This document shows positions 1-64,000 of a stretch of 64,000 bases of DNA, piece by piece (position 1 is the first letter of the stretch; every line of letters begins with the position of its first letter). Under the pieces are notes generated by a model, which worked only from the letters and a program-made list of their open reading frames with translations, had not been told where the DNA came from and made no database searches. The stretch is from the NCBI RefSeq assembly GCF_024832785.1, contig NZ_CP116615.1, forward strand, positions 3,410,001 to 3,474,000, given 5' to 3'. Source of the stretch: Fontisphaera persica. Its GTDB lineage: Bacteria; Verrucomicrobiota; Verrucomicrobiia; Limisphaerales; Fontisphaeraceae. A program made the position numbers and the translations under genes.

Positions 1-1632
1 GGGGGAGTGGGTGACCTGGAGCACGCGGATTTGCTCAAGGCGCTGAGTTTGCAGGGCGGGCGGCTCCGTCAGCAGCCAGTCCACCGTGGCCGCGGGCGAG
101 GGATAGCCCACGCCGGTGATTTCGGCCAGGACATCCCGGAATTGTTCCGCGGTGAGCCGCCGCACCAGCGGGCCACGAAAAACATAAGCCTCGGAGGCTG
201 CCTCCGTTCCCGGGACGGCCGCCCGCTGGTAGGCGCGCGAGGTCAATATCGTGGCCATGAGGTGTTTGAGGTCATAGCCGTGGGCCACAAAGTCTTCCGC
301 CAGCCAGTCAAGCAATTCAGGATGCCACGCCGGGCCGTCCATTTCATCCACCGGCTCCACCAGCCCGCGGCCAAAGAAACGCGCCCAGAGGCGGTTGACC
401 AGCGTGCGGGGCAGGCGGCCGTTGCGGTCGCTGGTCATGAGGGCGGCGATTTCTCGCAGGCGCTCCTGGCGGTTGGTCGAGGGCGTCAACGCGCCCAGCT
501 CGGGATAGAGGAAAGCGTAGCCCGCCTTGCGGCCGGTGGGTTTGTCGCATTCAAAAATTTCCAGCGGTTCTTCACTGAAGACATTGGCCAGCGCGTACGT
601 GCCCGCCAGGGTGTAATCATTGATGAAACTGTCATGGCAGGAGGCGCACTTGAGATTCACGCCCATGAAGACCTGCGAGACATTTTGCGCGGCCTGCATG
701 GCCGGGGTCTGGCTGGAATTGACCGCGCCGCGCCAGACGATGCCCTTGAGGAAACCCTCGGCTTCGGGCCGCGGATGCAACAGCTCCCGCACCATCTGGT
801 CATAAGGCTTGTTGGTGGCCAGGGCGCTGTAGAGCCAGGCGGTGATTTGTTTGCGCCCGCCGTCAATGTAGCCCGTACCCTTGTAATCGTTGCGGAGCAA
901 ATCATTCCAAAAGGAGAGCCAGTGCTCCGCGTAGCGATGGTTGTCTTGCAACAATTGCCGCACCAGCCGCTCCTGCTTGTCCGGGCGCCGATCCGCCAAA
1001 AACGCTTCCAGCTCCTGCGGCGTCGGTAAAACCCCCAAGACATCCAGATAAACCCGCCTGGCCCAAGCCGCTTCGGGCGCGGGCGAGCGCGCCGGCACGC
1101 CGTGTTGCTGATAGTAACCTGCCAGCCAGCGGTCCACGGGATGCGGCCCACTGAGGGCGGTGGGCGGGGGCGGCTCCACCCGGCGGGGATGCAAATTATG
1201 CACCGGCTGCCGCGCAAAGGTGATTTCGGGCGGCCACGGCAGTCCCTGGTCTATCCACGCCCGCAACAGCCCCACCTGCTGCGCGGTGAGACGCTTGCCC
1301 TTTTTGGGCATGATATTGTCCGGGTCCAGGCCACTGACCATCTCAATGACCAGGCTGCCAGCGCTGTCGCCCGCGCGGGCGGCAGGGCCGGAATCGCCGC
1401 CTCGCAGAAAATCCTCGCGGGTGTCTATCTTGAAGCCTCCCTTGTCCTTGCCCCGGCCATGGCATTGGGCGCAACTGACCTGCAGGATGGGCTGAATGTC
1501 CTTGACAAAATCCACCGTGCGGGCCGCCGCGGGTGGCAATTGCTGCCGTTGCGCGGGAGACAAAGCGGCCCAGGTCCAGCAACCGGACAACAACCCAAGC
1601 CACACCAGGCCCCATGAGCGCAGGGAATGCAT
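1..1632 (-). CDS. PSCyt1/DUF1549/DUF1553 cytochrome-type protein, C-terminus cut by window edge
   Basis: The frame is open from an ATG at 1632 to the left edge with no stop, so the 3' end is missing. Residues 1-23 look like a signal peptide (GLVWLGLLSGCW stretch). A class I haem motif CAQCH is at residues 53-57, followed by a short c-type cytochrome region (PSCyt1). A DUF1549-like region follows, with a second CASCH motif near residue 328, and then a DUF1553-like region (VNRLWARFFGRGLVEP). This order is characteristic of the large paralogous family of planctomycetes and Verrucomicrobia. The protein is presumably exported and haem-bearing; the reaction it supports is unknown, although the family is often found beside sulfatase and polysaccharide-degradation genes. 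It is divergent from the Rieske gene at 1828, and the 195 bp between them must hold both promoters. Confidence 0.88.
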   Translation of the reverse strand, partial: MHSLRSWGLVWLGLLSGCWTWAALSPAQRQQLPPAAARTVDFVKDIQPILQVSCAQCHGRGKDKGGFKIDTREDFLRGGDSGPAARAGDSAGSLVIEMVSGLDPDNIMPKKGKRLTAQQVGLLRAWIDQGLPWPPEITFARQPVHNLHPRRVEPPPPTALSGPHPVDRWLAGYYQQHGVPARSPAPEAAWARRVYLDVLGVLPTPQELEAFLADRRPDKQERLVRQLLQDNHRYAEHWLSFWNDLLRNDYKGTGYIDGGRKQITAWLYSALATNKPYDQMVRELLHPRPEAEGFLKGIVWRGAVNSSQTPAMQAAQNVSQVFMGVNLKCASCHDSFINDYTLAGTYALANVFSEEPLEIFECDKPTGRKAGYAFLYPELGALTPSTNRQERLREIAALMTSDRNGRLPRTLVNRLWARFFGRGLVEPVDEMDGPAWHPELLDWLAEDFVAHGYDLKHLMATILTSRAYQRAAVPGTEAASEAYVFRGPLVRRLTAEQFRDVLAEITGVGYPSPAATVDWLLTEPPALQTQRLEQIRVLQVTHSP

Positions 1633-1827
1633 GATTTATTAGGTAGCACAATAGTTCTCATTCGCAAATGGAATGAACACTAGATGAGGCCTCGAACTGG
1701 CCCGGGCGGAGATGCGCCGCTTATCTTGTGCCCCAGGGGGTCAGTACGTTGCCTTTGCCCTTGGAAAAAAATTTGCGCCCCGCGGCGATGGGGTTACTTA
1801 TTAAATTAACTCACTCCAACTATTATT

Positions 1828-2313
1828 ATGGATAACAACAGTCTGGCCAGTCGTCGTGAGTTTGTCCGCCTCTTTGCCATTGGCGCCCTGGGCATGGGAT
1901 GGTGCGGCCCGTTGCGGCATTTATTCGTGGTGGAAGCGCTAGCCCAAAGCCAGGGCGGCACGGGCACTTTTGTTTGTGACCTCTCGGTCACGCCTTTCAC
2001 GACGCTGCAAAACACCAATGGCTCAATCCGGGTGCGGGTCACCGGCACGCCCACCAGCTTTGCGGAAATCGTAATCACCCGCCTGGCCAACAATGTGTTT
2101 CACGCGGTGACCAGCCGCTGCACCCATGCGGGAACAACCGTCAATCCTTTCAACGGCTCTTTTATCCTTTGTTCGGCGCATGGCTCTCGTTTTGGCGCGG
2201 ATGGCGCGGTATTGCAAGGCCCTGCCACCACCCCGCTGACCTCGTACACCACTCAATTCCAGGCGTCACCACCGCCGGGGTTGTTGCGCATTCAAATCCC
2301 CAATTTGGGCTAG
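1828..2313 (+). CDS. Tat-exported Rieske [2Fe-2S] protein, ends at an in-frame TAG
   Basis: This 161-residue product starts with a twin-arginine type signal (SRREFVRLF, then a hydrophobic stretch ending near ALAQS). A complete Rieske cluster signature is visible: C98-x-H100 within SRCTHAGTT and C115-x2-H118 within LCSAHGSRF, with a following loop of the small soluble Rieske type. It is likely an exported electron-transfer protein or a fragment of an oxidoreductase; no partner subunits are adjacent. The frame stops at TAG 2311-2313 but stays open for another 83 codons to TGA 2563-2565 (separate entry). The [2Fe-2S] domain itself is complete before the TAG, so the short product could be functional. 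The start ATG at 1828 is the only sensible one ahead of the Tat motif. Confidence 0.85.
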   Translation: MDNNSLASRREFVRLFAIGALGMGWCGPLRHLFVVEALAQSQGGTGTFVCDLSVTPFTTLQNTNGSIRVRVTGTPTSFAEIVITRLANNVFHAVTSRCTHAGTTVNPFNGSFILCSAHGSRFGADGAVLQGPATTPLTSYTTQFQASPPPGLLRIQIPNLG

Positions 2314-2565
2314 CGCATTGCCGGCGCCCTGACCCCGGTCACCGGCGGCCGCCAGTTCCGGCTGGTATTTCCCACCACCTCCGGCTGGAAGTACGAGGTG
2401 CGTTTTCAAGGGAGTTTGGGCGGCACGTCCACCGTGGTGCCGTTTGCCACCACGCAAGGGGCTACGCCGAGCCTGACCGTCTTGAATGGCGATGGGACCA
2501 CCAAAACGGTCTTTGTTGCGGCCACCAATGAAATCGGCTTTTTCAGCATCGTGACCAAACCTTGA
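2314..2565 (+). other. In-frame continuation of the Rieske gene beyond the amber codon
   Basis: After TAG at 2311-2313 the same frame reads on as RIAGALTPVTGGRQFRLVF and continues for 83 codons to TGA 2563-2565. The predicted chain has the alternating Thr/Val/Gly pattern of a small beta-rich C-terminal domain (GWKYEVRFQGSLG, TKTVFVAATNEIGFFSIV), common at the ends of secreted verrucomicrobial proteins. It has no start codon or ribosome binding site of its own. It is most simply the lost or readthrough-dependent C-terminal domain of the Rieske protein. Confidence 0.65.
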
Positions 2566-2601
2566 TAACACCCCCGGCTGGGCCAGCCAAAGGAAAGCCC
2601 C

Positions 2602-4053
2602 TCACCGGCTTCGCCGTGGAGTGTTCCCAGGCTCCTTGCCCAGCACCTCCTGCACGGACACCCGCAACACCTCCACCATTTGCTCGATTTGTTGCGGGGA
2701 CACGCAATAGGGCGGCATGAGCACGAGCACATTGCCGATGGGCCGGGTGAGCACGCCGCGGCGGGCCATGGCTTCGCACACGCGGAAGCCGGCGCGGTCG
2801 GCCAGCGGAAACGGCTCGCGCGAGCGCCAGTCTTTGACCAGCTCAATGCCCGCCACCAGGCCTTCCTGGCGGATGTCCCCCACCTGGGGGAGGTCCCATA
2901 AGGTTTGCAGCGCGCCGGCCAGATGCCGCGCGAGCCGCTGGCGGAGGGCCGCGGCCCCGGGTTTTTGCAACAATCCAAGGCTGGCCAGCGCCGCCGCCGC
3001 GCCCAACTGGTTGCCGGTGTAGCTGTGGCCGTGGAAGAAGGTTTTGAACTCGGCGTATTCCCCCAGAAAGGCGTTGAATATTTCGAGGGTGGTCAGGGTG
3101 GCAGCCATGGGCAGGTACCCGCCCGTCAAACCTTTGGCCAGAGCCAGAAAGTCTGGCTGCACGCCTTCGCGGTGACAGGCGAAAAGGGGGCCGGTGCGGC
3201 CGAAGCCGGTCATGACTTCATCCGCAATCAACAGCGCGCCATGCTCCCGCGCCAAGGCCGCCGCCTGGCGCAGCCAGCCATGGGGCTGGGGAATCATGCC
3301 CGCCGCGCCCTGCATGAGGGGTTCAAACACAAAGGCCGCGTAGGGCTGGCCGCGGCGGCGGGCGCGGCCCAGGCGATTTTCCAGTTGGCCCAGACACTGC
3401 CACTGGCATTGGCGGTACTGGCGGGCGTCGGCCCTTTCGGGTTGGGCGCGGTTGAAGGGGCAGCGGTAACAATACGGCGCCATGACGGCATCGCTTTTGA
3501 ACAACAAGCCGGCGTAAGTGCGGTGGAACAAGTCAATGTGTCCCAGACTCACCGCCCCCACGGTATCGCCGTGGTAAGCGCCCTCCAGGCCCAGGAAGCG
3601 CGGTTTTGGGCCGCTGCGGCCCAGGCGGCGGCTGGCTTCGTAGGCCAGCTTCAGCGCCACTTCCAGCGCGGTGGAGCCGTCATCGGAGAAAAACACCTTT
3701 TCCAGGGCCGGGTTGTTGAGCCGCGGCCGGGCGTCCTTTTGTTCGCGCAACCGCGCCAACCGCACCAGTTGCGCGGCGAGGAGCGCGGCCGGCTCATTGG
3801 CCAGGCCCAGGGCGGAGCTGTGGGCGATTTTTTGGAGCTGCGCGCGCAAGGCGCGGTTGAGGGCCGGATGCTGGTGGCCGTGCAGATTGGTCCAAATGGA
3901 GGCGTTGGCATCCAAGTATTTTCTGCCGTGGGCGTCCCACAGCACCGGGCCGCGACCGCGCACAATGACAATCGGCTCCTGGCGCATCCAATCGCGCATT
4001 TGCGTGAAGGGATGCCACACGTATCGCACATCCAACTGGGCCAGCCGGTTCAT
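2602..4053 (-). CDS. bioA: Adenosylmethionine-8-amino-7-oxononanoate aminotransferase
   Basis: A 483-residue class III PLP aminotransferase that converts 7-keto-8-aminopelargonate to 7,8-diaminopelargonate in biotin synthesis, using SAM as amino donor. The N-terminus has the BioA hallmark YVWHPFTQM. The cofactor-binding aspartate lies in LLIADEVMTGFGRTG, the Schiff-base lysine in LALAKGLTGGYLP, and FFHGHSYTGN is a further family motif. The ATG at 4053 is chosen because it overlaps the bioF stop as ATGA (4050-4053), which implies translational coupling; the frame is open further upstream but inside bioF. A central insertion with four cysteines (CYRCPF, RQCQWQC) is seen in many BioA proteins. 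No bioD or bioB is nearby. Confidence 0.94.
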   Translation of the reverse strand: MNRLAQLDVRYVWHPFTQMRDWMRQEPIVIVRGRGPVLWDAHGRKYLDANASIWTNLHGHQHPALNRALRAQLQKIAHSSALGLANEPAALLAAQLVRLARLREQKDARPRLNNPALEKVFFSDDGSTALEVALKLAYEASRRLGRSGPKPRFLGLEGAYHGDTVGAVSLGHIDLFHRTYAGLLFKSDAVMAPYCYRCPFNRAQPERADARQYRQCQWQCLGQLENRLGRARRRGQPYAAFVFEPLMQGAAGMIPQPHGWLRQAAALAREHGALLIADEVMTGFGRTGPLFACHREGVQPDFLALAKGLTGGYLPMAATLTTLEIFNAFLGEYAEFKTFFHGHSYTGNQLGAAAALASLGLLQKPGAAALRQRLARHLAGALQTLWDLPQVGDIRQEGLVAGIELVKDWRSREPFPLADRAGFRVCEAMARRGVLTRPIGNVLVLMPPYCVSPQQIEQMVEVLRVSVQEVLGKEPGNTPRRSR

Positions 4054-5234
4054 GTTAATTTCCGCAGCGCCTCCAGCAGGGCATGGACGTCTTCCGCCGT
4101 GTGGGCGGCGCTTAGACTGATACGCAGGCGGGCCCGTCCATGCGGCACGGTGGGATAGCGAATGGCCGGCAGGAAGAAGCCTTGCTCCCGCAGCCGAGCC
4201 GCCCAAGCGAGCGCCCGCTCCTCGGCGCCCAGGAGCAGCGGCACAATGGCGGCCGCCGGGTCGGCCACCTGCCAGCCGAGGTCCCGCAAACCCGCCACCA
4301 ATTGCGCCACGCGCTCCCGCAAGGCTTGCCGGCGCTGTTCCCCTTCCGCCGACTGCGCCAATTGCACACCCGCCAGAGCGGCCGCGGCCACGGCAGGCGG
4401 GGGGGCGGTGGAAAAAACAAAACTGCGCGCCCGGTTCACCAACCAGTCCCGCAACACGGGTGGCCCGGCGATGAAACCTCCGGCGGCGCCGAGGGCCTTG
4501 CCCAAAGTGCCCATCTGGACTTCGATGCGCCCGGCCAGGTTGAGTTGTTGGGCCAAGCCCGCCCCGCGCGGGCCAAGGACGCCGGTGGCGTGGGCTTCAT
4601 CCACCAGCAACCAGGCTCCGTAACGCTCTTTGAGCGCAACCAGGTCCGCCAGCGGCGCGGCGTCGCCGTCCATGGAATAGACCGACTCGCATACGATTAA
4701 AACGCGCCGGGCCCCGCCCGCCGCCCGCTGGCTCACGGCCCATTGGAGCTTGGCCTCCAAATCTTCGAGGTCATTGTGCGCAAACACGCGCAGCCGGGCG
4801 CCGCTCAGGCGTGCGCCGTCCACCAGGCAGGCATGCGCCAGTTTGTCCAGCAACACGACATCGCCCTTGTCCACCAGCGCCGGGATGACGCCCAGGGCGG
4901 TGGCATAGCCGCTGGAGAAACTCAGGGCCGCCCCGGCGTTTTTATAATCGGCCAAAGCTGTTTCCAAATCAGATTGAGGCGGCAGCGAGCCGCTCAACAG
5001 CCGTGCAGCGCCTGCGCCCGCGCCGTACCTTTGCACCGCGGCGGCGGCGGCTTCTTTCAAGCGCGGATGATTGGCCAGACCCAGGTAATCATTGGCGGAG
5101 AAATTCAAGTAATCACGCCCGGACAGGCGGACCCGGGGGCCTTGCGGGGAATCCAGGGCCGTCAAGGCGCGGCCCAGCCCCCGCTCGCGCCAGCGGGCCA
5201 AATCCTCAGTCAGTTGTGCCGCAAAATCAGTCAC
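4050..5234 (-). CDS. bioF: 8-amino-7-oxononanoate synthase
   Basis: A PLP-dependent alpha-oxoamine synthase that condenses pimeloyl thioester with alanine as the first step of biotin ring assembly. Visible motifs are LNFSANDYLGLANHPRL near the N-terminus, the glycine-rich GSGYATALG-like region (FSSGYATALG), DEAHATGVLG carrying the PLP-contacting Asp/His, and the lysine-bearing GTLGKALGAAGG. The start is uncertain: the frame is open to 5480 on the far side of the divergent pseudopilin start. The GTG at 5234 (VTDFAAQLTEDL) gives about 394 residues, the normal family length; an ATG at 5402 would add an Arg/Pro-rich extension. It overlaps bioA by 4 bp and is upstream of it in the same operon. Confidence 0.9.
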   Translation of the reverse strand: MTDFAAQLTEDLARWRERGLGRALTALDSPQGPRVRLSGRDYLNFSANDYLGLANHPRLKEAAAAAVQRYGAGAGAARLLSGSLPPQSDLETALADYKNAGAALSFSSGYATALGVIPALVDKGDVVLLDKLAHACLVDGARLSGARLRVFAHNDLEDLEAKLQWAVSQRAAGGARRVLIVCESVYSMDGDAAPLADLVALKERYGAWLLVDEAHATGVLGPRGAGLAQQLNLAGRIEVQMGTLGKALGAAGGFIAGPPVLRDWLVNRARSFVFSTAPPPAVAAAALAGVQLAQSAEGEQRRQALRERVAQLVAGLRDLGWQVADPAAAIVPLLLGAEERALAWAARLREQGFFLPAIRYPTVPHGRARLRISLSAAHTAEDVHALLEALRKLT

Positions 5235-5414
5235 ATTACCGGCAGCGCACTCAAAACTGAAACGCCCGTGCTGGCAATGGAAAAATGGCTGCCCTTCCCT
5301 GACGGGGGAGGCGGTGGGCACCGTGCTGGGGCTAGCGGAACGAGCGAGCGGGGAACCGGCGGGGGTGGAAATGCCGTTGCCAATCCGGCGGATTAAAGGC
5401 ATGTTGAGGGGGTG

Positions 5415-6248
5415 ATGGCCACGCGGGGGGAACCGGAACCCACGATGCGGCAGCCTTGGACAACGCAGGCAGGCAGGCATTCCCGCCGGGAATGGCGCCA
5501 GGGATTTAACCTCATTGAGTTACTGGTGGTGGTGGCCATTATTGCCATTTTGGCGGCCCTGCTGTTGCCGGCGCTGGCGCTGGCGAAGGAAAGAGCGCGG
5601 CGCGCCCAGTGTGTGAGCAATTTGCGGCAGTTGACGCTGGCCATGCACGCCTACGCCGATGATTACCGCCAGCGGCTGCCCTCCGGCATGAACAACAAAA
5701 TGGGCGGCTTCAACCTGTTTCAGCACATTTCCTGGCTCTCCGATGAAACTTATCAATTGTGGCTGGAATATCAGCTTACCTACCGGGTGATGATTTGTCC
5801 CAATGTGTACGCCTGCTACGGAGATGAGCCCCGCAAGGAGGTCCGCGGCGTGGAGCTGGGCTACAATTACCTGGGCGGCCGCGGCTACTATGATGACCTG
5901 CCGCCCGCCAAGTTTAACTGGCAATCGCCCCAGAGCCTCAATGACCGCCCCACCAACGGCCAGCCCGCGCTGGAGCTGTTCTGCGATTTGAATCAGTACT
6001 CGCAGACGGAAAAATTCACCACCGCCCAGCATACGGCCACCGGCGGGCGCACGGAAATAGACCCGGTGAAGCAGGTGGAAACCGTGCGCCTCTACAGCTT
6101 TGGCGCTGTGCCGCCGGCGCAGGCGGGCAGCCGGGGCGGCAATGTGTCATTTTTGGATGGCTCGGTGCGGTGGGTGCCGATGTCCAGGATGCGCGAGCAC
6201 GAGGCGATGGACCCCTTGAGCCGCAAGCATTTCGGCGCGTTTTGGTGA
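5415..6248 (+). CDS. Pseudopilin-like protein with type IV/II N-terminal methylation motif
   Basis: A short positively charged leader is followed by the prepilin peptidase signature [19 protein letters not shown], with glycine before the cleavage point and glutamate at +5, then a long hydrophobic helix. The C-terminal part has the pattern of the abundant verrucomicrobial/planctomycete pseudopilin-like (DUF1559-related) family and ends in [15 protein letters not shown], close to their typical H-x-DG end box. These proteins occur as many single scattered genes and are probably exported through a type II secretion-like system; individual roles are unknown. ATG 5445 is an alternative start giving a 20-residue leader; ATG 5415 has a GAGGGGG stretch just upstream. 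It is divergent from bioF. Confidence 0.88.
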
Positions 6249-6266
6249 CCAGCCCGGCGCCCGCTT

Positions 6267-7553
6267 TCACGGCATCCCAAAATGCCGGGCGGCAAAACGA
6301 AGGTATTGTTCCCAGTCGTAGGCGGTGATGTCGTGCGCTCCCGCCCGCAGATGATAACCGATGTGGCCGCCCACCGGCGTGTTGGTGGCGGGCATTTGCT
6401 CCACTCCCAGCCCCGGCAGGCCATACAGCCGATACACCGGCTCGGCGTGTTTGGCCGCCAGGAATTCGCCTTTGGGGTCGGCCCATAAATCCTTGTCGGC
6501 GCTGGCCACATAGACTGGCCGCGGCGCAATGAGTGCGATGAGCTGATGCTGGTCCACCGGCAGGGCATCCTCGTTGTTGTTATACTGCTTGAACAACCCG
6601 CAGAACCAGTGCGGAAAGACCGTGTTGATGCGCTCCACCGTCTCGCCAAAGCGCCGTCGGCTCAAGGCAGCCCCGCCGCAGCCGGAGTCATTGGAAATCA
6701 CGATGGCAAAGCGCGTGTCCACCGCGCCCGCCCACAAGGCAGCCTTGCCGTGACGGGAATGCCCGAAGACCACCACGCGGCGGGCGTCCAAATCCCGGTC
6801 TTTTTCGATGTAATCCATGGCCCGGCTCAGTCCCCAGGCCCAAGCTGCGAGCGCGCCCCAGTCCGACGGGCCATAGACAGTGTTGGGGCCTTGCTTGCTG
6901 AGGGCGGCGCGCACGCCGGTTTTCCAGCCCTCCTCATGGTCCGGCTCGATGTCGCCATAATAGAAAGTCGCCACGGCAAATCCCCGTTCAAGCGCCTGTT
7001 CAATGGCCCAGCGGGACGCCTGGCAGCCGCGCGATTTTTCCGTGGCGCGGTTGTTCACCACGGTGTCGTCCTTGCTCTGCCGGAGCCAGCGCTCAGTCAT
7101 TTTAATGGCCGGGTCGGGATGAACGGACTGGTTGCCAAAGTAATTCAACCCCAGAAATACCGGCACGGGTTTGAGGGCCTGGTTGGGGAGGTAAATCAGC
7201 AGCTCGAGGGACGGGCCGTTGGTCTTGCCGGTGAGGTAAATGATGATTTCCTTGCGGGTGGCTTTGCCGTCCAACGCCCGGCGGTCATACGACCAGGTCT
7301 GAAACTTCATCCCGGCCGGCCGTCCCGGCGCGCGGCCATACACGTGCTCCGTGAACAATTTGAGAATGGCCGGACGCCCTTTTTTCTCCCAGGTTTTGGC
7401 GTCTTCGATGGGTTTGCCGTTGGGCAGGACGAGCGGGTCCGGCAGCCGGTATTCCGGCACTTTGTCCTCATCATAATTGGGTTGAAAAGGGGCTGCCGCG
7501 GCCCACAACGCAGCCAAAGAGAGTCCCAGACTGCCAAGGAAGCGTGCTTTCAT
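6267..7553 (-). CDS. Secreted CE15-like glucuronoyl esterase (alpha/beta hydrolase)
   Basis: A 428-residue product with a signal peptide (MKARFLGSLGLSLAALWAA). The nucleophile elbow is GHSRHGKAALW, the G-x-S-R-x-G-K arrangement characteristic of carbohydrate esterase family 15, which cleaves ester links between glucuronoxylan and lignin. The candidate catalytic histidine is in VGGHIGYHLR near the C-terminus, and the APRPVYVAS strand precedes it as in other members. The protein probably works in the periplasm or outside the cell on plant polysaccharide. ATG 7553 is the start that places the signal peptide at the N-terminus; the frame is open further upstream, overlapping the thioredoxin gene antisense. 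The gene is divergent from that thioredoxin gene and convergent with the pseudopilin gene. Confidence 0.86.
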   Translation of the reverse strand: MKARFLGSLGLSLAALWAAAAPFQPNYDEDKVPEYRLPDPLVLPNGKPIEDAKTWEKKGRPAILKLFTEHVYGRAPGRPAGMKFQTWSYDRRALDGKATRKEIIIYLTGKTNGPSLELLIYLPNQALKPVPVFLGLNYFGNQSVHPDPAIKMTERWLRQSKDDTVVNNRATEKSRGCQASRWAIEQALERGFAVATFYYGDIEPDHEEGWKTGVRAALSKQGPNTVYGPSDWGALAAWAWGLSRAMDYIEKDRDLDARRVVVFGHSRHGKAALWAGAVDTRFAIVISNDSGCGGAALSRRRFGETVERINTVFPHWFCGLFKQYNNNEDALPVDQHQLIALIAPRPVYVASADKDLWADPKGEFLAAKHAEPVYRLYGLPGLGVEQMPATNTPVGGHIGYHLRAGAHDITAYDWEQYLRFAARHFGMP

Positions 7554-7682
7554 CAGGAAGCATTTTACCTGGGCCGGACGGGTTTGACGAGACCGAAACG
7601 AGGCTTGCGCGGCCCTTCCGGAGCGGGCTATGTTACCCGTACAGCCGATGGGCTGAACTCCCGGCCGCGGCTGATGGCATCT

Positions 7683-8780
7683 ATGAAAATAATTTATTCT
7701 GTCTGCCTGCGTGGGGTCATGGCCGCCGTATTGGCTGCGGGTCTGTGGCTTGGGCCGGCCCTGGCCGCCGAGTTGAGCGAGGCCGAGAAGGCCTGGGAGG
7801 AATTTCAACTGGCCAGCCGCACCCCGCCCACGCCCAAGGAATGGCGGGCGCAGCGGCCGACTAAAGAGGAGTACGAAAAATACCTGGGCACGGTGAAGGA
7901 AACCCTCCTGCGGGCGGTGGACAAGGCGAAGGACTTTTACACGCGTTTTCCCGATGACCCCAACGCCCCCCGGGCGCGGCGCAAGGAATATGAGTTTTTG
8001 AATCGCCTCATCAGCATGGGCCAGAAGGGTTTGGAGGCGCGGGTGGTGGAGCTGGAGAAAGCGCGGCTGGCCGACAGCACTCTTTCCGAGGAGGACCGGT
8101 TTGAAATTCGCCACAAGCAGGTGGAACGCCGGGTGCATGCCGTGCAAGAGCAAGGCACGGCGGCCATGCTGGCCGAGCTGGAAAAAGGGGCGCGCGAGCT
8201 GCAAAAGGAATTCCCCGGGCAGCCGGAGGTGTACGAGATGCTGTTTTCCGTGGTGGCCAATGCGGAGGGCGAAAAAGGCCGGGAACTGGCCCGGGAGCTG
8301 CTCAAGGAGCCGCGCGCCCCGCAGGCGGTGAAGGAGCGTTGCGCCGGTTTGCTGAAGCGGCTGGAAGCGCTGGGCAAACCGCTGGAGCTGTCGTTCACTG
8401 CTCTGGATGGCCGCGAAGTGAAGCTTTCGGATTACAAGGGCAAGGTGGTGCTGGTGGATTTCTGGGCCACGTGGTGCGGGCCGTGCGTTGCCGAGCTGCC
8501 CAATGTGTTGAAAACGTACGAAGAGCTGCATCCCAAGGGCTTTGAAATTGTGGGCATCAGTTTCGACAACAGCAAGGAAGCCCTCCAGAAGTTCATCAAG
8601 GAAAAGAACATGCCCTGGCCGCAATACTTTGACGGCAAGGCCTGGGGCAACAAGTTTGGCCAGGAATTTGGCATCACCGCCATTCCCACCATGTGGCTGG
8701 TGGACAAAAAAGGCGTGCTGGTGGACATGAACGCCCGCGCCAACCTGGCGGACAAGGTCCGCAAACTGCTGGCCGAGTAA
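7683..8780 (+). CDS. Exported TlpA-like thioredoxin with long helical N-terminal region
   Basis: A product of about 365 residues with a signal peptide (MKIIYSVCLRGVMAAVLAAG). Residues about 30-225 are highly charged and helical (repeated KE/EE/RR blocks) with no recognised domain. The C-terminal third is a TlpA/ResA-type thioredoxin fold with the redox motif WCGPC (Cys265, Cys268) in DFWATWCGPCVAELP, and the cis-proline in ITAIPTMWLVD. It likely reduces disulfides in the periplasm, for example during cytochrome c maturation; the N-terminal part may bind a partner. An in-frame ATG at 7674 is equally possible as start. The gene stands alone, between a divergent esterase and a convergent pseudouridine synthase. 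Confidence 0.88.
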   Translation: MKIIYSVCLRGVMAAVLAAGLWLGPALAAELSEAEKAWEEFQLASRTPPTPKEWRAQRPTKEEYEKYLGTVKETLLRAVDKAKDFYTRFPDDPNAPRARRKEYEFLNRLISMGQKGLEARVVELEKARLADSTLSEEDRFEIRHKQVERRVHAVQEQGTAAMLAELEKGARELQKEFPGQPEVYEMLFSVVANAEGEKGRELARELLKEPRAPQAVKERCAGLLKRLEALGKPLELSFTALDGREVKLSDYKGKVVLVDFWATWCGPCVAELPNVLKTYEELHPKGFEIVGISFDNSKEALQKFIKEKNMPWPQYFDGKAWGNKFGQEFGITAIPTMWLVDKKGVLVDMNARANLADKVRKLLAE

Positions 8781-8787
8781 AGCGGCT

Positions 8788-9555
8788 TCAGGCTGCGGGC
8801 GGTGGCTGCCAGGCCAGCGAGGCAAAGCCGAACGCCGCCAGAAACTCGGCCGTCTCGGCGGTCACCTGCACGCGCTGCCGGGTGTACGGTTGCACAAAAG
8901 CCAGATGCGCCGCCCGCAGCGCCAGCGGAAAACGCTCCCGCGCGGCCGGGGTGGGCGGCTGCCCGCCGTAGAGAGTGTCGCCCGCCACCGGACAGCCCGC
9001 TGCCGCCAGGTGAACGCGAATTTGATGCGTGCGGCCGGTGACAGGGCGCGCTTCCACCACGGTGAAGCGCGGATGGCTGGCGAGGACGCGAAAATGAGTT
9101 TCGGCCGGTTTGCCGCGGCGCTCATCCACCTGCATGCGGCCCGGGCGACCGGGTACGGGGGCGAGGGGTTGGGTGGCCGTCCATTCCTTTTGGGGCGGGG
9201 GGCGGTGAACCACCGCGAGGTACACCTTGTGCACCTGCCGCTGCTCAAACAAATCGGTGTAGGCATCCAGCAGCGCCCGCTGTTTCACCATCAACACCAG
9301 GCCGGTGGTCTCGGCATCCAGCCGGTGCACAAAACGAAGAAACTTGAGCTGCCGCGCACGCGCCCAGGGGGCACCCGCCTGAATGGCTGCCATGAGGGCT
9401 GCGGTTAAATTCCGGGAGGTGCGGTCCCAGTGCGCCGGCGCCAGCAGCCAGCCTGCGGGTTTGTCCACCACCAGGCATTGGCGGTCCTCGTGCACAATCG
9501 GGATGCGCACGCGCCCGCGGCCGCGTCCCAGTTCAATCCATGGCTCGCGCCACAT
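8788..9555 (-). CDS. RluA-family pseudouridine synthase
   Basis: A 255-residue protein. The catalytic motif HRLDAETTGLVL contains the conserved aspartate of the RluA family, and GRTHQIRVHLAAAGCPVAGD is the second family signature. There is no N-terminal S4 domain, so it resembles the short RluA/TruC/YlyB-like subgroup that modifies uridine in tRNA or 23S rRNA; the target cannot be told from sequence. It begins about 70 bp downstream of the neighbouring oxidoreductase stop, beyond a strong hairpin, so it may have its own promoter. Convergent with the thioredoxin gene (7 bp between stops). Confidence 0.9.
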   Translation of the reverse strand: MWREPWIELGRGRGRVRIPIVHEDRQCLVVDKPAGWLLAPAHWDRTSRNLTAALMAAIQAGAPWARARQLKFLRFVHRLDAETTGLVLMVKQRALLDAYTDLFEQRQVHKVYLAVVHRPPPQKEWTATQPLAPVPGRPGRMQVDERRGKPAETHFRVLASHPRFTVVEARPVTGRTHQIRVHLAAAGCPVAGDTLYGGQPPTPAARERFPLALRAAHLAFVQPYTRQRVQVTAETAEFLAAFGFASLAWQPPPAA

Positions 9556-9569
9556 AGTTCAGCAAAAGC

Positions 9570-9595
9570 AATCCCCCGCCTTGCGGCGGGGGATT
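9570..9595 (-). terminator. Hairpin after the Gfo/Idh/MocA gene
   Basis: A perfect 11-bp inverted repeat (AATCCCCCGCC / GGCGGGGGATT) with a TTGC loop. Read on the minus strand it is followed by GCTTTTGC, a weak U-rich tail, and it lies 30 bp past the stop of the leftward oxidoreductase gene, so it is probably a terminator for that gene. Confidence 0.7.
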
Positions 9596-9624
9596 TGAGG
9601 AGAGGGTTGCCGAGGGTATGCGCC

Positions 9625-10965
9625 TCACACCGCCTTGTCCCACGGGGCGCGTTTGGGACGGTCCAGCCAGCCGTTGGCTTCGTTGTCGCCAATAAACCGT
9701 TCTTTCACCGGGTCCCATTTCAAGGCGCGCTTGTTCCAGTAGGCCAAATTGCCCAGATGGCAGACGGTCACGGAGCGGCAGCCCACCTCGACGTCGCAGA
9801 TGGGTTTCTGGCGGGAGCGCATGCAGGCCAGGAAATCCCGCTGGTGATTGGAGCTGTTGTAGAGCTTGATGGGCAGGCTGCCGGGTTTGTAGTCCGCGTC
9901 AATGCCTTCCGGCTCCGCTTTGAAGCGGCCGCGGTCCACGCAAATCTTGCCTTTTTCGCCCACAAACACCACGCCGAAGCCGTAGCCCTGGAGGCCGCCG
10001 TGATACATCAAGGTGCCGTCGGCATATTTGTAGGTGAGGCGTTTGATGTCCTTGCCGTCGGGCGGGAGGATTTCCACCGGCCCGCTTTCGTCCATGCCCA
10101 GGCCCCATTGGGCGATGTCGAAGTGATGGGCGCCCCAGTCGGTCATCATGCCGCCGGAATACTCGCGGTAATTGCGCCAGTTCGGGAAATGGCTGTGGGG
10201 GGATTCTTTCTTCACGCCATTCTCCTCCTTGACCACCCGGCGCGGGCTGAGCACCGAGTTGTAGGGGCGCATCGGCGCCGGCCCCAGCCACAAGTCCCAA
10301 TCCAGGTCCGGCTCCATCGGTTCTTCCGGCAAATCGCACCATTTGGACGGGCCGCCCACCGAGACGTAGATTTCCTGAATTTTGCCGATGACGCCATTGC
10401 GCACCAGTTCGCAGGCCTTGAGGAATTCACGCGAGGAACGCTGCATGCTGCCGGTCTGGAAGACGCGCTGGTTTTTGCGGACGGCGTTCACCATGGCGCG
10501 GGCTTCGGCGATGGTCAGGGAGAGGGGTTTTTCGCAATAAATGTCCTTCTTGGCGTTGGCGGCCATGATCACCTGGATGGCGTGCCAGTGATCGGGCGTG
10601 GCAATGCACACGGCGTCAATGTCCTTGCGCTGGAGCAATTCCCGGAAATCCTTATAGGCGTCGCATCCCTTGTATGTCCCCTGCGCCGCATTTTTGGCGT
10701 AGCGGTCTTCCACCATCTTTTTGTGGTATTGGAGGCGGAAGCCGTCGCAGTCATTGACGGCCACAACCTGGACTTCGGACATGCCCAGCCAGCCGCCCAA
10801 CAGGCCCCGGCCTTGGGTGCCCATGCCAATGCATCCCATGGTGATGCGGTTGTTGGGGCTGACCTCCGCTGACCAGACGTGTGAGGGCAGAATGAACGGA
10901 GCGGACGCCGCCAGCGCGGCAGAACGCAGGAAACTGCGCCGGTTGACCGAATAATGGTTGCTCAT
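9625..10965 (-). CDS. Tat-exported Gfo/Idh/MocA family oxidoreductase
   Basis: A 446-residue protein. The N-terminal Tat signal is NRRSFLRSAALAASAPFILP. A Rossmann dinucleotide-binding start follows (GCIGMGTQGRG), then IDAVCIATPDHWHA and the EKPLSLTIAEA motif carrying the family's conserved lysine. The C-terminal half is the alpha/beta domain with GGMMTDWGAHHFDIAQWGLG. The family oxidises or reduces sugars and inositols with NAD(P); the Tat signal indicates periplasmic action with bound cofactor, as in many Verrucomicrobia paralogues. It lies 97 bp downstream of the sugar isomerase-like gene on the same strand, suggesting a joint role in deoxysugar or pentose metabolism. Confidence 0.92.
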   Translation of the reverse strand: MSNHYSVNRRSFLRSAALAASAPFILPSHVWSAEVSPNNRITMGCIGMGTQGRGLLGGWLGMSEVQVVAVNDCDGFRLQYHKKMVEDRYAKNAAQGTYKGCDAYKDFRELLQRKDIDAVCIATPDHWHAIQVIMAANAKKDIYCEKPLSLTIAEARAMVNAVRKNQRVFQTGSMQRSSREFLKACELVRNGVIGKIQEIYVSVGGPSKWCDLPEEPMEPDLDWDLWLGPAPMRPYNSVLSPRRVVKEENGVKKESPHSHFPNWRNYREYSGGMMTDWGAHHFDIAQWGLGMDESGPVEILPPDGKDIKRLTYKYADGTLMYHGGLQGYGFGVVFVGEKGKICVDRGRFKAEPEGIDADYKPGSLPIKLYNSSNHQRDFLACMRSRQKPICDVEVGCRSVTVCHLGNLAYWNKRALKWDPVKERFIGDNEANGWLDRPKRAPWDKAV

Positions 10966-11062
10966 AAGGATTATTTATTATTGCCAAGATTATGACGCGC
11001 CAAACTTCTTCCTCATTCAAGGAAAATTTTACAACCGCCGCGTCCCCCGAGCGGAAGAAAGG

Positions 11063-12496
11063 CTAACACACTTTGGCCACTTCCAAATCCAACAGCCGTC
11101 CCAGCTTCTCAAGTTTGCTGGCCAGGTGCCCTACGCCCACGGCGCAATGATGGGCCGGCCCGTGGGCATTCCACGCCTCCATGAACCGCCGCGCCCCCAG
11201 GCTGAACCGGTAACGGCTGTTGGTGTTGCCGATTTCCAAAATCGGCCCCGCCACCGACTCTCCTTCCGCGATGAGAAACTTCAGGCGGCCGGCTCCGTCT
11301 TCGACGACGGACAACAAAGTCACGGGGCCGTGGCGCACGCTCATTTCGACGGAAAGCCCGCGGCCCACCTTGCCATGATAGACCCGCAGGGGGCGGACCC
11401 TGGTTTTGCCTTCGGCAATGGCAATGTGCCCCGGGCCGTCGTGGCCCATCAGCACCACGTCATCCCGGTAATCCACGGCGTAGTATTCGGTGAAGGAGCC
11501 GCCGGCGCCGAAGGCATCCATGATTTTCATGGCCTGGACGTTTTTCACCTCGTACTCGCCGGCCACGGGCACGCCGCGGGCGGTGAGCAGGGAATTGCCC
11601 AGAATAATGGAGCTGATGGCGTCCTCGTTTTCCGGGTTGCCGCTGCCCATGTAGTAGTAGGCCAGGGCGCCGAGCCGATGGCGCGCCACCAGTTGGTCCA
11701 GGGCCACCGAGGTCCGCGCCGCCCGCTCCAGCTCGGCGGGCGGACAATCCGGCTCGATGTCGAAGTGCTGGTGAAACTCCGCCACGCGGCGCTGGATTTG
11801 GCGGGCGGTGACGCTGCGGCGCAGGGCGCTCAATTCATCCACTTCCAGATGCTCGAAGTGATTGCCAAAGCAGGCGCAATGCGTGGTCAAATCGGAGGCA
11901 ATGTCCAGCATGCCACCATAATAATGGCCCATCAGACCCACGCGGTTGTGGGCCAGGATATGGGCCACGCGGGCGGCTTCGAGCCATTCCTCCAGCTCCC
12001 GCTCGACGGCGGGATCGCCCGTAAGGCGGCCGGTGATCTGATGGAAACGAATGCCGGCGCGCTTGAACACATTGGCCATTTCCGGCACCGGACAGGCCGA
12101 GCACCAGGCCAGCCATTCGCCGGTCATGCGCGTGCGGTCGCCCAGTTGGTTGAACCAGGCATAATCCAGGGCGTCGCCCGGTTGCAAATTGAGGATGATG
12201 ACCGGCACGCGGGCGCGCTGCACGACGGGCAGGACGGTGGAGGAAAGCGCGTAGGTGGTGACGTAGAGGAAGAGGACGTCCACATCCGCCTGCCGGAATT
12301 GATGGCCGGCCGCCAGGGCTTTTTCGGGAGTATCCACCAGGCCCAGGGAGACCAGCTCCACCCCGGGGCGTTGAAGGCGTTGCTCGACGAGGCGCAGATA
12401 GCCGAGGAGCCGGCGTTTCAAGCCCTTGAACTGGGGCCAGTAGGCTTCCAGGCCGATGCCGAACAAACCGACTTTGAGGGGATAACTAGGGCGCAT
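11063..12496 (-). CDS. L-fucose/L-arabinose isomerase-like protein
   Basis: A 477-residue cytoplasmic protein without a signal peptide. The N-terminal half has the pattern of the FucI/AraA N-terminal domains (VGLFGIGLEAYWPQF, VDVLFLYVTTYALSS, PVIILNLQP), and the second half contains acidic and histidine-rich segments (GAYYYMGSGNPENED-like, GHDGPGHIAIAEG) compatible with the metal-bound active site. It is distant from classical AraA, so the substrate (L-fucose, L-arabinose or another aldose) is not settled. The stop is TAG 11063-11065. It sits between a histidine kinase gene and the oxidoreductase gene, all leftward. Confidence 0.78.
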   Translation of the reverse strand: MRPSYPLKVGLFGIGLEAYWPQFKGLKRRLLGYLRLVEQRLQRPGVELVSLGLVDTPEKALAAGHQFRQADVDVLFLYVTTYALSSTVLPVVQRARVPVIILNLQPGDALDYAWFNQLGDRTRMTGEWLAWCSACPVPEMANVFKRAGIRFHQITGRLTGDPAVERELEEWLEAARVAHILAHNRVGLMGHYYGGMLDIASDLTTHCACFGNHFEHLEVDELSALRRSVTARQIQRRVAEFHQHFDIEPDCPPAELERAARTSVALDQLVARHRLGALAYYYMGSGNPENEDAISSIILGNSLLTARGVPVAGEYEVKNVQAMKIMDAFGAGGSFTEYYAVDYRDDVVLMGHDGPGHIAIAEGKTRVRPLRVYHGKVGRGLSVEMSVRHGPVTLLSVVEDGAGRLKFLIAEGESVAGPILEIGNTNSRYRFSLGARRFMEAWNAHGPAHHCAVGVGHLASKLEKLGRLLDLEVAKVC

Positions 12497-12547
12497 GGGA
12501 GGAGGAGGGCCAAGGGGCCGCCCGCCGGCTGCCGGGCGTGGGCGCGG

Positions 12548-14590
12548 CTAATTAGTCATCAGGGGCAGTTTGATGCGCACACAGCCGCCCGGGGATTCGC
12601 TTTCCACGGGCACTTCCAGCCGTCCGCGATGGCCTTCAATGACCCGGCGGCACACCGTCAGCCCCAACCCCAGCCCCGCGGTGCGGGTGGTGAAGAAAGG
12701 CTCGTGCAAGCGGGCCAGCGCCTCTGGCGCAAAGCCGGCCCCATTATCGCGGACTTCGATGCTGACGTAAGGTCCCTCCGTGGCCGATTCCAGCCGCGCG
12801 CGAATCCACACCTCCGGGCTTTGGGGATTGGCCTGCAAGGCATTCAGCAGCACTTCCGCCAGGGCATCGCGCAAGGCCGACCGATCGCCTTGCACAAACA
12901 CCGGCTTGGAAAGCGGCTCCAGGTGGATTTGCCGCGCCCGGATGCCGCAATGCTGCTGCGCCTGAAGGCTGGCTTCCTGGAGCAGGGACTCCAGCGGGAT
13001 GGACTCGCCCTGCTCCGGGCGCTCGCGGGTCATGAGTTTCATTTGGGCCACCAGGCGGACAATGCGGCGCACACCGTCCGCCAGGGCCTGGTCGAGCGAG
13101 GCGCGGAATTCCGGCTGGTCATATTTCTCGGCCAGCAACTGTTGATGGATGGAGAGCGGCACCAGGGCGTTGCCGATTTCGTGCGACAGCCGCGCGGAGA
13201 CTTCGCGCAGCAGTTGCAGCCGCTCATTTTCGCGCTCCAGGCGCTGGACCTGTTCGGTTTCCGTCAGGTCATCCACCAACAACAGCACGGCGCTGGGCTG
13301 GGACTGTTCTTCCTTGTAGAAGGGGGTGATGCTCACGCTGTACACCGCTCCGGGGCGCTCCGGCGGATGGTAGCGGAAGGGCGCCACGCCCGAGCCGGTC
13401 TTGAGGGCGAGAAACACCTTGCTGCCAAGCATCTGGGGCAATTCGCTGAATTCAAATTCGCCCGGGCGGGAAGTGCCGCGCTGGAACAGGGTGCGGGCCT
13501 TTTTATTGGCCTGCAAGACGGTGAGGTCGCGCGCCACCACCACGCAGGCGCTGTTGAGCTGCTGCAAAATCTCGCTGACAATCGCATGATTGGCCGCCAG
13601 TTGCTCGTGCAACCAGATGTTGCGAATGGTCAGGCCCAGTTCGCCCAGCAGGTGGTAAATCAATTCCAGCTCGTCGTTGGAGAGGCTTTCTCCGGTCAGG
13701 TGCCCGTCAAACACCGCCACGCCCACCAGCGCATCGCGGTCCATCATCGGCACGGCGACCTGGGCGCCCAGGACCTCCAGTTCCTTGAGGATTTCGGGGT
13801 CCTGCAGGGCTTCGCCGGATTCCTTGCGCAGGATGCGCCCGGTTTTGGCAATGAATCCCCCGGTGCCGCTGGCCAGGGAAAGTTGGAAATGGTCGAGCAA
13901 CCCCGTCGGCAAGCCCACCGCGCCAGCGCAGCGGAGGGCTTCGCGCTCCGTGGCCGCCACATTTTGCCCAAAGACCACCGGCGGCGCGCGCAGGAAGACG
14001 GCGGCGCGGTTGATGCCGAGGTTTTCCCGCAAAAATTGGAGGAACTGCCGCATCAGGGCTTCGGCACAGAGGGAATGGGTCAGAACGGCGGAAAAATCAC
14101 GCAGCAACTGCCACGCCCGCACCTGCACCGTATCGAGGGTGGGCGGCGGCGCGGCAGGCGGGGGAGCCGCCGGCCGGGGCATGACGGCGGCGGCGGGCGC
14201 GGGGGCGGGACGCGGTGGGTGGGGCGCGTTTTCCTGGAGCACCCGGTCCAGCACGGCGTTCAAGAGCCGCGCCCGCACGGGCTTGACGAGCACATGGGAC
14301 ACCCCGTGCAGATAGGCCTCTTCCTCAAAGGCCCAGGGCTGCTGGCTGCAATAAACGATGACCGGCACCTGCGGGAATTGCTGGCGCAGTTTTTCGATTT
14401 GCCACAACCCCTGGACTTCGGCCACGTCGGCGTCCACCAGGCACACTTCGGCCAGTCCGTGGCTGAGCAAGGGGGCAGCCTCGGCCAAATCTGTTCGATG
14501 CACCACCCGGTAACGGGTGGCCTCCACAGCCGCCTCCACGGCTTGGGCCAGGCTGGGGAGCTGGCCCACCACTAATAATGTTTTCATCAT
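12548..14590 (-). CDS. Soluble histidine kinase with degenerate receiver, GAF, PAS and kinase domains
   Basis: About 680 residues with no transmembrane segment. Residues 1-120 resemble a receiver domain: the phospho-acceptor-like Asp53 is in CLVDADV and a lysine is in VLVKPVRA, but the acidic pair normally found after the first strand is replaced by VVGQ, so metal-dependent phosphorylation is doubtful. A Pro/Ala linker follows, then a GAF-like domain (about 150-320), a PAS-like domain (about 340-450), HisKA with SARLSHEIGNALVPL and a HATPase domain (VRDNGAGFAPEAL, GLGLGLTVCRRVIEGHRG). The start ATG 14590 is preceded by GGCGGGGGTGAA. The stop is TAG. No cognate response regulator is adjacent; it may control the downstream sugar genes. 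Confidence 0.88.
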   Translation of the reverse strand: MMKTLLVVGQLPSLAQAVEAAVEATRYRVVHRTDLAEAAPLLSHGLAEVCLVDADVAEVQGLWQIEKLRQQFPQVPVIVYCSQQPWAFEEEAYLHGVSHVLVKPVRARLLNAVLDRVLQENAPHPPRPAPAPAAAVMPRPAAPPPAAPPPTLDTVQVRAWQLLRDFSAVLTHSLCAEALMRQFLQFLRENLGINRAAVFLRAPPVVFGQNVAATEREALRCAGAVGLPTGLLDHFQLSLASGTGGFIAKTGRILRKESGEALQDPEILKELEVLGAQVAVPMMDRDALVGVAVFDGHLTGESLSNDELELIYHLLGELGLTIRNIWLHEQLAANHAIVSEILQQLNSACVVVARDLTVLQANKKARTLFQRGTSRPGEFEFSELPQMLGSKVFLALKTGSGVAPFRYHPPERPGAVYSVSITPFYKEEQSQPSAVLLLVDDLTETEQVQRLERENERLQLLREVSARLSHEIGNALVPLSIHQQLLAEKYDQPEFRASLDQALADGVRRIVRLVAQMKLMTRERPEQGESIPLESLLQEASLQAQQHCGIRARQIHLEPLSKPVFVQGDRSALRDALAEVLLNALQANPQSPEVWIRARLESATEGPYVSIEVRDNGAGFAPEALARLHEPFFTTRTAGLGLGLTVCRRVIEGHRGRLEVPVESESPGGCVRIKLPLMTN

Positions 14591-14709
14591 TTCACCCCCG
14601 CCTGCTTTACAGTTAATGTGTGTGCACGAAATCCCACATGCTTTGGTTATCCAACTAAAAACCATCCGGGGCGGCGTGGCAATCAGGAAAACTTCGTTTT
14701 TGCATCAGT

Positions 14710-16806
14710 TTATTTTTCCGCCAGGCGAATCCGGTACATGTCATAGCCCACCTCCCGGCAGGCCCGGATGGTTTCCGGATAAGGGGTATCGGCAATATCC
14801 ACAAAACCAATCTGGTAATTTTCTCCATCAAAGCGGCCGGTGGTGGCCTGGTCGCGGTATTGGAACCAGTGGGTGCCCACGATTTGGGGATTGCGCAGGG
14901 CGCCGCGCACATATTCGGCGTATTGCCGGGCGCGGTCCGCCTGGCTGGCGGTGGGCTTCAAACCGGTATGGAACATGCCGCGGTCCAGCGCGCCAAAGTG
15001 AAACTCCCCAATGATTGTGGGCCGGTCCACATTCTGGGGCAGGCGGTGGTTGGCCACGCTGTAATCGTAACGGTTGTAGCTCACCACATCGCAATATTTG
15101 GCCGCCGCCAGCGCCGCCGCCTCATTGACCCACGCAAAGCGGCAGCCCAAATACAACTGGTGGGGCGCGACTTCCCTCAGGGCGTCGCGGATGACCCGGA
15201 AATACGTCTCGGCAAAGCGCGTGTAAAAGGCCCGCAAATCGGCTCCCGCCGCCTTTACATTCGGGCGGTTGGTGCTCAGGCGCAGATGCTCCCAGGAGGT
15301 GTACTGGGCTTCCCAGGCGGCATTCAATTTTTCAATCGTCCCGTACTTCGCCTGCAAGTCCTCGAGGAAGGCGCGCTTGGCGGCCTGTTCCGGCGGGGAT
15401 TGCAACGCCGCCACGGCCAGCGAGGTGTCATCGCCCCAGTTCAGCTCATTGTGCACAAAAAAGCCAATGCACCAGGGGTCCCCTGCCGCGCGTCCGCGCT
15501 GGCGTTCGGCGGCCGTCCGAATGCCCTGGGCGAATTCCGGGTCAAACACGTCCGGGAATTTGCCCCAGTAACCGGAGGAGCCTTCGAGCAGTTTGGAGCG
15601 GAAGCTCAGGTTGGCCGTGTACGGGGTGCGGCGCATTTCATAAATGGCGGCGTCCGACCAGTTGGCGATGGTGTTCATGCCCCAACTGCGCAGGCGCCGA
15701 TGGCTGATGTCCGCGTGGACCTGGGGCCAGTTTTCGCCGTACTTCAACAACAAATTGGCTTGCGCGAAGTCATAGGTGCGAAAGCGGGGTTTGTCCTTGT
15801 AGTACCCGTGCGGCGCGCTGCCGCCCCAGCCATAAAACCGGCCGGCAGGGCTGTCCGGCGGAGGCAACTGGCGGAAGTAGTGCTCGCGGTCAGTAATGGG
15901 GGTGCTGGAGGAGGGAGTCACGCAATCCATGCCATGGGACCAGAACAAACGGCCTTCGGGGTCCACCAGCCACCATTTGCCCTGGTATTTTTCCACGCGG
16001 AAAAAGCCCGTGGCCTTGAGCTGGGGCCCGCCGGTATAGCCGCCGTAAGCATTGCGCTGCGGGGGGCCGGGCATTTTTTCCAGCTCGGCCGCCTCGGCTT
16101 TGGCCCGCGCGGCAAAATCGGCCACGGATTGAATCTTGCCGGGCCAGTCCGCGTGAATGAACTGGCCAAACTCGTCAATGAAAGGGATGAACTTTTTGGC
16201 GTCCAGCACCGTGACGCCGCCGGCGGCGCGGAGGGTGGAGACTTCAAAACGGTGCGGGGTTTTGGGGTTGGCCACAAAGAGGAGGATTTGCGTGACGTTG
16301 GCGGGGTTGAGGCGTTCCTCCTGTCCGGGGGCGCCGCGCATGCCGATGAGTTCGAGCGGTTCGGACAGCCGCCACGGCGTGGCGCTGAGCGCCACGGTCA
16401 AGACGCCGGCGGCCCCTGGCTCCAGCCGCAAGGAGCCGTTGGCGCAGTTCTTCCGTCCATCCGCCCCGGGGTTGTCCACCCGGCAGTTGACGGTGACGGC
16501 GTTGGTACCCGTGTTTTTGAGGGATACCTCCACGGTGCGATACCGGCTTAAATCCCAGCGTTCTTGCGGGGCTTTGAGGGTGATGCCGGGATAGGGATGC
16601 TGGGTGCCGGTCACCACAGCCAGCGCGCGCCCCGGCTGAGGCGTCATTTGGGCATCGGTGGCGGTGATGAGCGACGCATTAAAGGGACGGGCAAAGTCCC
16701 ATAACGTCAACGGCGGCGGGGCCGGCACGGCGGCCGGGTGGGCGAGGTGGAGGGCGCCGAGCAATACAGCGGCGCAACCCAGGGCATAGCGGCTTGACGT
16801 GGTCAT
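14710..16806 (-). CDS. Secreted clan GH-A glycoside hydrolase (beta-agarase/GH42/GH50-like)
   Basis: A 698-residue product with a signal peptide (GCAAVLLGALHLAHPAA). Residues about 30-220 form a beta-rich accessory domain. A TIM-barrel region follows with RSWGMNTIANWSD, the probable acid/base glutamate in GFFVHNELNWGDD, and a probable nucleophile glutamate in PTIIGEFHFGALD; this NE...E spacing is typical of clan A enzymes and the overall pattern is closest to agarase-like GH50/GH42 proteins. It probably cleaves beta-linked galactose-containing or similar polysaccharide outside the cytoplasm. It lies upstream of the kinase gene on the same strand, separated by about 120 bp. Confidence 0.8.
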   Translation of the reverse strand: MTTSSRYALGCAAVLLGALHLAHPAAVPAPPPLTLWDFARPFNASLITATDAQMTPQPGRALAVVTGTQHPYPGITLKAPQERWDLSRYRTVEVSLKNTGTNAVTVNCRVDNPGADGRKNCANGSLRLEPGAAGVLTVALSATPWRLSEPLELIGMRGAPGQEERLNPANVTQILLFVANPKTPHRFEVSTLRAAGGVTVLDAKKFIPFIDEFGQFIHADWPGKIQSVADFAARAKAEAAELEKMPGPPQRNAYGGYTGGPQLKATGFFRVEKYQGKWWLVDPEGRLFWSHGMDCVTPSSSTPITDREHYFRQLPPPDSPAGRFYGWGGSAPHGYYKDKPRFRTYDFAQANLLLKYGENWPQVHADISHRRLRSWGMNTIANWSDAAIYEMRRTPYTANLSFRSKLLEGSSGYWGKFPDVFDPEFAQGIRTAAERQRGRAAGDPWCIGFFVHNELNWGDDTSLAVAALQSPPEQAAKRAFLEDLQAKYGTIEKLNAAWEAQYTSWEHLRLSTNRPNVKAAGADLRAFYTRFAETYFRVIRDALREVAPHQLYLGCRFAWVNEAAALAAAKYCDVVSYNRYDYSVANHRLPQNVDRPTIIGEFHFGALDRGMFHTGLKPTASQADRARQYAEYVRGALRNPQIVGTHWFQYRDQATTGRFDGENYQIGFVDIADTPYPETIRACREVGYDMYRIRLAEK

Positions 16807-17000
16807 GCCCCCGATGATAAGCCGCGCCCGGCGGCTGGCCAGTGAAAAGCAGAGGCGGCGCGGGGCCGGCCGGTTGAAGCTGGCGGCGGCGGGTGGGGGC
16901 CGTCAATTTTCCGCCGATTAAACTTTACAGGGGGTTGGGGATATGGTTATTTTGTCACTTTATTGAAGTTAACGAAGCTGGAATAGAAACTTGAGAAGCA

Positions 17001-17016
17001 GACCGCGAGCGCGGTC
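17001..17016 (+). promoter_or_regulatory. Hairpin immediately upstream of the rpsO ribosome binding site
   Basis: GACCGC-GAGC-GCGGTC forms a perfect 6-bp stem with a 4-nt loop. It is followed directly by GGAAG, the likely Shine-Dalgarno, and the rpsO ATG at 17027. S15 represses its own translation by binding a leader structure in several bacteria, so this is a candidate site; no direct evidence. Confidence 0.4.
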
Positions 17017-17026
17017 GGAAGCCGAT

Positions 17027-17281
17027 ATGGACAAGAGCAAGACCATTGAGAAATTTAAGCTGCACGACAAAGATACCGGGTCGGCGGATGTGCAAATTGC
17101 GCTGTTGACCGAGCGCATTAATCAGTTGACGGAGCATTTGCAGAAGCACAAGAAGGATCACAGCTCGCGCCGCGGGTTGTTGATGATGGTGGGACAGCGC
17201 CGGCGGTTGCTGGACTATCTCCACCAGACCGATGCCGCCCGGTATCAGGCAGTGACCAAGAAGCTGAAGCTGCGCCGGTAA
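17027..17281 (+). CDS. rpsO: 30S ribosomal protein S15
   Basis: An 84-residue S15, close to the usual 88-89. Family signatures are visible: [32 protein letters not shown] and RRRLLDYL, in the helical arrangement that binds 16S rRNA at the central-domain three-way junction. The start ATG 17027 is set by a GGAAG element 6 nt upstream and by homology; the frame is open further upstream but the extra residues are not family-like. It is followed by pnp, the widespread rpsO-pnp order, with a 12-bp hairpin between them. Confidence 0.97.
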
Positions 17282-17349
17282 GCGCCGGTGCCGGTCCGGG
17301 CTGGCGTGTGCCTGCCCGGTTCCGGTGCAACACCAGTTTTTTGGGGGGG

Positions 17350-17382
17350 CGGGCCGTTTTGCAACGTGACCAAAACGGCCCG
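17350..17382 (+). terminator. 12-bp intercistronic hairpin between rpsO and pnp
   Basis: CGGGCCGTTTTG and CAAAACGGCCCG form a perfect 12-bp stem around a 9-nt loop (17362-17370). It is followed by TTTCC, not a long T run, so it may be a weak terminator or an RNA-processing/autoregulatory site of the kind known between rpsO and pnp in enterobacteria. The remaining spacer to the pnp ATG at 17520 shows no ORF. Confidence 0.65.
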
Positions 17383-17519
17383 TTTCCAGAAACAAACGAA
17401 CGTCACGAGACATAGAAAGAAGCAACCGCCAGCCGAGGCATTTCCTTCAGCAGCCACTCCCCTGCCGGAGTGATGGATGTTGAACGAAGTACCCCGGCCC
17501 TGGCGGTTGAAGTTACAAC

Positions 17520-19877
17520 ATGGCAGAGAAAGTAACCGCCCAAGTGGGCAACCGTCCGATTCACATCGAAACTGGCAAACTGGCCAAACAGGCCGACGGC
17601 GCCGTAACTGTTCAACTGGGAGAAACCATCGTCATCGTGGCGGCCGTGGCCGCCACCAAGGCCAAGGAAGGCCAGGATTTCTTCCCCCTCACCGTGGATT
17701 ACCGCGAGAAAGCGGCCGCCGCCGGCCGTTTTCCCGGGGGCTATTTCAAACGTGAAGGCCGCCCCACGGAGAAGGAAATCCTCACCAGCCGGTTGACGGA
17801 CCGGCCCATCCGGCCCCTGTTCCCCAAGGGTTGGTTCAATGAAGTCCAGGTGCAGAGCATCCTGCTCAGCGCCGATGGCGAAAATGACCCGGACATTCTG
17901 AGTGTCATTGGCGCTTCGGCGGCCCTGATGGTCAGCGACATCCCCTGGGACGGCCCGTTGGGCGCCGTGCGCGTTGGCCGCGTGAACGGCCAGTGGATTG
18001 CCAACCCCACCCATCAGGAGCGCGACCAGAGCGATTTGGACATGGTTTATGTGGGCAGCGAGACCGAGCTGGTCATGTTTGAAGGCTCGGCCAAGGAAAT
18101 CAGCGAGGCCGATTTCATGGCCGCCCTGAAGTTTGGCCACGAAGCCATTCAGCCGCTCATCGCCGCCCAGAAGGAGCTGACGGCCCGCGCCGGCAAGCCC
18201 AAGCGCTCCATCACGGTGCAGGTGGTGCCCGAGGAAATCCTCCAGGCGGCCAAACAATTGGCGGGCGATAAAATCGTGCCCGCGCTGCTGACCCCCGGCA
18301 AACTCGCCCGGGAAGCCGCCGTCAAAGCGGTGCAGGATGAAGTGGGCGCGAAACTCGTGGAGCAATTTGGCGCGGAGAAGGTCACGGAATTTGTCATCAA
18401 CGACGCTTTCTACTACATCCAGAAGGAAGCGGTGCGCGGTCTCATCTTGAATGAGAAGAAGCGGCTGGACGGCCGGCCGTTTGACCAGATTCGCCCCATT
18501 TCGTGCGAGGTGGGACTGCTGCCCCGCGCCCATGGCTCGGCTCTGTTTTGCCGGGGCGAGACCCAGGCGGTGACCCTGGCCACGCTGGGGACCAGCGAAG
18601 ACGCCCAGGAATTCGACGCCTACGCCGGCGGCGATACCACCAAGCGCTTCCTCCTGCACTACAACTTCCCCAATTTCAGCGTGGGCGAAACCGGGCGCAT
18701 CAGCGGACCGGGCCGGCGGGAGATTGGGCACGGGGCGCTGGCGGAGCGGAGCATCGAGCCGCTGTTGCCGCTGGAGAACTATCCGTACGCCATCCGCGTC
18801 ACCAGCGAAATCATGGAATCCAACGGCTCCACCAGCATGGCCACGGTGTGCGGCGCCAGCCTGGCGTTGATGGATGCGGGCGTGCCATTGCAACGTCCCG
18901 TGGCGGGCATCAGCATCGGCCTGTGCACGGAGATGGACGCCCAGGGCGCCATCCGCCGCTACGAGCTGCTGACCGACATCATCGGGTGGGAGGACGCCTT
19001 TTGCGACATGGATTGCAAGATTGCGGGCACGGTCAACGGCATCACCGGCTTCCAGTTGGACCTCAAACTCAAAGGCCTGCCGCATCAGCTCATGGCCGAG
19101 GCCCTCGAGCGCGCCAAGGCCGGGCGGCTGTACATCCTGGGCGAAATGAGCAAGGTGCTCGCCGCGCCACGGCCGGAGCTGAGCAAGTACGCGCCGCGCA
19201 TCGAGACGTTGAAGATTAATCCGGAGAAAATCGGCGCGCTGATTGGCCCCGGCGGCAAGAACATCAAGCGCATCGTCGAGGAGTCCGGCTGCGAAATCAA
19301 CATCGAGGACGACGGCACGGTCAACATCTACTCCACCAGCGCCGAGGGCATGAAGATTGCCCGCGAGGCCATCATGGGCATGACGGCCGAGGCGGAGGTG
19401 GGCAAGATTTACCGGGGCAAGGTGGTCACCATCAAGGATTTTGGCTGCTTTGTCGAATTCCTGCCCGGCAAAGACGGCCTCTGCCACATCAGCGAGCTGG
19501 CCAATTTCCGCGTCAAGCAGACCGAGGACATCGTCAAGCTGGGCGACGAAATCATGGTCAAGTGCCTGGGCGTGGACGAAAAAGGCCGCGTGCGCCTTTC
19601 GCGCAAGGCCGCCATGGCCGAGCGCGACCGCATGATGGCCGAAGGCCAGGAAGGCGCTCCCGCTCCCGATGACGCCGCAGCCGCCACCGAAGCGGCTGAA
19701 GAACAATCCGAGTACACGGATGCCCAGCCGCAGGATGCGGAACGCCGGGAACGTCCGGAGCGCCGTGAGCGCCAGGCCCCGCGAGGCGGGGGTGGACGTC
19801 CCCCGCGCGGCGGCGGTGGCGGCGGCGGGCGCGGCCGCCATGGCGGTGGCCGCGGGCATCACCGGCGTGACGATTAA
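17520..19877 (+). CDS. pnp: Polyribonucleotide nucleotidyltransferase (PNPase)
   Basis: A 785-residue phosphorolytic 3'-5' exoribonuclease of RNA decay. It has two RNase PH-like domains: the first contains [11 protein letters not shown] and [14 protein letters not shown], the second [16 protein letters not shown] and [13 protein letters not shown], with catalytic-type residues in MDCKIAG. A KH domain ([18 protein letters not shown]) and an S1 domain ([26 protein letters not shown]) follow. The C-terminus is an unusual low-complexity Glu/Arg then Gly/Arg/His tail (residues about 715-785, [20 protein letters not shown]). ATG 17520 fits the conserved N-terminus. It is terminated by a strong hairpin at 19906-19946. 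Confidence 0.97.
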
Positions 19878-19905
19878 ACACCGTCCGGAAGCCTGATTTC
19901 AGCAG

Positions 19906-19946
19906 CAGCCCTCCCCTGGCCTGGTATTGGGGAGGGCTGTTTTTTT
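19906..19946 (+). terminator. Rho-independent terminator after pnp
   Basis: CAGCCCTCCCC (19906-19916) pairs with GGGGAGGGCTG (19929-19939), an 11-bp perfect stem followed by seven T residues (19940-19946). It lies 29 bp after the pnp stop. Confidence 0.92.
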
Positions 19947-20113
19947 CCACGCGGCCACGGCAACACCAACCGCATGGCGGGCTGGCTCACCGTGGCCCTG
20001 CCACAGGCGCATGAGAAAACACACCGGGGAAAAACATAAACTGCCCCGGCTCGCCTGGCCCCCTCAATTCCGCGCTTGGCACGCGCCCCCGCTTTGCTTA
20101 GCGTGAGCCGCAC

Positions 20114-22312
20114 ATGAACTGGCGACTGGCATGGTGCTTGAGTTTTGGGTTGCTGGCAGGCGGGTTGGGGCTGCATGCCGCCGAGGCCCATCCCACCAAC
20201 CCCGCCCCGCAAATCCTCATTGAAGCTCAAAGCCCGGACGGCGAGTTTTTCTTTGATCCCGCCAAAAATCTGGCCATGGCCGATGGAGGCATCATTGTGC
20301 GGTATGGCACGGCCATTGTCACCGCCCGCCGTGCGCACATTTTTGAAGCGCGCGGGCTCATTCTCGCCGATGGTGCGGTGCGGGTGGAGTCGGAGGGCCA
20401 GACATGGACCGGGGAAAGCATCACCTATGACTATCTCAACAAGCGGGTGTATGCGAATGACTTCCGCACCAAGCACGGCCCCTATCTGGCGGCGGGGGAT
20501 TTGGTCATCACGGACCACTCCAACCAGGTCTTTCAAACCCAGGGCGCTTACCTTACCACCGATGATTACGCCGAGCCGGCCTATCGCATCAAGGCCCGCA
20601 AGTTAACCATCGTCCCCGGCCAGCGCATCGAGGCCCGCGGAGCCACCTTGTACGTGGGCAAAGTGCCCATCCTGTACCTTCCCCGCTACGAACGCAACCT
20701 GACGCGGCATCCCAATTATTTCAGTTTCGTACCCGGATACCGCAGCCGTTACGGCGCGTACCTGCTGGGCAGCTACAACTGGATTCTGAATGACCGGCTG
20801 GACGGCGCCCTCCACCTCGATTACCGCACGCGCCGCGGCTGGGGCGGCGGCCCGGATGTCAATCTTCACCTCGGACCGTGGGGGGAGGGCGAATTCAAAT
20901 ACTACTACGCGTACGATGAAGACGTACTGGCCAATGGGTACAATTTGCCGCTGAATCCGGACCGGCATCGGTTGTGGTATTTGCACCGGGCGGAATTCAC
21001 CAATGACCTGACGGCCCGGCTGGCCTTGCGGTATCAGTCCGACGGCCTGTTTTTGCATGACTTTTTCGAGCGCGACTACCAGAGCAACGTCCAGCCCAGC
21101 TCCTTTTTCGAGGTCAACAAACTCTGGCGCAACTGGAGCCTGGATGTGCTGGCCCAACCGCAACTGGTCAATGCCTTTGAAACGGTGGAGCGCCTGCCCG
21201 AGCTGCGGCTTACCGGCCTGCGGCAGCGTCTGGGCGAGTCCCCTTTCTATTATGAAAGCGACAGCTCCTTTGGCTGGTATCGCCGCCAGTTTGCCGACCC
21301 CGTCAACCTGGATTACGATGCCTGGCGAGGCGATACCTATCACCAGCTCGTGCTGCCGCTGACTTACTTTGGCTGGCTGCAGGTCACTCCGCGCGTGGGC
21401 GGGCGGGCCACGCATTACAGCGCCGCCGGCGGTCCGGGCGGTGTGACCCGCGAGCATGGCCGGCTGGTATTCAACACGGGCGTGGAGTTTTCCACCCGCG
21501 CCCACCGTCTCTGGCCCGGCCTGCGCAACCGCCTGCTCGACTTGAACGGGCTGCGGCACATCATTGAGCCGAGCCTCAATTATGCCTTTGTGCCCACCCC
21601 CAGCCGGCGGGTGCCGTTGCTGCCCCAGTTTGATTATGAGTTAGGCTCGTATCGCCTGCTGCCGCTTGACTTTCCCGACTACCACGCCATTGACTCCATT
21701 GACAGCCAGAACGTCCTTCGCCTGGGCGTGCGCAACCGGTTGCAAACCAAGCGCCATGGCGGCATCGAGAACTTCTTTTATTGGGCCGTCTTCACCGACT
21801 GGCGGCTGGACCCGCGCGCCGGGCAAAGCCGCTTCAGCGAGGTCTATTCCGAGGTGGAATTCCTGCCCCGCTCCTGGATTGTTCTCAGCCAGGAATTGCG
21901 CGTGGACCCCAACGCCGGAAACCTCCGCGAACTAACCCACCGGCTTACCCTTCTGCCGGGCGACCGCTGGACCGTCACCCTCGGCAACCGTTACCTGCGG
22001 TTTGACCCGGCCTATCCGCAGTACCTTGAGCAAAACCTGTACTTTTCCAGCATCTTTTACCGGCTCAGTGAAAACTGGGCCTTCCGCGCCACCCACCACT
22101 TTGAGGGCCGCGACGGGCGCATGGAGGAGCAAACTTATACGGTCTATCGGGACATGCGGAGTTGGACGATGGCGCTGGCCTTGCGCTGGCGTGATGAACG
22201 CCTCCGCGGCGACGATTTCACCATCGCTTTCACCCTCTCCCTCAAGGCGTTCCCCCGTTATAAAGTCGGCCAGGACGCTGACCGGCCTGCATATTTGTTG
22301 AGCGGTTATTAA
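20114..22312 (+). CDS. lptD: LPS-assembly protein LptD-like (OstA family)
   Basis: A 732-residue outer-membrane protein with a signal peptide (LSFGLLAGGLGLHAAEA). Residues about 35-180 form an OstA/LptA-like beta-jellyroll (MADGGIIVRYGTAIVTA, ILADGAVRVESEGQTWTGE), which in LptD receives lipopolysaccharide from the periplasmic bridge. The rest has the alternating aromatic/polar strands of a large beta-barrel, including the conserved PILYLPRYERNLTRHPNY-like entry segment and LRHIIEPSLNYAFVPTP. The gene supports a Gram-negative envelope with LPS. It is monocistronic as far as can be seen: the pnp terminator lies upstream and the converging permease gene downstream. Confidence 0.9.
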   Translation: MNWRLAWCLSFGLLAGGLGLHAAEAHPTNPAPQILIEAQSPDGEFFFDPAKNLAMADGGIIVRYGTAIVTARRAHIFEARGLILADGAVRVESEGQTWTGESITYDYLNKRVYANDFRTKHGPYLAAGDLVITDHSNQVFQTQGAYLTTDDYAEPAYRIKARKLTIVPGQRIEARGATLYVGKVPILYLPRYERNLTRHPNYFSFVPGYRSRYGAYLLGSYNWILNDRLDGALHLDYRTRRGWGGGPDVNLHLGPWGEGEFKYYYAYDEDVLANGYNLPLNPDRHRLWYLHRAEFTNDLTARLALRYQSDGLFLHDFFERDYQSNVQPSSFFEVNKLWRNWSLDVLAQPQLVNAFETVERLPELRLTGLRQRLGESPFYYESDSSFGWYRRQFADPVNLDYDAWRGDTYHQLVLPLTYFGWLQVTPRVGGRATHYSAAGGPGGVTREHGRLVFNTGVEFSTRAHRLWPGLRNRLLDLNGLRHIIEPSLNYAFVPTPSRRVPLLPQFDYELGSYRLLPLDFPDYHAIDSIDSQNVLRLGVRNRLQTKRHGGIENFFYWAVFTDWRLDPRAGQSRFSEVYSEVEFLPRSWIVLSQELRVDPNAGNLRELTHRLTLLPGDRWTVTLGNRYLRFDPAYPQYLEQNLYFSSIFYRLSENWAFRATHHFEGRDGRMEEQTYTVYRDMRSWTMALALRWRDERLRGDDFTIAFTLSLKAFPRYKVGQDADRPAYLLSGY

Positions 22313-22356
22313 GGTTGGGCCGCTCAAAATCAAGCCAAGGGGCACTCAGGCGGTCA

Positions 22357-23697
22357 TCAAGGGGTCCTTAACGCGCCAAAAAGCAGGCCGCTGACCGTTG
22401 CAAAAACGATGACCATGACCACATAGGCCACCGTTTTCCGCGTCCCCAGAATCTGGCGCAATACCAGCATGCTGGGCAGCGACAACGCGGGTCCAGCCAA
22501 CAGCAGCGCCAGCGCCGGGCCTTGCCCCATCCCTGATCCCAACAAACCCTGCAGGATGGGGACCTCGGTCAGGGTCGCAAAATACATGAAAGCTCCCACC
22601 ACGGCCGCGGCAGCATTGGCCCATAGAGAATTGCCGCCCACCGCCTGTTGTACCCAGGCCGAGGGAATCAGCCCTTCGTGCCCCGGCCGCCCCAGGAGAA
22701 CGCCCGCCGCAAACACCCCTGCCAGCAACAAGGGAAAAATCTGTTTGGCCAGCGCCCAGGTGGCATCCAGCCAGGCGCGGCCTTCGCCCGGATGCCGCCA
22801 ACACAAGATTGCCAGGCCGGCGCTGCCCGCAGCAAAAGCCACGGCGGGCGAGGCGGGAAAAGACCAGGCCAGGATGGCGACTCCTGCCGCCGTGATGGCC
22901 AAACTCCGCCACGCGAAGCCAAACCACAGCCCCAAAACCACGCCCAACCCCGCGGCACTGAGCGCAGTTAAAGCCCATTTCCATTCATGCACCGCCGCCA
23001 CCCATCCAGTTGTTTCTGCCGGCTTGCTCCAATTGGCAAAGATTAGCACCGCAGCCATGAGCGAAAAAAAACCGGCATTTTGCGCCAGGGACCGCCTTGC
23101 CTCCGGACGCGGCAGGCGTGCGGATGCCCGGGCGCGGGCGCGTTCCTCGCGGCGGAATAACAGATGCATGCCCAAACCAATCACCACGCTGAACCACACC
23201 GCCCCCACCGCCCGGCCCACGCCAAGGGACCAGCCCAAAACCCGCGCCGTTAAAATGACCGCCAGGATGTTGATGGCCGGCCCGGAATACAAAAACGCAA
23301 TGGCTGGCCCCAGCCCGGCTCCGCGCTGCCAGATGCCGCCAAAAAGCGGCAGCACGGTGCAGGAGCATACGGCCAAAATGCTGCCGGAAACCGAGGCCAC
23401 GCCATAAGCCAGGGGCTTGGGCGCCGCCGGCCCCAGATACCGCATCACCGCCGCCTGATTGACAAAGACACTGATGCCGCCCGCGATGAACAGGGCCGGA
23501 ATGAGACACAGGAGCACGTGCTCCCGAGCATACCACCCGGTCATGGCCAGGCCCTCCTGCCAGGCCCGCTCCACCCGCGGCTCCTCCACCGGCAGAAAAT
23601 ACAAAAGCAGAAATGCCGCCAAAAACGCGGCGAGGATTTTCATCTCCTTGCCGCGTACTTCGCCGGCTGACTCAACCTGCAATTTAATGGAAGACAT
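22357..23697 (-). CDS. ArsP/DUF318-type permease (UPF0718 family metal or metalloid efflux)
   Basis: A 446-residue polytopic membrane protein with about ten hydrophobic segments in two halves. The first half bears the family motif SVSGSILAVCSCTVLPLFGG with the CSC pair, and LYSGPAINILAVILT; the second half bears LLAGPALSLPSMLVL at the equivalent place. Relatives export trivalent organoarsenicals or Cu/Zn. A cytoplasmic loop rich in Arg/Glu (about residues 165-195) separates the halves. It lies 43 bp downstream of an ArsR-family repressor gene on the same strand, with an operator-like palindrome at 23702-23717 directly upstream of its ATG. This supports metal(loid)-responsive efflux; the ion is undetermined. 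Confidence 0.87.
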   Translation of the reverse strand: MSSIKLQVESAGEVRGKEMKILAAFLAAFLLLYFLPVEEPRVERAWQEGLAMTGWYAREHVLLCLIPALFIAGGISVFVNQAAVMRYLGPAAPKPLAYGVASVSGSILAVCSCTVLPLFGGIWQRGAGLGPAIAFLYSGPAINILAVILTARVLGWSLGVGRAVGAVWFSVVIGLGMHLLFRREERARARASARLPRPEARRSLAQNAGFFSLMAAVLIFANWSKPAETTGWVAAVHEWKWALTALSAAGLGVVLGLWFGFAWRSLAITAAGVAILAWSFPASPAVAFAAGSAGLAILCWRHPGEGRAWLDATWALAKQIFPLLLAGVFAAGVLLGRPGHEGLIPSAWVQQAVGGNSLWANAAAAVVGAFMYFATLTEVPILQGLLGSGMGQGPALALLLAGPALSLPSMLVLRQILGTRKTVAYVVMVIVFATVSGLLFGALRTP

Positions 23698-23701
23698 ATT
23701 A

Positions 23702-23717
23702 TTAGTTAATTAGCAAA
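23702..23717. promoter_or_regulatory. ArsR-type operator candidate before the permease gene
   Basis: Read on the minus strand the site is TTTGCTAATTAACTAA. It matches 13 of 16 positions of the site upstream of the repressor gene (24053-24068) and ends 5 bp before the permease ATG. A site here could allow the permease to be regulated separately from arsR. Confidence 0.6.
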
Positions 23718-23740
23718 ATAGCATAATATAGGATAAAAAA

Positions 23741-24040
23741 TTATTTCCGCCCCTCTTGCACGGCCGCTAAGCATTGGAAAAAGTTCATCACGCAAGGCGT
23801 CACCAGCCGGTAAAAGACCTGCGTCCCCCGTTTTTCATCCTCCACAATGCCCGCATGTTTCAATAAAGAAAGATGACGGGAAACGGTGGGCATCTCGCTG
23901 CCGACCAGTTTGGCCAGCTCGCACACACAGCGCTCGCCTTTGGACAATTCCGTGACCATGAGCAGGCGCCCGGGATGCGCCAGGGCCTTGAAGACGAGGG
24001 CTTGTCGCTTAAAATCCGCCGGTTTGGGCGTATTGTTCAT
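23741..24040 (-). CDS. ArsR/SmtB-family metal-responsive repressor
   Basis: A 99-residue winged-helix regulator. The helix-turn-helix is in VGSEMPTVSRHLSLLKHAG, preceded by the ELxVCEL-type metal site, here GERCVCELAKLV, with two cysteines that fit an As(III)/Cd/Pb-type thiolate site on helix 3; a third cysteine lies in VTPCVMNFF. It likely represses itself and the downstream permease until metal(loid) binds. A near-palindrome 13 bp upstream of its ATG is the probable operator. Confidence 0.92.
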   Translation of the reverse strand: MNNTPKPADFKRQALVFKALAHPGRLLMVTELSKGERCVCELAKLVGSEMPTVSRHLSLLKHAGIVEDEKRGTQVFYRLVTPCVMNFFQCLAAVQEGRK

Positions 24041-24052
24041 TACATGACAAAC

Positions 24053-24068
24053 TTAGCTAATTGGCTAA
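24053..24068. promoter_or_regulatory. ArsR-type operator candidate before the repressor gene
   Basis: TTAGCTAATTGGCTAA is a near-perfect 16-bp palindrome with one mismatched pair, 13 bp upstream of the repressor ATG, in an AT-rich patch that contrasts with the surrounding DNA. The same motif recurs at 23702-23717. Confidence 0.65.
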
Positions 24069-24269
24069 TAATGTCAAGTCTTGACCCCAAGTTTCTCCTT
24101 TTGCACCGAAAGTGTGGCTAAAGGTTGGAGCGCCACCTTCCGAGGCTTTTGGGCCTTTTCGTTAAGTATGTTCGGACCCTCTCCAAAAGAAGTCCGCTGA
24201 AAATACCTCAAGTTTCCTTCCTTTCCTGCCGAAAGAGAAACTGGGGCAGAAGAAAATTATGCCTCACTC

Positions 24270-26312
24270 ATGAATTATTGGCAGTCTAAGACTGGCAGCA
24301 GCTTTATTAGTGTTCAAGTCCGGGCACTGGTATTTTTGGCTTTTTGTGCCGTGGCCGCTCCCATGGTGGCGGATACCAATCCTCCGGCTCCGGCAACGGC
24401 AGGAGGGCCTGCGCTATTGGAACTGGAGCTCGAGCAGTTGCTGCAAATGCGGGCGGCCACGGTGGAAGGGGCCTCACGTCGGCGGCAACCCACTCGTGAA
24501 GCGCCTTCGGCGGTGACCCTTTTGACCGCCGAGGATATTCAGAAGAATGGCTGGCGCACATTGTCGGATGCTTTGAACAGTGTGCCCGGGTTGTACACCA
24601 CCAATGACCGGGATTTCTGGTACCTGGGAGCGCGCGGCTTCAACCGGCCCGGAGATTATAATTCCCGTTACCTCCTGCTCATCAACGGGCACCGTTTGAA
24701 CAACGCCATTTACGACAGCGCGCCCATTGGGCCGGAGTTTCCCGTGGACTTGGACTTGATTGAGCGCATTGAGGTAATTCCCGGCCCTGGAGCGGCGATG
24801 TATGGCAACAACGCCTTTTTTGGGGTCATCAATGTTATCACTAAAAAAGGCCGGGACATCGGCGGCATGGAAGCCTCAGCCAGCATGGGCAGCCATGTCT
24901 CCGGCCATGGACGCTTTACTTACGGCCAGTATTTTACCAATTCCGGGGTGGAACTGCTGCTCTCGGGCGACTATGGCTACGACCCCGGACCCCGGCAATT
25001 GACCTTCACCGACGCCACCGGCAAGGTCTGGACTTCGCGGCGGCGAGACTCCGTGGAAACGGCGCGCTTTTTTAGCTCACTAAGCTGGCGGGACTGGTCC
25101 TTGAGCGCCGCCGTCAGCCGTGCACCCAATGGCATTCCCAGCGGGGTTTATGCCAGTGATCCAGGGGATCCCCGGGCAGAATGGGAGGAGCAATATGGAT
25201 ATCTGGAGGTCAAGTGGGATCACTCGTGGGATGAGGACAGGCGGCTGACGGCCCGGGGTTATTACAACTATTATCGCTACCTTGGCTGGTATCCTTACGG
25301 GGGCATTCGCGCCGACGATCGAGCGGTTGGCCAGGATTATGGCGCGGAGGTCCAATTCAACGCCAAGTTATGGGAGCGCCATGTGCTCACGCTGGGAGCC
25401 AACCTCCACCATGCCTTTCATCAGGACCAGTCTTATGAGGACGAAACGGGCTTCATCTACCTGAATGATCATCAAGACCATTGGCTGGCGGGTGGCTTTG
25501 CCCAAGTGGAATGGCTGTTGCACCGCACCCTGCGGCTCAACACCGGCGGGCGCCTGGATTATCACAGCCGGCACGGAGCGGAGGCGAATCCGCGGCTGTC
25601 CCTGATTTATCAACCGTGGCAGCGGACAACTTTCAAGGCCCTGTATGGCACGGCATACCGGGCGCCCAGCGTGTTTGAAATGTACTACGGCTTTGATGGC
25701 GGTTATGTCATTAATCCGGCCCTGCGCCCGGAAACCATCACTACCTACGAGCTGGTGTGGGAGCAGCAGTTTACGCGGCGGCTGGCTTTGCGGATGTCCG
25801 CCTATTATTACTGCATCGAGGAATTAATTTCCATGGAGCCCCAGCCTGGCACCGGCTACCTGCAATTCCAAAACCTGGACCATGTGCGGGCCACCGGCCT
25901 GGAAACCGCCTTGGAATACCGGCTGCCGCACGGCTGGCGCTGGCGCGGCAGTTACGCGGTGCAACGCAACCGCATGCGGGGGGTGATGATGGATAATTCA
26001 CCGCAACACCTGGTCAAAAACCACCTCTCCATCCCCCTTTACCGGGATCGTTGGTGGCTCAATGCCGAATGCCTTTACTCCAGCGACACCACCACCGGCA
26101 TGCCGGGGGTCGAGGCCAACGACTATTGGCTCTTGAATCTGACACTGTGGAGCCGGCCCTTGGGCAAAAACCTGGAATTTTCCGCCAGTGTTTACAATGT
26201 GTTAGGGCATAAATATGCCTATCCGGTGGGGGACGAGTACTGGGCCAATTCCGGCCCTTTGATGGAGTTCTCAGGCCGTGAATTTCGGGTGAAGTTCACG
26301 TATCGCTTTTGA
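24270..26312 (+). CDS. TonB-dependent outer-membrane receptor
   Basis: A 680-residue protein with a signal-like N-terminus (VRALVFLAFCAVAAPMVA). The plug domain is at residues about 70-185: APSAVTLLTAEDIQKNGW, LSDALNSVPGLYTTNDRD, INGHRLNNAIYDSAP and IERIEVIPGPGAAMYGNNA. A 22-strand-type barrel follows and ends in aromatic FRVKFTYRF. The start of the mature chain (LELELEQLLQM) resembles receptors associated with YfiR-like and sensor genes. The substrate is unknown. The next gene starts 7 bp after its stop, so this is the first gene of a three-gene operon. No cobalamin riboswitch motif was seen in the roughly 200-bp leader. Confidence 0.93.
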   Translation: MNYWQSKTGSSFISVQVRALVFLAFCAVAAPMVADTNPPAPATAGGPALLELELEQLLQMRAATVEGASRRRQPTREAPSAVTLLTAEDIQKNGWRTLSDALNSVPGLYTTNDRDFWYLGARGFNRPGDYNSRYLLLINGHRLNNAIYDSAPIGPEFPVDLDLIERIEVIPGPGAAMYGNNAFFGVINVITKKGRDIGGMEASASMGSHVSGHGRFTYGQYFTNSGVELLLSGDYGYDPGPRQLTFTDATGKVWTSRRRDSVETARFFSSLSWRDWSLSAAVSRAPNGIPSGVYASDPGDPRAEWEEQYGYLEVKWDHSWDEDRRLTARGYYNYYRYLGWYPYGGIRADDRAVGQDYGAEVQFNAKLWERHVLTLGANLHHAFHQDQSYEDETGFIYLNDHQDHWLAGGFAQVEWLLHRTLRLNTGGRLDYHSRHGAEANPRLSLIYQPWQRTTFKALYGTAYRAPSVFEMYYGFDGGYVINPALRPETITTYELVWEQQFTRRLALRMSAYYYCIEELISMEPQPGTGYLQFQNLDHVRATGLETALEYRLPHGWRWRGSYAVQRNRMRGVMMDNSPQHLVKNHLSIPLYRDRWWLNAECLYSSDTTTGMPGVEANDYWLLNLTLWSRPLGKNLEFSASVYNVLGHKYAYPVGDEYWANSGPLMEFSGREFRVKFTYRF

Positions 26313-26319
26313 GTCGGCC

Positions 26320-26928
26320 ATGTGGGTCAATGGGCACAAGTTCACGACAGCAAAAGTCGCTCTCCACCGGCGGGGGGGATGGTTGTTGCTCTGCGCGCTG
26401 TTGAACGGGGAGCCGTTGCCGGCCGCTGAACCCGCCGGACCCACGGCCGCTGAATTGAAAGCCGCCGTGGTGTGTCAGTTGACCAAATTTGTGGAATGGC
26501 CTGAGCCGCCGTCCACCAACGCGCCCCTGGTCATCGGCGTGGTGGGCGAAAGCCCCCTAATCACCGCTTTGGAGCGCCTGTTGCAGTCGGCCCAAAACTC
26601 ATTCAGCGGGTCATTGACAATTCAGAAACTAGTCCCTAGCTTATCCCGTTCAAACGCAGCTTCGTGCCATCTGGTGGTACTGGGTGAGCGTTTGCCGGAG
26701 CGCTCCATGACCTCCATCATCGAGACCCTGAGAGGCCAGGGCATTCTTACAATAAGTGATGCCCAGGGATTCACCCGCCATGGGGGCATGGTAGGATTGG
26801 GCATGGAGGACCAACGGGTACAAATTGAGGTCAACCTGGCCGCCTGTGAGCGGGCGCGCATTCGGTTCAGCTCCCGCCTGCTGCGGCAGGTCAAAATTGT
26901 TTCCCCGCCCGCCCCGAAGTCGCCTTAA
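26320..26928 (+). CDS. YfiR-like periplasmic protein (DUF4154)
   Basis: A 202-residue product with an N-terminal signal-like stretch (GGWLLLCALLNGEPLPAAE). The family pattern is AAVVCQLTKFVEWPE, then VIGVVGESPLITALE, HLVVLGERLPE, ILTISDAQGFTRHGGMVG and VQIEVNLAACERARIRFSSRLL. YfiR proteins sense periplasmic conditions and inhibit a membrane signalling partner (the diguanylate cyclase YfiN in Pseudomonas). Here the probable partner is the downstream membrane-bound hybrid kinase, which starts 5 bp after the stop. Confidence 0.88.
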   Translation: MWVNGHKFTTAKVALHRRGGWLLLCALLNGEPLPAAEPAGPTAAELKAAVVCQLTKFVEWPEPPSTNAPLVIGVVGESPLITALERLLQSAQNSFSGSLTIQKLVPSLSRSNAASCHLVVLGERLPERSMTSIIETLRGQGILTISDAQGFTRHGGMVGLGMEDQRVQIEVNLAACERARIRFSSRLLRQVKIVSPPAPKSP

Positions 26929-26933
26929 TATCT

Positions 26934-29339
26934 ATGGCCGCCCTCGCCACATGGTTTAAGAACTTGTCCCTGGCCCGCAAGCTGGCCTGGTTGACCATGG
27001 CCATGGTGTTTATGGCAGTTGGTATCTGTATGTTGACGGGTCTGATGGTGGAGGTGTCATCTATGCGCCGCGAAGCCCAGCAACGGTTCACGGCGCTGGC
27101 TGATGTCCTGGCCCAGGAATGCGCGGCTTGTCTGGCCTTTGATAATGCACAGGATGCCCGCGAAGCACTTAGTGCCTTGCGCCAGGATGCTGATATTCAA
27201 GCGGCCTGGGTCCTCAAAACAGACCGCAAAGTTTTTGGCGAATACCAAAGGAATTCCACCTCTGCCCGGCCCTTGCCGACTCCTGTCACATCGCACGTCT
27301 CCCTCTTTGAATTTCATCGGGTTATTGAACAGCCCATCAAGTTACAGGACAAACTTTTGGGCTGGCTGGTCTTGGATTGCAGTCTGCACACCTACTGGGC
27401 ACGGATGGGCCTCCGTGCCGCGGGAATGTTTTTAACCATGAGCCTTGCCCTAGCTGTCACCTGGCTGGCCCTGCGGCGGCTGCTGCGGCCGGTGATGGCG
27501 CCCATTCTGGAATTGGCCTCGTTGTCCCAGCAGGTTTCCCAAAACAACAATTACACCTTGCGCGCCCCCCCGGCGGGCAACGATGAGGTGGGCCAGCTCG
27601 TCACCGCCTTCAACCACATGCTCGAGGCCGTGCAATCCCGCGACGTTGAACTGGAGCGGGCGCGGGCCACGCTCGAGCAGCGGGTGCAGGAACGCACTGC
27701 GGAATTGCAGCGGGAAATCATCGAGCGCCGCCAGATTGAAGAGGAATTGCGCCTCTCGGAGCAGCGCTTTGCCCAAATCTTCCGTGCTTCTCCGCTACCC
27801 ATCATCCTGCGCGGTCTGGAGAATCACCGGGTCGTCGAGGCCAATCAAAGTTTTCTCCAGTTGTTTGGCTACACGCGGGAGGAGGTGTTGGGCCGCACCA
27901 TTGAGGAACTGGGATTAAACGCCAATCCCGCCCAAATCAAGGAACTGACCGAAATCGCCAAGAAGAAGGGGCGCATCCGCGAATTTGACATTCAATGGCG
28001 CGGCAAGGGGGGACGCGCGGGCACAGGGCGGATATTTGCTGAGGTGATAGAGTGGGTCAAGGAGCCTTGCTTGATGGTGATGGTTTATGACACCACCCAG
28101 CAGACCAAGATGGAGCACCAGTTGCGCCACGCGCAAAAGATGGAAGCCGTGGGCCAACTGGCCGCCGGCGTGGCGCATGACTTTAACAACATTCTCACCA
28201 TCATCCAGGCCAACGCTTCGCTGGGCATCAGCGAACCCAACTTGGACCCGGTGATCAAGGATTGTTTGGAGCAAATCAGCATCGCTGCGGACCGGGCGGC
28301 CGCGCTGACCCGGCAGTTGCTGGCCTTCAGCCGGAAGCAGTCCATGCAGACCCGCGAGGTGGACTTGAACCAGTTGCTGGTGGATTACGTGCGCATGTTG
28401 CAACGGGTGGTCACGGAAAAAACCAACGTCCAGTTCAATCTGACTCCGGAGCTTCCTCCCATCGTGGCCGATCCCACCATGGTGGAGCAGGTGTTGACCA
28501 ACTTGGCCTTGAACGCGCGCGATGCCATGCCGCAGGGGGGGACGCTGACCATTGCCACCGAGGAGGTGGAATTCGACCAGAATTTTGCGCAACACCATCC
28601 GCACGCCCGGGCGGGGCGTTTTGTGCGGATGCAGGTGGCGGATACCGGGGTCGGCATCCCGGCGGAATTGCTGCCGCGCATCTTTGACCCCTTCTTCACC
28701 ACCAAAGACGTGGGCAAAGGCTCCGGTCTGGGTCTGGCGGCGGTGTACGGCATCCTGGATTTGCATGGCGGCTGGGTGGAAGTGGAGAGCGAGGTGGGCC
28801 GGGGCACCACCTTCAGCGTGTTCTGGCCGGTGTCCACCAGCCCGCAAGGCCAGCCGTTGACGGCAAATGACCGGACGGCCATCCGGGGCGGCAATGAATG
28901 CATCTTGTTGGTGGAGGATGAACCCGCCGTCCGCGGCATCGCCCGCCACGTGTTGAAGAAATATGGTTATTCGGTGGTGGAAGCCATCAGTGGCAAGGCG
29001 GCCTTGCGCCTCTGGCCGGCGTTGCAGGAGAATGTGCACATGGTGGTCACCGATGTGGTCATGCCGGACGGCATCTCCGGCCGGCAATTGGCCGAGGAAT
29101 TGCGCCGCTCCAAGCCCTGGTTGCCGGTGTTGCTCATCAGCGGCTACAGTCCGGAACTGGCCGGTTTGGATGCGCATCAGATGTCCGGCTGCAAATTCCT
29201 GCCCAAGCCGTTCAAACCTGCGGAATTAGCCCGCCTGGTGCGCGAGATGATTGACGAAGCTCAAGTCGGCAAACCGGGCAATGGCAAGGGCAAGGGCAAG
29301 GGAAATGGCAACGGCGAAGGTCAACTCCCTGGTTCATGA
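26934..29339 (+). CDS. Membrane hybrid sensor histidine kinase/response regulator
   Basis: An 801-residue protein. A first transmembrane helix at about residues 13-38 is followed by a periplasmic CHASE8-like sensor (QRFTALADVLAQECAACLAF), a second helix at about 160-182, HAMP and a coiled coil (about 185-280), a PAS domain (about 285-400), HisKA with phospho-acceptor His415 in GVAHDFNNILTII, a HATPase (NLALNARDAMPQGG, VADTGVGIP, GKGSGLGLAAVYGI) and a receiver domain with Asp707 in VVTDVVMPDG. The C-terminus is a Gly/Lys/Asn-rich tail (about 780-801). The CHASE8 sensor together with the upstream YfiR-like protein suggests that the periplasmic protein controls this kinase and couples receptor status to transcription. 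Confidence 0.92.
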   Translation: MAALATWFKNLSLARKLAWLTMAMVFMAVGICMLTGLMVEVSSMRREAQQRFTALADVLAQECAACLAFDNAQDAREALSALRQDADIQAAWVLKTDRKVFGEYQRNSTSARPLPTPVTSHVSLFEFHRVIEQPIKLQDKLLGWLVLDCSLHTYWARMGLRAAGMFLTMSLALAVTWLALRRLLRPVMAPILELASLSQQVSQNNNYTLRAPPAGNDEVGQLVTAFNHMLEAVQSRDVELERARATLEQRVQERTAELQREIIERRQIEEELRLSEQRFAQIFRASPLPIILRGLENHRVVEANQSFLQLFGYTREEVLGRTIEELGLNANPAQIKELTEIAKKKGRIREFDIQWRGKGGRAGTGRIFAEVIEWVKEPCLMVMVYDTTQQTKMEHQLRHAQKMEAVGQLAAGVAHDFNNILTIIQANASLGISEPNLDPVIKDCLEQISIAADRAAALTRQLLAFSRKQSMQTREVDLNQLLVDYVRMLQRVVTEKTNVQFNLTPELPPIVADPTMVEQVLTNLALNARDAMPQGGTLTIATEEVEFDQNFAQHHPHARAGRFVRMQVADTGVGIPAELLPRIFDPFFTTKDVGKGSGLGLAAVYGILDLHGGWVEVESEVGRGTTFSVFWPVSTSPQGQPLTANDRTAIRGGNECILLVEDEPAVRGIARHVLKKYGYSVVEAISGKAALRLWPALQENVHMVVTDVVMPDGISGRQLAEELRRSKPWLPVLLISGYSPELAGLDAHQMSGCKFLPKPFKPAELARLVREMIDEAQVGKPGNGKGKGKGNGNGEGQLPGS

Positions 29340-29480
29340 CCGGGAATCAAGGGCCGCGCAAACTCCCTCTGCCTCCCAGGCTGCTATTCAATCCTTTGCG
29401 TCGTGGTCCCCTTTCGGGATGCTCTGGCGCTTGAGTCTCCACTATTGCAGAGGCGGGGCGGGGATGGCATTCTGGGCCGT

Positions 29481-30167
29481 ATGAGGATGAAACTTTATTT
29501 GGGTCTGGCGGCGGTGGTCGCGGTGTTGGGCGGGTGGGGTTGTGCCACGGCTCCCCGCGGCGGCGCAGCGCCCAGTTTGACGGCCGGAGCCAATGGCGAC
29601 TTTCCCGGCTGGCGGTCTTTTAGTGAACAAAGCGACACTGCCCTGGCGGCTGTGTGGCGGATGGAGACCAACGGGGTGCTCACCTGCCGGGGCACTCCCA
29701 AGGGGTACCTTTTTACGGAAAAAGACTACACCAACTTCAAAATCGAGCTGGAATGGCGGCTGCCCCCCGGCGCGACGCAGAACCACGGCGGCATCCTGGT
29801 GCGGCTGACGGGCGCCCACAGCATCTGGCCCCGCAGCCTCGAGTTTCAGTTGAATCAGGGCCAGGCAGGGGACTTCTGGGGGCTGCGCGGTTTTGTATTC
29901 ACCGGCCCGGAAGACCGTTATCGTGTGCTGACCGACACTCCCTTTGGCACGCTCCGGCATCTGCGGCGTTTTCGCGACATGGAAAAACCGGCCGGGCAGT
30001 GGAATCGTTTTGAGGCGGTGGTCCAGGGGGATACGGCCGTCCAAAAAATCAACGGGGTAACGGTCAATCGCGCGGTGGGCTGCGATGTGGTGGCCGGCAA
30101 AATTGCGCTGACTGCGGAAGGGGAGGAAATCCAATTCCGCAATGTCCGCATCACGCCCCTGCCTTGA
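29481..30167 (+). CDS. DUF1080 (3-keto-disaccharide hydrolase family) lipoprotein
   Basis: A 228-residue product with a lipoprotein signal (VVAVLGGWGC, cysteine about residue 20). The DUF1080 jelly-roll pattern is clear: GDFPGWRSFSE, GVLTCRGTPKGYLFTEKDY, NFKIELEWRL, NHGGILVRL, SLEFQLNQG, and IQFRNVRITPLP at the end. The fold is related to laminarinase/concanavalin-like lectins and members are very abundant in Verrucomicrobia and planctomycetes; some cleave 3-keto-glycosides. ATG 29487 is an alternative start. It runs into the DUF1343 gene 30 bp downstream. Confidence 0.88.
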   Translation: MRMKLYLGLAAVVAVLGGWGCATAPRGGAAPSLTAGANGDFPGWRSFSEQSDTALAAVWRMETNGVLTCRGTPKGYLFTEKDYTNFKIELEWRLPPGATQNHGGILVRLTGAHSIWPRSLEFQLNQGQAGDFWGLRGFVFTGPEDRYRVLTDTPFGTLRHLRRFRDMEKPAGQWNRFEAVVQGDTAVQKINGVTVNRAVGCDVVAGKIALTAEGEEIQFRNVRITPLP

Positions 30168-30196
30168 GGGTCTGGGTGAAAAGCCGTCTGCCCACC

Positions 30197-31555
30197 ATGC
30201 CTGAGACTTGCCGGGAGGGCCACCGGGCCACCGGCGGACGAAGGGACGGCTGGAGTGCCGCAGGGTGGGGCTGGCTCCATAACTTTTGCCTGGTAGCGGC
30301 GCTGTTTTGGGCCGGTTGCCAAGGCCCCAAGCCACAATATACGGAACCAAGGACGGAAAGCCCCAGAATGGCCTCCGTTACTGCTCCGGCGGCTGCGTCC
30401 CGGCCGCCGCGGGACACTCCTCCCCCCGCGCCGCGGCGCGTGCTCAATGGCATAGACGTGCTCAAGCGGGAAGGATTTGCGCCTTTGCGCGGGCTGCGGA
30501 TTGGTCTGATTACCAATCACACCGGCACGGACCGGCAGCGCAATCCCACGATTGACCTGCTGTATCAGGCTCCGGGCGTAAAACTGGTTGCCCTCTTCAG
30601 TCCCGAGCACGGGTTGCGGGGCACGCTGGATGAAAAAGTGGCGGACGGCGTGGACAGCCGCACCGGCCTGCCGGTGTACAGCCTCTATGGGACGCGCCAA
30701 AAACCGGCGCCGGAACAATTGAAAAACCTGGATGCGCTGGTATTTGACATTCAGGACATTGGCTGCCGTTTTTACACTTACATTTCCACGCTGGGTTTGT
30801 GTCTGGAGGCGGCCGCCAACGCCGGGCTTAAGTTCTTTGTGCTGGACCGCGTCAATCCGATTGGCGGGGTGCTCATCGAGGGGCCGGTGTATCGCGGGGA
30901 GCCGCAGTTCGTGGCTTTCCATGCGCTGCCCATTCGCCACGGGTTGACGGTGGGCGAGCTGGCGCGGTTGTTCAAGCAGGAGCGCGGCTGGCATGTGGAT
31001 TTGGCGGTGGTCCCCGTGGAGGGCTGGCGGCGGGAGGATTGGTATGATACCACCGGCCTGCCGTGGATTAATCCCTCGCCCAACATGCGCTCCCTGACGC
31101 AGGCCGCGCTGTATCCGGGCGTGGGCCTGCTGGAGTTTGCCGTATCTGTGGGCCGGGGCACGGACACCCCCTTTGAAGTGGTGGGAGCGCCGTACATCAA
31201 CGATGTGGAGCTGGCGGAGGCGTTGAATCAGGCCGGTCTGCCGGGAATCCGCTTCATTCCCGTGCAATTCACACCCACGGCCAGTGTCTTCAAGGGACAA
31301 CGCTGCGGCGGAGTGAATCTGCTGGTCACAGACCGCCACCGCTTGCGCCCGGTGGAAGTGGGGATGCTCCTTATCCAGACGCTTTACCGGCTTTATCCCA
31401 AGGATTTCGCCATCGAAAAAGTCCACACGCTGCTGCTGGACCGCGACGTGCTGGAGGCCATCCGGGCTGGACGCCCGCTGGCTGAAATCCGCCAAAGCTG
31501 GCAGCCCGCCCTGGAGGAGTTTGCGCGGCGGCGCCAGGGTGTGCTGCTCTATTGA
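30197..31555 (+). CDS. NamZ-like exo-beta-N-acetylmuramidase (DUF1343, GH171) lipoprotein
   Basis: About 452 residues with a lipobox (ALFWAGC) after a long N-region and a Pro/Ala-rich linker (about 55-85). The DUF1343 core begins at NGIDVLKREGFAPLRG and includes GLITNHTGTD, FSPEHGLRG, VFDIQDIGCRFYTYISTLG, FFVLDRVNPIGG and WINPSPNMRS. NamZ, the characterised member of this family, releases terminal N-acetylmuramic acid from muropeptides in cell-wall recycling. A TTG start overlapping the DUF1080 stop (30164) is possible, but ATG 30197 keeps a better-sized signal region. The pairing with a DUF1080 lipoprotein suggests a cell-surface glycan-degradation role. Confidence 0.87.
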   Translation: MPETCREGHRATGGRRDGWSAAGWGWLHNFCLVAALFWAGCQGPKPQYTEPRTESPRMASVTAPAAASRPPRDTPPPAPRRVLNGIDVLKREGFAPLRGLRIGLITNHTGTDRQRNPTIDLLYQAPGVKLVALFSPEHGLRGTLDEKVADGVDSRTGLPVYSLYGTRQKPAPEQLKNLDALVFDIQDIGCRFYTYISTLGLCLEAAANAGLKFFVLDRVNPIGGVLIEGPVYRGEPQFVAFHALPIRHGLTVGELARLFKQERGWHVDLAVVPVEGWRREDWYDTTGLPWINPSPNMRSLTQAALYPGVGLLEFAVSVGRGTDTPFEVVGAPYINDVELAEALNQAGLPGIRFIPVQFTPTASVFKGQRCGGVNLLVTDRHRLRPVEVGMLLIQTLYRLYPKDFAIEKVHTLLLDRDVLEAIRAGRPLAEIRQSWQPALEEFARRRQGVLLY

Positions 31556-31575
31556 AGACGGCAGGGGGCGCGGGA

Positions 31576-31968
31576 CTAGCGCACCACCTCCACCACATCC
31601 CCCGGCTCCAAGGTCACATCCTCCTGCCCCTGTAACAATCGGCGCGGGTTGATTTGAAAGACTTGTCCCTGCCGGATGAGCAGGAAATTGCGGGGCGTGG
31701 CCAGGGTGGTGACTTCCGCCTGCAGCAGGGCCTTGGTCAGCGTCAACCCTTCGCTCCAGGGCACCACCGGATTCTTCACCGGCCCGCGAAAACTTACCAC
31801 CGCCTGCTGGGCCTGCGTCTGTTGGCGGCCATGCTCCATCCCCGCCACAAAGGCGCGCTCACGCTCCGCCTGCCGCCGTGAGGCGCCCCCGCAGCCGGCG
31901 CCAAGGGCCAGCGCCATTCCGAGCGTCAGGACGGCCCAGAACAATTTTCCGGCAATGACGGCACGCAT
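31576..31968 (-). CDS. Small lipoprotein with an SLBB-like domain
   Basis: A 130-residue protein. The N-terminus is a lipoprotein signal (FWAVLTLGMALALGAGC). Residues about 55-130 have the pattern of the soluble-ligand-binding beta-grasp (SLBB) domain of polysaccharide export proteins: VVSFRGPVKNPVVPW, EGLTLTKALLQAE, FLLIRQGQVFQINPR and the terminal LEPGDVVEVV. It lacks the poly-export domain of Wza-type proteins. It follows the gamma-carbonic-anhydrase-like gene with a 3-bp gap, so the two are probably cotranscribed. Function unknown. Stop TAG. Confidence 0.72.
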   Translation of the reverse strand: MRAVIAGKLFWAVLTLGMALALGAGCGGASRRQAERERAFVAGMEHGRQQTQAQQAVVSFRGPVKNPVVPWSEGLTLTKALLQAEVTTLATPRNFLLIRQGQVFQINPRRLLQGQEDVTLEPGDVVEVVR

Positions 31969-31971
31969 GGC

Positions 31972-32526
31972 TCAGCTTTTCAAGGGTTTCCCCACATTGA
32001 TTTTATGCTGCAAATGGTAGGCCGCATTTGCCGCGTATTTCTCCGCCCAATACTTCAAGCCGGCGCGCTCTTCCGCCGTCAGCGGCCGCACCACCTTGGC
32101 AGGGGACCCCAGCACCATCGAGCCGGGCGGTATCACAGTCCGCTGCGTCACCAAGGCGCCCGCGCCGACAATGGATTGGCTCCCAATTACCGCCCCGTCC
32201 AAAATCACCGCCCCCATGCCAATGAGCACCTCGTCCTCGACGGTGCAGGCATGCACAATCGCGCTGTGCCCCACGGTGACGTAATTGCCGATGAGGCAGG
32301 GGTATTCGTCGGCCAGGTGCACCACCGCGTTGTCCTGCACGTTGCTATGGTGGCCCACGACAATGCGATTAATGTCTCCCCGCAGCACGGCGTTGTACCA
32401 CACGCTGGCATGGTCACCCAAAGTTACATCGCCCACCACCACGGCCCCCTTGGCAATGTACACCTGCCGGCCCACCACCGGTTGCTTCCGCAAAAACTGT
32501 TTCAACTGTTCGTGCAACTTATCCAT
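31972..32526 (-). CDS. Gamma-carbonic anhydrase/CaiE-YrdA family hexapeptide-repeat protein
   Basis: A 184-residue left-handed beta-helix protein. Hexapeptide repeats run from VYIAKGAVVVGDVTLG to GAGALVTQRTVIPPGS. The metal-ligand histidines of the gamma-CA family are recognisable in NAVVHLAD and VTVGHSAIVHACTVED, and the trimer motif SVWYNAVLRGD is present. Relatives include YrdA/PaaY; carbonic anhydrase or thioesterase activity cannot be decided from sequence. First gene of a two-gene leftward unit, divergent from the giant subtilase. Confidence 0.88.
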   Translation of the reverse strand: MDKLHEQLKQFLRKQPVVGRQVYIAKGAVVVGDVTLGDHASVWYNAVLRGDINRIVVGHHSNVQDNAVVHLADEYPCLIGNYVTVGHSAIVHACTVEDEVLIGMGAVILDGAVIGSQSIVGAGALVTQRTVIPPGSMVLGSPAKVVRPLTAEERAGLKYWAEKYAANAAYHLQHKINVGKPLKS

Positions 32527-32649
32527 GGCCTCAACCTACCCCAAACCCCGCCCGCCAGCCATGCCAAAAATGGTTACCGTCGTGTGAAACTTTCGGTCTG
32601 TTAAAACGGCTGAATACGTGTTAGTATATCACTTATACATCCTAAGTTT

Positions 32650-35600
32650 ATGCAACTTCATCCACTGCCAGCGGGGAGTTACATAGCCGCCTTGGTCCTC
32701 CTATGGTTGGTCCCTTCCTTAGCCGCTGCGGAAGCGGTCCTGTACAAAGGCCACGCCGTTGACCCGGAGCGCGTGCTGGTCAAAATCAAGGCCGCTCCCC
32801 GCGGTCAGCTTGCCGCCCCGACCGCCCACGATTGGGCCGCGCTGGGCGAAATGCCGCAAGGCCAGTTTGCGCTGTTGCCCGGATGGCTGGTGTTGGAAGA
32901 AACGCCCGAGGCCAGGGCCGCCGCTGGCGCAGCCCCCGAGGCCAAAGCAGCCGTCCGACGGCTGGCGGAGCGTTTGGAAAAACTGCAGCGCAGCGGCTGG
33001 TTTGAGTGGGTGGAACCTGATTGGATTTTGAAACAATGCGCCACGCCCACGGACGCCGCGTTTTCCGATGGCCGGCTTTGGGGCCTGCGCAACACCGGCC
33101 AGAACGGCGGCACCGCCGGCGTGGACATTGGCGCGGTCAACGCATGGGACATCACCGTGGGCTCCACCAACGTTATTGTGGCCGTGGTGGATACCGGCAT
33201 CCGCTATACCCACCAGGATTTGCAGGCCAACATGTGGCGCAACCCCGGTGAAGTGCCCGGCAACGGCGTGGACGATGACCGCGATGGTTATGTGGACAAT
33301 GTGTTTGGCATCAACGCCATTAACGGCTCCGGCAATCCCATGGACGATAATGGCCACGGGACGCACGTGGCCGGCACTATCGGCGCCGCTGCCAACAACA
33401 GCCAGCCAGCGGTGGGGGTGGCCTGGCGCGTGCGGCTCATGGCCTGCAAGTTTCTTGACGCCGACGGCACGGGGAAAACTTCCGACGCCATCAAATGTCT
33501 GGATTTTGCAGCGGCCAAGGGGGCGCGGGTGGTGAACGCCAGTTTTGGCGGCGCGCCGTTCAGTCAGGCGTTTTACGATGCCATCGTCCGGGCTCGCGAC
33601 CGGGGGGTGCTGATTGTCGCCGCTGCCGGCAACAAAGCCTTGAATAACGATACCAATCCTCAATATCCGGCATCCTATGATGCCGACAACGTCATCGCGG
33701 TAGCCGCCATTGACCGTAACGGCGCTCTTGCCGATTTTTCCAATTATGGCCGCACTTCGGTGGACCTGGCCGCGCCGGGGGTCTCCATATTCTCTTGTTT
33801 TAACGGCAGCGATACCGACACCAAAAGCCTGGACGGCACCAGCATGGCCACGCCGCATGTCGCCGGGGTGGCGGCGTTGTTGTGGTCTGCGCAGCCGGCG
33901 TTGACGGTGCAGGAAGTGCGCCAGCGCCTGTTGGAGACCACGGTGCCGATGGCTTCCCTGGCCAACCGCACTGTGACCGGCGGCCGGCTCAATGCCGCGC
34001 AGGCCCTGCAAGGGTTGACTCCCGACGCATTGCAGCTCTTGGTCAGCCCGGCGGAGGGCAGCAGTCTCGTCGCCGGCAGCGCTACCCGGTTTTCCGTCAC
34101 GATTCTTGCCGCCAGTTCCATCACCAATGCCACGGTCACCGCGCAACCCACCGGACAAAATGCCGTTACCCTCGCTTATAGCCTGGCTGATAACCTCTAT
34201 GCGGGCACCCTGTCGGTGCCGTCTTTCGGCGCCAATTTAAGCGTCACTTTTCAAGTGAACATCCCCGGGCGGCTCAACACCAATTGGGTGTCGCAATATC
34301 CCCTCCTGACCCCGCCGCTGAATGATAATTTTACCAAGCGCATTACGCTGACCTCCACCACCAACCTGCAAGCTGTCGGCAGCAACCAGCAAGCCAGCCG
34401 GGAGACAGGTGAACCCCTACATGCGGGCAACAACGGCGGAGCTTCCGTCTGGTGGACTTGGACGGCGCCGGTGAGCGGCCGCTATGAAGTGCACACCACC
34501 GGCAGCAACTTCGATACCCTCCTGGCGGTGTACACCGGCAGCACGGTTAATGGCCTCACCAGCGTAGCGGCCAATGATGACGACCCTGCCGGCGGCACCA
34601 CCAGCCGCCTGCAGTTCACCGCGACCGCCGGCGCCACCTACCATTTTGCCGTGGACGGCTACAACGGCGCCAGCGGCAGCATTCAACTGTCCCTGGCCCT
34701 GTTGCCACCCGCGGCCCCACCTGAGAACGATGCCTTCGGCCAGCGCCTCACCATTACGGGTTCCACCGCCACCGCCAACAGCCACAATCGCGACGCTTCC
34801 AAAGAAGTGGGCGAGCCTGCCCACGCAGGCAACGCTGGCGGCGCCTCGGTGTGGTGGCGATGGGCGGCGCCCTCTGCAGGCACCGTCACGCTGACCACCT
34901 CCGGCAGCACTTTTGACACGCTGCTGGCGGTGTACACTGGGGCCAGTGTTGGAAGTCTCACGCCAGTGGCCGCCAATGACGACGACGGCCTCAATACGAC
35001 CAGCCGCCTGCAATTTCAGGCCACCGCCGGCGTCGTTTATGCCATTGCGGTGGATGGTTACGGCGGGGCGCAGGGCAGCATTCAATTGAACTTATCGCTG
35101 GCCGCCGCGCCCACGCGCCCGCCCAATGATGATTTTGCGGCAGCCAGCCAGCTCACCGGCACCAACCTCACCGTCTCCGGCATCAACCGCGCTGCAACTC
35201 GCGAAAGTGGGGAGCCACAGCACGCCAGCAATGCCGGTGGACGCTCCGTCTGGTGGCGCTGGACTGCCCCCGCCAAAGGCTCAATTGCCATTCACACGCG
35301 CAACAGCAATTTCGACACGCTGTTGGCGGTTTATACCGGCAGCAGCCTGGCCAGCCTGACCTCCGTGGCCGCCAATGATGATGACCCATCCGGCGGCGTG
35401 CAAAGCTATGTGACGTTGAACGTCGTGGCAGGCCAAACTTATTACATTGCCGTGGATGGTTACCGCAATGCCAACGGCGAAATCGCGGAAGGCAACATCC
35501 AGTTGCAGTTACAGTACCTGGGAATGCGCCCGCCCAATGATGATTTTGCGCAACGCATTCTCTTGACCGGCGCCGTGGCCGCCGCCACCGGCACCAGCGT

Positions 35601-37458
35601 GGGCGCCACGACGGAAACCGGCGAGCCGAATCATAATGGCTATCCTGCCAATCGCTCCGTCTGGTGGTCCTGGCAGGCCCCGCGCAGTGGCTACGTGCGG
35701 ATTACCACCCAGGGCAGCAGTTTCGATACTCTTCTGGCTGTGTACACCGGCAGCACGCTCAGCGCGTTGAAAGCCGTCCAGGCCAATGATGATGGGCTGA
35801 CTGCCATGCCCCCCACGCCATATTGGAGCGAGGTTTATTTTTGGGCGGTCTCCAACACCGTGTATCACATTGCGGTGGATGGCTTCGACGCCGCCTCGGG
35901 CGAGATTCAACTCAACATCGCCCAGCAAATCAGCGCCACGACTTTGTATGCGACCGATTTTAACGTGAGCAGTGGTTTCACCGCCGGCAGGAGCCTGCAG
36001 GGCCAGAATGGCTGGGTCATTCTGGGGGCGACCCAGGCGGTCCAGGTGATAAGCGCAGGCTCAGGCGGCGAGCAAACAGCGTACATCGGATATGCTCCCA
36101 CGAACTCCACTCTCTACGACAGTCACTACGCCTGGCGGCCGGTCAATTACCTCCCGGCCACCAATCAACTGGTGCGCTTTTCCACCCGCATCCGGCTGGT
36201 GGACTCCACCAATGACGAGTATGATTATTTCGCCTGGGCGGTGTACAACCGCGCAGGCGACTTTCTTTTTGAGGTGCGTTTTCACAATGATGAAGCCCCG
36301 CTGGGCCTTTACTACCGTCTCAACAATGGGCTGCCGCCAGAGATAACCCCGCTCACCATGAACAATAATGTGGAATACGAGTTCTCGCTGCTCATGGATT
36401 TCAACCGCAACTCGTGGGAAGCTTCTTTGGGCGGTATCACGCTGGTGGAGGGCGCGCCCATCAACGCCAGCAACAATCCGCTGCCGATGGACTTGGGGGA
36501 AATTGATTCCGTCTGGTACTGGGCTGCTCCGCCCTACGCCGGCAACAATTACCTTCTTTTTGATGATTACCGCATTGACATCCTCACGCCCGGCCAGCCC
36601 CCGGCCATTTTTACCCAGCCGCAAAGCGTGGCGGTGACCGAGGGCGCCACTGTGCTGTTGCAGGTTCAAGCGTCTGGCACAGCGCCGCTGTTTTACCAAT
36701 GGCATCGTGACGGCGCAGTCATCCCCGGCGCCACCAACGCTTCCTTGACCCTGGCCAGCATTACCCTGAGCCAGGCCGGCAATTATCAGGTGTCCGTGAG
36801 CAACCTTTATGGCAACGTCCTGAGCGTGCCTGCCGTTGTCCAGGTCAACCGCGCCCTGGTGCGTCCCCCCAATGACAATTTCAGCCAGCGCGCCTTGCTG
36901 GTGGGGGTGTCCAATGTCGTCACCATGTCCAACCTGGGCGCCACCCAGGAATTTGGCGAGCCACCACACGCCGGCAATACCGGCGGCGCTTCGTTGTGGT
37001 GGACCTGGCGGGCCCCCGCCACGGGGCGCTTCACCGTCTCCACCGTGGGCAGCGATTTTGACACCGTGCTGGCCGTGTACACCGGCACGGCGCTGAATCA
37101 ATTGACCCTGGTGGGAGCTAATGACGATGCCCAGGCCCAGCAGCGCGGCAGTTGGCTGACTTTCCTGGCGCAAAGCAACACGTTTTACCACATTGCCGTG
37201 GACGGGTTTGACGGCGCTTATGGCAACATCCGCCTCAGCCTCAAACCGGATGCCAGTCCGCGCTGGCTGGCCCCCTCGCGCAGCGGCGGCTGGGTGTTTG
37301 AATTTGTGGGCGAGCAAGGATTGTACTTCCAATTGCAAACCTCCACCAATCTGCGGGATTGGGTCACCGTGACCAATTACCTGAATCTGGACGGCCTCCT
37401 GCGCCATTCCATCCAGCCTGCGGGCCCCATGCGCTTTTATCGCGTAGTGCAGCAGTAA
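32650..37458 (+). CDS. Giant secreted subtilisin-like protease with repeated beta-domains
   Basis: A 1602-residue product with a signal peptide (SYIAALVLLWLVPSLAAAEA) and a propeptide-like region to about 130. The S8 peptidase domain (about 135-455) has Asp181 (VAVVDTGIRYTH), His236 (NGHGTHVAGTIG), oxyanion Asn328 (AAAGNKA) and Ser398 (GTSMATPHVAG). Five copies of a roughly 125-residue beta-sandwich module follow, beginning near residues 558, 692, 826, 963 and 1408. They share PPNDDF, GEPxHAGNxGGxSVWWxW, FDTLLAVYTG and YHIAVDG. Between copies four and five lie a lectin-like domain (about 1098-1310) and an Ig-like domain (about 1318-1400). The C-terminal 65 residues form a small beta-domain (FQLQTSTNLRDWVTV). 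It probably digests or binds extracellular polymers. No cell-wall sorting signal was seen. Confidence 0.93.
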   Translation: MQLHPLPAGSYIAALVLLWLVPSLAAAEAVLYKGHAVDPERVLVKIKAAPRGQLAAPTAHDWAALGEMPQGQFALLPGWLVLEETPEARAAAGAAPEAKAAVRRLAERLEKLQRSGWFEWVEPDWILKQCATPTDAAFSDGRLWGLRNTGQNGGTAGVDIGAVNAWDITVGSTNVIVAVVDTGIRYTHQDLQANMWRNPGEVPGNGVDDDRDGYVDNVFGINAINGSGNPMDDNGHGTHVAGTIGAAANNSQPAVGVAWRVRLMACKFLDADGTGKTSDAIKCLDFAAAKGARVVNASFGGAPFSQAFYDAIVRARDRGVLIVAAAGNKALNNDTNPQYPASYDADNVIAVAAIDRNGALADFSNYGRTSVDLAAPGVSIFSCFNGSDTDTKSLDGTSMATPHVAGVAALLWSAQPALTVQEVRQRLLETTVPMASLANRTVTGGRLNAAQALQGLTPDALQLLVSPAEGSSLVAGSATRFSVTILAASSITNATVTAQPTGQNAVTLAYSLADNLYAGTLSVPSFGANLSVTFQVNIPGRLNTNWVSQYPLLTPPLNDNFTKRITLTSTTNLQAVGSNQQASRETGEPLHAGNNGGASVWWTWTAPVSGRYEVHTTGSNFDTLLAVYTGSTVNGLTSVAANDDDPAGGTTSRLQFTATAGATYHFAVDGYNGASGSIQLSLALLPPAAPPENDAFGQRLTITGSTATANSHNRDASKEVGEPAHAGNAGGASVWWRWAAPSAGTVTLTTSGSTFDTLLAVYTGASVGSLTPVAANDDDGLNTTSRLQFQATAGVVYAIAVDGYGGAQGSIQLNLSLAAAPTRPPNDDFAAASQLTGTNLTVSGINRAATRESGEPQHASNAGGRSVWWRWTAPAKGSIAIHTRNSNFDTLLAVYTGSSLASLTSVAANDDDPSGGVQSYVTLNVVAGQTYYIAVDGYRNANGEIAEGNIQLQLQYLGMRPPNDDFAQRILLTGAVAAATGTSVGATTETGEPNHNGYPANRSVWWSWQAPRSGYVRITTQGSSFDTLLAVYTGSTLSALKAVQANDDGLTAMPPTPYWSEVYFWAVSNTVYHIAVDGFDAASGEIQLNIAQQISATTLYATDFNVSSGFTAGRSLQGQNGWVILGATQAVQVISAGSGGEQTAYIGYAPTNSTLYDSHYAWRPVNYLPATNQLVRFSTRIRLVDSTNDEYDYFAWAVYNRAGDFLFEVRFHNDEAPLGLYYRLNNGLPPEITPLTMNNNVEYEFSLLMDFNRNSWEASLGGITLVEGAPINASNNPLPMDLGEIDSVWYWAAPPYAGNNYLLFDDYRIDILTPGQPPAIFTQPQSVAVTEGATVLLQVQASGTAPLFYQWHRDGAVIPGATNASLTLASITLSQAGNYQVSVSNLYGNVLSVPAVVQVNRALVRPPNDNFSQRALLVGVSNVVTMSNLGATQEFGEPPHAGNTGGASLWWTWRAPATGRFTVSTVGSDFDTVLAVYTGTALNQLTLVGANDDAQAQQRGSWLTFLAQSNTFYHIAVDGFDGAYGNIRLSLKPDASPRWLAPSRSGGWVFEFVGEQGLYFQLQTSTNLRDWVTVTNYLNLDGLLRHSIQPAGPMRFYRVVQQ

Positions 37459-37590
37459 GGCGTTTGGCCGGCTGCCAGACCCGTAAAGGGGGTGGTATCC
37501 GGAAGCTCAGTCGTGGCGGCGGGAAACTGACGGGTGAATAAGGGGGGAAGGCATGCTTGAGTTGTACTGATACAAAAACAAGTTATATTA

Positions 37591-37621
37591 CACTATCTTA
37601 TATAGTGCATAAACATTGACA
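37591..37621 (+). promoter_or_regulatory. Inverted repeat and -35-like element upstream of korA
   Basis: CACTAT-CTTAT-ATAGTG (37591-37607) is a perfect 6-bp inverted repeat in an AT-rich patch, followed at 37616-37621 by TTGACA, a consensus -35 box. A -10 box is weak (TAGCTT at 37638). The palindrome could be an operator. Proposed from position only. Confidence 0.4.
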
Positions 37622-37663
37622 GTCCCTCCCGCAATGGTAGCTTGATTTCCACTGACATCGCAG

Positions 37664-37690
37664 CCAGCCGGTGGCTCGCGCCCCGGCTGG
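37664..37690 (+). promoter_or_regulatory. Leader hairpin before korA
   Basis: CCAGCCGG and CCGGCTGG form a perfect 8-bp stem with an 11-nt loop, followed by TTTGTC, 25 bp upstream of the korA ATG. It could be an attenuator or mRNA-stability element. Confidence 0.4.
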
Positions 37691-37715
37691 TTTGTCATCA
37701 GAAAGACACGATTGC

Positions 37716-39560
37716 ATGAGCGCGGAGACAGAACAAGCGGCCAACCCGGCGCCCGCCGCCCCTTCCCAGCGGGTGGATATTTCGCAAGCGGTCATACGCA
37801 TTGCCGGCAATTCACAGGATGGCATTCAGGCCCTGGGCGGTTTTCTGGCGCGCCTGGCGGGGCGGACTGAAAAAGAGGTCATGACGTTCATGACCATTCC
37901 CTCCACCATTTCCGGCGGACCTTCCATTTTCCAGGTGCGGATTGGGTCGGGGGAAGTGTTGAGCGCGGGGGATGAAGCCGATTTGTTGCTCGCCTTCTAT
38001 CAACATTCCTACGAGAACCACATCCACTTCCTGAAGGCGGATGGGATGGTGTTGTACGATTCGGACAACGTGGAGCCAAAGCCGGAGTGGACGGCGCGCT
38101 GGCGGCATGTGGGCGTGCCGATTTCCACGCTGACGGTGGAGGCGATTGGCGGCACCGCCAAGGACAAGGGCAAGAACATTTACGCGCTGGGTTTGCTGGC
38201 GCGGTTGTATGATCTGGATGTGCCGCGGCTGGAGGAGCTGATCACCGAGCGTTTCACCGGCAAGGACCCCACTGTGCTCACCAATGCCCTGACGGCTTTT
38301 CACGCCGGTTATGGTTACTCGCTGGACAAAGCCCGCGAGTTGTACCGTTTCCAGCCGGGCACGCCCCACCGCCGGCCGCAGGTGGTGATGAATGGCAATG
38401 AGGCGTTGGCGTATGGTTTTCTGGCCGCCGGTGTTCGCTTTGGCGCCGCCTATCCCATCACGCCCTGGTCGGACACCATGGAACTGCTGCGGCGTGAACT
38501 GCCCAAATACGGCGGCATTTTCGTGCAATGCGAAGATGAAATCGCCTCCATGTGCATGGCGCTGGGCGCGGGCTATGCCGGGCGGGTGGCGGTGACCGGC
38601 ACCAGCGGGCCGGGGCTTTCGTTGAAGTCGGAGGCCATTGGGTGGGGCGTGATGGCGGAAGTGCCCGTGGTGGTGGTGGATGTCCAGCGCGGAGGGCCGT
38701 CCACCGGCCTGCCCACGCAAGTGGAGCAAAGCGATTTGCACATCGCCTGTTTTGGCACGCATGGGGATGCGCCGCGGATTGTTCTGGCGCCGGCCAATGT
38801 GGAGGATTGCTTTTACACGGCCATTGAAGCGGTGAATCTGGCGCGCAAGTACAACACGGTGGTGACGGTGCTGAGTGACCAGGCGATTGCCACCCGCATC
38901 GAGGCCTTTGAGGAGCCCGACCTCGAAAAAATCTGCCAGGAATTGCCCATTGATTTGACCCCGGTGCCGGAGCACAAGCCGTATGATTTGAACGCGCCCG
39001 ACGGCATCTCCCGTCACATCCCCCCCGGGACGCCGGTGCTCAATGGCAAATACCCCGTGGCGGCGGGATTGGAGCATGATGAGATGGGGCACCCCAGCGG
39101 CTCGCCCAAGTACCACATGGCCATGACTGCCAAGCGCCGCAAAAAAATTCAGGCGCTGGCCGCCACCCTTCCCACGCCGGAAGTGTATGGTCCGCCGGAA
39201 GGTGAGTTGTTGCTGGTGGGCTGGGGGTCCACGCAGGGGCCCATCCGCGAGGCGGTGGACATCGCCCGCGCCCACGGGGAAATCATCTCCGCATTGCACT
39301 TGCGCTACCTTAATCCCCTCCCGCCCGGGTTGCCGGAAATCCTCACGCGTTTCCGCCATGTGCTGGTGGTGGAGATGAATGATGAGGGCATTTACGGCTT
39401 TGGCCAGTTGGCCATGCTGTTGCGCGCGCGCTATTGCTTGAGTCACATTCAAGGCCTCAATAAAACCGATGGTCTGACCTTCAAGGTCCGCGAGATTTAC
39501 GAAGGCGCCATGGCCCGCCTCGCCCAATGGCGCGCGGAGGCCAAAACCGGCGCTGCTTGA
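37716..39560 (+). CDS. korA: 2-oxoacid:acceptor oxidoreductase, fused gamma-alpha subunit
   Basis: A 614-residue subunit. Residues about 20-210 are the gamma domain (AVIRIAGNSQDGIQALGGF), fused to the alpha pyrimidine-binding domain (NEALAYGFLAAGVRFGAAYPITPWSD, GTSGPGLSLKSEAIGWGVMAEVP, QRGGPSTGLPTQVEQSD). The C-terminal domain II follows (LLLVGWGSTQGPIREA). With KorB it forms the alpha2-beta2 type enzyme that decarboxylates 2-oxoglutarate (or a related 2-oxoacid) to the acyl-CoA while reducing ferredoxin. The ATG at 37716 is chosen by alignment with the family N-terminus. korB starts 30 bp downstream. Confidence 0.93.
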   Translation: MSAETEQAANPAPAAPSQRVDISQAVIRIAGNSQDGIQALGGFLARLAGRTEKEVMTFMTIPSTISGGPSIFQVRIGSGEVLSAGDEADLLLAFYQHSYENHIHFLKADGMVLYDSDNVEPKPEWTARWRHVGVPISTLTVEAIGGTAKDKGKNIYALGLLARLYDLDVPRLEELITERFTGKDPTVLTNALTAFHAGYGYSLDKARELYRFQPGTPHRRPQVVMNGNEALAYGFLAAGVRFGAAYPITPWSDTMELLRRELPKYGGIFVQCEDEIASMCMALGAGYAGRVAVTGTSGPGLSLKSEAIGWGVMAEVPVVVVDVQRGGPSTGLPTQVEQSDLHIACFGTHGDAPRIVLAPANVEDCFYTAIEAVNLARKYNTVVTVLSDQAIATRIEAFEEPDLEKICQELPIDLTPVPEHKPYDLNAPDGISRHIPPGTPVLNGKYPVAAGLEHDEMGHPSGSPKYHMAMTAKRRKKIQALAATLPTPEVYGPPEGELLLVGWGSTQGPIREAVDIARAHGEIISALHLRYLNPLPPGLPEILTRFRHVLVVEMNDEGIYGFGQLAMLLRARYCLSHIQGLNKTDGLTFKVREIYEGAMARLAQWRAEAKTGAA

Positions 39561-39590
39561 AACTGAAATCGCTTTGCCTTGGACACGCTT

Positions 39591-40529
39591 ATGAGTGAAA
39601 GCCCAACTGTTGCCCAGGAAAAGATGGCTGCCTTTGCGGTGACCCCGGCCCCGCAGGGGCGCAAACCGCTCACCAAAAAAGACCTCGTGGCGGATCATCC
39701 CACCTGGTGCCCCGGCTGCGGGGATTTCTCGGTGCTGGCCATTTTCTTGAAGCTGCTGGAGAAGCGGCAACTGGAGCACGAAAAAATCACCACCATTTCG
39801 GGCATCGGCTGCTCCAGCCGTTTTCCCTATTTCGTGCAGGCGCACGGCGCGCATTTCATTCACGGGCGCACTTTGCCCTTTGCCACCGGCGTGGCGCTCA
39901 CACGGCCGGATTTGCATGTGTTTGTGTTCAGCGGCGACGGCGATGCCCTGTCCATCGGCGGCAACCATTTTACTCACACGGCGCGCAAAAATGTGAAAAT
40001 GACCATGGTGGTCATGGACAATCAGGTCTATGGCCTGACCAAGAAGCAAACTTCGCCCACCTCGCCCATCGGTTATCGCAGCAAAACGGACGTGACGGGC
40101 GTGGTGGACCGGCCCATCAACCCCCTCAAACAGGCGCTGGCCGCCGGGGCCACCTTTGTGGCCCGCACCACCCACACCAATCCCAATCACATGCTGCAAA
40201 TGATGGAAGCCGCCCTGGACCACCAGGGCTTCAGCTTCATCCAATGCCTGAGCGAATGTGTGGAGTTTTACGAGGGCGCCTTTGACGCCTCCAACCCTCG
40301 CAAGGGCGGCATGTTCAGGACGGTGCCGGCCGACCACGATGTCACCAGCGAAGTCGCCGCCTACCAACTGGCCGATGAGCCATTCCCCGGGTATTTTGGC
40401 ATCTTCTACCAGGTGCGCCGGCCCACCAAATGGGAGGTGGAGCAGCGTCTGATTGAACAGGCCCGCAAACCGCTGGCGGGGCTGGCTTCGTGGCAAATCC
40501 TGCAGAAGAGTTTTGCCAAAATGCGTTGA
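39591..40529 (+). CDS. korB: 2-oxoacid:ferredoxin oxidoreductase beta subunit (TPP-binding)
   Basis: A 312-residue beta subunit. The iron-sulfur/TPP region begins with HPTWCPGCGDFSVLA, followed by GIGCSSRFPYF and HGRTLPFATG. The TPP-Mg motif is GDGDALSIGGNHF, ending at MDNQVYGLTKKQTSPTS. A C-terminal extension has the cysteine-containing IQCLSECVEFY. Partner of the upstream korA; together they link the oxidative TCA branch (or its reverse) to ferredoxin. A TTG 12 bp further upstream would add four residues; ATG 39591 is preferred. Confidence 0.94.
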   Translation: MSESPTVAQEKMAAFAVTPAPQGRKPLTKKDLVADHPTWCPGCGDFSVLAIFLKLLEKRQLEHEKITTISGIGCSSRFPYFVQAHGAHFIHGRTLPFATGVALTRPDLHVFVFSGDGDALSIGGNHFTHTARKNVKMTMVVMDNQVYGLTKKQTSPTSPIGYRSKTDVTGVVDRPINPLKQALAAGATFVARTTHTNPNHMLQMMEAALDHQGFSFIQCLSECVEFYEGAFDASNPRKGGMFRTVPADHDVTSEVAAYQLADEPFPGYFGIFYQVRRPTKWEVEQRLIEQARKPLAGLASWQILQKSFAKMR

Positions 40530-40586
40530 TTCGGGCGCCCGCCTGCCAGGCCCGGCCATTCCCTGATTTCTGACGGCTGAAAAATG

Positions 40587-40622
40587 CCCGGCTCTTGGAC
40601 CATGCCCTGGGAAAGAGCCGGG
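40587..40622 (+). terminator. Hairpin after korB
   Basis: CCCGGCTCTT (40587-40596) pairs with AAGAGCCGGG (40613-40622), a 10-bp stem with a 16-nt loop, 58 bp after the korB stop. No T run follows, so termination strength is uncertain. Confidence 0.5.
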
Positions 40623-40686
40623 GGGAAGGCTTGGCCAGAGAGACTCTTGCCGCGCGAGCGGAGTTTTCTGGTCGGACAAAGGAGCG

Positions 40687-40715
40687 TTGACAAATCCGGC
40701 TGGTGTTATTACTTT
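40687..40715 (+). promoter_or_regulatory. Sigma70-like promoter before the pseudopilin/metal-ABC operon
   Basis: TTGACA (40687-40692), a 17-bp spacer, then TACTTT (40710-40715). This would place the transcript start about 12 bp before the ATG at 40735. The -35 box is perfect and the -10 box matches three of six positions. Confidence 0.5.
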
Positions 40716-40734
40716 AGCTTTAATTCGTAATACG

Positions 40735-41415
40735 ATGCGCGGGCAGTTTTCCATCGGCGGGTCACGTGGCCGGCAACCTTGGGGGGGCCGCTGCGGCTTT
40801 ACGCTGGTGGAGCTGCTGGTGGTCATTGCGATTGTTGCCGTGCTGGCGTCCCTGCTGCTGCCCTCCCTCAGCCGGGCCAAGGAAAAGGCCAGAGTGACCA
40901 GGGTGCATGGCGAATTATACGGGGTGGGATTGGCCCTGGAGATGTACAGCCAGGACCATGAGGGCCGCCTGCCGCCGGTGCGTGTCAACTGCAATTCGGA
41001 CCTGGCCATGCATTATTGCCAGTTTCCGGTGGAACTGGCCGAGCAGGGCTACCTGCCGCGCGGCAATCAACCCGGCATGGCGGCCTACATGGAGGACCCG
41101 TTCAACCCCGGTCACACCTACAAATACGCCGCCCCCGGTCCCAGCCTGATGAATGACACTCCGGATGTGGATTATCGCCTCTGGGCGCCTGATGATTTTC
41201 CCCATGGTCTCAGCGCCACCGGCAGGTATTACAGCTCGCCGGCCAACAGCCCCGTGCGCTGGGTGATTTGGAGTCTGGGGCCGCGGCCTGACAGCCCGAA
41301 AAGCAGGGATTCCCGCGCTCCCATGGCCGCGCGCACGTGGTACCGCAAACCGGGTGATGGCGGAGTCATTGCCCGGATGGCAGCCCGGGATGGAACTCAG
41401 TATAAAACGCCATGA
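40735..41415 (+). CDS. Pseudopilin-like protein, translationally coupled to a metal ABC transporter
   Basis: A 226-residue product. After a 21-residue basic leader comes the methylation motif CGFTLVELLVVIAIVAVLASL with glutamate at +5 and then LLLPSLSRAKEKARVTR, typical of verrucomicrobial pseudopilin-like proteins. The mature domain has no recognised family features. Its TGA overlaps the ATG of the substrate-binding lipoprotein gene (ATGA, 41412-41415), so the two are expected to be cotranslated. That arrangement is odd for a pseudopilin. ATG 40735 is selected by leader length and by the promoter just upstream. Confidence 0.85.
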   Translation: MRGQFSIGGSRGRQPWGGRCGFTLVELLVVIAIVAVLASLLLPSLSRAKEKARVTRVHGELYGVGLALEMYSQDHEGRLPPVRVNCNSDLAMHYCQFPVELAEQGYLPRGNQPGMAAYMEDPFNPGHTYKYAAPGPSLMNDTPDVDYRLWAPDDFPHGLSATGRYYSSPANSPVRWVIWSLGPRPDSPKSRDSRAPMAARTWYRKPGDGGVIARMAARDGTQYKTP

Positions 41416-42248
41416 ATCGAGGGACAGCGGGGCGAAGGAGCTGGGCGCCGGCCTGGTGGGTGATAACGTTGCTGTGGGTTGCGGCCTGCGGCTCGCGCAC
41501 TGCATCGCCGGAGCTGGCGTGTGGTTCTTCTTATTTGGAGGCGGCCGTGCGCGACCTGCTCCAGCAACCTGTGCCCATGCTGCGGCTTGCCGAACCGGGG
41601 ACGTGTCCCGGGCACTTTGACATCCGCCCCAGCCAGGCCGCAGCGTTGCGGCAATGCCGGTTGTTGTTGCGGTTTGATTTCCAAAACGCCCTGGATGACC
41701 AGGTGGAGGCTGGCTCAGCCAACGGCCCGGTGGTGGGCATCGTCAGTGTGCGCGGGGGCATGTGTGTTCCCGCCACTTACCTGGCGGTATGCGAGCAAAT
41801 CCTCCCGCACCTGGCCCGCTGGCAGCAGCGCCCGCCCGAGGCCTATCAGTCCCAATTTGCCGCCATCCAAAAACGCATGCAGACGCTCGAGCACACCTTG
41901 CACAACCAGGTGCGCGAAGCTGCGCTGGCCGGGGTTCCTGTCATCGCCAGCAAGCGCCAGCGCGACTTCTGCGAATGGCTGGGTTTGCGGGTGGTGGCCG
42001 ATTTCACGGGGGCGGACATCGCCCGGCCCAGCGAACTGGAAAAGGCCGTGAAGGAGGGCCGTGCCGCCGGGGCACGGCTGGTCATTGCCAACCTCCCCGA
42101 AGGCCGCAAGGCCGCGGATTTCATCGCCGAAGCACTGGACGCCCAAGTGGTGGTCTTGGGTAATTTTCCGCTGCCGTCCGAAGCGGGACCAGACTTTGAC
42201 GCGTTATTGCAGGACAATGTGCGACGGCTGCTGCAAACCTCCCGATGA
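41412..42248 (+). CDS. Metal ABC transporter substrate-binding lipoprotein (ZnuA/TroA-like)
   Basis: A 278-residue product with a lipoprotein signal (WWVITLLWVAAC). The chain follows the cluster 9 (Zn/Mn/Fe) binding-protein pattern: SSYLEAAVRDLL, then PGHFDIRPSQAAALRQCRLL, whose histidine is a likely metal ligand, the long linking helix at about residues 140-175 and VPVIASKRQRDFCEWLGL. It lacks the His-rich loop of many ZnuA proteins, so the metal is uncertain. It overlaps the upstream pseudopilin gene and the downstream ATPase gene by ATGA at each end. Confidence 0.82.
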   Translation: MNRGTAGRRSWAPAWWVITLLWVAACGSRTASPELACGSSYLEAAVRDLLQQPVPMLRLAEPGTCPGHFDIRPSQAAALRQCRLLLRFDFQNALDDQVEAGSANGPVVGIVSVRGGMCVPATYLAVCEQILPHLARWQQRPPEAYQSQFAAIQKRMQTLEHTLHNQVREAALAGVPVIASKRQRDFCEWLGLRVVADFTGADIARPSELEKAVKEGRAAGARLVIANLPEGRKAADFIAEALDAQVVVLGNFPLPSEAGPDFDALLQDNVRRLLQTSR

Positions 42249-43042
42249 ACGCGCCGGCGATTGAAGTGCAGGACCTGCGGGTCACGGTGCGCGGACGTGA
42301 CGTGCTGGAGCTGCCGCACTGGCAGGTGGAGGCCGGGGCCTTTGTGGCGCTCATGGGACCCAATGGCGCGGGCAAGACCACTTTGCTGCGGGTCTTGCTG
42401 GGTCTGCAACCCATGGCCAGCGGCTGCGTCCGGCTGCTGGGTCAGGACGTCCACAAACTGGCCTGGCGCGCCCTGGCACAGCTTCGGCAGAAAATCGGTT
42501 ACGTCCCTCAACTCCCACCGGTAACGGGGGACATGCCCCTGACCGTGCGCGAAGTGGCCGCCATCGGGCGCACGGCCGCCGCGGGTTTGTTGCGCCGGTT
42601 GACGCCGGCAGACTGGCAAAAGGTGGACGAGTGGCTGGCGCGCCTGGGTTTGCACCAGCACCGCCATCGGGCCTTTCATGAGTTATCGGGCGGCGAGCAG
42701 CGCAAAGTGTTGCTGGCGCGCGCCCTGGCGCAGGAGCCGGCCTTGCTTTTGCTGGACGAGCCCACCGCGCACCTTGATTTGGGCTGGCGCGAGCAGTGGG
42801 TCCAGCTTCTCCAACAACTCCATGCCGAAACCGGCCAGACCCTGATTTTGGTTTGTCACGAGCTGGAAGTGCTGCCGCCGGCCTGCCGCCGCGTCCTGCT
42901 GCTGCAGGAGGGCCGGCCCCTGGCCGAGGGGCCGGTGGAGCAGGTGTTCACGCCGGCGCGCCTGCGCGCGCTCTACGGTGAGGGTCTGGCCCTCTGGCAC
43001 AAGGACGGGCGGCATGTCGTGGTGCCGGGAGGTGCGCCATGA
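42245..43042 (+). CDS. Metal ABC transporter ATP-binding protein
   Basis: A 265-residue ATPase. The Walker A is GPNGAGKTTLL, the Q-loop lies in KIGYVPQLPP, the signature is ELSGGEQRKVLLARAL, the Walker B is ALLLLDEPTAHLD and the H-loop is ILVCHELEVLP. Sequence and context fit the ZnuC/MntB type that powers uptake of a divalent cation. Start overlaps the binding-protein stop (ATGA, 42245-42248) and its stop overlaps the permease start. Confidence 0.93.
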   Translation: MNAPAIEVQDLRVTVRGRDVLELPHWQVEAGAFVALMGPNGAGKTTLLRVLLGLQPMASGCVRLLGQDVHKLAWRALAQLRQKIGYVPQLPPVTGDMPLTVREVAAIGRTAAAGLLRRLTPADWQKVDEWLARLGLHQHRHRAFHELSGGEQRKVLLARALAQEPALLLLDEPTAHLDLGWREQWVQLLQQLHAETGQTLILVCHELEVLPPACRRVLLLQEGRPLAEGPVEQVFTPARLRALYGEGLALWHKDGRHVVVPGGAP

Positions 43043-43866
43043 TGCTGGCCGTGCTGGACCTGGGATTGTGGGCGCCGGTCATGCTCGGAGGCGCCCTGGC
43101 GGGGGCCTCGAGCGGGGCCTTGGGGGTGTACATTGTGGGCATGCGCATCCCCTTCCTGGGCGTGTGTGTTTCCCATGCCGCCCTGGCCGGGGCCGTCTTT
43201 GGAGCGCTGGCCGGCCTCAGCGGTCCCTGGATGCTCCTGCCCGCGCTGGGAGGCGCGGTAATCTCGGCTCTGGCGCTGGGGCTGGCGCAGCCGGAGCGTC
43301 TGCGCACGGACAACAACACCGTCATGAATCTTCTGTTCACCGGCTCCATGGGGCTGGCGTTTCTGGGACTGGGTTTGTTTCCCGTGTTGGGCAAAAGTGA
43401 CCACGATGTGCGCGCCCTGCTGTGGGGCAGCTTGAATTATTGCCGCTGGCCGGATGTCTGGCTCATGGCGGGGGTGGCGGTGCTCCTGTTTTCATTTCTG
43501 GCGCTGACCGCCAAGGAAATGCGCGCCATTCTGTTTTCCCGCACTGAGGCAGCCGCCGCGGGCATCCACGTGACCCTCGTATGGACGATTTTTCTGGTGC
43601 TTACCGCGCTGGTGCTCACGGTGAATTTCCAAACCGTGGGCGGCCTGATGATTTTCAGCCTGATGACCAACCCGGCGGCAGCGGCCTTCTTGTGGGTGCG
43701 CGGCGGCAACCGCACCCTGACGGTGGCGGCCGGGCTGGGCGCCTTCAGCGGCCTGGCGGGTTTCATCCTTTCCGCCCTTACCGATTTACCCACCGGCGCC
43801 ACCATCGTTTTGTTGTCCGCCGGCCTGGTGGGCGCCGCGGCCCTCCTTCGGGCGCGGCGGTGTTAA
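43039..43866 (+). CDS. Metal ABC transporter permease (ZnuB/MntC type, ABC-3 family)
   Basis: A 275-residue membrane protein with eight or so hydrophobic segments. Family patterns are VYIVGMRIPFLGVCVSHAALAG near the N-terminus and TVGGLMIFSLMTNPAAAAFL toward the C-terminus. It forms the membrane channel for the preceding ATPase and binding protein. Start overlaps the ATPase stop (ATGA, 43039-43042). Last gene of the operon; lspA follows after 91 bp. Confidence 0.92.
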   Translation: MMLAVLDLGLWAPVMLGGALAGASSGALGVYIVGMRIPFLGVCVSHAALAGAVFGALAGLSGPWMLLPALGGAVISALALGLAQPERLRTDNNTVMNLLFTGSMGLAFLGLGLFPVLGKSDHDVRALLWGSLNYCRWPDVWLMAGVAVLLFSFLALTAKEMRAILFSRTEAAAAGIHVTLVWTIFLVLTALVLTVNFQTVGGLMIFSLMTNPAAAAFLWVRGGNRTLTVAAGLGAFSGLAGFILSALTDLPTGATIVLLSAGLVGAAALLRARRC

Positions 43867-43957
43867 CCCCCCGGTTTGGACGGGCCAGGCCAGCCCGCAA
43901 AATCCCGCTTGGTATTTTCGTGCTGGCGGGGTAAATCTCCGGCCCGTTGGCGACCGC

Positions 43958-44485
43958 ATGTTGACACAAACCTCCAATGGCCGCACCGCCGTGGCGGCGG
44001 TGGCCGCGCTGGCGCTGGACCAGTTGACCAAACTGGCCGTGGTGCGGTTTCTGGATTTCCAGCAGGAGCAGGTGGTGCTCGACGGCTTTTTCAAACTGGT
44101 GCACTGGGGCAACACCGGCGCCGCCTGGAGCCTGTTTCGGGACAACAACGCCCTGCTGGCCATCGTGTCCCTGGTGGCGCTGCTGATTCTGTTGGCCGGC
44201 CGCCGCCATTTTGACACGGGCACCCGCCTGGGGGATTACGCGATGGGGATGGTGTTGGGCGGCATCATTGGCAATATCATTGACCGGTTTGCCCACGGGC
44301 ATGTGGTGGATTTTCTGTACTTTCACCTTTACCGCCGCAGCGGCGAGGAACTGGGATTCCCGGCGTTCAACCTGGCCGACAGCGCCATTTGCATTGGCGT
44401 GCTGATTTTGTTCATCCTCTCCCTGCAAACCAATGGCCAGCCCGCCGCCAAAGCCGCGGAAACACCGCCCGGGCCGCCGGCTTGA
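43958..44485 (+). CDS. lspA: Lipoprotein signal peptidase (signal peptidase II)
   Basis: A 175-residue membrane aspartyl protease that cleaves prolipoprotein signal peptides after lipidation. It shows the LspA signatures [41 protein letters not shown] with one catalytic aspartate, and [12 protein letters not shown] with the second. There are four hydrophobic helices. An Ala/Pro-rich C-terminal tail is not conserved. It serves the many lipoproteins encoded in this window. Confidence 0.95.
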
Positions 44486-44594
44486 GCCTTCCCCGCTGCC
44501 CCTGCGGTGGTGGCCTGACGGCCTCCGCCGCACGCCTGGCCCATTGCCTTTTTTCCTGTTTCCCCCACGCTGGCTGCGTATAGTAGGCCGGGCT

Positions 44595-45800
44595 ATGAAA
44601 CAAAAGCGGATTTTTGATGACATCGAGGACGTGCTGGAGGACCTCCGGCGCGGACGCATGGTCATTGTGGTGGACGATGAAGACCGGGAAAATGAAGGCG
44701 ACCTGGTCATGGTGGCGGAAAAAGTCACGCCGCAGGCGGTCAATTTCATGGCCAAATACGGGCGCGGCCTCATCTGCGTGCCCACCACCAGCGAACGGCT
44801 CAAACAACTGGGTATCGAGCAGATGGTGGTGCAAAACCGTGATTCCTTCAAAACGGACTTCCAAGTGAGCGTGGACGCCGCCCGGGGCATCACCACGGGC
44901 ATTAGCGCCGCCGACCGGGCCCGGACCATCGAGGTTATGGCTGATCCGACGGCAACGGCCTCAGACCTTGTCCAGCCCGGCCACATCTTTCCCCTGCGCG
45001 CCAAGCCCGGCGGGGTCCTGCAGCGCGCCGGCCACACCGAGGCCGCCGTGGACCTGTGCCGGCTGGCGGGCTGCCGCCCCTGCGGGGTCATCTGCGAAAT
45101 CATGGACGATGACGGCAGCATGATGCGCCTGCCGCGGCTTCTCCGTTTTGCCCGCCGCCACCAATTGCGCATCTGCTCCATCACGGACTTGATTCAATAC
45201 CGCCGCATGCGGGAAAAGCTGGTGGAGCGCGTGGAGATGGTGAAGTTGCCCACCGATTACGGCGATTTTGACCTGTATCTCTACCGCTCCCGCCTGGACG
45301 GGCAGCATCACGTGGCGCTGGTCAAGGGGGACGTGGCGGGGCGCAGCAACGTGCTGGTGCGGGTGCACAGTGAATGCCTCACGGGCGATGTGTTCGGCTC
45401 GCGGCGCTGTGATTGCGGCCCGCAGCTTCACCAGGCCATGCGCCTTATTGCCGAGGAGGGCTGTGGCATCATTCTTTACATGCGGCAGGAGGGGCGCGGC
45501 ATTGGGCTGCCGGCCAAAATCCGCGCCTACAAATTGCAGGAGCAAGGGCTGGATACCGTCGAGGCCAACTTGAAATTGGGCTATCCCACCGATTTGCGCG
45601 AGTACGGCCTGGGGGCGCAAATCCTCTGCGACCTGGGCATTAAAACCATCCGGCTGCTCACCAACAACCCCAAGAAAGTCGTCGGCCTGCAGGGCTACGG
45701 CCTGCAAATCGTGGAGCAGGTGCCCATCCGCATCAAACCCAACCCGCATAACCTGAAATACCTCAAGACCAAACGCGAAAAATTGGGGCATCTGCTCTAA
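44595..45800 (+). CDS. ribBA: Bifunctional DHBP synthase/GTP cyclohydrolase II
   Basis: A 401-residue riboflavin-pathway enzyme. The N-terminal domain (1-200) converts ribulose 5-phosphate to 3,4-dihydroxy-2-butanone 4-phosphate: [18 protein letters not shown] and [17 protein letters not shown], plus [20 protein letters not shown]. The C-terminal domain (about 205-401) opens GTP: zinc cysteines in [17 protein letters not shown], then [12 protein letters not shown]-type sequence and [15 protein letters not shown] 44595 gives the normal length. ribH follows after 15 bp. No FMN riboswitch motif was found in the 109-bp leader. Confidence 0.96.
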
Positions 45801-45815
45801 CCGCTCTTTGTTTTT

Positions 45816-46283
45816 ATGCTGCAACGTGTTGCTGCAACCCAAACCTCCGCCCGTGGCGGCCGCTTTGCCATTGTGGCCAGTGAATACAACGGGCGCTATG
45901 TCAACTCCATGTTGCGCGCCGCGCGCCGCGTGTTGAAGGAGGCCGGAGCCGCGCAGGTGCGCGTGGTGCGCGTGCCGGGCGCTTTTGAGATTCCGGTGGT
46001 GGCGGCCGCGCTGGCCCGCCAGCAACCGCCGTATGCCGCCGTCATTTGCCTGGGGCTGATTCTCCGCGGTGAGACTGTCCATGCCCAACAGATTGGGGAT
46101 ACGGTCAGCCGGCTGCTGGGCGACATTGCCGTGCAGACCGGCGTGCCCGTCATTCACGAGGTGTTGCTGCTCGAAAACACCGCCCAGGCCGACAAGCGTT
46201 GCCTTGCCCCCGAGCACAACCGCGGCGCCGAGGCCGCCCACACGGCGGTGGCGATGGCCCGCGTCATGGCCTCCTTGCGCTAG
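45816..46283 (+). CDS. ribH: 6,7-dimethyl-8-ribityllumazine synthase
   Basis: A 155-residue enzyme of the penultimate riboflavin step, condensing 3,4-dihydroxy-2-butanone 4-phosphate with the pyrimidine from the GTP branch. Motifs: IVASEYNGRYVNSML, VRVPGAFEIPVVAAALA, and GLILRGETVHAQQIGDTV where the E-T-x-H histidine is the catalytic residue, then AAHTAVAMARVM. Typical assembly is pentamer or icosahedron. Cotranscribed with ribBA. Stop TAG. Confidence 0.94.
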   Translation: MLQRVAATQTSARGGRFAIVASEYNGRYVNSMLRAARRVLKEAGAAQVRVVRVPGAFEIPVVAAALARQQPPYAAVICLGLILRGETVHAQQIGDTVSRLLGDIAVQTGVPVIHEVLLLENTAQADKRCLAPEHNRGAEAAHTAVAMARVMASLR

Positions 46284-46354
46284 CTTCAACCGCGGCCGCC
46301 TCCCGGCCGGGAGAGGCCATTTGACGGCGGGCGAATCCGGGCTAGTTTGAAACG

Positions 46355-46897
46355 ATGAAAACGTGGCCAACCTTGTTGCTGTGCATGCTCATGAGCGCCA
46401 GTCTTTCCCATGCGGCGTCGCTTTACGATATTCCCTTGAAGGACATTGACGGCAAGGAAACCAGCCTGAAGCCGTATGCGGGCAAGGTGCTGCTCATCGT
46501 GAATGTGGCCTCCCGCTGCGGCTACACCCGCCAGTACAAGCCCCTGGAAGCCACTTATCGCAAATACAAGGACCGCGGCCTGGTGGTGCTGGGCTTTCCC
46601 AGCAACGATTTTGGCGGCCAGGAGCCGGGCACACCGGCGGAAATCAAGCAATTCTGCTCCACCAAGTTTGACGTGACTTTCCCCATGTTTGACAAAATCC
46701 AGGTCAAACCCGGCCCGGCCCAGCATCCGCTTTATGCCTGGCTGACCGGCAAGACGTCCCCTTTTCCCGGCCCCATCAAGTGGAATTTCAATAAATTTCT
46801 GATTGGGCGCGACGGGAAGATTCTGGCGCGGTTTGAATCGGGCGATGAACCCGACGGCGAGAAAGTGACGCAAGCCATTGAAGCAGCGTTGAAATGA
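46355..46897 (+). CDS. Exported glutathione peroxidase-family thiol peroxidase
   Basis: A 180-residue protein with a signal peptide (LLLCMLMSASLSHAAS), so the mature enzyme is periplasmic. The family tetrad is visible: peroxidatic cysteine (not selenocysteine) in VASRCGYTRQY, glutamine in DFGGQEPGT, and Trp/Asn in IKWNFNKFLI. A second cysteine in IKQFCSTKF is in the place of the resolving cysteine of thioredoxin-dependent enzymes, suggesting thioredoxin rather than glutathione as reductant. Convergent with an oxidoreductase gene. Confidence 0.93.
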   Translation: MKTWPTLLLCMLMSASLSHAASLYDIPLKDIDGKETSLKPYAGKVLLIVNVASRCGYTRQYKPLEATYRKYKDRGLVVLGFPSNDFGGQEPGTPAEIKQFCSTKFDVTFPMFDKIQVKPGPAQHPLYAWLTGKTSPFPGPIKWNFNKFLIGRDGKILARFESGDEPDGEKVTQAIEAALK

Positions 46898-47000
46898 GGC
46901 GGTCGCAACGGCCTCAGGGGCCATGGGCGCTGGCCATGGGAAGGGTCCATTCCCAGAGGCCCGAGTGACTGCCGTGAATTCCCCGGCGCGTTCTGTCTGA

Positions 47001-47033
47001 AAATAAAAAGGGCGCCGGTGTCGTCCGGCGCCC
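47001..47033 (-). terminator. Rho-independent terminator for the oxidoreductase gene
   Basis: GGGCGCCGG and CCGGCGCCC (47010-47018 and 47025-47033) form a 9-bp stem with a 6-nt loop. On the minus strand it is followed by CTTTTTATTT (complement of 47001-47010), a good U tract, 22 bp past the leftward oxidoreductase stop. Confidence 0.85.
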
Positions 47034-47054
47034 GGTGTCATTCCAAGGGTTGCA

Positions 47055-48461
47055 TCAATACTCCCGCTTGCCCTTGCGTCCCGGCTCAGGCACGGGGTAA
47101 CGTCCCTGGGCATCGGCCTGCAGGGGCGCGGGGGTATCCTCGGTCAACTTGTCCAGGCCGGGGGCAAACTCGTGGTCGCCATTGAGGATTTCCTCGTAAG
47201 TAATCTCCTGGCCGGTATGGGCGGCCATGCGGCCCATGCTGGTGACGAGGCTGGCTTCGATGCCGTACTTGGCCTCGTTATAAGGCTGGTTGTTGCGAAT
47301 GGCGGCCATCAAATCATTCCATTCGTTCTGGTAGGGGTCCCCTTCGCCCGGCGGCGCCTTGGAGACCCACACCTGGCTGGCGCGGCTCGGGTTTTGGGTG
47401 CTGTAAATGGCCGACGGCCCGCCGCAGTCGCCGTTGCGCGAGGCGATGGCCATGCCTTTGGTGCCATGCAGGAAGCTGTTGTACTGGTCCCGGCAGCCGG
47501 TCATGCAACGGCCATCAAAGTAGAACTTCGTGCCATCCGCAAAGGTGTATTCCACCGAGTAAGTATCGAAGTTCTGGTCCACATACGTCTGCCCTTCCGG
47601 GCTTTGCCGGTAGTGACGCCCGCCCAGGCCCTGCGCCCGCACCGGCCAGGCATTCTTCATCCAGGACAGATGGTCAATGATGTGGATGTAGAAGTCGCTG
47701 AAGTTGCCGCCGCTGGCCCAGAGGAAGCTGTGGAATCGCTGCACCTGATAGCGCAGATGGCTGATGTTGGGCGGCTTGGGCAGGGAGGCGAAGAATCCCA
47801 CCGGCCCGTGCATGCGATATCCGCGCATCAGGATGATGTCCCCCAACTGGCCGTCGCTCACGCGTTTTTGCAATTCCTGCAGCTCGCGGCTGTGGCGGGA
47901 CATGAGGCCCACGCCCACCTTGAGGCCCTTGGCGCTGGCCTGCTCGGCCAGTTGCAGCATCCGCTTGCTGGTCGGGCCATCCACGGTGACGGGCTTTTCC
48001 ATGAAAACATTGAGGCCTTTCTGGATGGCGTATTGGAAATGGACCCACCGAAAAGCGGGCGGTGTGGCAAAGATGGCCACATCGCCGGGGCGCAGGCAGT
48101 CCATGGCCTTTTGGTAGGCGTCAAAGCCGGTGAATTGGCGTTCGGCGGGCACATCCACCTGGTCGGCGAATCGGCGGCTCAACTCGCCGTAGCTGCTGCG
48201 CAGGCGATTCTCGAATACATCGGCCAGGGCCACCAACCGGGTGGGGCCCAGTTTGGTGTTCAAGGCGTTTTGCGCGGCGCCCGTGCCGCGGCCGCCACAG
48301 CCAATGAGGGCGATGCGAATGGTGTTATCCTCCGCGGTATAACCGGGGCGCGGCACACCGGCGGCAAGCACCACGCCGGCGGCGGTGGCGCTGGTTTTCA
48401 AAAAATTCCTGCGTGTGGTTTTTGGCATATTCATGGTCATGGTACTCATGGTTTCAGGCAC
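47055..48461 (-). CDS. Tat-exported Gfo/Idh/MocA family oxidoreductase
   Basis: A product of about 468 residues. The Tat signal is TTRRNFLKTSATAAGVVLAA. The Rossmann motif is IALIGCGGRGTGAA, the catalytic-type lysine lies in VFMEKPVTVDGP, and the C-terminal domain includes NFSDFYIHIIDHLSWMKNA and SFLHGTKGMAIAS. Several in-frame ATGs precede the Tat motif (down to 48428), so the exact start is open. Substrate unknown; the export signal implies periplasmic sugar or glycoside oxidation. It differs clearly from the oxidoreductase at 9625. It lies downstream of the repeat-bearing protein gene with a 174-bp gap. Confidence 0.91.
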   Translation of the reverse strand: MPETMSTMTMNMPKTTRRNFLKTSATAAGVVLAAGVPRPGYTAEDNTIRIALIGCGGRGTGAAQNALNTKLGPTRLVALADVFENRLRSSYGELSRRFADQVDVPAERQFTGFDAYQKAMDCLRPGDVAIFATPPAFRWVHFQYAIQKGLNVFMEKPVTVDGPTSKRMLQLAEQASAKGLKVGVGLMSRHSRELQELQKRVSDGQLGDIILMRGYRMHGPVGFFASLPKPPNISHLRYQVQRFHSFLWASGGNFSDFYIHIIDHLSWMKNAWPVRAQGLGGRHYRQSPEGQTYVDQNFDTYSVEYTFADGTKFYFDGRCMTGCRDQYNSFLHGTKGMAIASRNGDCGGPSAIYSTQNPSRASQVWVSKAPPGEGDPYQNEWNDLMAAIRNNQPYNEAKYGIEASLVTSMGRMAAHTGQEITYEEILNGDHEFAPGLDKLTEDTPAPLQADAQGRYPVPEPGRKGKREY

Positions 48462-48635
48462 AATAGCGCTGTTGCACTTTTTGACGGTGTTGAGGCCTAC
48501 CTTATTCTAAGGCTCCCGCCACGGCCAATCTTTTTTACAGCACCGCAGGGCCAGCATCTGTTCTCCCCGCCGGGAGGGAAGGGGGGATAAAAACACCCGC
48601 GTTGAATGGGAATCTCTCTTTCTGCCGCCCAGGCT

Positions 48636-50114
48636 TTACCACTGGCGCACGCGGAAAAACTGCATGGCAGGCGCCGGGGCGGGCAGCGAAAGGATGGTGA
48701 TGGCGTCAGGTTCGGGTGGCCGGACCGGCTGCCACGGCCCCAAGGGGGTGGGCGCCCACTCCAGTTGAAACACCTGTCCGTCGCCGTCCCATTGGAATGA
48801 CAACAAGCCGTTGACCCGGTTGAACTGGATGTTCACCACGCGGGGCGGTACGGCGGGCGGGGCGCGGCAATCGGTCACCACGTGCAGGGCGTCCAGGCCA
48901 AAATCGGCCAGGTCTTCCAGCGGCTGGAAGGGGTTGAGCAAATCCAGATTGCGGAATACCACATAGCCCACGGAACTGAGCAAGTCCCCTTCTTGAATGG
49001 GGCCCAGCACATCGTCCTGAAAACCGCGCTCGGTGGAAAACCAAATCTCGCCATGCGGCCATACGTACACGGCATCCAAACCCGCCTCGGCCGGCTCACG
49101 CGTCTTGAAGCGCGTCAATAATTGTTCGGCCGTGCGATAAATCTGTCCTTCCTCGGTCAGCAAATCCCCCGGGCGGATGAACCTGCCCAGCGCCTGGGAG
49201 AAAAAGCCGTCGCGCACAGAAAACACCCGCCCGCCCTGCGGCAGGCGCGCCACGGCATCCAGCCCCACATTGGGCGTGGGAGGCATGGGGGTGAAGGGCG
49301 CCAGCCATTGGCTGAAATTTCTCACCACCTGCCCCTGGTGCGAGAGCAGGTCGCCGTGGTAAAGCGGACCCATTGTTTCGCTGAAGATGTCCTCGTCCAG
49401 GGAAAATTGAAGGTCGCCGCGTGGCCCCAAATCCAGGGCATCCACGTTGTACGCATAAAATCCCGGCATCAAGCCCAGCCTCCCGATCAGATCGTCCAGC
49501 CGCCGCACGACGCGCCCCTGGGCGGACAGCAGGTCGCCGCGCTTGCCGTTGATGCCGAGGCCGCCCGTGAAATTGTGGCGGGTGGAAAACCAGATTTCCC
49601 GCGCCGGGGCGGCCAGTAAATCCAGGCGATACACCTCGAAATTGCTGCCGCGGGTATCACTCAGCGCCACCTTGAGCAACGGAAACGGCTGGGGCAGTTG
49701 GGTATAGTCATGGGTGAAGTCAAGCGGCAGGTTGGTGATGACCCCCCTTACGGTCACCTGCAGCTCCAGAAACATCTCCTGCTTGGCCGGCTCGCCGGGG
49801 ATGGTTTGCCACCGCCATTGGCCGCTGCCCGTGAGCAGGCGGCTGGGCTGGGCCGGGTCTCCGACGTAGAAGGCGAGCTTGTCCACCAGCCATACCTGGC
49901 TCTGCAGGTTGCTGGAGAGCAGGCGCATCTCAAAGCCACCCCGCAAGGGCTCTGGAATGCTCGGCCGGCCGCACACCGGACAATCCACCGTCAACGTGGA
50001 AGGCCCGAGCAGCGTGTAATGCCAGGCCGGAGCGGTGCCCGGGGATATTTGCGCCGAGGCCGGAACCGTGAGGGCCACTACACCCAATGCCGCCAGGAAA
50101 CGCGTGGTTTTCAT
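48636..50114 (-). CDS. Secreted hypothetical protein with four tandem repeats of about 57 residues
   Basis: A 492-residue product with a signal peptide (FLAALGVVALTVPASAQ). Residues about 25-175 are a beta-rich domain with a CPVC pair. Residues about 175-420 consist of four repeats with the consensus (I/V)WFSxxxxF...LGxxxxGDLLSxxGxVxR...GLDAVxV. Examples are EIWFSTRHNFTGGLG, LQFSLDEDIFSETMGPL, VFSVRDGFFSQALGRF and EIWFSTERGFQDDVLGPI. The C-terminal 65 residues (QWDGDGQVFQLEWAPTPLG) resemble the small beta-domain at the end of other secreted verrucomicrobial proteins, including the subtilase in this window. I do not recognise a function; repeats suggest a propeller-like or ligand-binding surface. 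Upstream is a methyltransferase gene on the same strand. Confidence 0.82.
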   Translation of the reverse strand: MKTTRFLAALGVVALTVPASAQISPGTAPAWHYTLLGPSTLTVDCPVCGRPSIPEPLRGGFEMRLLSSNLQSQVWLVDKLAFYVGDPAQPSRLLTGSGQWRWQTIPGEPAKQEMFLELQVTVRGVITNLPLDFTHDYTQLPQPFPLLKVALSDTRGSNFEVYRLDLLAAPAREIWFSTRHNFTGGLGINGKRGDLLSAQGRVVRRLDDLIGRLGLMPGFYAYNVDALDLGPRGDLQFSLDEDIFSETMGPLYHGDLLSHQGQVVRNFSQWLAPFTPMPPTPNVGLDAVARLPQGGRVFSVRDGFFSQALGRFIRPGDLLTEEGQIYRTAEQLLTRFKTREPAEAGLDAVYVWPHGEIWFSTERGFQDDVLGPIQEGDLLSSVGYVVFRNLDLLNPFQPLEDLADFGLDALHVVTDCRAPPAVPPRVVNIQFNRVNGLLSFQWDGDGQVFQLEWAPTPLGPWQPVRPPEPDAITILSLPAPAPAMQFFRVRQW

Positions 50115-50341
50115 AGCTGCGTATAAGGTGAACTGAAGTTATGGAAAGTTCAGATAATAATATGCCATTAAGCCCGCGGGCATTCAAGCTACCCAGCGGG
50201 TCAAGTTTTGGCGATTACTCCGCCCTGCCCGGAGGGCAATGGAAGGGAAACGCTGAGCGGGCAGGCAAGCTGGCGGCCTTGTTGCGTTGCGGTGAGTTGC
50301 GGGCCGGTCAGGGGATGACGCGGTCTGTGGCCGTGTGGGGA

Positions 50342-51118
50342 TTAGGGGGAGTGGGTGGAGGGCTTGGAAAATCGCAACCACACGCCGTAATTGACTTCCC
50401 GTTGGTCTTCGCGCGGATGGATGATTTCGAAGTCCTTGATGCCCAGCTCTAACATCAGGCGCTGCCATGACTTCATGGTCTCCGCCACGTCATAGCGGGG
50501 GACACCGCTGCCCTGGTTTTCACGCACACGCCGGGCGACGTCCAGGGGCAGGTTGGGAGAAAAGCCGCGGCCGATGAACGCCTGGCCGCCCGGCTTGAGC
50601 ACGCGGTAAATCTCCGCCAGCGCCGTTTTAGGCTCGGCCCAAAAGGGAATGGAGCCGCGGGACACCACAAAATCCGCGTAATCGTTGCGGAAAGGCAGGT
50701 GATGAGCATCGGCAAAAATCATGCCTACCCGCCCGGCACAATCCAGGGTGAGAGCGCGCGCGAAAAAGGCCGTCGCGTGGAAGGTGTTGATATCGGTGTT
50801 AATCCAGTAAAAGCGCGGCGTGCGCCGGCTTAATTCGAGGGTCAGCGAACCGGGGCCGCCGCCCACGTCCACCCCCACCCCGGCCCGGTGGGCGAGCTGG
50901 AAACGCTCCACCAGATACTCGGCCAGCGCCGGGTACACGGGCGACAGGTTGGTGCGCGCCGCTTCACTCATGCGCGCCGCGGCGGCGGGGGTGAATTGTT
51001 CATAGTCCGGCGCCGTGAGCGGCAGGCCATCCGCGGCGGCGGCGAGGCGGGCGCAAAGAAAGACTGCCAGCATAGGCAGGCGGAGGAGGTTGCCATGCAT
51101 CGTCATAGTGTCTTCCAT
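50342..51118 (-). CDS. Class I SAM methyltransferase with an apparent signal peptide
   Basis: A 258-residue protein. The Rossmann motif I is VGVDVGGGPGSLTLEL, the acidic strand-2 residue is in WINTDINT, motif II/III is VGMIFADAHHLPFRND and the post-motif is RVLKPGGQAFIGRG: a ubiE/methyltransferase-11 type fold. The oddity is the N-terminus: HGNLLRLPMLAVFLCARLAAAADG looks like a cleavable signal peptide, although SAM is cytoplasmic. ATG 51118 is preceded by GGGGGAAGGGGC and is taken as start; ATG 51106 and 51100 are alternatives. The substrate is unknown. Same strand as the repeat protein and oxidoreductase genes downstream, with a 227-bp gap that shows no further ORF. Confidence 0.82.
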   Translation of the reverse strand: MEDTMTMHGNLLRLPMLAVFLCARLAAAADGLPLTAPDYEQFTPAAAARMSEAARTNLSPVYPALAEYLVERFQLAHRAGVGVDVGGGPGSLTLELSRRTPRFYWINTDINTFHATAFFARALTLDCAGRVGMIFADAHHLPFRNDYADFVVSRGSIPFWAEPKTALAEIYRVLKPGGQAFIGRGFSPNLPLDVARRVRENQGSGVPRYDVAETMKSWQRLMLELGIKDFEIIHPREDQREVNYGVWLRFSKPSTHSP

Positions 51119-51273
51119 TAAGCCCCTTCCCCCTTGCGGCACTCAATATCAATCAATGCCGGGGAAGGCAGGATACCGGCGATATTCCGGACGGGGAGTT
51201 TGCCCGCCGTGGAAGCGCATAATGCCATCTAATTCAAGCTTGTCAGGCGGCGGGCGGGACGCATATTGAAACC

Positions 51274-52035
51274 ATGCATGCCCCCAAGATTAAATGGCTG
51301 GCTCGCTGGTGGTACGGTTGGATGATGTGCACGGTGGCAGGGTGGGTGACGGCGGCGGATTCCCAGGTGATTGACCTGCGCCCTTTTTGGGATGAACGCA
51401 AGCCTTTGGCCAATCCGCACAAGGGCTGGTACCACCATTATCCGGATAATCACATCAACAAGTACCAGGTCACCAATGACCAGGATTTGCTCACCTTTCC
51501 CGGCATGGACCATTTGTACATCCGGCTGGCGTGGGCTTATTTGGAGCCGGAGGAGGGCCGGTTTCAGTGGGAGGTGATTGACCGGCTGATTGAGAAGTGG
51601 ACCCGCCACGGCTTGGGCATTGCGTTTCGCATCAGTTGCAAGGAGACCAGCACTGACCGCCCCGAGCAACAATACGCCACGCCCCGCTGGGTCAAGGAGG
51701 CCGGAGCACGGGGCGGGTATTACTGGGATGGCAAGGAAGTCGGCCCCGACGGCCCCTGGGAGCCGGACTTTGGGGACCCGATTTTTCTGGCCAAACTGGA
51801 GAATTTTCTGCGGGCATTTGCCGCACGGTATGACCAACAACCGTGGCTGCGGTATGTGGATGTGGGGAGCATCGGGGATTGGGGCGAGGGCCACTCCTGG
51901 GCTGGCAGCCACAAGGAATGCGGCCTGGACGTGCGGCTGAAGCATTTGGAGCTGCATCGCCGTTATTTCAAGCGCGCCTTGCTGGTGGTGTCGGATGATT
52001 TGGTGTATGCCATCAAAGACCCGGCGGAACGCTAG
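51274..52035 (+). CDS. DUF4832-like secreted barrel protein, N-terminal part ending at an in-frame TAG
   Basis: Residues 1-253 up to TAG 52033-52035. There is a signal-like N-terminus (WMMCTVAGWVTAADS). The pattern is of an (alpha/beta)8 glycosidase-like fold: ANPHKGWYHHYPDN, FPGMDHLYIRLAWAYLEPEEGRF and LRYVDVGSIGDWGEG with a glutamate where a catalytic acid would sit. This matches the DUF4832/DUF4874 group often found in Verrucomicrobia polysaccharide loci. The frame continues without another stop for 252 codons beyond the TAG (next entry), so the gene is best read as one 505-codon gene interrupted by a single nonsense codon. Confidence 0.78.
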   Translation: MHAPKIKWLARWWYGWMMCTVAGWVTAADSQVIDLRPFWDERKPLANPHKGWYHHYPDNHINKYQVTNDQDLLTFPGMDHLYIRLAWAYLEPEEGRFQWEVIDRLIEKWTRHGLGIAFRISCKETSTDRPEQQYATPRWVKEAGARGGYYWDGKEVGPDGPWEPDFGDPIFLAKLENFLRAFAARYDQQPWLRYVDVGSIGDWGEGHSWAGSHKECGLDVRLKHLELHRRYFKRALLVVSDDLVYAIKDPAER

Positions 52036-52065
52036 GCCCTGCATCAATATGTCGTCACCAACGGC

Positions 52066-52791
52066 ATGAGTTACCGCGACGACAGCATCCTGGTGAACGG
52101 TTACCTGGTCAGCCACAGCGCCACCTTCACCGTGCGCAGTCCGGAGTTTTTTGCGGACGTTTTCCAAAAGGTGCCCACAGTGCTGGAGTTGGAGCATTAT
52201 GGCGCCGTCAAGAAACAGGGCAATTGGGACGCCCGGCCCGGCTCGAATGCGGCGCGGCACGGCCAGGGAAAAACCGGGCCGGATTATTTCCGGGGTGCGC
52301 TGGGATTGCTGCGGGCCACCTACATAGGCTACCACGGTTACGCGCACGAATGGCTGGCGGACAATCGGGAGCTGACGGGCGAGCTGTTGAATCGGTGCGG
52401 CTACTGGTATTTCCCGCATCGGGTGGTGCTGCCTGCCAAATTATTGCGGAAGGAAAATACCGCGATGGAAGTGTTTTGGGAAAACCGCGGCGTGGCACCG
52501 GCCTATCACGATTATCTGCTGGGCGTTCGTTTGGAGCAGGACGGCAAGCGGACGTTCGAGGTTCGGCTCAGGTCCGGCAACCGCCGCTGGCTGCCCGGCG
52601 CCCGGGAGCCTTATCGCGAAACCTATCTCCTGCCCCTGTCCGAGGGACTCGCGCCGGGCAAACATGCCCTGAAAATAAAGCTGTGGTGGCCGGAGGGGAA
52701 TCGGGATGTCTTGTTGCCGCTGGCGGACAAACTGAAAGACAAGGAGAATTATTACCACATAGGCGAAGTGGAAGTGGCAGCGGAGAAATAG
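52066..52791 (+). CDS. DUF4832-like protein, C-terminal part in the same frame
   Basis: Coding sequence resumes directly after the TAG at 52036 (ALHQYVVTNGMSYRDD); the first ATG is at 52066. The segment runs in the same frame as 51274-52035 and ends at TAG 52789-52791. It completes the barrel (VPTVLELEHYGAVKKQ, YIGYHGYAHEWLADN) and carries the C-terminal beta-sandwich DUF4832-type domain (ENTAMEVFWENRGVAPAY, LPLSEGLAPGKHALKI). The absence of a ribosome binding site before 52066 and the seamless fold indicate it is the continuation of the upstream gene, not a separate gene. Confidence 0.72.
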   Translation: MSYRDDSILVNGYLVSHSATFTVRSPEFFADVFQKVPTVLELEHYGAVKKQGNWDARPGSNAARHGQGKTGPDYFRGALGLLRATYIGYHGYAHEWLADNRELTGELLNRCGYWYFPHRVVLPAKLLRKENTAMEVFWENRGVAPAYHDYLLGVRLEQDGKRTFEVRLRSGNRRWLPGAREPYRETYLLPLSEGLAPGKHALKIKLWWPEGNRDVLLPLADKLKDKENYYHIGEVEVAAEK

Positions 52792-52939
52792 TCCAGCGCC
52801 CGCCCCCGGCGACTCAACTCAAAAAGGATTTTTGCCCCGATGCCCCCAGAAAATGAGAACAAAGGCAACCGGGGGGACGTTGCCGCGCCGCCCTCCCTCG
52901 CGCCCGTTTCTTAGGAGCTTTTTTCTCACATAACCCAGG

Positions 52940-53133
52940 CGGCACAGTCAAGCCGGACGCGCCCGGCCCCCGCCGAAGGCGCAGCGCCCGAATCGCCGCC
53001 ATGCGATGATAGCCAAACAACTCCACCAGTTCGGTGATGATTTGGCTCTTGTGGACCTTGCCCGCCCGCCCGTAGCGCTCCCGCCTCCGGCCAGCACTTT
53101 TTGCCGGGTGTTTTCGCTCATTTGGGTGTTCAT
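52940..53133 (-). pseudogene. Frameshifted N-terminal remnant of a transposase
   Basis: From ATG 53133 the minus strand reads MNTQMSENTRQKVLAG, then about 53090-53080 the meaningful frame shifts by one base to GRRRERYGRAGKVHKSQIIT, ELVELFGYHRMAAIRALRL. This matches the start of ISNCY/integrase-type transposases, which begin with a MS-x-TRxxVL segment and a helix ending LxGYHRKxAIRAL. The rest of the gene is missing; beyond about 52940 only an Arg/Pro-rich frame remains. The 438 bp between the DUF4832-like gene and the first Rhs cassette hold nothing else recognised. Confidence 0.6.
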
Positions 53134-53229
53134 CGTTCGGTAACACCCATTTTGAGCTTACAGGGGCTGCCCCAGCAGCCCCCAAACCCTCCCAGGGTAA
53201 CATTTTTTTGAGTCAAATCGGCGAACCGG

Positions 53230-54123
53230 GTGAATGGGGTGTGGCAGTTGCAAAGACGGTGGAAATATGTATATGATGGATGGAACATGATCGCCGAAGT
53301 CGAAGAAGTGACGGGCGAGGTGCGCACGCACGTGTGGGGGGCGGATTTGTCGGGGACGTTGCAGGGGGTGGGTTTGGCTTCTAGGGATTATGAAACAGGG
53401 TTGGCGGGCGCTGTTGGTCTCGGGGAGCACACGCCTCCGGCGTGTGCCCTTCGGCGTCTCGTCCCGCAAAGCGGGATAAGGCCTGTGTCACGAAAGCCAA
53501 GTTCGGCCACAGGCCAATGGGCGTCGCAATACGAATACAACCCTTTTGGCGAGCTTCTCCGCGCCACCGGCCCCCTGGCCCAGACCTTCAATCATCTCTT
53601 CTCCACCAAATACTTTGACTGGGAAAACAGCCTCTCCTACTACGGCCACCGCTACTACTCCCCCGCCCAGGGCCGTTGGCCACACAGAGACCCTTTGGGA
53701 GATACGGGGTTTGCGCTGCTGCAACGGCCAAGCTGGAAAGGGCACTCGGGGCATAACCTCTATGCGTTCGTTGGCAACGACCCGATCACGCGACTGGATC
53801 CGCTGGGCTTGTGGTATGACAGCATCTCCGGCTACCTGCGCTCATGCACCGAACTGTATCCCTACAACAAGAAGCTATTCTGTAATTGCATGTGTGCTCC
53901 GATTACAGTGCCGGAGTCCGAGGAAGAATGTAGAAAGAAATGCGAAGAGTGTGCCGATCTGGCCTTGTCGATTGGAAAGGGAAAACTCGACCCTCATGGA
54001 ATGTGCTTGTGTACATGCATGCAAGCCAACAAGTGGGCCAAAGCAAACAAGCTGCCGACAGTGGACTGCGGCAAGATTTGCAACAAGGTCAAATGCAAAG
54101 AAAAGGAGCCGGAGGTTCCATGA
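53230..54123 (+). CDS. Orphan Rhs C-terminal cassette 1 with cysteine-rich tip
   Basis: A 297-residue frame from GTG 53230 that begins abruptly within the Rhs repeat region (WKYVYDGWNMIAEVEEVTG); no N-terminal Rhs shell is present. Residues about 17-50 and 101-194 are the Rhs-associated core (YEYNPFGELLRATGP, LSYYGHRYYSPAQGRWPHRD, NLYAFVGNDPITRLDPLGL). Residues about 62-86 are encoded by a palindromic repeat element inserted in frame. The variable tip (195-297) has 13 cysteines in about 103 residues (FCNCMCAP, CRKKCEEC, MCLCTCMQ) and no known family. Its stop overlaps the next ATG (ATGA, 54120-54123), as in toxin/immunity pairs. Without an N-terminal shell it may be a silent cassette or a recombination donor. 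Confidence 0.78.
   Translation: MNGVWQLQRRWKYVYDGWNMIAEVEEVTGEVRTHVWGADLSGTLQGVGLASRDYETGLAGAVGLGEHTPPACALRRLVPQSGIRPVSRKPSSATGQWASQYEYNPFGELLRATGPLAQTFNHLFSTKYFDWENSLSYYGHRYYSPAQGRWPHRDPLGDTGFALLQRPSWKGHSGHNLYAFVGNDPITRLDPLGLWYDSISGYLRSCTELYPYNKKLFCNCMCAPITVPESEEECRKKCEECADLALSIGKGKLDPHGMCLCTCMQANKWAKANKLPTVDCGKICNKVKCKEKEPEVP
53416..53476 (+). repeat. Palindromic REP-like element, copy 1 (inside Rhs cassette 1)
   Basis: GGTCTCGGGG is followed by a perfect 9-bp hairpin (GCACACGCC-TCC-GGCGTGTGC, 53427-53447) and a second hairpin (TCCCGC-AAA-GCGGGA, 53462-53476). It lies in frame within the Rhs ORF. Relatives occur at 54922-54968 (same strand) and, inverted, at 57247-57295 and 57703-57751. 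Confidence 0.65.
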
Positions 54124-54569
54124 AGCTTACAAGGCACATATTCAACGGGTGGCTATGGGCAAGCCTGTTCCTTGCAACAATAGTCTTTTGCGGGTGTGGT
54201 GAGGCAGCCGCGAGGAAGGGGAATTTTACGATCTTCTTCGTCGAACAAGTGCAAAAGTACGGGGGAAAACTGCAAAAGACTAACAATCTCCCAGCAATCC
54301 AAGCACGCTGGACAATGAAGAAAGACGCAAAAGGCTTTGAATGTCTAGTGGCCGATGCCCCCTTCGCACAGTTGGAGGCAATGGCCATCGAAGCGTTCGG
54401 ATCAAAAGGTGAAGGCTCTGGTCCACCAGCCGCGGCATCTCCCTCTCGCATTTTCATGGCGTCTTCGGTGGGTATTGCGTTAATCATGCGGGTCACACCC
54501 GAGGGTGTGCAGTTCAACTGCCTCAGAGGGACGACAAACCCGAATCCGTTCGCACATACCACCAAATAG
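54120..54569 (+). CDS. Lipoprotein coupled to Rhs cassette 1 (candidate immunity protein)
   Basis: A 149-residue protein with a lipobox (LFLATIVFCGC). The mature part (KGNFTIFFVEQVQKYGG, PAIQARWTMKKDAKGFECLV, IALIMRVTPEGVQFNCLRG) matches no family I know. It overlaps the upstream Rhs frame by ATGA, the arrangement expected for translationally coupled tip/immunity pairs. Its DNA is visibly more AT-rich than the flanking core genes. Stop TAG. Immunity function is inferred from position only. Confidence 0.7.
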   Translation: MKLTRHIFNGWLWASLFLATIVFCGCGEAAARKGNFTIFFVEQVQKYGGKLQKTNNLPAIQARWTMKKDAKGFECLVADAPFAQLEAMAIEAFGSKGEGSGPPAAASPSRIFMASSVGIALIMRVTPEGVQFNCLRGTTNPNPFAHTTK

Positions 54570-54711
54570 CGTTGGTGTCCCGCCAAAAGGTGTGAAAGAT
54601 CGTGCGGCACTCAGGCCGTGCCGGGGAAGTCGGCCACCCGCGCCCGCTGCACAGCCCTGGATCATGGAGACTGGGGAGGGGGAGCAATGAAGGCTTGAAG
54701 GGAGGGGTGTT

Positions 54712-55908
54712 TTGGGGGATATTGGGTTCGAGGTCAGCCACAAGATGCAGGTGAGTGAAGCCATAGGCGCGTGGGCAATCGTAGAGGAGAGGAGTTGTCC
54801 CGCAGTGCATGGGACAAGGGGCGAAGTGCGCACGCACGTGTGGGGGGTGGATTTGTCGGGGACGTTGCAGGGGGTGGGTTTGGCTTCTAGGGATTATGAA
54901 ACAGGGTTGGCGGGCGCTGTTGATCTCGGGGAGCACACGTCTCCGGCGTGTGCCCTTCGGCGTCCCGCCGAGGGGAAGTCATTCCTCCACACGTCGCATG
55001 CGGCCACAGAGCAATGGATTGCGCAATACAAATACGGCCCGTTTGGCGAGCTCCTCCGCGCCACTGGACCCCTGGCCCAGACCTTCAATCACCTCTTCTC
55101 CACCAAATACTTTGACTGGGAAACCAGCCTCTACTACTACGCCCACCGCTACTATAATCCCCACACTGGAAGATGGCCATCCAGAGACCCCATCAACGAG
55201 AACGGCGGTGTGAATCTCTACGGGTTCGTCCGGAATGATCCAATTCGCCGCTATGATGCGCTTGGGCAAGCCGACGGTGCTGTTGGTTGGCCGTATCCAG
55301 ACCCCAAGCCTGGCGAACCGCCTCCTTCATATCCGCCACCGATGCCCTTCCCGAAGCCTCCATCAAAAATCTTCAAGAATTACGACTGTTCTTGTTGCAG
55401 AGAGAAGGAAGTCAACGACGGCCTCGTTGAACTAAAGCGCCGCTTCGGGCTGGCGCAGAGCTTTCTCGACAAGAGGCTGAAGCCCGCGGATATGGATCCC
55501 GATGGCGCGACGAGTTGCGCAGCCTGCAAAGAAAGGGTTCTGCAGTTCATGGAGCCGACACCCCGATGCTGGATTTGCTTCATGGACCGCAGATGGGATC
55601 AGGATCCGAACAACCCGCCTCGTGGAGGCGGGACGTTTTGGGATGAGAACTTCATTCATTGCTTCACCGCAAATCCAAGCAAGATTGAAAAGGAAATCGT
55701 CTTCGACTACTTTGAATACCGCTATTACAACGGTAAGAAAGGCAACGGCACTTACGAGGGATCGGGTCTCGGCGAGTTCTACAAACGCCACCCTTACCCG
55801 GGAAAAAGCGAAGCCGGAGGTCTTCCAAGGTGGGGCAACTGCAATGAGCCGGACAAGCAGTGGAATCCGGATTACGGGACGTTCACTCCCCTGGGGGTGC
55901 CCCAATGA
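54712..55908 (+). CDS. Orphan Rhs C-terminal cassette 2 with a different cysteine-containing tip
   Basis: A 398-residue frame from TTG 54712, but Rhs homology begins only at GEVRTHVWGVDLSGTLQGVG (54821). From there 144 bp match cassette 1 with four mismatches. The core continues as QYKYGPFGELLRATGP, LYYYAHRYYNPHTGRWPSRD, VNLYGFVRNDPIRRYDALG. The tip (about 186-398) has a proline-rich linker, then a domain with nine cysteines (DCSCCREKE, SCAACKE, RCWICFMDRRW) and KEIVFDYFEYRYYNGKKG. It is unrelated to tip 1 and matches no family I know. Stop overlaps the next ATG (ATGA, 55905-55908). The true start is unclear because the N-terminal Rhs region is missing. Confidence 0.75.
   Translation: MGDIGFEVSHKMQVSEAIGAWAIVEERSCPAVHGTRGEVRTHVWGVDLSGTLQGVGLASRDYETGLAGAVDLGEHTSPACALRRPAEGKSFLHTSHAATEQWIAQYKYGPFGELLRATGPLAQTFNHLFSTKYFDWETSLYYYAHRYYNPHTGRWPSRDPINENGGVNLYGFVRNDPIRRYDALGQADGAVGWPYPDPKPGEPPPSYPPPMPFPKPPSKIFKNYDCSCCREKEVNDGLVELKRRFGLAQSFLDKRLKPADMDPDGATSCAACKERVLQFMEPTPRCWICFMDRRWDQDPNNPPRGGGTFWDENFIHCFTANPSKIEKEIVFDYFEYRYYNGKKGNGTYEGSGLGEFYKRHPYPGKSEAGGLPRWGNCNEPDKQWNPDYGTFTPLGVPQ
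54922..54968 (+). repeat. Palindromic REP-like element, copy 2 (inside Rhs cassette 2)
   Basis: Carries the same GATCTCGGGG lead and hairpin (GCACACGTC-TCC-GGCGTGTGC, one mismatch) as copy 1. The second hairpin is replaced by different sequence after CGTCCCGCC. Confidence 0.55.
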
Positions 55909-56735
55909 AAACGTTCTTCTTCCTTCTAGTCGCTCATCTGACGGCCACCTGTGCTGCAGCGCAGAAGGTGAAGGAATCCGGTCCGGTCGTCAATGGTCGT
56001 CCGATGAGCTACTGGCTGCGCACATGGGTTGAGAAAACCACGAATGTTAGCCAGCGGATTGAGGCCACCAAGGCATTCAAACAAGCGGGTACGAACGTCA
56101 TTCCCTACCTGCTCGATCAACTCACAGTGGGTGATGCAGTAAGCGCGCGGACGGACCCTAGCGACCCCAATAGCGTTGAAGAACGAAAGCAAGCTTTGGA
56201 ACAGACCATCGCGGCGGAAGCTGCGCTGAGATACATGGGTTCGTGTGTCACGTCCGCAATCCCTGAACTCACCAAGTTGATGGCCTCAACTAATTCTGGT
56301 GCGGTTGTAGCGGCTGCTGAGATTCTTTCCGACCTTGGCCCAGCGGGGGTTCGTGTGTTGGTCAGAGGGCTCACCAATACCAACCACGAGGCGCGCCAGG
56401 CAATCCCCGGTGTGCTAAGACATATGGCAACAAGAAACGCGGGAACGAACCTTCTTGCGGAACTTCCGGCACTGTTCAACGCCCTTGACACGCTTCCAAT
56501 GGACGCGGCTTTTGATTGCACCGACGCGATTGTTCAAAGTGTGGTTGCCGAGTTCATCCGTCGCCTGGATAGCACGAATTCAAGCACACGCTACATCAGC
56601 GCAAAGACGCTGGGACAGTTGGGCACGAGCGCCCAGTCAGCCATTCCGGATCTTGAGAAACTCAGAAATGACCCCGACCAGGATGTTCGCAATGCTGCCG
56701 ATTGGGCATTGCGCCGAATCCGCCGCAATCCCTGA
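55905..56735 (+). CDS. Exported HEAT-repeat protein coupled to Rhs cassette 2 (candidate immunity protein)
   Basis: A 276-residue protein with a signal peptide (MKTFFFLLVAHLTATCAAAQ). Residues about 45-276 form helical HEAT-like repeats: AIPELTKLMASTNSGAVVAA, AEILSDLGPAGVRVLVRGLT, ISAKTLGQLGTSAQSAIPDL, DPDQDVRNAADWALRRI. HEAT repeats bind proteins, which suits a neutralising partner; exported HEAT proteins are also common in Verrucomicrobia for other reasons. ATGA overlap with the Rhs cassette supports coupled expression. Immunity role is an inference. Confidence 0.75.
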   Translation: MKTFFFLLVAHLTATCAAAQKVKESGPVVNGRPMSYWLRTWVEKTTNVSQRIEATKAFKQAGTNVIPYLLDQLTVGDAVSARTDPSDPNSVEERKQALEQTIAAEAALRYMGSCVTSAIPELTKLMASTNSGAVVAAAEILSDLGPAGVRVLVRGLTNTNHEARQAIPGVLRHMATRNAGTNLLAELPALFNALDTLPMDAAFDCTDAIVQSVVAEFIRRLDSTNSSTRYISAKTLGQLGTSAQSAIPDLEKLRNDPDQDVRNAADWALRRIRRNP

Positions 56736-57232
56736 ATGAGAAGTTCCGGCTGTCGCGCAAGAAGCTCGGAGGGAACGCAGCGGCGAACAAGTAACCCCAC
56801 CAGTGCCCCACCAAACGGTTTAAGGAAAACAGCCGCACTCAGGCTGCGCCAGAGGAAGGTCGGCCCGCCACGGCTGCTGCCAGACTGTGGCCGGTGACAA
56901 AGGTGCTGCATTGCGGGACGCCACCTGACGAGGCGATGAGCTGTAAACGCCTGGATGCCCTTCATGCGGAGGTTACAAGGCGCGGTTTTTGGGGCGTGGT
57001 CGTGGACGATAGCGCTTGACGCGGGGTAAATGGGGTGGTTCAGGCGAGCGGCCTGTCTGCCGACAGGCAGGCCCGGTGCTGGGGCTGGCCGTGCCGGTCA
57101 CCGGGCTGACGACGAGGAGGATGACCCTTCAGCCGCAGTCGCTGCCGCTGTTTGGTGGACCACGGCGGCGACGAGGGGATGGAGGCATGAAGGCTTGATT
57201 TAGGGCGTGGGAATAGAGGGCGAGAGCGGGGT
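56736..57232. other. Decayed DNA downstream of the second Rhs module
   Basis: No gene is recognised. It starts with a tail segment at 56831-56870 (GCACTCAGG core) that resembles 54604-54637 downstream of the first module. A perfect hairpin GCCTGTC-TGCC-GACAGGC lies at 57051-57068. A short ATGAAGGCTTGA stretch near 57187 matches one near 54687. Confidence 0.5.
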
Positions 57233-57406
57233 TGGAGTTGACTTCGGCGGGACGCTCCCGCTTCGCGGGACGGGACGCAGGCGCTCCCCGAGACCGGTTG
57301 TCCAAGTCTTGGAAGCAGGTGAGCAAGGTGGTGCAGAACAAGGTGGGCGGGGTGTGGTGTTTGGTTTGAATTCACGCAAAGGCGCGAAGGCGCGAAGACG
57401 GGGGGA
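57233..57406. repeat. Direct repeat pair, copy A (contains inverted REP-like element 57247-57295)
   Basis: Starts GGAGTTGACT, contains the inverted REP-like element (ending GCTCCCCGAGACC) and ends in an ACGCAAAGGCGCGAAGGCG stretch, a type of intergenic repeat common in bacterial genomes. Copy B is at 57690-57866. Confidence 0.6.
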
Positions 57407-57516
57407 GTGGGAGGTGTCGGAGGGTGCGGTTCGGTTTCTTGCGTGTTTCAGCTAGCTCACGGCTTGGTGCATCGTAAAACAAGAATAGGCCTGCGGGGAG
57501 CAGGCCGGACTCGCAG

Positions 57517-57630
57517 CCGTACGCCTTCGCCTCTTTTGAAACTTATTACAACCGCACGCGGCTCTACAGCGCGGTTGGTTACCCATCCCCTAGGCACTTT
57601 GAGAGCCAAATCCACTCAATACAACCCATG
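57517..57630 (+). pseudogene. C-terminal remnant of an IS3-family transposase
   Basis: In the frame with codons starting at 57541 the translation is FETYYNRTRLYSAVGYPSPR followed by HFESQIHS, the typical end of IS3-group OrfB transposases (F-x-YYN-x-xRLHSALGY-x-SPxxFE). No upstream catalytic DDE region is present within the window segment, so only the tail survives. Confidence 0.6.
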
Positions 57631-57689
57631 CGCACCGCCTCCTCAAGGTGTCCATCAAACCGGGGCAAGCCCACAAAGACGCCTGGGGT

Positions 57690-57866
57690 GGAGTTGACTC
57701 CGGCGGGACGCTCCCGCTTTGCGGGACGAGGCGCAGGCGCTCCCCGAGACCGGACGTCCAACTCAGGGACGAGGTTGAGCAAAGTGGTATCGAACGAGGC
57801 ACTGGGGGTTTGGTGTTTTAATTATCGCAATGAAGCAAAGGCGCGAAGACGCAGGGAGTTGAAGGT
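57690..57866. repeat. Direct repeat pair, copy B (contains inverted REP-like element 57703-57751)
   Basis: Matches copy A (57233-57406) in order: GGAGTTGACT, GGCGGGACGCTCCCGCTT, GGCGCTCCCCGAGACCGG, GAGCAA, and GCAAAGGCGCGAAGACG near the end, with substitutions and small indels. Confidence 0.6.
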
Positions 57867-57906
57867 CTTACTGGGCGTCAAGTAGCTCACGCGTCCCCAT
57901 TGTAGC

Positions 57907-57951
57907 GCAGGCGTCCTCGCCTGCGGGTTCACGGAGCCTCCCGGCTCCGTG
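57907..57951. repeat. Double palindrome, REP-like
   Basis: Two adjacent perfect hairpins: GCAGGCG-TCCT-CGCCTGC (57907-57924) and CACGGAGCC-TCCC-GGCTCCGTG (57930-57951). Such GC-rich double stems between genes are typical of REP/BIME-type repeats. Confidence 0.6.
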
Positions 57952-58186
57952 ATTGCAAAATTGCCGTCGTCAAACACACGCCTCTGGACGCACCAATCCG
58001 TACCTCAATCTCGCATTAGCCATAACGTATGGCGTCCCGTCCCGTGGGGCGGTATTCGGCTTGAAACTCGCAGGCCAAGGACAAGGGATGAATAATTATT
58101 CTTCTGCGGCTGCCGTTTCCCTCATCTTCATCTTGGCCTGTAGCCAGCAAAAGCGGGCGGAAATCCCTCAACGCCCATTAACATTC

Positions 58187-58221
58187 CCCTCTCCCCGTGG
58201 GAGAGGGTCAAGGTGAGGGGC
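58187..58221. repeat. Hairpin intergenic repeat
   Basis: CCCTCTCCC-CGT-GGGAGAGGG (58187-58207) followed by TCAAGGTGAGGGG. This sequence type recurs between genes in many genomes. It disrupts a short lipoprotein-like frame at 58088. The following 58229-58300 holds a TATCCGTGTTCATTCGTGG stretch, another common intergenic repeat. Confidence 0.55.
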
Positions 58222-58476
58222 CTCTTATCGTTTTTCGTTTCCTTCGTTTCCTTCTGTTAATAATTTGTGTCTATCCGTGTTCATTCGTGGTTGGTGTTTT
58301 CCCCTTTCACGCGCTCTGACCCTTTTTCCCTCTACCCCATCGCATTGTGTGCCAAAAGTAACTGTTACCCAGCGCCGGGTGGGCAGGAGGCCTGTTGAGC
58401 CATGCTGTGCTTGCAAGGCCTTGCTTGATGCGGCAAACTCCGGGCGCGCAGTTCGCATCAGAAACACCATCCATAT

Positions 58477-59430
58477 ATGGCTGAACCCGCACCAAGGGAA
58501 AAGGCGCGCCACACCTGCCGGAAAATTGCCGACAACATCAGCCGCGTCATGCGCGGGCAATCCGCCGCCACGCGGAAGTTGCTGGCGGCGCTGGCCAGCG
58601 GCGGGCATGTGTTATTGGAGGATTATCCCGGCACCGGCAAGACAACGCTGGCCAAGGCGCTGGCGTTGAGTCTGGACGCGCAGTTCAAACGCATCCAGTT
58701 CACGCCGGATTTGCTGCCGTCCGACATCCTCGGCGTCTCGGTGTATCACCAGCGCGAGCAGGAATTTCGATTTGTGCCGGGGCCGGTGTTTGCCAACATC
58801 GTGCTGGCGGATGAAATCAACCGGGCGTCGCCCCGCACGCAATCGGCGCTGCTGGAGGCGATGGCGGAGGGGCAGGTGAGCGCCGAAGGCCAGCGGCATC
58901 CACTGCCCGCGATGTTTTTTGTGATGGCCACGCAGAACCCGGTGGAGTTTCGCGGCACCTACCCGCTGCCGGAGGCGCAGATGGACCGTTTCGCGCTGAT
59001 GTTCAAGCTGGGCTACGTCAGCCCGGAGGAGGAGGTGGCCATCATGACGGCGCAACAGCAGCATCATCCCATTGAGGATTTGCGGCCCTGCGCCACCACC
59101 GCCGATGTGCTGGAGGTGCAGCAGGCGGTCCGGCAGGTGCGCGTCAGCGATGAGCTGAAACGGTACATGGTGGAGCTGGTGAACGCGACGCGCCACGCGC
59201 CGGGAGTGCAGTTGGGCGCCAGCCCGCGGGGCTCGCTCGCGCTGATGAAAACCGCGCAGGCGCTGGCATTGATGGACGGGCTGGATTTTGTGGCGCCGGA
59301 GCAGGTGCGGGAAGTGGCGGTGGCCGTGCTGGCGCACCGGCTGGTGATGGATCCCCAGGCGCGTTTCGCGGGGCAAACTGCCACGGGCGTGATTGAGGAA
59401 GTGCTCAAGAAAGTGCCGGTGCCGGCGTGA
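58477..59430 (+). CDS. MoxR-family AAA+ ATPase
   Basis: A 317-residue ATPase. Walker A is DYPGTGKTTLAK (about 49-60), Walker B is IVLADEINRASPRTQSALLE with the MoxR-specific sequence, sensor 1 is VMATQNPVEF, and the lid domain follows with SPRGSLALMKTAQALAL. MoxR proteins act as chaperones that insert cofactors or mature partner proteins, and are regularly followed by DUF58 and transglutaminase genes as here. ATG 58477 aligns with the family start. The DUF58 gene begins 187 bp downstream, across a stretch of low-complexity repeats. Confidence 0.94.
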   Translation: MAEPAPREKARHTCRKIADNISRVMRGQSAATRKLLAALASGGHVLLEDYPGTGKTTLAKALALSLDAQFKRIQFTPDLLPSDILGVSVYHQREQEFRFVPGPVFANIVLADEINRASPRTQSALLEAMAEGQVSAEGQRHPLPAMFFVMATQNPVEFRGTYPLPEAQMDRFALMFKLGYVSPEEEVAIMTAQQQHHPIEDLRPCATTADVLEVQQAVRQVRVSDELKRYMVELVNATRHAPGVQLGASPRGSLALMKTAQALALMDGLDFVAPEQVREVAVAVLAHRLVMDPQARFAGQTATGVIEEVLKKVPVPA

Positions 59431-59472
59431 CAAGGGGCGGAGCCGTGATTTGCACCAGGCTGGCAACAGAAG

Positions 59473-59590
59473 GAGTTTCAAGCTTGAAGTTTCAAGTTTC
59501 AAGGGACGTGACTTGTTCAAGGTCATGCGGTTGGATTAAATCCATTCGGATTTCGAGCTTCGGATTTGGGATTTTGGGTCATTGGTCATT
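59473..59590. repeat. Short tandem-like intergenic repeats between moxR and the DUF58 gene
   Basis: 59473-59503 repeats TTTCAAG/CTTGAAG units (GTTTCAAGCTTGAAGTTTC). 59541-59590 has GGATTTCGAGCTTCGGATTT and related units. Both are of a kind seen dispersed between genes in planctomycetes and Verrucomicrobia. No gene fits in 59431-59617. Confidence 0.5.
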
Positions 59591-59617
59591 AACCCTCCCT
59601 TTCCCGTGTGCTGACGC

Positions 59618-60958
59618 ATGTACCGGCTGACTTACCTCATCTATGGTCTGGTGACGGGCTTGCGGGGGTGGAGCGAGCGCCGCTTCACCGCCGCCGGGCT
59701 GGCGGTGCTGGGCGGGTTGTTGATGGCGCTGCTGACCGGCTTTCAAACCGAAAGCTATCGCGCCTTGAGCCAGCAAACCCTGGGTTTGTTGGTGGCGTTG
59801 CTGGTCCTGGCCTGGGTGGGGGCGTGGCGATTTCGCGCGCCGGTGCAAGCGGAGCGGCATTTACCCCGTCACGCCACCGCCGGCACGCCAGTGCGCTACA
59901 CTTTGGTATTGCGCAATCTGCGGCCGCGGCCGGAAGCCGGCCTGCGCGTGCGTGAACGCCTGGCGGACCAGCGGCCGGACTACGCGGAGTTTGCGGCGGC
60001 GATGCAGGCGCGGGACCGCCGCGGGAAGTGGTATGGCCTGGGCCGCGAGCCCTTGCCGGAATGGAAACCACTGGCCACCGTGCGGGAGACGCAGGTGCCA
60101 GTCATTCGCCCCAACGGCGAGGTGGATGTCACCGTGGAATTGACCCCGCAGCGGCGGGGCATCCTGCGTTTCGAGGGCGTATGGGTGGCGCGCACGGACC
60201 CGCTGGGATTGTTTCGGGCATTGGATTTCCATCCCTTGCCGGGGACGTTGTGCGTGCTGCCGCGGCGGTATCCACTGCCGCCGCTGGCCCTGCCCGGGGC
60301 GCGGCGTTACCAGCCGGGCGGGGTCGCCCTGGCCGGGTCGGTGGGGTTGGCGGACGAGTTTGTGGGCCTGCGCGAATACCGTCCCGGCGACCCATTGCGG
60401 CGGGTGCATTGGAAGAGCTGGGCCAAGGTGGGGCAGCCGGTGGTCAAAGAATACGAGGACGAGTTTTTCGTGCGGCATGCGTTGATTCTGGACACTTTTT
60501 GCGACGACCCCAAAAGCGCGGCCTTTGAGGAGGCGGTATCGGTGGCGGCTTCGTTTGCCTGCACGCTGCTGACGCAGGAATCGCTGCTGGATTTATTGTT
60601 TGTGGGCACGCAAGCCTATTGCTTCACGGCGGGGCGCGGCCTGGCGCACACCGAGCAAATGCTCGAGATATTGGCGGCGGTCAAAACGTGTCAGGACCAG
60701 CCTTTTGAGGCGTTGAGCCATCTGGTGATGCGGCATCTGGCGGCGGTGAGCGGATGCGTGGGGGTGTTTGTGGCGTGGGATGAACCGCGCCGCGAGCTGG
60801 CGCGGCGGCTGGAGCAGTTGGGCGTGCCGCTTTTAAGCCTGGTGGTGGTCACGCCCGAGGAGGCGGCGCCGTTGCGGCGTTATCTTCAGGAGCATCCTGC
60901 GCCCGCCTGTCATCTGGTGGAAACGGACCGGGTGGCCGAAAGCCTGGCCCGGTTGTAA
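59618..60958 (+). CDS. DUF58 domain membrane protein
   Basis: A 446-residue protein with two N-terminal hydrophobic segments (LAVLGGLLMALLTGF and LGLLVALLVLAWVGAW), then a beta-rich region with VDVTVELTPQRRGILRFEGV, and the DUF58 signature FVGLREYRPGDPLRRVHWKSWAKVGQPVVKE split over about residues 245-280. The C-terminal half has a von Willebrand A-like fold (ALILDTFCDDP). It is the standard partner of MoxR and of the following transglutaminase; the complex is thought to mature or anchor other proteins at the membrane. Confidence 0.92.
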   Translation: MYRLTYLIYGLVTGLRGWSERRFTAAGLAVLGGLLMALLTGFQTESYRALSQQTLGLLVALLVLAWVGAWRFRAPVQAERHLPRHATAGTPVRYTLVLRNLRPRPEAGLRVRERLADQRPDYAEFAAAMQARDRRGKWYGLGREPLPEWKPLATVRETQVPVIRPNGEVDVTVELTPQRRGILRFEGVWVARTDPLGLFRALDFHPLPGTLCVLPRRYPLPPLALPGARRYQPGGVALAGSVGLADEFVGLREYRPGDPLRRVHWKSWAKVGQPVVKEYEDEFFVRHALILDTFCDDPKSAAFEEAVSVAASFACTLLTQESLLDLLFVGTQAYCFTAGRGLAHTEQMLEILAAVKTCQDQPFEALSHLVMRHLAAVSGCVGVFVAWDEPRRELARRLEQLGVPLLSLVVVTPEEAAPLRRYLQEHPAPACHLVETDRVAESLARL

Positions 60959-60984
60959 ATTGATATGGGCAAGCCTGGCATTGT

Positions 60985-63108
60985 ATGAAAGCGCCGCCTC
61001 CCTTCCTGCTGGGATTGACGCTGGCCTTGTGGGGCTGGCAGACCGGCTGGCTCTGGGTGGCCGTGGTGCTGGGAGTGGCCATCGAGCTGCCCCGCTGGGC
61101 GCGCTGGCACTGGGAGCTGGAGCTGGGGGATTTCCGGCAGTTGTGGACCATCACGGTGCTGTTGTTTTTGGGGGCCTTTGCCTACGTGTTTGCGGCGCAG
61201 GAGGGCATGAGCGCCATGACCACCTTCCTGGGCGGCAGCAACTTTACCCAGCGCACGCGGGCGATGGAAACGGCGGCGCGGTCGGTGCTGATTTTCTTTC
61301 AATGGCTCCCGCTGGTGTTTTATCCGCTGGTGATGGCCCAATTTTACAGCGGCAGGGCGGCGTTGCCGGCGGGTTTATTTAGGCGCCTGGGCCGTTGGAA
61401 GGCGGCGGGCAAGGACCAGGCCGCTGCCGATGGCGGGCCGGCCCTGCATCTGGGTTATCCGTACTTCGGCGTCTGCGTGCTGGCTGCCAGCGCCGTCAAT
61501 GAGCAACGGCTCTGGTTTTTCGCCGCGCTGGCGCCCTTGATGGCTTACGCGCTATGGCCGGCGCGCAGCCCGCGCTACCGGCCGGTGGTGTGGGCCAGCC
61601 TGTGGCTGGTGGGGGCGATTCTAGGAGCGGGGGTGGTGGCGGGGTTGCGCGAAATGAGCGCGCTGGCCAATCATCTGCAAACCCTCTGGCTCTCCGCGCC
61701 TTCGGGGCGCGCGCTCAATTCCAAGGAGTCCCGCACCATGATTGGGCAGATGGGCCGCGCCAAAGGCTCGGGGCGCATCGTCATGCGCGTGACGGTGCTG
61801 TCCGGCAATGGCGGCCTTCCCCTGCTGCGGGAGACGGCCTACACGATTTACCGGGCGGAGACGTGGCAAAGCGCGGGCGCGCGCCGTGATTTTATGCCGG
61901 TGTACCCGGAGACCAATGAAACCTCGTGGGTCTTTTTGGAGGCGCCGGCCCACCGGGAAGTAATCATCAGCGCCTACTTGGAGGGCGGGCGCGGCCTGCT
62001 GGCCGTGCCGCATGGGTTGACGCGCCTGGACGAGCTGCCGGTGTTTGATTTGAAGACCAATCACCTGGGCGTGCTGCGCGTGGATGTGGGGCCGGGGCTG
62101 GTGGAGTACCGCGCCCGGAGCACGGAGGCTGCCACGCTGGATTCGGCGCCGGACCCGACGTTTGATTTGGACGTGCCCGAAGCGGAGCGCCCGGCGCTGG
62201 CGCAGGTGGCCGCGCAATTGAAACTGGACGAGCTGCCGCTCCCGCAGCGGGTGCGGGCCATTGAGTCTTTCTTCAATCTGCACTTTGAATACAGCCTCTA
62301 TCAAACCATGGCGGCGGCGCAGTACACCAACCACGTTCATCCCACGCCGCTGGCATGGTTCTTGTTGCAGGGGCGCAAGGGGCATTGCGAGTACTTTGCC
62401 ACCGCCACCGTGCTGTTGCTGCGGCAGGCGGGCATTCCCGCGCGGTACGTTACCGGCTGGAGTGTGCAGGAGTCGGCGGGGCCGGGCAAATACGTCATTC
62501 GCGGGCGGCATGCGCATGCCTGGTGCCTCTACTGGGACGCGCAGGCGCGCTTGTGGCGCGAGCTGGACACCACCCCGGGCACGTGGCTGGGCTTGGAGGA
62601 AAATCAGCGGGGCTGGTGGGAGCCGGTGGCCGACGCCTTCTCCTGGTTGTACTGGCAGTTTTCGCGGCTGCGGTGGGGCCAGGGCCAGTTGCGCCAATAT
62701 GTTTTCTGGGTGCTCATGGCGGCGGTGTTGTTGCTGGCGGCGCGGTTTGCCTGGGAGGCGCGGCGCCGGCGGCGGCGCCACAGCAGCAAGGCCGCCCCGG
62801 CGGAAGCCCTCGCGCGGGCCGGGTTGGACTCCGAGTTTTTTGCGGTGGAAAAGCGCCTGGCGCAAATGGGCCTGGCGCGCGCCCCGCACGAGCCGCTCAC
62901 CTTATGGCTGCAACGGATTGCCCCGGAGCTGCCGCCGGACTGGCCGCCGTGGGAGCCGGTGGTGCGCTTGCATTACCGGTTGCGGTTTGACCCGCAAAGC
63001 TTGGGACCGGAAGAACGCGCCCGTTTGCGGCAGGAAAGCGCGGCGCTGTTGGAGCAACTGGAGGCCTGGCGGAGGCGCCAGGGTAAACCCGCCGGCCGCC
63101 GCGGGTAA
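60985..63108 (+). CDS. Membrane-bound transglutaminase-like protein (TgpA type)
   Basis: A 707-residue protein. Several hydrophobic helices occupy residues 1-235. A soluble region leads to the transglutaminase core (about 410-540): cysteine in GRKGHCEYFATATVLLLRQA, histidine in RGRHAHAWCLYWD and aspartate in WRELDTTPG form the Cys-His-Asp triad. One more membrane helix (YVFWVLMAAVLLLAARFAW) at about 570-590 is followed by an Arg-rich cytosolic tail with a DUF4129-like segment (EKRLAQMGLARAPHEPLT). It completes the MoxR-DUF58-TgpA unit. Starts 26 bp after the DUF58 stop. Confidence 0.92.
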   Translation: MKAPPPFLLGLTLALWGWQTGWLWVAVVLGVAIELPRWARWHWELELGDFRQLWTITVLLFLGAFAYVFAAQEGMSAMTTFLGGSNFTQRTRAMETAARSVLIFFQWLPLVFYPLVMAQFYSGRAALPAGLFRRLGRWKAAGKDQAAADGGPALHLGYPYFGVCVLAASAVNEQRLWFFAALAPLMAYALWPARSPRYRPVVWASLWLVGAILGAGVVAGLREMSALANHLQTLWLSAPSGRALNSKESRTMIGQMGRAKGSGRIVMRVTVLSGNGGLPLLRETAYTIYRAETWQSAGARRDFMPVYPETNETSWVFLEAPAHREVIISAYLEGGRGLLAVPHGLTRLDELPVFDLKTNHLGVLRVDVGPGLVEYRARSTEAATLDSAPDPTFDLDVPEAERPALAQVAAQLKLDELPLPQRVRAIESFFNLHFEYSLYQTMAAAQYTNHVHPTPLAWFLLQGRKGHCEYFATATVLLLRQAGIPARYVTGWSVQESAGPGKYVIRGRHAHAWCLYWDAQARLWRELDTTPGTWLGLEENQRGWWEPVADAFSWLYWQFSRLRWGQGQLRQYVFWVLMAAVLLLAARFAWEARRRRRRHSSKAAPAEALARAGLDSEFFAVEKRLAQMGLARAPHEPLTLWLQRIAPELPPDWPPWEPVVRLHYRLRFDPQSLGPEERARLRQESAALLEQLEAWRRRQGKPAGRRG

Positions 63109-63135
63109 CCGTGTCACCCCCCCGGCTGCATTCGT

Positions 63136-64000
63136 TCAATCCCGCAAATAATGGCAGTTGTAGCCGCCGGGATTTTTTTGCAGGTAATCCTGGTGGTAAT
63201 CTTCAGCCGGCCAGAACTTGCCCGCTTTGGTAATCTCCGTGACGATGGGCCGTTTCCACTTGCCGCTGGCGTTGACGCGCGCTTTGACCTTTTCCGCCGT
63301 TTGCCGCTGCTCCTCGGAATGGTAAAAGATGGCCGAGCGATACTGGGTGCCCACATCATTGTGCTGACGATTCAGCGTGGTGGGGTCATGCATGCGGAAA
63401 AAGTAGCCCAGCAATTCCTCGTAGCTTAAGCGCGTGGGCTCAAACACCACCTGCACGGCCTCGGCATGGCCGGTCCGGCCGGTGCAGACTTCCTTGTAGG
63501 TGGGCGATTCCGTGGTGCCGCCCGTATATCCGACGGTGGTCTCCAGCACGCCGGGAATTTTGCGGAGGATTTCCTCCATGCCCCAGAAACAGCCCCCGGC
63601 CAGGGTGGCAATTTCGGTTTTTGCGGCGGAAGCGGCGTTGGCGGCGGCGGGTTTGGGCTTGTAAAGGCCCGCTTTGATGAACGGCTCCAGGTACTCGCCG
63701 TAACCTTCCTCGGCCATTTTTTCGACGGGGATGAAGCGCAGGGCGGCGGAGTTGATGCAATAGCGCAGGCCGGTGGGCTTGGGGCCGTCGGGAAACACGT
63801 GGCCCAGGTGGGAGTCGGCTGCTTTGGAGCGCACTTCAATGCGCTCCATGCCGTGTGAAAGGTCCGGTTTTTCGATGAGCTGGGTGCCCGGCAGCGGGCG
63901 GGTGAAGCTGGGCCAGCCGGAGCCGGAATCGAACTTGTCCAGCGAACTGAACAACGGCTCGCCGCTGACGATGTCCACATAAATGCCCGGCTTTTTATTA
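63136..64000 (-). CDS. msrAB: Methionine sulfoxide reductase MsrB-MsrA fusion, N-terminus cut by window edge
   Basis: The frame is open to the right edge, where [18 protein letters not shown] is internal MsrB sequence, so the 5' end is outside. The first domain is MsrB ([14 protein letters not shown], and the catalytic cysteine in [13 protein letters not shown]); the zinc-binding CxxC pairs of many MsrB proteins are not visible in the part present. After a Pro/Ala linker comes MsrA with its catalytic cysteine in [29 protein letters not shown] and [15 protein letters not shown]. The order B then A differs from the MsrA-MsrB order of PilB-type enzymes. It repairs oxidised methionine of both stereoforms. 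Stop TGA at 63136. Confidence 0.93.

Follow-up and report, generated by a model that had tools for sequence, protein, structure and literature searches.

The 64,000-nucleotide stretch of DNA analysed here (the window), from Fontisphaera persica, contains three adjacent genes that encode a TonB-dependent receptor, a YfiR-like protein and a hybrid histidine kinase with a CHASE8 sensor domain (Table 1). The trio recurs as a conserved unit in relatives, and residue covariation supports docking of the YfiR-like protein on CHASE8. We propose that the three proteins form an outer-membrane-to-cytoplasm signalling unit in which the receptor, by way of YfiR, switches the kinase and the signal is passed on by phosphotransfer, and we give this reading about an even chance of being correct.

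Table 1. Features of the trio, the predicted YfiR–CHASE8 contact and the loci with YfiR–kinase fusions (window coordinates).
Feature	Position	Strand	Details
TonB-dependent receptor	24270..26312	+	680 aa; Plug E=4.2e-19, barrel 2.7e-34 (Pfam)
YfiR-like (DUF4154, YfiR/HmsC) protein	26320..26928	+	202 aa; Pfam 1.7e-31
Hybrid histidine kinase	26934..29339	+	801 aa; TM - CHASE8 - TM - HAMP - PAS - HisKA - HATPase - receiver
CHASE8 sensor domain	27063..27374	+	kinase residues 44-147; Pfam 5.7e-17, AlphaFold2 model, fold search
Kinase D74 to E77, predicted YfiR contact	27153..27164	+	covariation with YfiR 189 and 186
YfiR R186 to R189, C-terminal helix, predicted CHASE8 contact	26875..26886	+	covariation; model helix 185-188
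YfiR-kinase fusion loci	L055, L059, L180, L240, L241, L242, L250, L286-L291, L303, L429

The receptor and YfiR genes are separated by 7 bp and the YfiR and kinase genes by 5 bp, and all three frames are open. An initial annotation of this DNA had described a tight operon, and its coordinates, strand and spacing proved correct. The gene identities that it assigned are upheld by Pfam, as is its statement that the CHASE8 sensor sits on a hybrid kinase rather than on a GGDEF enzyme: no GGDEF domain was found in the kinase by Pfam, with HisKA, HATPase_c and Response_reg in its place. Kinase and receiver motifs were recognized by eye, and the TM helices of the kinase were assigned from an AlphaFold2 model and by eye. 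A Gly/Lys/Asn low-complexity stretch (29277-29321) lies 3' of the receiver within the kinase gene. The N-termini of the receptor and the YfiR-like protein resemble signal peptides, as judged by eye.

The trio is flanked upstream by a divergent gene for an ArsP-type permease (22357-23697, minus strand). The genes next after the kinase encode a 3-keto-disaccharide hydrolase and then a NamZ exo-muramidase (30164-31555, plus strand), both assigned by Pfam. None of the six genes scanned from 22357 to 31555 encodes an OmpA-like (YfiB-type) protein. In FecA–FecR-type cell-surface signalling, a TonB receptor with an N-terminal STN domain works with a neighbouring FecR and sigma factor. Signalling across the envelope by a TonB receptor is the feature of that system that our proposal shares; the window receptor differs in that Pfam found Plug and barrel only, with no STN domain, and no FecR-type anti-sigma/sigma pair was found among the six genes scanned around the trio. 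A riboswitch was sought as a clue to the ligand, and Rfam at gathering cut-offs gave no match in the window. No small stand-alone Hpt protein was detected in the genome, where the five Hpt matches sit in open frames of 403-1517 aa. The genome holds one DUF4154 match and four CHASE8 matches, three of which are distant from DUF4154, so these three proteins either need no YfiR or have a partner far away. They lie outside the window, at G000:C1 1496525, 3155348 and 4026646.

The YfiR-like protein has the YfiR fold. Its AlphaFold2 model (pLDDT 91.4) matched YfiR entries or YfiB–YfiR complexes at PDB ranks 1-15, with TM-scores of 0.66-0.73 on the query. It differs from the YfiR proteins of the YfiBNR and HmsCD systems in the absence of the YfiR cysteine pairs. 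Among the pairs C71-C110 and C145-C152 of P. aeruginosa YfiR, the sole Cys counterpart is that of C110, namely C116 of the window protein (26665-26667), which makes redox control through YfiR cysteine pairs less likely here. C116 is at least 90% conserved in 60 sequences, and the position of its P. aeruginosa disulphide partner is not Cys in the window.

The model of kinase residues 1-250 (pLDDT 92.1) places a helix rising from the membrane (13-68), a turn, a second helix (72-84) and strands. It matched an integrative WalK model (E=9e-11) and, weakly, a CdgS9/LapD relative (9.4e-4), YycG (2.2e-3) and CitA (0.026). The initial annotation had offered structure prediction as a check on the CHASE8 fold; the modelled N-terminus supports a Cache/PAS-like sensor fold, while the name CHASE8 comes from Pfam and not from the fold matches.

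The three gene kinds are already represented in NCBIfam by models named after genes of Thalassolituus oleivorans: NF053590 (TOL_0244 receptor), NF053591 (TOL_0243 YfiR-like protein) and NF053592 ('YfiR-like protein-associated' histidine kinase). The window proteins score below all three cut-offs (179.9 against 645, 94.3 against 125 and 144 against 194 bits, respectively) and are relatives of that trio, not equivalogs; NF053590 is the best NCBIfam model for the window receptor. A Pseudomonadales locus with the same gene order (L442) passes two of the cut-offs (655.6 against 645 and 134.6 against 125) and nears the third (178.8 against 194, on a kinase cut by the locus end), which identifies the NCBIfam trio and the window trio as the same arrangement. 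The window trio is thus a divergent member of an arrangement already modelled in NCBIfam.

The trio shares with YfiBNR of Pseudomonas aeruginosa the YfiR fold, CHASE8 followed by HAMP, and an overlapping predicted docking site. NF007423 (DgcN/YfiN) matches kinase residues 12-252, below its cut-off. The two systems differ in output, which is a hybrid kinase in the window and GGDEF in P. aeruginosa, and in neighbour, a TonB receptor here and the OmpA-like lipoprotein YfiB there. The replacement of GGDEF by a kinase is not new and has been in print since 2012: the available text of Malone 2012 (PMC3375315) states that divergent Yfi systems often carry, in place of GGDEF, GGDEF-EAL pairs, Hpt domains or sensor histidine kinases. 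It cites a system of Thauera sp. MZ1T in which, as in the window, a YfiR homolog accompanies a hybrid sensor kinase whose periplasmic domain is YfiN-like; the term 'TonB' has 0 occurrences in its main text. A search of the open-access literature, which covers few subscription journals, found no paper on the receptor–YfiR–kinase unit.

Covariation between YfiR and its downstream partner was analysed in relatives of the trio. YfiR and the N-terminal part of the downstream CHASE8 protein were aligned for 308 pairs, of which 12 were dropped for gaps, and mean-field direct couplings were computed over the remaining 296 (effective number 278). YfiR 186 and kinase 77 are the most strongly coupled inter-protein pair (z=8.85). 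The best 20 × 20 block, YfiR 174-193 by kinase 59-78, holds 14 couplings with z>3, against 8 in the next separate block. When partners were swapped among near neighbours in 24 runs, the block held no more than 4 couplings and the peak z did not exceed 6.78; for the true pairing the same script gave 13 couplings. At positions 186/77, K/R is paired with D/E in 160 of the 296 pairs, with the reverse in 5, two positive residues in 3 and two negative residues in 3. At the second pair, 189/74, a positive residue is matched with a negative one in 101. Both charge pairs are kept in the window (R186-E77 and R189-D74). Judged from the AlphaFold2 helix ends, kinase D74-E77 lies just past the end of the long helix, at the membrane-distal tip of CHASE8. 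These couplings suggest that the YfiR C-terminal helix docks on this tip, with the R186-E77 charge pair leading.

The predicted docking site overlaps the genetically mapped sites of the YfiR–YfiN pair. In the available text on P. aeruginosa YfiR, four positions (F151, E163, I169 and Q187) are reported to strengthen the interaction with YfiN. The first three align with window positions 158, 170 and 176, and Q187 would correspond to window 194 by extension past the alignment end; the coupled region includes YfiR positions next to or at F151, E163 and I169. On the YfiN side, the available literature reports that mutations in an AAVVF-type stretch abolish YfiR binding. Residues 65-69 of the window kinase read ACLAF, a motif of this type with its Phe, and F69 is invariant in 59 sequences; read from the motif rather than from a tool alignment, F69 is the probable counterpart of YfiN F70. 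Among the top 40 couplings, 14 link the published conserved YfiR surface with kinase 56-80, against 1.4 expected by area, and 10 link it with the remaining kinase, against 11.5 expected, for a surface set drawn up from the published description after the first covariation result, with residue limits that are our reading. Covariation and the genetics published for the Pseudomonas pair thus both back the YfiR–CHASE8 link drawn in the initial annotation.

The signal is weaker in subsets of the data. In the 254 kinase-type pairs alone, the block holds 10 couplings against 8 in the next best, and the expected surfaces account for 9 of the top 40. In split halves of an earlier set of 247 pairs, YfiR 186 × kinase 77 comes 4th in one half and 28th in the other out of 33,580, and several of the supporting contacts are not reproduced. 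Furthermore, a CHASE8 × receptor control, for which no contact is expected, gave a peak z of 8.75 and a best block of 9, and it too scored higher than with partners swapped. This indicates that the swap controls are too lenient and that shared ancestry accounts for much of the raw score height, so the argument for YfiR–CHASE8 docking rests on the coherent block on the right surface.

The receptor and YfiR were compared in the same way, first over 115 pairs and then over 176 triples with 18 swap runs. In the triples, YfiR × receptor exceeds YfiR × CHASE8 in peak z (9.08 against 8.73) and in top-ten mean (6.33 against 5.20) but not in best block (10 against 13), the receptor couplings being scattered. 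They exceed their swaps but are diffuse, and the CHASE8 × receptor control likewise exceeds its own, which shows that scores this high are no proof of contact. The YfiR × receptor signal may reflect either a real second contact or further inflation.

In the mechanism that we propose, the TonB-dependent receptor would provide the outer-membrane input and the YfiR-like protein would be the periplasmic go-between, its C-terminal helix on the CHASE8 tip holding the kinase in one signalling state. A ligand at the receptor would cause YfiR to be drawn off CHASE8, or to be altered on it, and the TM helices and HAMP would relay the change to PAS-HisKA-HATPase. The output would be phosphotransfer through the attached receiver and a further partner, not c-di-GMP from the kinase itself. 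The initial annotation had suggested a receptor-linked envelope-sensing circuit that uses phosphotransfer. The kinase and receiver domains, the conservation of the trio and the supported YfiR–CHASE8 link sustain part of this suggestion; we infer the receptor-to-YfiR step from gene order, and the envelope input, the sign of regulation, the ligand and the output are likewise proposals.

The main rival reading dispenses with any touch between receptor and YfiR. Here YfiR would carry a ligand: a scarce compound brought into the periplasm by the receptor would be bound by YfiR in the manner of a small binding protein, and loaded YfiR would regulate CHASE8, for which binding-protein-dependent sensor kinases provide a model. 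The receptor–YfiR covariation, which lacks a coherent block, is consistent with this reading, as is the fold search with the YfiR-like model, in which a Rhodothermus marinus substrate-binding protein came next after the YfiR entries (ranks 16-21, TM-scores 0.47-0.63 on the query) and V. cholerae protein 3lkv stood at rank 24 (TM-score 0.62). Against it, we know of no ligand for any YfiR protein. The classical system, in the available parts of PMC4655355 and PMC3375315, works by sequestration through YfiB. Also in its favour, the accessible text of PMC6304351 implicates the T. oleivorans receptor TOL_0244 in the uptake or detection of long-chain alkanes. TOL_0244 is similar to OmpS, for which a role as alkane sensor has been described (PMC6304351, PMC5174103, PMC9788540, each as available); OmpS of Alcanivorax dieselolei is a TonB-family receptor said to start alkane sensing and is 40.3% similar to TOL_0244 (PMC6304351). 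The window receptor lies so far under the NF053590 cut-off that the alkane ligand is not transferable to it. Overall, we consider a ligand-carrying YfiR rather unlikely.

The distribution of the trio bears on whether the receptor belongs to the unit at all. Among 288 genomes from the window's phylum, 34 contain DUF4154, 38 contain CHASE8 (36 over the cut-off) and 33 contain both (Fisher p=7e-37); the sole DUF4154-only genome (G086) encodes a YfiR–kinase fusion without a detected CHASE8 domain (L055). All 51 DUF4154 places in the phylum were retrieved: a CHASE8 kinase follows in 43 cases, CHASE8-GGDEF in 1 and another CHASE8 protein in 2, while 2 are YfiR–kinase fusions and 3 have none of these, and a receptor lies directly upstream in 31 of the 43 places with a CHASE8 kinase. 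A GTDB contig scan with a kinase-type YfiR query gave 154 loci, of which the best 80 were taken. By record title, mostly those of metagenome bins, these 80 come from Gemmatimonadetes, Acidobacteria, Bacteroidetes, Fibrobacteres, Verrucomicrobia, Gamma- and Deltaproteobacteria and others, and 64 of their 78 distinct YfiR domains stand in the order receptor, YfiR, CHASE8 kinase. The initial annotation had allowed that members of the trio might be scattered in relatives; the neighbourhood survey instead found the same order and strand, which marks the trio as a conserved unit.

With further surveys, in which part of the places were fetched, the set grew to 404 loci and 380 distinct YfiR domains. 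Domain calls in relatives relied on profiles built up from the proteins of the window and on a GGDEF pattern, not on Pfam. Downstream of the 380 domains lies a CHASE8 kinase in 258 cases and CHASE8-GGDEF in 22, a ratio that is not unbiased beyond the phylum because the query was of the kinase type and higher-scoring places were mostly taken first. The others comprise CHASE8 proteins cut by the locus end (17), other CHASE8 proteins (11), kinase fusions (16), edges (6) and none (50). A receptor, scored as a receptor match ending within 1.2 kb upstream where the locus leaves room to tell, comes first in 199 of the 253 kinase cases that could be tested and in 6 of the 21 such cases with GGDEF (p=4e-6). 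Where more than 900 bases remain after the kinase, an ORF with a receiver domain follows 44 of 73 non-hybrid kinases against 12 of 37 hybrid ones. One locus (L075) carries a tandem pair of receptor–YfiR–CHASE8 kinase units, each followed by a receiver-PAS-kinase-receiver gene. An apparent receptor–YfiR fusion in L098 was rejected, as its frame passes through several stretches of unknown bases and, past the first of them, no longer resembles a receptor.

These counts can also be read with the receptor as a co-regulated target only, where YfiR and the CHASE8 kinase sense a periplasmic state and the kinase controls receptor expression. The 54 of 253 testable kinase cases without a receptor directly upstream fit such an arrangement, as does the sevenfold higher level of TOL_0244 protein on n-C28 alkane given in the available text of PMC6304351. 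Mere co-regulation, however, needs neither the position of the receptor ahead of the pair on the same strand nor its preference for kinase-type over GGDEF-type output, and both argue against this alternative, which we consider unlikely.

In a FastTree phylogeny of the 380 YfiR domains, with many forks unresolved, the kinase/GGDEF label requires 7 changes and the YfiR–kinase fusions 1-2. The window YfiR sits in a starred set of 164 tree rows (138 kinase, 25 other and 1 GGDEF), its exact place being unsure because of its long branch and a highest identity of 36%. That divergence, together with scores below the NCBIfam cut-offs for all three proteins, might point to a decayed or chance gene arrangement with no joint function in the source genome, but the open frames, the kinase and receiver motifs seen by eye, the retained predicted contacts and the conserved gene order make this very improbable. 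In the 16 fusions a hydrophobic, TM-like segment links YfiR to a kinase, in some cases with a receiver, and no CHASE8 was detected in them; 5 of the 16 come after a receptor. They show YfiR wired directly to a kinase, but not docking.

YfiR is known from the control of c-di-GMP in Pseudomonas, whereas most of the YfiR-like proteins collected here precede a CHASE8 kinase, usually behind a TonB receptor. This distribution raises the prospect, which we hold at slightly short of an even chance, of a widespread signalling route, so far uncharacterised, that would link the outer membrane with the cytoplasm: a TonB-dependent receptor would signal to a histidine kinase by way of YfiR as an adaptor. 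Such a route would be an alternative to FecA–FecR–sigma signalling and, among the loci collected, commoner than the YfiBNR c-di-GMP form that gave the family its name. The predicted charge pair makes the YfiR–CHASE8 step directly testable by swap mutants. If the receptor does signal through YfiR, the unit would offer a general read-out of what TonB receptors meet, and it may provide a path into the cell for the reported alkane-sensing receptor OmpS.
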